Below are positions 1 through 23,745 of a stretch of 23,745 nucleotides of DNA, in pieces (the stretch's first letter is position 1; each line of letters opens with the position of its first letter). The notes beneath the pieces are model-generated. The model searched no databases, was not told the origin of the DNA, and worked only from the letters and a program-made list of their open reading frames with translations. The stretch lies in IMG/VR virus record IMGVR_UViG_3300032267_000353, positions 1 through 23,745 of that record, one strand, 5' to 3'. The position numbers and the translations under genes were made by a program. This DNA comes from a virus.

Positions 1-2445
1 ATTTACAAGGTGCGCGACCCTAGCGGTGCTATCCGCGAAATTGAGGGGCCATCGGGCGCAACAGATGACCAAGTTATAGCAAAAGCCAAAGAGTTATTTG
101 CTACACCTGTCGCAATACCTACTGGTGGTATTCCAGTGGGTCGAACTGCAAGTACCCAAGAGGGAACTATGGGTGCGTATACTCCTCGTCGAGAGGTGTC
201 AACGCCAAAATTGCCCAGTATGTTCACAACAGCACCAGAGCCTGTTGCAGAGGCACAGGGTTCATTGGCTACGATTAGAGGTTTGGTTTCCCCAATATTT
301 CCTGAAACCACCCGCAAATTTTATACGCAGCTTGGTTGGGCAGAACCAACAACAGAGCCATTAAAAGCGGCGCAATTTGGTGGGGAATTCGCTGGACAAA
401 CTGCTATTACTGCTCCACTTGGTGGCGTAATAGCTAGACCATTAGCAACAGTAGCACCATATGCACCAACCGTCATTAATCCAATCGTAAATGCTTTGCG
501 GTCATCTGGTTTTAGTTCTGGTTTGTTGCCCGCTGCTAAAGTTGTTCCTGGGGTTGCACCTCAAGCAATCCCCTTATCAACCCGCGCTGCCGACATTGGT
601 GCGCGTGTAGTTGGTGGTGGCGTGACTGGCGGCGCAACTGCGGCGCTTACTAACCCTGACGAAATTGGTGCTGGCACTAGTGTTGGTGCAGGTCTGGCTG
701 TTGCAGCGCCGCCTATTGTTAAGGGTCTGGCTAAAAGTGCAGGATTTTTAGTTGATGCTTTTAGTGGACAACTTCCTGCTGTTGGCGCTGGAAAAATTGC
801 GCGTGAAGTTGCTGGTGAACGTATTGGTGCAATTCGCGCCGCACTTGCCGCTGCACCAGAAGATGTAACTGCCGCACAAGCCACATCAGGAATTAAGAAA
901 GATGCTTGGCAAGCGTTTGGTGAGATGGCTGGCAAAACAGACCAAAGGTCTACTTTGTTAAAGCAGCAAGCAGCAAATGATTTATCTGCATTGCAACGCA
1001 TGGCTGAAGGTGGCAATGAAACACAGATGCGGGCAGCATATGAGCAGTCAATTAAACGACTGAATCAATTAACTGCCGACCTGAGAAATGTGCCTTTGCA
1101 AGCGGCTAATCAGGCCAACCAAACCATTAATCAATTAGCACCCAAGCTGGAGCAACGTCAAGCAAGCATGGTAAATGCGTTGCGTGAAGGAATGCCAGCA
1201 AACCTACCTTCTGGTGCGGCTGGCACACCAGCACCTGGCGTATCTGGCATTCATGCGGGGACAGAAGCATTGCAACGTGCAAATGTTGCAGATGATGCTG
1301 CTAGACGGTTAATGGTTGCACGTTCTCAAGCTGCTCGCGGAGGTGTTTCAGAATCAACTGTGCCCGGTGCAAATGATAGGCGCATTGAAAGTGCCAATCG
1401 TTTTGTATCGGAGCAATGGCAGCAGGCTTCTGATGAATTTGCAAACATTGCAAAACAACGCCGCGCGGAGGCTGGATTTATTGAGCGTCAAATTGGCAGT
1501 CTTGAGGCTCATGGTTTGAGGCCATTGGATGCTGGAAGCATTACAGCAGCAATTGACCAAAAACTTTCTACGCCGGGACTTCGTGCCAGTTCTAACATGA
1601 CCAAGGTTTTGCAGGCAGTTAAAGACGACATTGCCAATTTGACCGAAAAAGGTGGCGGCGTCATTGACGCACATGATCTTTACACCCTTCGCAAAGAAGG
1701 CATCAACGAGCGCATCATGCAAATCATGGGGCAAACCGATCCCAAGATAAGCGCCAAAGTGACGCGAAATGTACTGCAAGAAGTTCGTCCACTTATTGAT
1801 GATGCTATTGAAAAAGCTGGCGGCACAGGTTGGAAAGATTACCTTAAAACGTATTCTCAAGGTATGCAAGCCATTGACCAAAAAGCAATGGCAGCACAAG
1901 CAGCAAAGTTGTTTGAAAACGCACCAAATGAATACGTTAAGTTAGTTCGAGGTAACAACCCAGATGCGGTAGAAGCCATCTTTGGACCAGGCAGTTACGA
2001 CATTTTTAAAGAGATGGGCAGCAAGATGCCTACTTTAGAAAAAGTGGCTAGTAATGTTGAGCGCAATGCTGCAATGAAAGAAGCGGCAACCGCTGGAACC
2101 GAAGCACTTGGAAAAGTAATTGGCGAAGATTCATTTCGTTTGCGCTTTCCAAGTCTTTTAAACCGCGCTACTACAGCGGCCAATTTAACATTGGACATCT
2201 TAGAAAAACGCCTTGACAAGAAAATTTTTGCCGAAATGCAAAAAGGTATGGCGTCTGGAAAAAGCGCATTGGAAATGTTAAATACATTGCCAGCAGCTGA
2301 AAAAAGCAAAGTTCTTCGCGTGTTGTCTGACCCCGAATCTTGGGGTAAGGCGGGTACAATTTCGGCAAGAATTGCCACAAGGCAAGAGCAACCAGTTAAC
2401 GCCCTTGCTCCTCAGCAAGAAAACCAAAACGCCCTAGCAAAGTAA
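1..2445 (+). CDS. Putative DNA ejection / internal virion protein (5' end cut by window)
   Basis: The reading frame is open from base 1 and the first in-window start is a GTG at 10. The residues before it (I-Y-K) read as protein, so the true start is probably a few codons upstream. The N-terminus (VRDPSGAIREIEG, then a DDQVIAKAKELF segment) is a type often seen at the front of phage internal virion proteins. Residues about 100-260 are rich in Gly, Ala, Pro and Val with hydrophobic stretches. The rest is Ala/Gln/Lys-rich and mostly helical or coiled-coil in character. Length (over 811 aa), composition and position just before the lysis cassette match ejection proteins of podovirus-like phages, which leave the capsid with the DNA. 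I see no lysozyme or transglycosylase motif. The role is inferred from context and composition. Confidence 0.65.
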   Translation: MYKVRDPSGAIREIEGPSGATDDQVIAKAKELFATPVAIPTGGIPVGRTASTQEGTMGAYTPRREVSTPKLPSMFTTAPEPVAEAQGSLATIRGLVSPIFPETTRKFYTQLGWAEPTTEPLKAAQFGGEFAGQTAITAPLGGVIARPLATVAPYAPTVINPIVNALRSSGFSSGLLPAAKVVPGVAPQAIPLSTRAADIGARVVGGGVTGGATAALTNPDEIGAGTSVGAGLAVAAPPIVKGLAKSAGFLVDAFSGQLPAVGAGKIAREVAGERIGAIRAALAAAPEDVTAAQATSGIKKDAWQAFGEMAGKTDQRSTLLKQQAANDLSALQRMAEGGNETQMRAAYEQSIKRLNQLTADLRNVPLQAANQANQTINQLAPKLEQRQASMVNALREGMPANLPSGAAGTPAPGVSGIHAGTEALQRANVADDAARRLMVARSQAARGGVSESTVPGANDRRIESANRFVSEQWQQASDEFANIAKQRRAEAGFIERQIGSLEAHGLRPLDAGSITAAIDQKLSTPGLRASSNMTKVLQAVKDDIANLTEKGGGVIDAHDLYTLRKEGINERIMQIMGQTDPKISAKVTRNVLQEVRPLIDDAIEKAGGTGWKDYLKTYSQGMQAIDQKAMAAQAAKLFENAPNEYVKLVRGNNPDAVEAIFGPGSYDIFKEMGSKMPTLEKVASNVERNAAMKEAATAGTEALGKVIGEDSFRLRFPSLLNRATTAANLTLDILEKRLDKKIFAEMQKGMASGKSALEMLNTLPAAEKSKVLRVLSDPESWGKAGTISARIATRQEQPVNALAPQQENQNALAK

Positions 2446-2449
2446 CATC

Positions 2450-2683
2450 ATGGAAACCCAGCAACTCCTAAACATCGGCCTCAGCACCGTAATGCTTGTA
2501 ATTGGCTGGTTTGCCCGTGAACTTTGGGCGGCGGTCAAAGAATTAAAAGTTGACCTGTCTAAGATGCGTGAGGACTTGCCCAAGATATATCTTTCCAAGG
2601 ACGACTACAGGTCTGATCTAAAAGACATTCGGGATATGCTGGGCAAGATTTTTGACAAACTAGACAACAAACAGGATAAATAA
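2450..2683 (+). CDS. Small membrane protein of the lysis cassette
   Basis: This 77-aa protein has one N-terminal transmembrane helix (residues about 7-27, rich in Leu, Val, Ile, Gly and Trp). A charged, probably coiled-coil cytoplasmic part follows (KELKVDLSKMREDL, then KDDYRSDLKDIRDML). It starts 4 bases after the ejection gene and its stop overlaps the next ATG as TAATG. Proteins of this shape sit beside holins in many phages and are often called holin-like or XhlA/hemolysin-like. It could assist the holin or be a spanin-like part, but no spanin signal or lipobox is visible. The ORF and topology are seen directly; the lysis role is inferred from its neighbours. Confidence 0.7.
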   Translation: METQQLLNIGLSTVMLVIGWFARELWAAVKELKVDLSKMREDLPKIYLSKDDYRSDLKDIRDMLGKIFDKLDNKQDK

Positions 2684-3060
2684 TGGACCTTGGTGCAATA
2701 TCCGGTTTAGTCAACACGGCTATCAACAAAATATGGCCTGACAAGACTGAGGCTGAAAAGCAGCAGCTTGCCGCAGCCGTAATGATTGTCCAAGGGCAGC
2801 TAGACATCAACAAGGTGGAGGCGGCAAACCCCAGTGTTTTTGTTTCTGGTTGGCGTCCATTTATCGGCTGGGTCTGCGGCGCGGCTTGTGCGTGGAATTG
2901 GATTGGATTACCTATTGCAGCAATGGCGCTAAAGGTTTACCAGATTGACATTCCTTTGTCGCCAGCTAATCTTACTGAGATGCTGCCTGTCCTTATGGGT
3001 ATGCTTGGGCTTGGTGGCTTGCGTACCATTGAGAAAATCAAAGGCGTAGCAGCGCAATGA
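2683..3060 (+). CDS. Holin, 3TM family
   Basis: This 125-aa protein has an amphipathic N-terminal half (residues 1-45, with the segment DKTEAEKQQLAAAVM). A membrane part follows, with the motif GWRPFIGWVCGAACAWNW at about residues 56-73 and further hydrophobic helices at about 74-90 and 98-115. The WRPF-W motif is typical of the phage 3TM holins (the GTA_holin_3TM type). Such holins permeabilise the inner membrane and release the endolysin at lysis. The start has AGGA 6 bases upstream. Its stop overlaps the endolysin start by 4 bases, supporting one lysis operon. Confidence 0.85.
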   Translation: MDLGAISGLVNTAINKIWPDKTEAEKQQLAAAVMIVQGQLDINKVEAANPSVFVSGWRPFIGWVCGAACAWNWIGLPIAAMALKVYQIDIPLSPANLTEMLPVLMGMLGLGGLRTIEKIKGVAAQ

Positions 3061-3485
3061 ACTTGTCTCCGCATTTCACCCTCGACGAGTTAACCCACAC
3101 CGACCACCGGACGCTGGACAACACGCCAAATGACGAAGAACGAGCAAATCTGGTACGACTGGCTGAGTTTCTGGAGTTGGTCAAGGTGGCGCTTGGAAAT
3201 AAACCCGTCATGGTCAACTCCGCCTTCCGATCTAAAGCGGTCAACGATGCAGTCGGCTCCAAAGATACGTCCCAACATCGAGTGGGCTGTGCTGCGGACA
3301 TCCGTGTTCCCGGAATGACCCCAGATGCCGTTGTACGCTCCATCATTTCCTCTGGTTTAGCCTATGACCAGATCATCCGTGAGTTTGACGCTTGGACGCA
3401 TATCAGCATTCCAAACCATTCAAACCACCCGCCCCGCAGGCAGGCTCTTATCATTGACCGGCAGGGAACCCGTCAGCTTGCGTAA
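3057..3485 (+). CDS. Endolysin, peptidase M15-like (D-Ala-D-Ala carboxypeptidase fold)
   Basis: This 142-aa single-domain peptidase lacks a signal peptide, consistent with holin-dependent release. The M15 pattern is clear: SAFRS at residues 55-59, the zinc-ligand block SQHRVGCAADI with His74 and Asp81, and the third ligand His115 in WTHIS. The N-terminus (SPHFTLDELTHTD) is the usual start of the M15_3 type. It is expected to cut peptidoglycan peptide cross-links. It overlaps the holin gene by 4 bases. No cell-wall-binding domain is present, which is normal for phages of Gram-negative hosts. Confidence 0.9.
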   Translation: MNLSPHFTLDELTHTDHRTLDNTPNDEERANLVRLAEFLELVKVALGNKPVMVNSAFRSKAVNDAVGSKDTSQHRVGCAADIRVPGMTPDAVVRSIISSGLAYDQIIREFDAWTHISIPNHSNHPPRRQALIIDRQGTRQLA

Positions 3486-3531
3486 CATAAATGTGTTAAG
3501 TTCTAAAAGTTTCTAAAACCAAGGATTTAAC

Positions 3532-4482
3532 ATGAATGTCTCGGATGAGGAATTTATAGAACTTTGGAACGTTCATCAGTCACCTTTAAAAATGGCAAAG
3601 GCTATTGGCGTCAATGAACGTGGCGTTTATAGGCGCAGAAATCACATAGAAAACAAACTTAATGTCAGCTTGGCTACTAACAAAGAATCGTACACCGCTT
3701 CACCTATAAGACCCAAATCTGAACTTGGAATTGAAAATGGCACAGTTATTGTTTTTTCTGACGCTCATTTCTGGCCTGGGATACGGACTACTGCTTTTCA
3801 GGGCCTATTGTGGGCGATTGAAAAGCTACAACCGAAAGCAGTTATTTGCAATGGGGATGCTTTTGACGGCGCATCTATTTCTCGCCATCCACCTTTGGGT
3901 TGGGCTAGAACGCCAAGCGTGATTGATGAATTAAATTCTTGTAAAGAAATGTTGGGTGAGATAGAAGAAGTTGCAAAAAAAGCGCGAAACAATGTAAAGC
4001 TAATTTTTACGATGGGCAATCACGATTCTCGATTTGAAACGCGCTTGGCTGCCAATGCTCCACAATACGTTCAGACACCAGGATTTAGGCTATCTGACCA
4101 CTTCCAAAACTGGTCATTTTGTATGCTCACTTGGGTTACTGATGACATCATTGTTAAGCACCGATACAAGGGAGGCGTACACGCTACCCACAACAATACG
4201 GTAGGGGCTGGAAAAACAATTGTAACGGGCCATTTGCACAGTTTAAAGGTTACACCTTATGCAGACTACAGTGGCAACCGTTTTGGCGTAGATACAGGCA
4301 CTTTGGCAGAGCCTTACGGCCCACAGTTTGATTACTCTGAAGGAAACCCGTTAAACCACCGGTCTGGCTTTGCCGTATTGACAATCAAAGATGGAAAACT
4401 GCTTTGGCCTGAATTGGTGCATAAATGGACAGATGGTCAAGTAGAATTTCGCGGAGAAGTGATTGACGTAAGTGGCCTTTAA
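3532..4482 (+). CDS. Calcineurin-like metallophosphoesterase with N-terminal HTH-like segment
   Basis: The 316-aa protein carries the full metallophosphoesterase motif series: D77-A-H79, G108-D109-x-x-D112, G162-N-H-D165, H217 within GVHATH, and G233-H-L-H236. Two metal ions should therefore be bound and a phosphoester hydrolysed. The substrate (nucleotide, nucleic acid or protein) cannot be told. Residues about 5-40 (HQSPLKMAKAIGVNERGVY, then Arg-rich) look like a helix-turn-helix, so binding to DNA is possible. An AAGGA site lies just before the ATG. The gene ends the rightward block after the endolysin and faces the leftward operon. It is not needed for lysis by any known mechanism. Confidence 0.85.
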   Translation: MNVSDEEFIELWNVHQSPLKMAKAIGVNERGVYRRRNHIENKLNVSLATNKESYTASPIRPKSELGIENGTVIVFSDAHFWPGIRTTAFQGLLWAIEKLQPKAVICNGDAFDGASISRHPPLGWARTPSVIDELNSCKEMLGEIEEVAKKARNNVKLIFTMGNHDSRFETRLAANAPQYVQTPGFRLSDHFQNWSFCMLTWVTDDIIVKHRYKGGVHATHNNTVGAGKTIVTGHLHSLKVTPYADYSGNRFGVDTGTLAEPYGPQFDYSEGNPLNHRSGFAVLTIKDGKLLWPELVHKWTDGQVEFRGEVIDVSGL

Positions 4483-4548
4483 AGAACAAAAAAGAAAATT
4501 CACGCAAGTAAACTCTCAATTTTGTCCTTATAAAAACACTTAAACAGC

Positions 4549-4872
4549 TTACGATTCTTTTTCTTCAACTTCGTATCCGTCAGCGTCCTCAACCAACAAC
4601 CATTCGCCGGAAACAACATCAAGCCAGTACCAAGCCTCGTGTTCTTCGTCGTACCAGCACCAGCAATCAGCGTCTTCGTCGTATTCGTACTCTTCGCCTT
4701 CAACGAAGTGATTGGCAATCTCATCAGAAATATCTATCTCCTCGTCGTCTTCCACCTCCTCGATGTCGGGGTTGCCCAACATTTGCACAGTCTGCAAAAA
4801 CTTCAGAATGGACTCGGTAGAGTACTCAAAAAAGCCACCGTCGGCCATGTCAACAGCTACAGTAAAAAACAT
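4549..4872 (-). CDS. Extremely acidic, Trp-rich hypothetical protein
   Basis: Not recognised. I chose the ATG at 4872 because GGAG sits 6 bases upstream; an in-frame TTG at 4884 is also possible. The 107-aa product has 36 Asp/Glu, only 2 Lys, no Arg and 5 Trp. Residues 1-35 look like an ordinary folded start (FFTVAVDMADGGFFEYS). Residues 36-107 are dense in acid with WCWYDEE and WYWLDV patches. It is the last gene of the leftward operon and has its own good ribosome site, unlike its upstream neighbours, which are coupled. Such charge is seen in DNA-mimic inhibitors, but acidic phage proteins of other roles exist too. Confidence 0.75.
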   Translation of the reverse strand: MFFTVAVDMADGGFFEYSTESILKFLQTVQMLGNPDIEEVEDDEEIDISDEIANHFVEGEEYEYDEDADCWCWYDEEHEAWYWLDVVSGEWLLVEDADGYEVEEKES

Positions 4873-4931
4873 AGAAGTCTCCAAAAATGGGGTACAGCGG
4901 GATGCTGCAAAAACATCTTACAACATTAAAA

Positions 4932-5108
4932 TTACAAGGTTTTTTGCTGCGAAATTACAACTTTTCTAAGTTCTTTCATAGCAAAGCTAAGATCGTTTTT
5001 AAGTGCTTCTATAACGTCCTGCTGCTCTTGCATTTTCAGGTAAGCGTCCTTCGCAAAGTTAGCCAAGTTTTTGTTTGACCAAGCGGCAAAATTAGGCAGA
5101 TCGTTCAT
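4932..5108 (-). CDS. Small hypothetical protein, 58 aa
   Basis: A short reading frame starts with ATG at 5108 and ends with TAA at 4932. Its start overlaps the stop of the upstream gene by 4 bases (ATGA), the coupling pattern used throughout this operon, which is the main evidence that it is real. The product begins MNDLPNFAAWSNKNLANFAK and continues as a charged, probably helical segment (KMQEQQDVIEALKNDLSFAM). It has no cysteines and no membrane segment. Function unknown; a helical adaptor or regulator would fit the composition but cannot be shown. Confidence 0.65.
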   Translation of the reverse strand: MNDLPNFAAWSNKNLANFAKDAYLKMQEQQDVIEALKNDLSFAMKELRKVVISQQKTL

Positions 5109-5323
5109 AGTGTCTGCATAGCTTTATCGTACATTTGAATCAAATCGTCTTTTGCTATGTAGCAGTTTTTTGTAATAGCCAAGTCTTTCAACTCGGCTAT
5201 TAACAATGCAATTCTGCGTTTGTGGTGCCTGTCATCATCATCATATTCGGCGCTGAGTTTGGCGTTGCCAGACACACCAAGCGTGCAGGGTTTTTGGTGC
5301 CAACGTAGCTGTTTAAGGCCCAT
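5105..5323 (-). CDS. Small hypothetical protein, 72 aa (start uncertain)
   Basis: Not recognised. From ATG 5323 the product begins MGLKQLRWHQKPCTLG. It has an acidic/basic middle (EYDDDDRHHKRR), then a helical end (ALLIAELKDLAI and KDDLIQMYDKAMQTL). A longer form from ATG 5386 (93 aa, GGAG 10 bases upstream) is possible. It would overlap the upstream gene by 74 bases and its extra residues look like an out-of-frame reading of that gene, so I prefer the short form, which overlaps by 11 bases. Its stop overlaps the next gene's ATG. Part of the leftward small-gene chain. Confidence 0.6.
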   Translation of the reverse strand: MGLKQLRWHQKPCTLGVSGNAKLSAEYDDDDRHHKRRIALLIAELKDLAITKNCYIAKDDLIQMYDKAMQTL

Positions 5324-5519
5324 ATGGCTGTTTGTTTTTGAAGTCAAAGCGTTGTTCCGTAGTTTTAAATGTGTAGGTGTGGTCATCAGCTATCAGCTCC
5401 AAACGGCGCAAGCCATGTTCAAAGCTAGCACCCCAGTTAAGGGACGCATACTTAGCTCCTTCTAGCTTCTCGGTGTAAACACCGCCTATATTATGCAGAA
5501 GCAACTCCTTTGGACTCAT
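5313..5519 (-). CDS. Small hypothetical protein, 68 aa
   Basis: Not recognised. The product starts MSPKELLLHNIGGVYTEKLE and continues with a mixed, soluble-looking sequence (ASLNWGASFEHGLRRLELIA) to a Lys/Phe-rich end. The ATG overlaps the upstream stop as ATGA (5516-5519), indicating translational coupling. No membrane segment, signal peptide or metal-binding pattern. Its 3' end overlaps the next gene. Real because of the coupling and ordinary protein composition; function unknown. Confidence 0.65.
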   Translation of the reverse strand: MSPKELLLHNIGGVYTEKLEGAKYASLNWGASFEHGLRRLELIADDHTYTFKTTEQRFDFKNKQPYGP

Positions 5520-5710
5520 TTCGCATCCTCCTTATCCATGTTTCGTTTTGGTAAGGGCAACCAGCCCAAGCACCAATCACGGTGCCAAATGCCTGTTGTA
5601 CATACACCGCCATGCGTGAGTAGTAATAACTTTGTGTTCTCTGGCGGCTTGGGGTCTCCGGCGTGAGGGTAAAAAAACTCCTGCCCACCGGCAAAGTAGC
5701 GTTGCTCCAT
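5516..5710 (-). CDS. Small conserved-looking hypothetical protein, 64 aa
   Basis: The product begins MEQRYFAGGQEFFYPHAGDP and continues with PPENTKLLLLTHGGVCTTG and a Trp/Cys-containing end. The FAGGQ-PHAGDPxPP-NTKLLLLT pattern resembles small proteins I have seen in phage early regions, but I know of no function. The ATG at 5710 overlaps the upstream stop by one base (TAATG). A competing frame (5491-5694) in the same stretch lacks coupling and has a less protein-like sequence. The beta-rich, Gly/Pro-containing sequence suggests a compact fold. Confidence 0.7.
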   Translation of the reverse strand: MEQRYFAGGQEFFYPHAGDPKPPENTKLLLLTHGGVCTTGIWHRDWCLGWLPLPKRNMDKEDAK

Positions 5711-5925
5711 TACATCCCTCTGCTCTTGTATCGTTGGTGGCTGTCAGCCCCTGGCCTAACAGGTGTCATCTGCTCTGGCCGGTATTCGGGGCGCTCCCAT
5801 AAACTCATGGCTGGCGATGGCGTAGGTGGCGGCGTAGTGCGTGTCGGGTCAACTTCATTAAGCAGCTTTTGCAGTTCCCGCGCTTTGCGCTCTGCGGCCC
5901 AGTCTCTGACTCGTACTCTAGTCAT
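5710..5925 (-). CDS. Small basic, Pro-rich hypothetical protein, 71 aa
   Basis: Not recognised. The N-terminal 25 residues are a basic amphipathic helix (VRVRDWAAERKARELQKLLN). The rest is low-complexity Pro/Thr/Arg-rich and probably disordered (PTRTTPPPTPSPAMS). The ATG overlaps the upstream stop by 4 bases (5922-5925), and the stop overlaps the downstream ATG. It may bind nucleic acid or a partner protein through the helix. That is a guess from composition. Confidence 0.6.
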   Translation of the reverse strand: MTRVRVRDWAAERKARELQKLLNEVDPTRTTPPPTPSPAMSLWERPEYRPEQMTPVRPGADSHQRYKSRGM

Positions 5926-6311
5926 GTGTTCTTCTCCTTGAGTTTGGCCTCAATTAAACGAATGTCATCCCATCCGACTGTTGATGTTTGAGGCCACATC
6001 TCAATGATGTCCTTATTCGTCAGCCCTACCCACGGGCGCTGATCTGGGCTTTGGTTTTTCTTTGCAAGAGATTTAAAAAAATCATTGTCCAGCCTGTCCT
6101 GCACTGGCTGTGCTGGTGTAGATGTGGTAGTAGCAAAACCACCAATACCTACAGGCACCCCAATTGTTACTTCTTCGCTGGCGCTGATGTGGTATATGTC
6201 GCCGTTCTCATCTGTACACACGCTGTACATCCCATCAATATGGTGGAATAAGAGAACCACACCATTACTTAGCATGATCTTGCTATTTCTTGGCACGTTA
6301 TAGAGTTTCAT
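5922..6311 (-). CDS. Hypothetical protein, 129 aa
   Basis: Not recognised. Residues 1-50 are beta-rich (KIMLSNGVVLLFHHIDGMYS, then DENGDIYHIS). A linker rich in Thr, Ala and Gly follows (IGGFATTTSTPAQPVQ). The C-terminal part contains FKSLAKKNQ, WVGLTNKDIIEMWPQ and GWDDIRLIEAKLKEK. The segment LTNKDIIEMWPQ looks like the LTDEEI-type helix found in several short phage early proteins. Start and stop overlap its neighbours by 4 bases each. Two small domains joined by a flexible linker is the likely shape. Confidence 0.7.
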   Translation of the reverse strand: MKLYNVPRNSKIMLSNGVVLLFHHIDGMYSVCTDENGDIYHISASEEVTIGVPVGIGGFATTTSTPAQPVQDRLDNDFFKSLAKKNQSPDQRPWVGLTNKDIIEMWPQTSTVGWDDIRLIEAKLKEKNT

Positions 6312-6514
6312 AGTTCTAGTCCTTGGTCTGATGTTGATATAGTTTCCGATACAAAGGCGAGTAGCTGTTCCAAATTCAATACAACATCGTGTTTCAGATG
6401 CTGCTTAAGTTTGTAGTGGACTTGCTGCAAGGCATCCCAAGCAGCGCCCGAGTTGATTGTGCTTCGGTACTTGTCCCCGTCTTCAGGGAGATTAAATTCA
6501 ATTGTGATCTTCAT
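6308..6514 (-). CDS. Small hypothetical protein, 68 aa
   Basis: The product starts MKITIEFNLPEDGDKYRSTI and continues with a helical part (AWDALQQVHYKLKQHLKH, then LEQLLAFVSETI). Short proteins with a KITIEFNLPED start, then an A-W-x-A-L-Q helix, are common in phage early operons, but I know of no function. Both ends overlap neighbours by ATGA. Beta strand followed by helices; no membrane segment. Confidence 0.7.
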   Translation of the reverse strand: MKITIEFNLPEDGDKYRSTINSGAAWDALQQVHYKLKQHLKHDVVLNLEQLLAFVSETISTSDQGLEL

Positions 6515-6606
6515 ATCAGTGCATCCTCGTGGTTGTCGGGGTTGAACTTAACCGGCGGCACGTTTACGGGCACCGGCATAGGGAAGGGCGGGAAGGGCCA
6601 ACTCAT
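6511..6606 (-). CDS. Mini-protein, Pro-rich, 31 aa
   Basis: A 32-codon frame lies between two coupled genes. Its ATG (6606) overlaps the stop of the upstream membrane-protein gene (6603-6605), and its TGA overlaps the next ATG (6511-6514). The product begins MSWPFPPFPMPVPVNVPPVK and ends in a polar tail. Without it the operon would have an unusual gap of about 90 bases, and the exact 4-base overlaps at both ends argue for a real gene. Nine or more prolines in 20 residues suggest an extended peptide. Function unknown. Confidence 0.55.
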   Translation of the reverse strand: MSWPFPPFPMPVPVNVPPVKFNPDNHEDALI

Positions 6607-6740
6607 GTCTTAGCCCACCAGTACCCAAGGCACATCATGCCAAAGCTAAAGATGCCAATGAGGGCGAGCATCGTCCACACGCCGGTGACAAACATCATCC
6701 ACAGCGGGGGGTTGTCAATGTTTTCTTCTTCGTTGGTCAT
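6603..6740 (-). CDS. Single-span membrane mini-protein, 45 aa
   Basis: The ATG at 6740 is preferred over the upstream in-frame start (6806) because a GAAAGAAG-type ribosome site precedes it and the same leader precedes the upstream gene. The product has an acidic N-terminus (MTNEEENIDNPPLW) followed by one hydrophobic helix (residues about 15-41, rich in Met, Val, Leu, Ile, Phe and Gly). It ends in WWAKT. One inner-membrane span, with acidic end outside or inside undetermined. It could be a host-takeover or superinfection-exclusion peptide; nothing in the sequence decides. Confidence 0.65.
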   Translation of the reverse strand: MTNEEENIDNPPLWMMFVTGVWTMLALIGIFSFGMMCLGYWWAKT

Positions 6741-6760
6741 GGTTTGTTTTCTTCTTTCAG
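6741..6760 (-). promoter_or_regulatory. Ribosome-binding leader, copy 1 of a near-repeat
   Basis: On the minus strand this 20-base leader (CTGAAAGAAGAAAACAAACC) sits directly before the ATG at 6740. It matches 18 of 20 bases of the leader before the GTG at 7113, in the same register to the start codon. It holds a purine-rich Shine-Dalgarno-like stretch. Confidence 0.6.
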
Positions 6761-7113
6761 TTGTAAAATAATTTTGTTTTCTTTTGTAAATGATACCCAG
6801 CATCAATTTCCGTTGGCGACCACCAGCGCCCGTTTACAAATCGGCGGCTAAGAATATATGCTGACATTTCTGCGTCTGTCCACCTTTTTGTAACTGGCGG
6901 TTGATACGGGTCTGTCAAATATTCAAACACTTTTCCTTCATTCCATTCGTTTGCTAACTTTTTAGCTTCGGTTTCATTAGTAAAAACTCGACCGTCACCC
7001 AACGTCAAACAATTAATGTTGTGTTTGTTCATAATGCCCCACCATCCATTGGGGCCAATGGCTTCGGCCTTGTAAGGGCCAAAAGCAAAATATTTACCTG
7101 GTCTTGCATTCAC
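6757..7113 (-). CDS. Hypothetical protein, 118 aa (GTG start)
   Basis: Not recognised. The GTG at 7113 is supported by the leader repeat just upstream and by a GTGA overlap with the previous gene's stop (7110-7113). The product begins MNARPGKYFAFGPYKAEAIG. It has a mixed alpha/beta middle (GWWGIMNKHNINCLTLGDGR, then NETEAKKLANEWNEG) and a C-terminus with KRWTDAEMSAYILSRRFVNG and WWSPTEIDAGY. Rich in Trp and Tyr. The first 60 residues read like a small beta domain that may bind a ligand. Its TGA lies inside the leader of the next gene. Confidence 0.7.
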   Translation of the reverse strand: MNARPGKYFAFGPYKAEAIGPNGWWGIMNKHNINCLTLGDGRVFTNETEAKKLANEWNEGKVFEYLTDPYQPPVTKRWTDAEMSAYILSRRFVNGRWWSPTEIDAGYHLQKKTKLFYN

Positions 7114-7298
7114 GGTTTGTTTCCTTCTTTCAAAATTTCCAACCGTTCCCGATTGGCTCTGAGGGTGCAGTAGCGTTGGTGGATACGCTCTAGCATGGAT
7201 ACGCGCCTGTGCTTTGCGCGCTCTTCTTGCAACAAAACCAACAAGTCAGTCTCGCTGTAATTAGGCAGTTCACTCTGAAATTTGCGCCAAGTCAGCAA
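7110..7298 (-). CDS. Small hypothetical protein, 62 aa (probable TTG start)
   Basis: The frame is open further upstream to an ATG at 7355, but that would overlap the upstream gene by 86 bases. A TTG at 7298 has GGAG 7 bases upstream and leaves a 29-base overlap, so I prefer it. The product (ML)TWRKFQSELPNYSETD, then LLVLLQEERAKHRRVSMLER, is a basic, mostly helical protein with a likely coiled-coil end. Function unknown. Start uncertain; a CTG one codon later is also possible. Confidence 0.55.
   Translation of the reverse strand: MLTWRKFQSELPNYSETDLLVLLQEERAKHRRVSMLERIHQRYCTLRANRERLEILKEGNKP
7114..7133 (-). promoter_or_regulatory. Ribosome-binding leader, copy 2 of a near-repeat
   Basis: The minus-strand bases TTGAAAGAAGGAAACAAACC sit directly before the GTG start at 7113. 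They contain AAGGAAA as the ribosome site and match the leader at 6741-6760 in 18 of 20 positions. They also encode the C-terminal codons of the upstream gene. Confidence 0.6.
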
Positions 7299-7434
7299 TT
7301 TTTTTCTCCAAATCGGCAATGCGTGCCGTGATCTTGTTGTAAGCCCGAGATGCACTGTTGTGCGTCCGAGTGCGGATAGCTAGTTCCGCTTGCGCGGCTC
7401 TTAGCTTGGCTTTGAGTTGTGTAAGTCGGTTCAT
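7270..7434 (-). CDS. Small basic coiled-coil protein, 54 aa
   Basis: ATG at 7434 overlaps the upstream stop as ATGA. The product MNRLTQLKAKLRAAQAELAI, continuing RTRTHNSASRAYNKITARIA and a DLEKKIADLAQ end, is two heptad-like helices joined by an Arg/Ser-rich turn. It is basic and probably forms a helical hairpin or dimer. Its 3' end overlaps the next gene in another frame. Below 60 codons, so easily missed. Function unknown. Confidence 0.65.
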   Translation of the reverse strand: MNRLTQLKAKLRAAQAELAIRTRTHNSASRAYNKITARIADLEKKIADLAQISE

Positions 7435-7703
7435 AAAAAATAATTACTATCTGGCATTCGATCTAATTTGCTCTTTCTTTGTTGATGCGCTGCAAACCAA
7501 ACGGTAAGTTGCGCTGTATGTTCAATTGTTTCCCAATACGTTTTTGCTTCTTTAATCAAGCCATCCGTTGGAACATCGCGCCAAATCGCAGAACGATCCC
7601 TAAAAGACTCAGCCGCATCTTTAGCATCAGCTTCAAGAATGCGAACCAAGTCATCGCCTACTAAGCTTTTACACGTTTTTAAATCAAAGGACTTTGGGTT
7701 CAT
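7431..7703 (-). CDS. Hypothetical protein, 90 aa
   Basis: Not recognised. The product is helical and charged: MNPKSFDLKTCKSLVGDDLV, then RILEADAKDAAESFRDRSAI, then KEAKTYWETIEHTAQLTVWF and a Lys/Arg-rich end. No Shine-Dalgarno site is visible before the ATG, and a promoter-like element lies so close upstream that the mRNA could be leaderless. It lies 30 bases downstream of the primase/helicase stop and starts the chain of small overlapping genes. Confidence 0.7.
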   Translation of the reverse strand: MNPKSFDLKTCKSLVGDDLVRILEADAKDAAESFRDRSAIWRDVPTDGLIKEAKTYWETIEHTAQLTVWFAAHQQRKSKLDRMPDSNYFL

Positions 7704-7710
7704 GTGCTAA

Positions 7711-7737
7711 AGTTTATCACAGTTCTTGGCGTGTCAA
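7711..7737 (-). promoter_or_regulatory. Possible promoter before the small-gene chain
   Basis: On the minus strand a perfect TTGACA (7737-7732) is followed after 15 bases by TAAACT (7716-7711). The -10 match is 4 of 6 and the spacer is 2 bases short, so it is a weak candidate. If used, transcription would begin about at the ATG at 7703. The -35 overlaps the last codons of the primase/helicase gene. Confidence 0.3.
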
Positions 7738-9752
7738 CTGTTTTTTTTCAACATCATTCCTGACGACATTCCTGGATCAATGACGATCCAGCCGTTCTCA
7801 TGAACTTCAATCAATCCAGCCTCAATCAAGTTGTTGATGTATCTGGCATCTTTTCCATCAATCAGATTGCGTCTAGAGCCTTCCGCTTTAGCTCCAGGAA
7901 AGATTGAAATTCCATTCGCAACAGCGTACTCGCGCATCACAGACTTGGTGAGGTACGGTGCGCCGCCTCGGTCTTCAACACCTGAAGTCCACCAGGCTTT
8001 TTCAAAGTCGGCAAACCCTAGAGACTTATCCTTCTGCTTTGTTTCCGGCATTTCTCCTTTAACCACTACTGCGCTGGAAACGGCCTCGCCATCTTCATCC
8101 AGCCAACCAGGTATTGCTACTGATTGCAAGTCAACATAGACTGGCGCTGCCATCTCAGCGTCTTTGCTCTTGCGCTGCACAATCTCAATCGACTTGTCGC
8201 CCTTGGCGGGTATTACGCTAATCTCGATGTCTAATGCGCCACGCCAAGCGCTAGAACCTCGGGCACGGTGCTGGGCTTCATCAGATACGCCGGTATGGTG
8301 AACCAGAATGACGGTGCAGCCAAACTCCTGCATCAGTGCCGCGCAGGCGTCTAGCATGGTTTTCGCGTCCTGTGCGCTGTTTTCGTCACCGGCCATAAAG
8401 CGGTGCAAGGTGTCTACTGTGATCACGCTTGGCTTGATCTTGAGTGCCCTGACTGCCTCTAATACCTTTAAGTAGCCTTCTGTCGTGTTCAGGTCTAGCC
8501 CTGACTTGCTTACCCACATATTTAGTGACGTGACGTGGTTATGGTGCTTCCACGCCGCTATCCTGCTTCGCAAACCGTGGTGCCCTTCACCGGCCAAATA
8601 CACCATATTGCCTGGTCTAACTTTGTGGCCGAACCAGCTTGTTTTGCCACTTGCAATGTGCAACATCCAATCCAAAGTCACAAAGGTCTTACCACCACCA
8701 CTAGGGCCATGCACCATTACTAGGGCTTGGTCTTGTATCCAGTGCTTCACAAGCCACGAAATAGGCGCTGGCTGCTCTGAAAACCCATCGGCATGGACTA
8801 AATAGTCTGTTGCGGCCAATGGCTTTAAAAGCAGCGCCAAATCATTGCCCTCTTGAACGTAGTCATTGGCGTCACCTAAAACCGGCGGCATTGTCATACG
8901 GACACCATACTTTGCGCTTGCCTGCTCTGCGTAGCGTTGGCCCACGCCACTGGCGTCATGGTCGGCCACAATGCAAATATCAATCGTTAGGTAACTTGCT
9001 TTAAGAATTCCAGTCACTGGCACCAAATTGCTAGCGCTGTAAGCCACCGCGCAGGGCTTGCCTGTCACTTCGGCTATGGTGGCCGCTGTTGCAAAGCCCT
9101 CGGCAATGTAAAGCGTATCGGCGTCATCCATGCTGCCAAGCAGCCAAAACATAGAGCCGGTCTTACCACCTGGGTGATACTTCTTATCTCCGTCACCGGC
9201 TATGTATTGGATGCTGGACAGTTCCCCATCCTCGTTATACAAAGGCACCATCAAGCGCCCATCGCCCGTTACCCTCGCACCGTGCGGTGCAATTTTTTTC
9301 TTAGCCAAATAGGGGTGTTCTGGGCTTGCTACGCTTCCCTCTGACCAAATGATCTCCACGGTCTTCGCTGCCACTTCGCGGGTTTTAGCCTGCTCCGTAT
9401 CACGCTGGGTTTTGGCCTCTGATAGTCTGCGAGACTGCGCCATTTCTTCTGCCACCGTGAGGCTGCGTCCAATCTCCGCTTTCCAAGTCAACTCAACGCC
9501 AGAGCGCCAGCAACCAAAGCGCCCTGCCGGTACGCCATCATTAAAGGCTATGTACCAACCAGGCTTATCGTGACCTTTCTCACCCTTCGTGCCACTGTTA
9601 AAACGGTGCAGCTTGCCGTCTAAATGTATGGCGTCAGGCGGCCTCAAACCTGCGCCAAGCATGGCGTCTTTTAATTGATCTTCAGGGGAATCAACGTGCT
9701 TTTCGGCTGGTGGCGACCACGGGCCACCAAGGATACTTGCGAGGTCACTCAT
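7734..9752 (-). CDS. Bifunctional primase/helicase: Toprim plus RepA-like AAA ATPase
   Basis: The 672-aa protein starts at ATG 9752 (AAGG 8-10 bases upstream); an in-frame extension to 9917 would run through the promoter region and is rejected. Residues 141-310 form a Toprim-type primase part: HPYLAKKKI, E218-G219 in LYIAEGFATA, and D264/D266 in IVADHDASG. Residues 330-540 form a RecA-fold helicase: Walker A GPSGGGKT (349-356), Walker B VITVDTLHR (443-451) and a VILVHHTG strand (481-488). Residues 585-660 look like a winged-helix end. No CHC2 zinc finger is visible at the N-terminus. It should prime and unwind phage DNA at replication. It opens the leftward operon, divergent from the Sak4 gene. 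Confidence 0.9.
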   Translation of the reverse strand: MSDLASILGGPWSPPAEKHVDSPEDQLKDAMLGAGLRPPDAIHLDGKLHRFNSGTKGEKGHDKPGWYIAFNDGVPAGRFGCWRSGVELTWKAEIGRSLTVAEEMAQSRRLSEAKTQRDTEQAKTREVAAKTVEIIWSEGSVASPEHPYLAKKKIAPHGARVTGDGRLMVPLYNEDGELSSIQYIAGDGDKKYHPGGKTGSMFWLLGSMDDADTLYIAEGFATAATIAEVTGKPCAVAYSASNLVPVTGILKASYLTIDICIVADHDASGVGQRYAEQASAKYGVRMTMPPVLGDANDYVQEGNDLALLLKPLAATDYLVHADGFSEQPAPISWLVKHWIQDQALVMVHGPSGGGKTFVTLDWMLHIASGKTSWFGHKVRPGNMVYLAGEGHHGLRSRIAAWKHHNHVTSLNMWVSKSGLDLNTTEGYLKVLEAVRALKIKPSVITVDTLHRFMAGDENSAQDAKTMLDACAALMQEFGCTVILVHHTGVSDEAQHRARGSSAWRGALDIEISVIPAKGDKSIEIVQRKSKDAEMAAPVYVDLQSVAIPGWLDEDGEAVSSAVVVKGEMPETKQKDKSLGFADFEKAWWTSGVEDRGGAPYLTKSVMREYAVANGISIFPGAKAEGSRRNLIDGKDARYINNLIEAGLIEVHENGWIVIDPGMSSGMMLKKNS

Positions 9753-9780
9753 CTTTTTTTGCCTTGTTGTTAAAAAGTTG

Positions 9781-9811
9781 TTGACACTGTAGCACAAAAC
9801 TATGCTATGAT
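9781..9811 (+). promoter_or_regulatory. Likely sigma70-type promoter for the recombination operon
   Basis: A perfect TTGACA (9781-9786) lies upstream of TATGAT (9806-9811), which has the extended -10 dinucleotide TG at 9803-9804. The 19-base spacer is long; an overlapping TATGCT (9801-9806) gives 14. It sits in the 115-base gap between two divergent operons, about 57 bases before the Sak4 start. The reverse-strand promoter for the primase is not obvious. Confidence 0.6.
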
Positions 9812-9818
9812 CCAGCCA

Positions 9819-9846
9819 CGCTTCGAACTGAGTCCAGACGGAAGCG
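9819..9846 (+). other. Hairpin in the 5' leader of the Sak4 operon
   Basis: CGCTTC (9819-9824) pairs with GAAGCG (9841-9846), with an inner CTG/CAG pairing in the loop region. It would form near the 5' end of the transcript from the promoter just upstream. It could stabilise the mRNA or act as an operator; no U-tract follows, so it is not a terminator. Confidence 0.4.
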
Positions 9847-9867
9847 CAAACAGAGAAGGAGAGCCAC

Positions 9868-10533
9868 ATGGCTATATCGTTAAAGCGCACCAGCGGCCTC
9901 AGTGCCAACGGTGTCAAATTGCTTGTCTACGGACAGGCTGGTGCGGGTAAGACAAGTCTAATCAAGACGTTGCCAAGCCCCGTTGTATTGTCAGCCGAAG
10001 GTGGATTATTGTCCATTCAAGACGCTGACCTTCCTTACTTGGAAATTACAAGTATGGATGATCTTCGGGAAGCCTACTCATGGGTTTTGGAGTCTGAGTA
10101 CAAGAGCGTAGCCCTTGATTCGATTTCTGAGATCGCCGAAGTTTGCCTGAATCATGAAAAGAAGGTCAACAAAGACCCACGCGCTGCCTATGGCGCTATG
10201 CAGGAACAGATGGCTGACATCATTCGGGCATTCCGCGACATCCCAGGTCGCCACGTTCTGATGACCGCCAAGCTAGAGAAGACGCAGGATGAGATGGGTC
10301 GCGTACTGTATTCGCCTTCTATGCCAGGCAACAAGACCGGCCAAGCATTGCCCTACTTTTTCGACGAGGTGTTAGCACTGCGGGTTGAGAAAGACGCCGA
10401 GGGCAACACCCAACGCGCCCTGATGTGCGACTCTGATGGCTTGTGGCTTGCAAAGGATAGGTCAGGAAAGTTGAGCGCTTGGGAAGCCCCTGACTTGGGC
10501 GAGATCATTGCCAAGATTGGCGGTGCAGCATGA
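9868..10533 (+). CDS. Sak4-like RecA-fold ATPase (single-strand annealing recombinase family)
   Basis: The 221-aa protein has Walker A GQAGAGKT at residues 22-29 and a Walker B-like strand ending in D84 (SVALDSIS). A typical TAKLEKTQDEMGR segment and FFDEVLAL strand follow, as in the AAA_24/Sak4 phage nucleotide-binding family. Sak4 proteins are short RAD51/RecA relatives that promote annealing or strand exchange, usually with a phage SSB. The gene has a strong AGGAG site and heads the rightward operon. A DUF669 protein downstream is the expected partner. Its stop overlaps the next start by 4 bases. Confidence 0.88.
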   Translation: MAISLKRTSGLSANGVKLLVYGQAGAGKTSLIKTLPSPVVLSAEGGLLSIQDADLPYLEITSMDDLREAYSWVLESEYKSVALDSISEIAEVCLNHEKKVNKDPRAAYGAMQEQMADIIRAFRDIPGRHVLMTAKLEKTQDEMGRVLYSPSMPGNKTGQALPYFFDEVLALRVEKDAEGNTQRALMCDSDGLWLAKDRSGKLSAWEAPDLGEIIAKIGGAA

Positions 10534-10811
10534 AAATCAAACTTACAGCGCACATTTTTTTTACCAAACACAGTTGGGAAAATCAAGGCAATTATCAGGT
10601 GTTTTATTGCCATCTTGAGGACACTGACACCCGAACTTACGTTGGGTCACAAGAGATTGAATTTGACATTCCTGAAAATTATGATCCACGCCCACAGCAA
10701 ATTGCGGCTTTGCAAGAATTGCAACAAAAGGCAGCAGCCGACTACCAAACTAAGGTTACAGAGATACAGCGTCGTATTAGCAAATTGCAAGCGTTGGAGT
10801 ACACAGCATGA
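10530..10811 (+). CDS. Hypothetical protein, 93 aa
   Basis: Not recognised. Residues 1-50 are beta-rich (KIKLTAHIFFTKHSWENQG, then YQVFYCHLEDTDTRTYVGSQ). Residues 55-90 form a likely coiled coil (QIAALQELQQKAAADYQTKV, then EIQRRISKLQAL). It overlaps both neighbours by 4 bases, so it is co-translated with Sak4. It may bind a replication partner through the coiled coil; no direct evidence. Confidence 0.75.
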   Translation: MKIKLTAHIFFTKHSWENQGNYQVFYCHLEDTDTRTYVGSQEIEFDIPENYDPRPQQIAALQELQQKAAADYQTKVTEIQRRISKLQALEYTA

Positions 10812-10963
10812 ACATCAAAACATCTTTTGTTTACCCTCCCATCCCTGTGCGCGACTTTGATTGGGAGGCTTACATTGATGGTTATGAGCCTGGAGATGCG
10901 CTAGGCCACGGCGCCACTGAAGAAGAGGCCATTGCCGATCTTTTGGAACAGGTGACAGCATGA
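10808..10963 (+). CDS. Small acidic protein, 51 aa
   Basis: A 52-codon frame overlaps the neighbours by ATGA on both sides. The product starts MNIKTSFVYPPIPVRDFDWE and has GYEPGDALGHGATEEEAIAD before the end. The D-W-x-A-Y and G-x-G-A-T-E-x-E-A-I-x-D-L-L patterns are typical of small conserved phage proteins found in recombination operons. Function unknown. Easily missed because of its length. Confidence 0.75.
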   Translation: MNIKTSFVYPPIPVRDFDWEAYIDGYEPGDALGHGATEEEAIADLLEQVTA

Positions 10964-11331
10964 GCCTATACCAACGCTGGCTAGACGCCAAAAAAGTTGA
11001 AACCAAGGCGGTTGCTGATCGCAGAGAGCTTGAAGATGAAATGACGCTTCAATTTGCTTTGCCTAAAAATTTGGACGGCACCGTGAAAAAAGAACTTGAA
11101 GGTTTTACCGTCAAGATTGAAGGCCGTATCAATCAAAAGATTGACGCCGACAAATTGCAAGTGCTGGCTGCGGAAGCCGGTCTGTCTGAACACCTGTCCA
11201 GCCTTTTTCGCTGGAAGCCCGAGATCAACGCAAAGGCATGGGGTGCGGCTGCTGAAGTTGTAACCAAACCTTTGCTTGGTGCTATTACGTCCACCCCTGG
11301 ACGCCCTACTTTTACAATTACTAAGGATTAA
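10960..11331 (+). CDS. Hypothetical protein of the phage recombination operon, 123 aa
   Basis: The product starts MSLYQRWLDAKKVETKAVAD, followed by a helix RRELEDEM. A beta-rich middle follows (GFTVKIEGRINQKIDADKLQ), then LSSLFRWKPEINAKAW and a PLLGAITSTPGRPTFTI end. I recognise the pattern (RWKPEIN; LLGAIT-x-x-PGRP) as a conserved phage family of unknown function (I believe DUF7173-like), usually found next to Sak4/Erf and DUF669 genes. A role as recombination accessory protein is inferred from context only. Overlaps the previous gene by 4 bases. Confidence 0.8.
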   Translation: MSLYQRWLDAKKVETKAVADRRELEDEMTLQFALPKNLDGTVKKELEGFTVKIEGRINQKIDADKLQVLAAEAGLSEHLSSLFRWKPEINAKAWGAAAEVVTKPLLGAITSTPGRPTFTITKD

Positions 11332-11334
11332 ATC

Positions 11335-11817
11335 ATGGCTTTTTTAGACGAAGAATTTAGCGTTGAAACGCTGCCCGTTGGTAATAACAACTTTGAACCT
11401 TTGCCCGAAGGTTGGTATAACGCCACCATTGTTAATGCTGAGGTCAAGGAAACAAAAGCAGGGGACGGCAAGTTTATTGCGGTCAAGTACACCATCACCG
11501 GTCCGAGCCACCAAGGTCGCGTGGTGTTTGGCAATCTTAATATCAAGAACGCCAGCACGAAGGCCGAGGAGATTGGATGCCAACAACTTGGCGACATCAT
11601 GCGGGCTATTGGTTTGGCTAAGGTGTCTGACACCGACCAACTTATCGGCGGCAACCTTGGCATCAAATTGTCGCTGAAGACTGGTGAGTATGCAGGTAAC
11701 GAGGTTAAGGCATTTCGGGCGCTGAACGGCACTGCACCTGCGCCCGTAGCATCTTTCAAAGCTGCTGGACCGTCTTCGGCTGCTGCCAAGGCTGCACCAC
11801 CTTGGGCTAAGAAGTAA
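11335..11817 (+). CDS. DUF669-type protein, candidate ssDNA-binding partner of Sak4
   Basis: The 160-aa protein shows the DUF669 layout. It has an N-terminal PLPEGWYNATIVNAEVKETK strand pair, GDGKFIAVKYTITG, and GRVVFGNLNIKNAS. The next part is helical (EIGCQQLGDIMRAIGLAKV), followed by the strand IKLSLKTGEYAGNEVKAF. The end is a flexible Ala-rich tail finishing PPWAKK. DUF669 proteins are considered SSB-like and commonly sit beside Sak4 or Erf recombinases. An AAGGA site precedes the ATG. The tail lacks the acidic tip of bacterial SSB. The hairpin right after the stop separates it from the nuclease gene. Confidence 0.82.
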   Translation: MAFLDEEFSVETLPVGNNNFEPLPEGWYNATIVNAEVKETKAGDGKFIAVKYTITGPSHQGRVVFGNLNIKNASTKAEEIGCQQLGDIMRAIGLAKVSDTDQLIGGNLGIKLSLKTGEYAGNEVKAFRALNGTAPAPVASFKAAGPSSAAAKAAPPWAKK

Positions 11818-11847
11818 AAAAAAGACCCCGCTTATTAAGGCGGGGTC
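11816..11847 (-). terminator. Hairpin with U-tract in the leftward direction
   Basis: GACCCCGC (11824-11831) pairs with GCGGGGTC (11840-11847), extendable by two pairs into the loop. On the minus strand it is followed by eight T (11823-11816), the shape of a strong intrinsic terminator for leftward transcripts. In the rightward sense the A-tract comes first and no U-tract follows, so read-through into the next genes is expected. It lies between two rightward genes. Confidence 0.65.
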
Positions 11848-11875
11848 AATCGACCAACCAACAGGAGAACACACA

Positions 11876-12883
11876 ATGCAAATACCTGAACCCGAGATTA
11901 CCATAACTTCGCTGATTGACCAAGCCCATGAGGCACGGCTAGAAAAGCCTCGTGCCCACCTTGGTTGCTCAATGCTTGGGCACCACTGTGATCGCTGGCT
12001 GTGGCTGTCGTTTCGCTGGGCAGTGCAGGAAAAGTTTAAGGGTCGCATTCTGCGCTTGTTTCGACGTGGTTTTAACGAGGAGGCCACTATCATCAGCGAC
12101 CTGCGCGCCATTGGAATGACCGTATCAGGCACCCAGCGTCGGGTGGACTTTGGTAGCCACGTTAGCGGCAGCTTGGACGGGATTGGCAAGGGGGTGCCTG
12201 GTGCGCCAAAGTCCGAACACGTTTTGGAGTTCAAAACCCACAGTCTCAAGTCATTCAATGACTTGGAGAAAAATGGCGTGGCAAAGAGTAAGCCCATGCA
12301 CTTCACACAATGCCAAGTGTATATGCACGGCACCGACCTGAAACGCGCTTTGTATGTCGCCGTCTGCAAAGACGATGACCGTGTATATACAGAGCGCCTA
12401 GAGTATGACCGCGCCCATGCAGAGAAAGCCATTGCCAGAGGCCAGCGCCTTACCCTGACCGACCGCCTGCCACCACCCATCAGCACCGACCCTACTTGGT
12501 TTGAGTGCAAGATGTGCGCGGGGCATGATTTCTGCCACGGCAGCAAGACCACCAAGGAAGTCAACTGCCGCACCTGCGCCCATGCAACGCCATTGTCGGA
12601 TTCGACTTGGCACTGCGCCAAGTGGGATGATGTAATACCCACAGAAGCTCAACATACTGGTTGCGAGGCCCACGTCCTGCACCCTGACTTGGTGCCGTGG
12701 AAACGCCTAGAAAGCCCCAGCGACTGGGTTGCCGTCTATGAAATTAATGGTTTAGGCTTGGCTAATGGTGAGCCAGGCGAGGGCGTGTATAGCAGCAAGG
12801 AATTGCTTGCTAATGCTGCGGCTTGTGGTGACACCACTGTAAATAAAATCAGGTCTGAGTTTGATGCTAGGGTGGTGGGATGA
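11876..12883 (+). CDS. PD-(D/E)XK nuclease, Cas4/RecB-like with Fe-S-type cysteines
   Basis: The 335-aa protein shows the RecB-like core: an early E in GFNEEA (68-69), GSLDG with D101, EFK (E118, K120) and Q145-x3-Y149. It also has Cys31/Cys38 near the N-terminus and C211-x2-C214-x5-C220 after the core. That spacing matches the Cas4/AddB pattern (one early plus three late cysteines) for a 4Fe-4S cluster. A further Cys set (231, 234, 247, 263, in CRTCAHA and GCEAH) looks like a zinc module seen in phage proteins. It probably resects DNA ends for the Sak4/DUF669 system. An AGGAG site precedes the ATG. Confidence 0.82.
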   Translation: MQIPEPEITITSLIDQAHEARLEKPRAHLGCSMLGHHCDRWLWLSFRWAVQEKFKGRILRLFRRGFNEEATIISDLRAIGMTVSGTQRRVDFGSHVSGSLDGIGKGVPGAPKSEHVLEFKTHSLKSFNDLEKNGVAKSKPMHFTQCQVYMHGTDLKRALYVAVCKDDDRVYTERLEYDRAHAEKAIARGQRLTLTDRLPPPISTDPTWFECKMCAGHDFCHGSKTTKEVNCRTCAHATPLSDSTWHCAKWDDVIPTEAQHTGCEAHVLHPDLVPWKRLESPSDWVAVYEINGLGLANGEPGEGVYSSKELLANAAACGDTTVNKIRSEFDARVVG

Positions 12884-13587
12884 ACTACTTAACAAAAAGA
12901 ATTGATAAGCAGACGGCCAAATCTGTAATTGAAACAATGCACTACAGAAAAACTCTTGGTGTTTTTTGGGAAGCGTTTGGATTGTATGAAAACGACAAAT
13001 TAATCGGTGTTGTTTGTTACGGAATGCCATCTGCGCCAATTCAAAAACACGCTTTTAAAAACCGTAATTTTCGTTTATATGAATTAACGCGATTGGTTAT
13101 TGATGGAAATAACAAAAATTGTGCGTCAATGCTTATAGCAGAGTCATTAAAAATGCTAAATGAACAACCATCAGCAGTAATTAGTTATGCGGATAGTGCA
13201 TTGGGTCATGTTGGAATTGTTTATCAAGCGTCTAATTGGTTATATACGGGCGCTACAACATCTCATGATAAATTGTATATGGTTAATGGTAAAGCGCTTC
13301 ACCCCATGTCACTTAGAGATCAATTTGGTGTTACAAATCCTTCTGTTTGGGCCAAAGAAAACAATGTTCAAACAATAAATCCTTCACCAAAGCATAGATA
13401 TTTTTATTTTAATGGAAATAAATATGAACGTAAAAATATGATTGCAAAATTATCTTATCCGTTAATTGCTCAATATCCAAAAGCACCAAAAACTTATTAC
13501 ACCGTTATTGGAGGATGCAACGATGCAATTATTAAAAACGATCCAATCGTAATTGATAAACGCCAAATGTCTTTGATATTGGAATAA
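12880..13587 (+). CDS. Mom-like DNA modification protein (GNAT-type)
   Basis: The 235-aa protein has YELTRLVID (67-75), a CASMLIAESLKML helix and the block ISYADSALGHVGIVYQ (101-116), followed by ASNWLYTG. These match the pattern I know from the Mu Mom family, an acetyltransferase-fold enzyme that modifies adenine (methylcarbamoylation) and protects DNA from host restriction. The family's N-terminal strands (LGVFWEAFGLYENDKLIGVV) are also present. The gene overlaps the nuclease by 4 bases. In sampled lines its G+C is 23-40%, far below the helicase downstream, indicating separate origin. Enzyme activity and modified base are not shown by sequence. Confidence 0.75.
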   Translation: MNYLTKRIDKQTAKSVIETMHYRKTLGVFWEAFGLYENDKLIGVVCYGMPSAPIQKHAFKNRNFRLYELTRLVIDGNNKNCASMLIAESLKMLNEQPSAVISYADSALGHVGIVYQASNWLYTGATTSHDKLYMVNGKALHPMSLRDQFGVTNPSVWAKENNVQTINPSPKHRYFYFNGNKYERKNMIAKLSYPLIAQYPKAPKTYYTVIGGCNDAIIKNDPIVIDKRQMSLILE

Positions 13588-13589
13588 TT

Positions 13590-13877
13590 ATGCTTAAACA
13601 AGTAAAACCACCTTCAGAGCCACCATACTGGGTCTGCGTCGAATGCAATTGGGCTTGGCAATCACTGCAAGAGGCTAACCGCCATGCTTGTAACGGAAAC
13701 CCACCAGCAGAACCGGAGTTTCGCAGCGTTACAAGCAAGCCTCAATACAAGTCGGTTTGGGTAAAGCCCGTACCGCCAAAAAAACCAACCTGCGAGAAAC
13801 TAGGTGTTTGCCAATCTAATTTGGCACCGAGTTGCAGTGATGGTGTTTGTAGGTTGGAGGCTGTCCATGCTCCGTGA
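13590..13877 (+). CDS. Zinc-finger-like Cys-rich protein, 95 aa
   Basis: The product has C16-x2-C19-x12-H32-x-C34 (within WVCVECNWAWQSLQEANRHA), a C2HC-type finger. A Pro/Lys-rich linker (KPVPPKKP) follows, then a second cysteine set (Cys68, 74, 82, 87). It follows the Mom-like gene by 2 bases and overlaps the helicase by 11. In phage Mu a small zinc protein (Com) activates mom translation, but Com lies upstream of mom and this gene lies downstream, so the similarity may be chance. Could equally be a nucleic-acid-binding helper of the helicase. Confidence 0.65.
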   Translation: MLKQVKPPSEPPYWVCVECNWAWQSLQEANRHACNGNPPAEPEFRSVTSKPQYKSVWVKPVPPKKPTCEKLGVCQSNLAPSCSDGVCRLEAVHAP

Positions 13878-15456
13878 ATACCAACAACGCACCATAGACC
13901 AGCTTTACGCATGGTTTGAGGCAGGCAATGAGGGCAACCCGTGCCTAGTGCTGCCCACCGGCTCAGGCAAGAGCCACATCATTGCGGCACTGTGCAAGGA
14001 TGCGCTGCAATCTTGGCCGGAGACTCGGGTTTTGATGCTTACTCATCAGCGTGAGTTGATATCCCAGAATGCCGAGAAAATGCGCCAGCACTGGCCTAAC
14101 GCGCCGATGGGCATTTACTCTGCGGGGCTTGGCCGTAAGGAGATGGGAGAGCCAATTACATTTGCAGGCATTCAGTCGGTGCGAACCAAAGCCAAGCAGA
14201 TCGGCCACGTTGATCTAGTCATCATCGACGAAGCCCACTTGGTGAGCCATAAGGATGAGGGCGGCTATCGGACACTTCTATCGGACATCTATCAGACAAA
14301 TCATAATGTGAGGGTGATAGGACTTACCGCCAGCCCGTACCGTCTAGGGCATGGCTACATCACCGACAAACCGGCCATCTTTGACGCGCTGATTGAGCCG
14401 GTAAGCATTGAGGAATTGATTTTCAAAGGCTTTTTGTCCACCCTTCGCAGCAAACTGACGGCCACCAAGCTGGAGGTGGATGGGGTGAAAAAGCGTGGCG
14501 GGGAATACATCGAGGCCGAGTTGCAAGCAGCAGTAGACACCAGCGACAAGAACGCCAAGGTGGTGCAGGAAATCATTAGTTTGGCCGGTGAGCGCCGGTC
14601 GTGGCTAGTGTTCTGCGCTGGGGTTGCCCATGCCCAGCACATAAGGGACGCGCTGACAGAGCAGGGCATTGTGGCCGAGTGCGTGACCGGTGACACGCCA
14701 AGCGCCGAGCGTGACCGGATTTTGACCGACTTCAAGGCAGGCACCATAAAGGCGCTGACCAATGCCAATGTACTGACCACCGGCTTTGACGCGCCAATGA
14801 TCGACCTGATTGCTATGCTGCGCCCTACTATGTCACCAGGGCTATACGTCCAGATGGCGGGGCGGGGCCTGCGGATTGCTGACGGGAAAACCGATTGCAT
14901 GGTCTTAGACTTTGCGGGCGTGGTAGAGCAGCATGGCCCCATTACCGCAGTGAGACCACCACCTAAGAAGGGTGACAAGGTAGGCGAGGCGCCGGTTAAG
15001 GTCTGCGACCACTGCCAGGAAATATGCGCCTTATCGGTGCGCGTCTGCCCAGCTTGCGGGGCTGAGTTTCCCGAGCCGGTCCGGCCAGCCTTGAAGCTGC
15101 ACAATCTAGACATAATGGGCAATGAGGGCGTGGACCTTGACGTTACCTCATGGACCTGGCGCAAGCACATCAGCCGAGCAAGTGGGAAGGAGATGTTGGC
15201 GTTAAGTTACTACGGGGGCTTGAGTGACCCACCAGTGACAGAATATTTGGCTGTGACCCATGACGGCTACGCAGGCGAGAAATCGCGTAGGCTATTGGCC
15301 GAGGTGGCCCATAAAGCAGGCGTGGTGCTGGACTACGGCACCGCCGACCTGCACGAAATGGCGCAGGTACTCACCGAAGGCCAGCCACCGGCACAGATTG
15401 AGTTTAAGCGCGAAGGTAAATTTTTCACCGTACTACAAAGGACATGGACCCAATGA
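13867..15456 (+). CDS. Superfamily 2 DEAH-type helicase
   Basis: The start at ATG 13867 is preferred (GGAGG 7 bases upstream, MLREYQQRTIDQLYAW is the usual ResIII-type start); the frame is open to 13804. The 529-aa protein has Q-motif-like LREYQQ, Walker A PTGSGKS (30-36), DEAH (121-124), TAS (154-156), an ALTNANVLTTGFDAP strand and QMAGRGLR motif VI (329-336). After the helicase core is a four-Cys zinc ribbon (C380, C383, C394, C397). It resembles UvsW/RadD-type helicases that remodel recombination or replication intermediates. It overlaps the next gene by 4 bases. Confidence 0.92.
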   Translation: MLREYQQRTIDQLYAWFEAGNEGNPCLVLPTGSGKSHIIAALCKDALQSWPETRVLMLTHQRELISQNAEKMRQHWPNAPMGIYSAGLGRKEMGEPITFAGIQSVRTKAKQIGHVDLVIIDEAHLVSHKDEGGYRTLLSDIYQTNHNVRVIGLTASPYRLGHGYITDKPAIFDALIEPVSIEELIFKGFLSTLRSKLTATKLEVDGVKKRGGEYIEAELQAAVDTSDKNAKVVQEIISLAGERRSWLVFCAGVAHAQHIRDALTEQGIVAECVTGDTPSAERDRILTDFKAGTIKALTNANVLTTGFDAPMIDLIAMLRPTMSPGLYVQMAGRGLRIADGKTDCMVLDFAGVVEQHGPITAVRPPPKKGDKVGEAPVKVCDHCQEICALSVRVCPACGAEFPEPVRPALKLHNLDIMGNEGVDLDVTSWTWRKHISRASGKEMLALSYYGGLSDPPVTEYLAVTHDGYAGEKSRRLLAEVAHKAGVVLDYGTADLHEMAQVLTEGQPPAQIEFKREGKFFTVLQRTWTQ

Positions 15457-15644
15457 GACACCCAGAACCCGAGATCGTCACCCTATACCGCACCACCCTG
15501 AGAGCCGAGCCGCCAAGGGTATGCCATACCTGCGACCACTACAGCAAGGAGGGGCGCTGCGCTGAGTTTGACGACGAGCCACCCGTTGATTTTGCGAGTG
15601 AGCCAGGAGGTTGTTCTCTCTGGGAATGGGAGCTTCCATTTTGA
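15453..15644 (+). CDS. Cys-rich mini-protein, 63 aa
   Basis: The ATG at 15453 overlaps the helicase stop as ATGA; an upstream in-frame ATG (15444) would overlap more. The product has four cysteines: CHTC pair (27, 30), then C39 and C57, in the pattern C-x2-C-x8-C-x17-C, with an acidic middle (EFDDEPPVDF) and a WEWELPF end. Probably a zinc-binding small fold as often found next to phage helicases and nucleases. Function unknown. Confidence 0.75.
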   Translation: MRHPEPEIVTLYRTTLRAEPPRVCHTCDHYSKEGRCAEFDDEPPVDFASEPGGCSLWEWELPF

Positions 15645-15976
15645 ATAGCGAACACCTCGAACAGGTGCGATTAGTATCGTGGTTCCGGCGCGAGTGGCCG
15701 AACGTGCGGATCTTTGCCATACCGAATGGCGGGGGCCGGAGCATGGCCCAGGGCGCCAGCTTGAAGGCCGAGGGGGTCACAGCGGGAGTGCCGGACCTAT
15801 TCGTTCCCGCGTGGTCCCTATGGATCGAAATGAAGCAATCCACGGGCGGCGTGGTATCACCAGTCCAAAGGGACTGGATCGCGTACCTTCAGGGGATCGG
15901 CGATCAAGTGATTGTGGGGCACGGGTTTGAGGATGCAAAGGCAAAAATTGAGAGCATAAAAAAGCCCACGGGCTAA
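15641..15976 (+). CDS. VRR-NUC domain nuclease (probable TTG start)
   Basis: The 111-aa domain shows E7-Q8, IPNGG (27-31), a GVPDL motif with D52, and E63-x-K65 in WIEMK, then SPVQ. These are the hallmarks of the VRR-NUC (PD-(D/E)XK) family of structure-specific endonucleases. A TTG at 15641 with GGGAG 8 bases upstream overlaps the previous stop as TTGA and is preferred; an ATG at 15626 is also possible. It may resolve branched DNA made by the recombination system. Its base composition is unusually GC-rich (up to about 75% in one 60-base line). The C-terminus is the left half of a terminator hairpin. Confidence 0.85.
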   Translation: MNSEHLEQVRLVSWFRREWPNVRIFAIPNGGGRSMAQGASLKAEGVTAGVPDLFVPAWSLWIEMKQSTGGVVSPVQRDWIAYLQGIGDQVIVGHGFEDAKAKIESIKKPTG

Positions 15977-15983
15977 GTGGGCT
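15958..15983 (-). terminator. Intrinsic terminator of the leftward GP88 operon
   Basis: AGCCCAC (15963-15969) pairs with GTGGGCT (15977-15983). On the minus strand it is followed by six T (15963-15958), so it should end the leftward transcript that includes 16027-17506. The hairpin overlaps the last codons of the VRR-NUC gene. For the rightward operon no U-tract follows, so it would stop that side poorly. Confidence 0.65.
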
Positions 15984-16026
15984 GGGGTTAAGTGTCAGAG
16001 GCCAAGAATCAGGGCTATAAGGGCCG

Positions 16027-16233
16027 CTAGTAGGGCGGCAACGAGCATTCGTCAACCTCCCAGGGGCTGCCAACCCAGTCGATGGGGTCATATGGTTCGT
16101 AGTAGAAATATTCCATAGCCTCCCAGCGGGTCCAATGGTACTCGGCCATAAGATGCTCTATTTTTTCGCTTACGTCATTGTCGTGGCCGTATTCCTGATA
16201 ATCCTCCATAAGGTCGCGCTGGCGGGTGTTCAT
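16027..16233 (-). CDS. Small acidic aromatic hypothetical protein, 68 aa
   Basis: The start at ATG 16233 overlaps the stop of the membrane mini-gene as ATGA (16230-16233); in-frame upstream starts (16245, 16269) would overlap more. The product begins MNTRQRDLMEDYQEYGHDND, continues HLMAEYHWTRWEAMEYFYYE and ends in a WVGSPWEVDECS tail. About a quarter of residues are acidic, with many Tyr/Trp. Function unknown. Last gene of the leftward operon before the terminator. Confidence 0.65.
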   Translation of the reverse strand: MNTRQRDLMEDYQEYGHDNDVSEKIEHLMAEYHWTRWEAMEYFYYEPYDPIDWVGSPWEVDECSLPPY

Positions 16234-16343
16234 GATGCCCACCATGTAACTAAAAGCATAGCCAGGCAAAAGCCTATGGCTACAGCGAGGGCTATATCGG
16301 CCAGCGGGTAGCGCTGGTGTGTGGGGGTGTAATGTTCACGCAT
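16230..16343 (-). CDS. Membrane mini-protein, 37 aa
   Basis: A GGAGA ribosome site precedes the ATG at 16343. The product MREHYTPTHQRYPLADIALA, then VAIGFCLAMLLVTWWAS, has a basic/polar N-terminus and one transmembrane helix (about residues 14-35). Its stop overlaps the next start by 4 bases. It is short, so easily missed. Possible membrane-targeted effector; no direct evidence. Confidence 0.65.
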   Translation of the reverse strand: MREHYTPTHQRYPLADIALAVAIGFCLAMLLVTWWAS

Positions 16344-16379
16344 GGTTATTCTCCAATAATATGCGGCCAATATCGGCCC

Positions 16380-16404
16380 CTAAGCGCTTACCCGAAGCGC
16401 TTAG
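16380..16404. repeat. Perfect 10-bp inverted repeat (hairpin) between leftward genes
   Basis: CTAAGCGCTT (16380-16389) and AAGCGCTTAG (16395-16404) are perfect complements with a 5-base loop. It lies in the 69-base gap after the GP88-like gene. No U-tract follows on either strand, so it is more likely an mRNA-stabilising or processing hairpin, or a protein site (AGCGCT is itself palindromic). An imperfect GGCC-flanked palindrome (16365-16378) lies just beside it. Confidence 0.6.
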
Positions 16405-16412
16405 AGAAAATA

Positions 16413-17087
16413 TTAGACTGATTTAATGCTAATTACTTTCAGCATTTTGCGGCCGTGCGCCGGATAGCATATTAGATCAATAGATTTATCCCAGCACGCG
16501 CGACAGCCGTTACATTTCCCACCGTGGTCATATGCTTGGCAAAGTGACGCACCGGCCACCGGCTCGAACGTCGATGCATCCGGTCCAATTGTCGAACCAT
16601 GCAAACCTGGAATATAAGAGCCGTCGATCGAATCAGCTGAGAACCGAATAGATACGTTTGGCAGTGCGCGCATGGCGTCAAATACCATGCGAAATTTCGG
16701 GAATTTATGCATACGCGTGGGGAGCCAGTGCTTAACCCATGGCGTGCGTTGCATTACCTCGAGCACTTTTTCAGCAAGTGCAAGAGAATATAGATCGCCA
16801 CTATCCAACCAACGAAAATACTCATCGCGCGCAAGCTCGCGCACCATGTCGTCGCACCAGTCGAGCCGGTGCCAGTCCTCTTGATTGTGGAGCCGGGGCG
16901 CGCGCACTGTCTCCATAGCATAAAACCCCGTTGTGGCGTAGCATCCTTTGCACGCGTCAACTAGTACGCCGGGCGACTCAATCGAGCCAGGGCACGTGTC
17001 AATGGCCTGTAGGCTCCATGAGCGAATGCCGTCTAATTTTGACGTTACGCTAATTTTTACTGCGGCCGCGATTCTTGTGTGCTCCAT
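16413..17087 (-). CDS. GP88-like Cys-rich phage protein
   Basis: ATG 17087 has AAGGAAA just upstream; the open frame to 17192 is rejected. The 224-aa product has SWSLQAIDTCPGS (Cys32), ACKGCYA (Cys46, Cys49), WLDSGDLYS (93-101), then PTRMHKFPKF and SIRFSADSIDG. A C-terminal cysteine cluster follows (C183, C192, C195, C198, C207). I recognise the CPG ... C-x2-CYA ... SGDLYS layout of the phage GP88 family. Its function is unknown; the cysteines suggest a metal or Fe-S site. It is the largest gene of the leftward GC-rich operon. Confidence 0.75.
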   Translation of the reverse strand: MEHTRIAAAVKISVTSKLDGIRSWSLQAIDTCPGSIESPGVLVDACKGCYATTGFYAMETVRAPRLHNQEDWHRLDWCDDMVRELARDEYFRWLDSGDLYSLALAEKVLEVMQRTPWVKHWLPTRMHKFPKFRMVFDAMRALPNVSIRFSADSIDGSYIPGLHGSTIGPDASTFEPVAGASLCQAYDHGGKCNGCRACWDKSIDLICYPAHGRKMLKVISIKSV

Positions 17088-17154
17088 AATTTTCCTTTGG
17101 TTATCGGGACAATTCCCGCCACTGCGCCCGATGTAGGCGCAGGGACTGGGACTG

Positions 17155-17325
17155 TCACTGGGGATAGCACTTACAGTAGAACTGATTGCCAAACTGGTCT
17201 ACAAAGTACAAGTTTTCACATCCGGTGTCGGTCAAGACAATTGCACCAGTAGCAAGCCAAGACTCCATTGTCTTGATCTCGATCTCGGTAATCTTAGGCA
17301 GTGTTGATTTATATTGGATTCTCAT
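17155..17325 (-). CDS. Small hypothetical protein, 56 aa
   Basis: AAGGAT lies upstream of ATG 17325, 4 bases after the previous gene's stop; an in-frame start at 17355 is less likely. The product MRIQYKSTLPKITEIEIKTM, then SWLATGAIVLTDTGCENLYF, is beta-rich with two cysteines (C46, C52). Not recognised. It is part of the leftward operon and separated from GP88 by 67 bases. Confidence 0.6.
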   Translation of the reverse strand: MRIQYKSTLPKITEIEIKTMESWLATGAIVLTDTGCENLYFVDQFGNQFYCKCYPQ

Positions 17326-17329
17326 GATG

Positions 17330-17506
17330 CTATCCTTTGTGTTGCAGGGTTTCAAGTTTGGCTATCCATTCTGCCAATTCGCGGTTAGTGGCAAGGGTGC
17401 TTTTAAGAGCGCCGCGCGCGAATCTGAGCGTTTGTTTTAAATGCTCAGACTGATTTTTAGTCCCAGTCAGACGGTTAATTTGAGCTTGCAATTGTTCGCG
17501 CAGCAT
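17330..17506 (-). CDS. Small coiled-coil protein, 58 aa
   Basis: AAGGAAAA precedes ATG 17506. The product begins MLREQLQAQINRLTGTKNQS, continues EHLKQTLRFARGALKSTLAT and ends NRELAEWIAKLETLQHKG. It is basic and almost fully helical with heptad character, so a dimer or helical hairpin is likely. It is the promoter-proximal gene of the leftward operon, next to the motif array. It could be a DNA- or RNA-binding regulator, but no HTH is visible. Confidence 0.65.
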   Translation of the reverse strand: MLREQLQAQINRLTGTKNQSEHLKQTLRFARGALKSTLATNRELAEWIAKLETLQHKG

Positions 17507-17570
17507 GGTTTTCCTTTTGGGTTTTTAAGTGCTGCCCTATGCTGCACCATGTGGTTAGTGTAACTGATTT

Positions 17571-17584
17571 TGTAGCATGCAACA
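17571..17584. repeat. Imperfect palindrome around GCATGC
   Basis: TGTAGCATGCAACA is an imperfect palindrome centred on GCATGC, between the leftward operon start and the motif array. It may be an operator for the leftward promoter; a TACAAA-like -10 with extended TG overlaps it on the minus strand, but no clear -35 is present. Confidence 0.35.
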
Positions 17585-17640
17585 TGTTTTATTGCACTAT
17601 TTTCTAGGTGTTTACCCTTACATTTCTTGCACAATGTATG

Positions 17641-17730
17641 CACAATGCATTGTGTAAGATCGGGGGCAAAACAACGATTTTCTTACACATTTTGCACAAA
17701 ACCCCTAGGGTTTGTGCATTTGTGTAAGAT
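17641..17730. promoter_or_regulatory. Palindromic motif array before the terminase genes
   Basis: A perfect 14-bp palindrome CACAATGCATTGTG lies at 17641-17654. Three copies of a TGCATTTGTGTAAGAT-like motif occur: 17646-17660 (+), 17681-17696 (minus) and 17715-17730 (+). The last two flank a CCCTAGGG core and together form an approximately 49-bp imperfect inverted repeat (17681-17729). The array sits in the 286-base non-coding gap (17507-17792) between divergent operons. An operator, replication origin or packaging (pac) site would each fit. Confidence 0.6.
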
Positions 17731-17792
17731 TGTTGCGTCGTTTTTTGGGTGATAATTCGATAGGTGTTGAACTATTTTTGGGGTGATGATTT

Positions 17793-18272
17793 ATGGCATA
17801 TGAAATGGCCGAAGTATGCGAAATTCAAGAACATTTAGTGGCTGAGCTTCAGACTGGCCGGAGTCTGCGCCAGGTTTGTGGTGACGAAGGGATGCCAGAT
17901 TTCAGGACGGTGCAGCGGTGGATCGTTGCTGATCCCGCCTTTGCCGTCAGGTACGCGCGCGCTCGCATGGCGCAAGCTGATACGCTATTCGACCGCATGG
18001 AAGCCGTTGAAGAGGCTGTGACGGCCGGCACGATGGATAGCCATGCCGCGCGCGTCGTGCTCGACTCTATGCGGTGGCGCGCGTCCAAGCTCGCACCAAA
18101 AGTGTACGGGGACCGTCTCGATGTCAGCGTAAGCGACAGCCGAATCAGCATCACCGGCGCTTTGGCCGCAGCACAATCACGCCTAGTTGACGTGGTCGAC
18201 GTTACACCGCGCCTGAGTGCATCCAATGTGCAAGATGTGCACGACGAGGGGGAGGGTAGGGCCGACGGCTAA
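17793..18272 (+). CDS. terS: Terminase small subunit, Sf6-like
   Basis: The 159-aa protein has an N-terminal helix-turn-helix (SLRQVCGDEGMPDFRTVQRW, about residues 24-43). A YARARMAQADTLFDRMEAVE helix and an SMRWRASKLAPKVYGDRLDV block follow. This order matches Sf6-type small terminase subunits, which recognise the pac site and recruit the large subunit. The C-terminal tail is acidic and probably disordered. In sampled lines G+C is about 65%, much higher than the gene that follows. The motif array lies directly upstream and could be its binding target. Confidence 0.85.
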   Translation: MAYEMAEVCEIQEHLVAELQTGRSLRQVCGDEGMPDFRTVQRWIVADPAFAVRYARARMAQADTLFDRMEAVEEAVTAGTMDSHAARVVLDSMRWRASKLAPKVYGDRLDVSVSDSRISITGALAAAQSRLVDVVDVTPRLSASNVQDVHDEGEGRADG

Positions 18273-18357
18273 GGGCCAACGGTGACGGAGCCTCCGCGAA
18301 CAATTTTTATTTTTTTATTGCAATAATTACACCATTTCCTTGCTAAGAACCCAAAAC

Positions 18358-18603
18358 ATGATCATTGCACTTGATTACGATAAAACCTACACAGCTGACC
18401 CCAAACTTTGGAACCGTTTTATAAAAGACGCCAAATTTAACGGCCACACTGTAAAAATTGTAACCATGCGTTATCCATCAGAAACTATTGAAAACTCACC
18501 TTGTGAAGTTGTCTACACCAGCCGCACCGCCAAAGCCAAGATTATCAAAGCCGACATATGGATTGATGATTCACCTCATTGGATATATCAGGACGCCGAA
18601 TAA
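18358..18603 (+). CDS. Mini HAD-like phosphatase, 81 aa
   Basis: Start at ATG 18358 (upstream in-frame TTG/CTG-type start 18340 not needed). Motif I LDYDKT (D6, D8), motif II VTM (35-37), a Lys in TAKAK and motif IV IDD (D70, D71) are present, so the catalytic core of a HAD phosphatase is complete without a cap domain. Substrate unknown. It sits between terS and terL with AT-rich composition (about 37% G+C) unlike terS. The stop overlaps the terL ATG by one base. Confidence 0.75.
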   Translation: MIIALDYDKTYTADPKLWNRFIKDAKFNGHTVKIVTMRYPSETIENSPCEVVYTSRTAKAKIIKADIWIDDSPHWIYQDAE

Positions 18604-20126
18604 TGCAAACCACAATCTACAAACCAGAAGATGAACAAGAGTTAATGGCATTACTTTGGAGTCCTGCATTAAGTAATAACCCACTGGCGTTTGTTAAGTA
18701 TGTATTCCCGTGGGGTGTTAAAGGTACTCCGCTAGAACATTTCTCTGGCCCAAGAAAATGGCAGCGTGAGATTCTGCAAGATATAACTGACCATATACAA
18801 AGTAACCAAGGTAGAGTAGATTACCAAGTAATGCAGGAAGCAATATCTAGTGGACGTGGTATTGGTAAGTCAGCATTAGTATCATGGTTAACTATTTGGA
18901 TGCTGACTACTCGTATTGGTTCAACAACTATTATTTCAGCCAATAGTGAAAACCAACTCCGAAGTATTACTTGGGCTGAGATTACTAAGTGGTTGGCTAT
19001 GTCACTTAACTCGCATTGGTTTGAAGTTAGTGCTACAAGATTGGCTCCGGCCAAGTGGTTGACTGAGTTGGTAGAGACGGACTTGAAGAAGGGTACGCGC
19101 TACTGGGGTGTTGAGGGCAGGCTGTGGTCAGAAGAGAATCCTGATGCTTATGCTGGTGTGCACAACTTTGACGGTGTGCTGGTGATTTTTGATGAGGCGT
19201 CTGGTATTGCTGATCCGATATGGGCTGTCACTGGTGGATTTTTTACTGAAAACACGCCTAATCGTTTTTGGCTGGCGTTCTCGAACCCGCGGCGCAACAC
19301 GGGGTACTTTTATGAGTGCTTCAATAGTAAGAGGGCGTTTTGGCAGACTAAGGTGGTGGATGCTAGGACGGTGGAGGGGACGGACAAGCAGGTTTATGAG
19401 CGCATCATTCAGGAGTACGGGCCGGATAGCAGCCAGGCGCACGTTGAGGTGTACGGAATGTTTCCAAGTGCGGGGGATGACCAGTTTATATCTAGTGACA
19501 TTGTGGATGAGGCGATGAAGCGGCCTAAGTACAAGGATCAGTCGGCACCTATTGTGATTGGTGTAGACCCTGCGCGGTTTGGTGCGGATGCTACGGTGAT
19601 TGCGGTGAGGCAGGGCAGGGATATAGTGAAGATCATGCGGCACCGAGGAGATGACACCATGACGGTGGTGGGTCATGTGATTGAGGCAATAGAGGAGTAC
19701 AAGCCTACGTTGGTGGTGATTGATGAGGGCGGGTTGGGGGCTGGGATTGTGGATAGGCTCAAGGAGCAGCGGTATAAGATCAAAGGGATCAACTTTGGCA
19801 ACAAGGCCAAGAACCCTATAATGTATGGAAATATGCGCGCCCAGATGTGGGGGGATATGCGGGATTGGCTCAAGAGTGCGAGCATTCCAAATGACCGGTT
19901 CTTGAAGACGGACTTGATTTCGCCCATAATGAAGCCGGATTCAAGGGGTACAATCTTTTTGGAAAGCAAGAAAGAGATGAAAGCTAGGGGGCTGGCTAGT
20001 CCTGATGCGGCAGATGCAATATGCGTTACATTTGCATTTCCTGTGGCGCACAGGGAGTACACTGAGAAAACCCAAAGGGTATACTCCGGCCAGAAAATTG
20101 TAGCAACTGGATGGATGGGGGCGTAA
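18603..20126 (+). CDS. terL: Terminase large subunit (ATPase plus nuclease)
   Basis: The 507-aa protein has an adenine-binding start (FSGPRKWQREIL), Walker A SGRGIGKS (83-90), Walker B VLVIFDEAS (192-200) and SNPRRNTGYF as coupling motif. The RNase H-like nuclease is complete, with D322 (VIGVDPAR), D374 (VVIDEGG) and D468/D471 (SPDAADA). It translocates DNA into the prohead and cuts concatemers. It starts with TAATG overlap with the HAD gene (an upstream in-frame start at 18579 is rejected). Base composition changes inside the gene near 19050, from about 37% to 50-60% G+C in sampled lines. Confidence 0.95.
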   Translation: MQTTIYKPEDEQELMALLWSPALSNNPLAFVKYVFPWGVKGTPLEHFSGPRKWQREILQDITDHIQSNQGRVDYQVMQEAISSGRGIGKSALVSWLTIWMLTTRIGSTTIISANSENQLRSITWAEITKWLAMSLNSHWFEVSATRLAPAKWLTELVETDLKKGTRYWGVEGRLWSEENPDAYAGVHNFDGVLVIFDEASGIADPIWAVTGGFFTENTPNRFWLAFSNPRRNTGYFYECFNSKRAFWQTKVVDARTVEGTDKQVYERIIQEYGPDSSQAHVEVYGMFPSAGDDQFISSDIVDEAMKRPKYKDQSAPIVIGVDPARFGADATVIAVRQGRDIVKIMRHRGDDTMTVVGHVIEAIEEYKPTLVVIDEGGLGAGIVDRLKEQRYKIKGINFGNKAKNPIMYGNMRAQMWGDMRDWLKSASIPNDRFLKTDLISPIMKPDSRGTIFLESKKEMKARGLASPDAADAICVTFAFPVAHREYTEKTQRVYSGQKIVATGWMGA

Positions 20127-20127
20127 G

Positions 20128-20463
20128 ATGGCGACAAAGAAAGTATCTTTATCAGTAGGCCGTGGCGAAAAGTTGCCTACTTCCAAAGGCGCTGGACTGA
20201 CGGCCAAAGGTCGCGAGAAGTACAATGCCGCAACTGGTAGTAACTTAAAAGCGCCGCAGCCTCAAGGTGGCGCACGCAAAGACTCATTCTGCGCCCGTAT
20301 GTCTGGCGTGCCTGGGCCAATGAAAGATGAAAAGGGTAATCCCACCCGCAAAGCTGCTGCACTAGCAAGATGGAAGTGTTTATCATGGCTACAAAACCTG
20401 GACTCTATGCAAATATTCACGCCAAACAAGCCCGTATCAAGGCTGGTTCAGGTGAAAAGATGA
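20128..20463 (+). CDS. Small basic structural-region protein with extended C-terminus
   Basis: The first 84 residues (MATKKVSLSVGRGEKLPTSK, KGREKYNAATGSNLKAPQPQ, ARKDSFCARMSGVPGPMKDE, then RKAAALARWKC) match a basic phage family that I believe is the DUF6321 type, found between terminase and portal genes. Family members as I know them end at the W-K-C. Here the frame runs on for 27 residues (LSWLQNLDSMQIFTP...) and overlaps the next gene by 79 bases. Loss of the old stop codon or a small indel is likely. Function unknown; possibly DNA- or head-associated. Confidence 0.75.
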   Translation: MATKKVSLSVGRGEKLPTSKGAGLTAKGREKYNAATGSNLKAPQPQGGARKDSFCARMSGVPGPMKDEKGNPTRKAAALARWKCLSWLQNLDSMQIFTPNKPVSRLVQVKR

Positions 20464-20546
20464 ACAAGGTCGGCAGCAAGGCAGCGCCTAGCGCCAAGGA
20501 CTTTAGGGATTCGGCCAAGACGGCCAAGCCAATGAAAAAGAAATAG
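20385..20546 (+). CDS. Small basic protein, 53 aa
   Basis: The ORF starts inside the end of the previous gene, in another frame. The product MATKPGLYANIHAKQARIKA, continuing GSGEKMNKVGSKAAPSAKDF and ending AKTAKPMKKK, matches a conserved phage mini-protein I have seen beside terminase and portal genes (LYANIHAK-x-x-RI-x-AGSGEKM). Lys/Ala/Gly-rich and likely partly disordered. Role unknown; nucleic-acid contact is plausible from charge alone. Confidence 0.75.
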   Translation: MATKPGLYANIHAKQARIKAGSGEKMNKVGSKAAPSAKDFRDSAKTAKPMKKK

Positions 20547-20548
20547 CC

Positions 20549-20695
20549 ATGCCATTAGTTAAATCCAAATCACCGGCTGCCTTCCGTGCTAATGTCAAGG
20601 CAGAGGTTAAGGCTGGAAAACCTGTCAAACAAGCTGTGGCAATTGCGTATTCTGTAAAGAATGCAGCCAAGCCAATGCCAAAAGGTAAAAAATAA
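20549..20695 (+). CDS. Small basic protein, 48 aa
   Basis: The product MPLVKSKSPAAFRANVKAEV, continuing KAGKPVKQAVAIAYSVKNAA with a KPMPKGKK tail, matches small phage proteins of the pattern A-F-x-x-NVKAE-x-KAGKP-x-KQAVAIA. Starts 2 bases after the previous stop and ends with TAATG overlap with the portal gene. Its 3' end shares a GCCAAGCCAATG string with the preceding gene. Function unknown. Confidence 0.75.
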   Translation: MPLVKSKSPAAFRANVKAEVKAGKPVKQAVAIAYSVKNAAKPMPKGKK

Positions 20696-22869
20696 TGGAC
20701 ATTACTGGTATCACCGCCGCTGCCGCAGTCGCTGTTGGCGGTTCGGCAAAAGACAAGAGTGATGCCGAAATCCTTGCCACGGCCCGTTCTCGGCTTGACA
20801 TGGCTATGTCGGCGCTTTCAGAGTCGCGTGAGGATGAGAACGATGACCTGAAGTTTTACGCTGGCTCACCGGACAATTGCTGGCAATGGCCTGCCGACGT
20901 GCTAGCTACCCGTGGTGCGGTGCAAGGTCAGACTATCAATGCGCGTCCTACGCTGACCATTAACAAGCTGCCGCAGCACGTTCGCCAAGTTACCAACGAC
21001 CAGCGGCAGAACCGCCCAGGTGCCAAAGTCATTCCAGTGGACAGCAATGCCGACGTGGAGATTGCTGAGATTTTTAACGGCATGATCCGGCACATTGAGT
21101 ACATGAGCGATGCTGACGTGGCTTATGATACGGCTTGCGAGAACCAAGTGGCTTACGGAGAGGGGTACATACGCCTTCTGACCGAGTATTGCGACGACAA
21201 CACGTTTGATCAGGACATTAAGATTGGCCGGATTCGCAATTCGTTTTCGGTGTACATGGACCCGACCATGCAAGACCCGACCGGCGCGGATGCCAAGTAT
21301 TGTTTTGTGACGGAAGACCTGACCAAAGAAGAATACACCCGCCTGTACCCTGATTCGGCACCCATTACCACCCTGCAATCTCTTGGTGTAGGCGACCAGT
21401 CAATTTCCAACTGGTTGAATGAGGACACAATCCGCATTGCGGACTACTATTACATAGACTATGACCGCGCAACGCTGAATTTGTACCCTGGCAACGCTAC
21501 GGCCTTTGTTGGAACGCCAGAAGACAAGCAATTAAAGGCGTTTTACGGCAAACCGCTGAAGTCTCGCGAGTCTGACCGGCCCAAGGTGCGCTATTGCAAG
21601 ATCAATGGATACGAAATCCTTGAGCAGCGCGAGTGGGTTGGCAAGTGGATACCTGTTATTCGCATTGTTGGCAATGAATTTGAGGTAGATGGCCGTCTGT
21701 ACGTCAGTGGACTGGTGCGAAACGCCAAGGATGCCCAGCGGATGTACAACTATTGGGTATCCCAAGAGGCAGAGATGCTGGCTTTGGCCCCCAAGGCTCC
21801 GTTTATTGGCTACGGTGGGCAGTTTGAGGGCTATGAAGACAAGTGGAAAACTGCTAACACCCAAAACTGGCCGTATTTGGAGGTCAATCCTGACGTTACA
21901 GACGGTCAAGGCAGTATCTTGCCACTACCACAGCGTGCCCAACCTCCAATGGCCTCTAGTGGCCTATTACAAGCCAAAGCAGGTGCGGCAGAAGATATTA
22001 AATCTACTACAGGACAATATAACGCTTCTTTGGGCATGGGTTCCAACGAACGCTCAGGAAAGGCAATTCTTGCGCGTCAGCGTGAAGGCGATGTAGGTAC
22101 TTACCACTACGGTGACAACTTGGCCCGTGGTGTTCGGCATATTGCTCGTCAATTGGTGGACATGATTCCCAAGATTTACGATACCCAGCGTATTGCTCGC
22201 ATCATTGGTGAGGACGGCGAGACAAAGATGGTCAAGATCAACCCAGACCAGCAGCAGCCGGTCCAGAAGATTGTTGACCAGCAAGGGATTGTGATTGAGA
22301 AAATTTACAATCCTGGCGTTGGTAAGTACGACGTGGTGGCAACCACCGGCCCAGGCTACGCGACCAAACGTCAAGAGGCTTTGGAAGCAATGGCACAACT
22401 GTTGCAAGGCAATCCTCAACTGTGGACTGTGGCCGGTGACCTGTTTGTTAAAAACATGGACTGGCCTGGTGCCCAAGAGATGTCCAAACGCTTTGCCAAG
22501 ACTATTGACCCTAAACTCATGGGCGACGGCGAAGACAACCCAGCATTGGCCGCTGCACAGCAACAGATGCAGGCAATGGGTGCTGAGATGGAACAGATGC
22601 ACACAATGCTACAAAACGTGTCTAAGTCTATGGAAGCGCAAGACATGAAGCGCAAGGACTATGAGGCAGAAATCAAAGCCTACCAAGCTGAAACGCAGCG
22701 CTTGACTGCCGTGCAAGCATCTATGTCTCCAGGGCAGATTCAAGACATTGTGATGGGCACCGTTCACGGCATGATTACTTCTGGTGATCTGGTGGGCGAA
22801 ATGCCTGGCCGCGAGTCAATGCAAGATACTATGGGTGAAATGCCGCCCCAACAAGGAATGCCACAATGA
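20695..22869 (+). CDS. Portal protein, P22-like
   Basis: At 724 aa the length fits P22-type portals. Recognisable segments are ENDDLKFYAGSPDNCWQWP, RPTLTINKLPQHVRQVTNDQ and RQNRPGAKVIPVDSNADVEI. They are followed by DTACENQVAYGEGYIRLLTE, SFSVYMDPTMQDPTGADAKY and SNERSGKAILARQREGD. The C-terminus (about 600-724) is Gln/Met-rich and coiled-coil, like the barrel of such portals. It forms the dodecameric ring at the head vertex through which terminase packs DNA. It overlaps the next gene by 4 bases. Confidence 0.93.
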   Translation: MDITGITAAAAVAVGGSAKDKSDAEILATARSRLDMAMSALSESREDENDDLKFYAGSPDNCWQWPADVLATRGAVQGQTINARPTLTINKLPQHVRQVTNDQRQNRPGAKVIPVDSNADVEIAEIFNGMIRHIEYMSDADVAYDTACENQVAYGEGYIRLLTEYCDDNTFDQDIKIGRIRNSFSVYMDPTMQDPTGADAKYCFVTEDLTKEEYTRLYPDSAPITTLQSLGVGDQSISNWLNEDTIRIADYYYIDYDRATLNLYPGNATAFVGTPEDKQLKAFYGKPLKSRESDRPKVRYCKINGYEILEQREWVGKWIPVIRIVGNEFEVDGRLYVSGLVRNAKDAQRMYNYWVSQEAEMLALAPKAPFIGYGGQFEGYEDKWKTANTQNWPYLEVNPDVTDGQGSILPLPQRAQPPMASSGLLQAKAGAAEDIKSTTGQYNASLGMGSNERSGKAILARQREGDVGTYHYGDNLARGVRHIARQLVDMIPKIYDTQRIARIIGEDGETKMVKINPDQQQPVQKIVDQQGIVIEKIYNPGVGKYDVVATTGPGYATKRQEALEAMAQLLQGNPQLWTVAGDLFVKNMDWPGAQEMSKRFAKTIDPKLMGDGEDNPALAAAQQQMQAMGAEMEQMHTMLQNVSKSMEAQDMKRKDYEAEIKAYQAETQRLTAVQASMSPGQIQDIVMGTVHGMITSGDLVGEMPGRESMQDTMGEMPPQQGMPQ

Positions 22870-23228
22870 AAGCCTGTGACTTTGTAGGATTGCTGTTTTT
22901 GGCTCGGGATGTTACCCATTCGGTGCATCTGAATACCCGCAGCTATTCCAAACACGTAGCCCTAAACATTTTCTATGACCGCATTATTGGTGCGGCTGAT
23001 GATTTTGCTGAAGCCTATCAAGGGCGGCATGGTTTATTGGGGCCAATTACCCTACAATCAGCAAAGAAAACAAACAACGTCATTGAGTTTTTGGAAGATT
23101 CTTTGAAGCAAATTGAAGATAGCAGATACGAAATCTGTGATAAATCTGATTCATCTTTGCAGCAGTTGATTGACAACATCATTGAAATATACCTCCGCAC
23201 TTTGTACAAACTCCGGTTCTTAGCATGA
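22866..23228 (+). CDS. DUF5856-like helical protein, 120 aa
   Basis: The product has LFLARDVTHSVHLNTRSYSK, KHVALNIFYDRIIGAADDFA and EAYQGRHGLLG. This is the DUF5856 pattern (LARDxxHxxHLNT then H-x-ALNxFYD), a phage family resembling small helical-bundle proteins such as ferritin/Dps-like folds. Conserved His/Glu/Asp could bind metal. Overlaps portal and the next gene by 4 bases each. Function not established. Confidence 0.8.
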   Translation: MKACDFVGLLFLARDVTHSVHLNTRSYSKHVALNIFYDRIIGAADDFAEAYQGRHGLLGPITLQSAKKTNNVIEFLEDSLKQIEDSRYEICDKSDSSLQQLIDNIIEIYLRTLYKLRFLA

Positions 23229-23428
23229 TCAAAATTGACTTCACCATTAACGGCTTCTCGGACGCCCTTCATCTGGCTGACGACCACGGCCTAACCGACG
23301 CAGAGATTGAGGCTATGAAGCAGGCCCGCTACGACAAGTGGAAGGACTTTATTGACACACCGCCACCTGTGGTTGACGGGCCTGTGGTGCCCTTCGTTTG
23401 GCCGACTGACAAGCCGATTGTGGAGTAA
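23225..23428 (+). CDS. Small hypothetical protein, 67 aa
   Basis: Not recognised. The product MIKIDFTINGFSDALHLADD, followed by a TDAEIEAMKQARYDKWKDFI helix and a Pro/Val-rich end, is acidic. It overlaps the DUF5856-like gene by 4 bases and is followed after 2 bases by the next gene. Possibly a head/connector accessory protein by position only. Confidence 0.7.
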   Translation: MIKIDFTINGFSDALHLADDHGLTDAEIEAMKQARYDKWKDFIDTPPPVVDGPVVPFVWPTDKPIVE

Positions 23429-23430
23429 CT

Positions 23431-23745
23431 ATGGCAACTCGTTACTGGGTAGGCGGCGCGGGGACTTGGGACGCAACAACAACGACCAACTGGTCTGCCA
23501 CATCTGGTGGGGCAAGTGGAGCGTCTGCACCCACGTCTGTTGATAACGTCATTTTTGATTCCTCATCCAACGCCACGGCCTACGCCGTCACGGTGGGAAC
23601 CAACGCAAACGCGCAAGACATTACCATTGCTGGCCCTGCTGTGGGTAACGTGACGATTACTTGGTCAGCAACTTCGGTGATTAACTGCTACGGAAGCTGG
23701 ACAAATGCTGCAACGGGGGTTGTGTTAAGCACATCTTCTGGATGC
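23431..23745 (+). CDS. Repetitive beta-rich virion protein, partial (3' end beyond window)
   Basis: GGAG precedes ATG 23431 and the frame is open to the window end (105 codons). The product begins MATRYWVGGAGTWDATTTTN, continues WSATSGGASGASAPTSVDNV and has a strand-rich Thr/Ser/Ala/Gly sequence (NAQDITIAGPAVGNVTITWS). The RYWVGG-x-GTWD start is common in large phage surface or tail proteins with beta-helix repeats. Which virion part it belongs to cannot be told here. Confidence 0.75.
   Translation, partial: MATRYWVGGAGTWDATTTTNWSATSGGASGASAPTSVDNVIFDSSSNATAYAVTVGTNANAQDITIAGPAVGNVTITWSATSVINCYGSWTNAATGVVLSTSSGC

Follow-up and report, generated by a model that had tools for sequence, protein, structure and literature searches.

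Upstream of the small terminase gene terS of an uncultured lake virus, a stretch of non-coding DNA between divergent operons carries several copies of a short motif in alternating orientation, which raises the question of what this array does and which protein reads it. The virus record (23.7 kb), analysed over its whole length, is called the window here. An earlier note on this DNA had described the motif copies, a 14-bp palindrome and an inverted repeat of about 49 bp in a 286-nt gap, all of which are present as described, and had suggested a replication origin, an operator array or a pac site. It placed the element at 17641-17730, which is correct for the right part but misses the left, as the element begins at about 17617. 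For most uncultured phages the replication origin is unknown, and GC skew is often no guide to it, but here both the repeated word and its putative recognition domain can be read from many contigs.

A two-part element with a fixed layout and changing words

The features of the gap and its borders, in window coordinates, are:

17330-17506 (- strand): 58-aa ORF, left border of the gap
17507-17792: gap of 286 nt between the leftward 58-aa ORF and terS
17617-17730: two-part element, defined by its word layout, which is kept in relatives
17617-17660: part A, with words TTACATT (17618, +), TTGCACA (17627, +) and ATGCACA (17638, +) and inverted TTGTGTAAG (from 17650)
17641-17654: perfect 14-bp palindrome CACAATGCATTGTG, identified from the letters and dinucleotide shuffles
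17661-17681 (+ strand): spacer with a conserved GGCAAAAC(A)(G/A)CG core, present in distant elements too
17682-17730: part B, with words TTACACA (17683, +) and TTGCACA (17692, +), the hairpin core, and inverted TGTGCA (17713-17718) and TGTGTAA (17721-17727)
17697-17716: hairpin core with a CT..AG centre (CCCTAGGG at 17703-17710)
17793-18272 (+ strand): terS, an Sf6-type small terminase (PF20901, E 2.8e-27), downstream neighbour of the element

Part A consists of three direct words, 9-11 bp apart, and one inverted word, with the 14-bp palindrome inside it, and part B has the order word-word-hairpin-word'-word'. The direct words of both parts (17618, 17627 and 17638; 17683 and 17692) are spaced by roughly one helical turn, and the spacing in the distant locus L264 is alike. 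The TGCATTTGTGTAAGAT-like copies lie at 17646-17660 (+), about 17681-17697 (-) and 17715-17730 (+), and the imperfect inverted repeat of about 49 bp around CCCTAGGG is 17682-17730.

Within the window itself the case for motifs above chance is modest. Judging from 1000 dinucleotide shuffles of the 286-nt gap alone, repeated 7-mers on both strands (P = 0.002), repeated 11-mers (P = 0.023) and the palindrome (P = 0.027) exceed expectation, whereas an ungapped inverted repeat with 24-nt arms does not (P = 0.35), because the repeat contains a bulge; when bulges are allowed, 17680-17732 folds as single-stranded DNA at -17 kcal/mol (z = -7.5). Scanning the gap for promoters and terminators gave none, sigma-70 promoters not being above chance, and no structured RNA in Rfam matched anywhere in the window. 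A reading frame over part A (17467-17643), found in 8 contigs, was taken as a by-product of DNA conservation.

The case for the motifs is secure because the layout is kept across relatives. A search of IMG/VR gave 128 places with a relative of terS, and for 80 of these the sequence upstream of terS was compared; the phage isolate collection contained no close DNA relatives, and a scan of genome contigs for a prophage or host gave one fragment in an alphaproteobacterial MAG. About 60 relatives share the order of GTTTACCC flank, part A, GGCAAAAC spacer and part B. The expectation in the earlier note that an alignment of related gaps would show conserved motifs was borne out for this layout but not for the letters of the motifs. 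The repeated word is specific to each lineage, and all copies within one phage, inverted ones included, change together: the window has TTACACAATG/ATGCACAATG, L007, L144 and L158 have TTGAATCG/CGATGCA, and others have TGCGTAT (L025, contig G016), TTGCACTTTTTGCA (L054), TTCACAATG (L013) or ACATACATAGTACATTG (L249). In near-complete contigs these words form no further array.

The hairpin also changes in sequence. In a comparison of 39 different hairpins, pairing at the seven positions closest to the centre is 95-100% within a phage, but only 34-74% when arms are combined across phages; as detection required at least four paired bases, which biases the innermost pairs, pairs 5-7 are the cleaner evidence. 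Compensating changes keep the structure while the sequence drifts around the CT..AG centre.

Outside the two parts, GTTTACCC/GGGTAAAC flanks the element in many relatives, and GGGTTTACCC is repeated nearby (for example in L028, L038 and L074), whatever the word type. A tail resembling GATGCGGCG / GTTGCGTCG is conserved 3' of part B (17731-17742 in the window), also in the distant L264 and L272.

The C-terminus of the primase-helicase tracks the word

Genes of whole contigs were clustered and protein similarity was compared with word type, which singled out the C-terminal end of the primase-helicase. Extra loci gathered through this protein and the neighbouring helicase gave 21 different phages with an element and a complete C-terminus. 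The protein and its relevant parts are:

7737-9869 (- strand): primase-helicase with Toprim_3 and AAA_25, RSF1010-RepA-like, the proposed initiator (Pfam, PDB phmmer, PHROGs)
7737-8021 (- strand): its C-terminal 95-aa domain, a predicted winged helix and proposed iteron binder (AlphaFold2 model and covariation)
7851-7907 (- strand): turn and putative recognition helix, residues 655-673, with most of the strongest word-covarying residues

Across the 21 phages, element similarity correlated with that of the C-terminal ~95 aa (r = 0.83), also given the remaining protein (partial Mantel r = 0.744, P = 0.0002, a permutation P not to be taken at face value because the sample is related, with just two independent switches between the window's type (A) and the others (non-A) on a tree of the rest of the protein). 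Both switches were concordant for word and domain. The remaining protein, by contrast, gave a partial r of only 0.188 with the element given the C-terminus. Among ten proteins tested, this C-terminus, encoded 7.7 kb from the element, was the sole one to track the word: its correlation stayed at 0.72-0.83 given any of the nine others, which, given the C-terminus, had partial r values of -0.13 to 0.21 (TerS, TerL, the helicase, VRR-NUC, a 66-aa protein, the Cas4-like exonuclease, Sak4/AAA_24, DUF7173 and a 162-aa protein). TerL, the helicase, VRR-NUC, the Cas4-like exonuclease, Sak4/AAA_24 and DUF7173 were accordingly rejected as partners (at most 0.21), as was TerS as word reader (r = 0.17, partial 0.018).

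Clusters of words and of domains agree well, with an adjusted Rand index of 0.75-0.85 (P 0.0002, to be read with the same reserve), but are not perfectly one-to-one. G015 and G042 have words in the TTGCACTTTT set and domains that fall apart; the G016 domain joins that of G015 while its word stands apart, and G043 and L227 have domains together and words apart. The window itself is the telling case. The N-terminal part of its primase-helicase is closest to those of G042, L158 and G015 (89-90%), which carry other words, whereas its C-terminal domain is 88% identical to that of G003 and only 48% and 39% to those of L158 and G015. Its element matches G003's group, the five best matches scoring 0.81-0.86 and L158 only 0.25; domain and element, 7.7 kb apart, have moved together.

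The C-terminal domain was modelled by AlphaFold2 from 39 family sequences with high confidence (pLDDT 93.2, pTM 0.85), and the order of its elements, H-E-H-H-H-E-E-H, is the winged-helix arrangement. No single PDB match was significant, those listed being mostly winged-helix DNA-binding domains, and PHROGs gave none; the sole significant fold match among viral proteins was the end of a Prim_Pol phage protein (E 7e-7, TM 0.81). The residues that covary most with the word (per-column partial r 0.60-0.72) are 30 and 34, in helix 2, and 39, 41, 43, 46, 48-52 and 57, in the stretch 39-57 that forms the next turn and helix 3. Toprim (Toprim_3, E 4.2e-9), AAA_25 and this domain are joined in one chain, which matches RepA (1g8y, E 2.8e-5); Pox_D5, a Pfam model linked to the P4/SF3 type, was absent in 10 records.

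The protein likely starts at MSDLASIL, residue 40 of its frame. Upstream of this start, the translation of 9752-9917 (-) is conserved in relatives (about 69-82% identity), and this stretch is probably not part of the protein but a leader or promoter region. In G003, G017, G020 and G030 an ORF of 263-280 aa (cluster c69), inserted between the primase-helicase and Sak4 genes, splits this stretch, with residues 1-60 of the 727-aa frame now matched some 800 bp away.

Gene order in distant phages and the function of the element

Primase-helicases at 51-55% identity (tblastn) are encoded by Salicola phage CGphi29, Idiomarinaceae phage 1N2-2 and Alteromonas phages PB15 and XX1924, where the neighbouring genes are Sak4, the Cas4-like exonuclease and the helicase, with VRR-NUC in three of the four. 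In each of these cultured phages the top interval of a scan for repeated 7-mers lies directly 3' of the primase-helicase gene, a position at which their origins are now predicted, and the same architecture follows this gene in the uncultured L264, L269, L272, L275 and L296. The words are GGGGACA, GGTACA and GGTTCA in the cultured phages and GGTAAC and GCCCCCT in uncultured ones. The order in L264 is that of the window, with part A, then GGTGGCAAAACAGCG, then part B and its hairpin; the spacer counterpart in L272 is GGGGGCAAAACGCTCG. The words of L272, L275 and L296 are GC-rich (GCCCCCTAGCCCCC) where others are AT-rich, so AT-richness of the word is dispensable.

In L275 the primase-helicase gene is followed by the element and then by terS; in PB15 and XX1924 the element lies beside the primase-helicase, 3' of its gene and about 5-6 kb from terS. 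Judging from gene order, the replication block of the window may be inverted relative to element and terS when compared with CGphi29, which would explain why the element sits between divergent operons beside terS.

We consider it very likely that the element is the phage's replication origin, with iterons that the primase-helicase binds through its C-terminal winged helix, and with a hairpin. Among the options of the earlier note, the origin is the one supported, by covariation with the C-terminal domain and by adjacency to its gene in distant phages. The GC-skew check proposed there gave no such support, since the cumulative minimum lies at or near the primase/Sak4 divergence in most contigs and not at the element; the skew follows gene direction. 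From these data we infer the binding of the words, origin activity and the roles of hairpin and spacer. In the mechanism we propose, the winged helix of the phage's own primase-helicase would bind the roughly helix-phased words of parts A and B, and this would load the RepA-type helicase ring. Unwinding would then expose part B's hairpin, enclosed by its inverted words; this hairpin may help in opening, or in priming, with the Toprim primase or host proteins beginning a primer there. Domain and words would evolve as lock and key, and each lineage would therefore have its own origin specificity.

An operator array, on which this same domain or another regulator would bind the words and control the divergent promoters, chiefly that of terS, is unlikely. 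The element does sit in a divergent intergenic gap, and many relatives have a TAAAAT-like box 3' of it, but the covarying partner is a replication enzyme, no sigma-70 promoter stands above chance in the gap, and PB15 and XX1924 have the element on the 3' side of the primase-helicase gene, far from terS. Nor would an operator need a hairpin whose sequence changes freely. The 58-aa protein, named in the earlier note as a possible binder, is a poor candidate, as its ORF has no relatives in the fetched contigs while the element is conserved. Operator and origin roles could nevertheless coexist, as in many iteron origins.

That the element is a pac site recognised by the small terminase, as its place directly upstream of terS in the window's clade and in L275 might suggest, is very improbable. 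A ring of HTH domains could well sit on repeats spaced by about one helical turn, yet TerS does not follow the word (see above), the L057 element is nearly that of the window although its TerS is only 52% identical, and PB15 and XX1924 have the element far from terS; the data therefore contradict the proposal that the HTH of TerS reads it. There is very little to commend a plasmid-like partition or incompatibility site, or a resolution or telomere site: repeat-flanked palindromes are known at such sites too, but the covariation is with a primase-helicase domain, and a non-exhaustive look at the fetched gene maps led to no ParA/ParB or protelomerase gene. Chance or tandem slippage, that is, local duplication and gene conversion with no protein partner, would fit repeats only modestly above chance within one sequence but can be set aside almost entirely, since it was already disfavoured by the partial Mantel result, and changes are shared by inverted copies and by copies separated by tens of bases, which track a domain encoded 7.7 kb off.

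Known origins and the wider meaning

As a replication origin, the element has parallels in several known systems. The helicase of the P4 alpha protein is of the SF3 type. According to PMC4234260 (citing Ziegelin & Lanka 1995 and Yeo 2002), P4 alpha is one protein with a Toprim-type primase, a helicase and a winged-helix domain that binds origin repeats (ori/crr iterons), and the window's protein likewise has primase, helicase and a predicted winged helix, the putative origin binder, in one chain. It differs in its RepA/RecA-like helicase (AAA_25), without an SF3/D5 part, and the element adds a sequence-variable hairpin. RSF1010 (IncQ) shares the RepA-type helicase and the combination of iterons with stem-loops, its short stem-loops ssiA/ssiB being primase start sites (PMC4234260), but it uses three separate proteins (RepA, with RepB' as primase and RepC as iteron binder) and another type of primase, whereas helicase, primase and putative iteron reader form one chain here.

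The pri-rep-ori modules of PICI/SaPI place the origin directly after the initiator gene, on its 3' side, with two iteron sets and sometimes terS next (PMC6092414), an arrangement like that of the element, its two word sets and its neighbours; however, their iteron sets flank an AT-rich region and not a hairpin, and PICI are satellites and not full phages (PMC6092414). In the RepA_N/ori system of Vibrio cholerae PLE, modules swap and covary and experiment shows that cognate pairs are necessary (PMC8263062). Initiator domain and origin appear to co-swap here too, but RepA_N is a different domain at the opposite end of the protein, and the present phages have more word types and partners 7.7 kb apart. 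Plasmid pRN1, finally, has a C-terminal winged helix in its replication protein and a stem-loop origin that varies in sequence but not in structure (PMC4234260), paralleled here by the predicted winged helix and the hairpin, but it has no iterons and an archaeo-eukaryotic-type primase with an SF3 helicase (PMC4234260). By analogy the element would work like the origins of P4 alpha, PICI, PLE and RSF1010 and yet be a separate variant, set apart by its RepA-type helicase, the absence of Pox_D5 and the joining of iterons with a variable hairpin. A small literature search found no paper on the present origin.

A wider reading, which we put forward tentatively, is that these are abundant freshwater phages with swappable origin specificity, in which at least seven word/winged-helix pairs on one primase-helicase have been recombined between backbones at two separate loci. 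The pressure behind this might come from competitors, from satellites or from origin nucleases, such as the Odn nuclease that targets the PLE origin. The domain would then be a new modular origin-binding family, also found on Prim-Pol proteins. Word/domain pairs would provide a natural protein-DNA recognition code and a marker of replicon compatibility, and would make it possible to test directly for diversifying selection on origin specificity.

Beside the Cas4-like exonuclease gene, the window encodes a Mom-like DNA modification protein (12880-13587, +; PF25680, E 2.8e-39; PHROG 1384) shared by few relatives. The variable leftward block before the element, where relatives have several unrelated proteins, holds a GP88 family protein in the window (16413-17192, -; PF17338, E 1.2e-29). 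In L275, terS is followed by a 775-aa ORF (1319-3646, -), at the place where the window has the terminase large subunit and portal.
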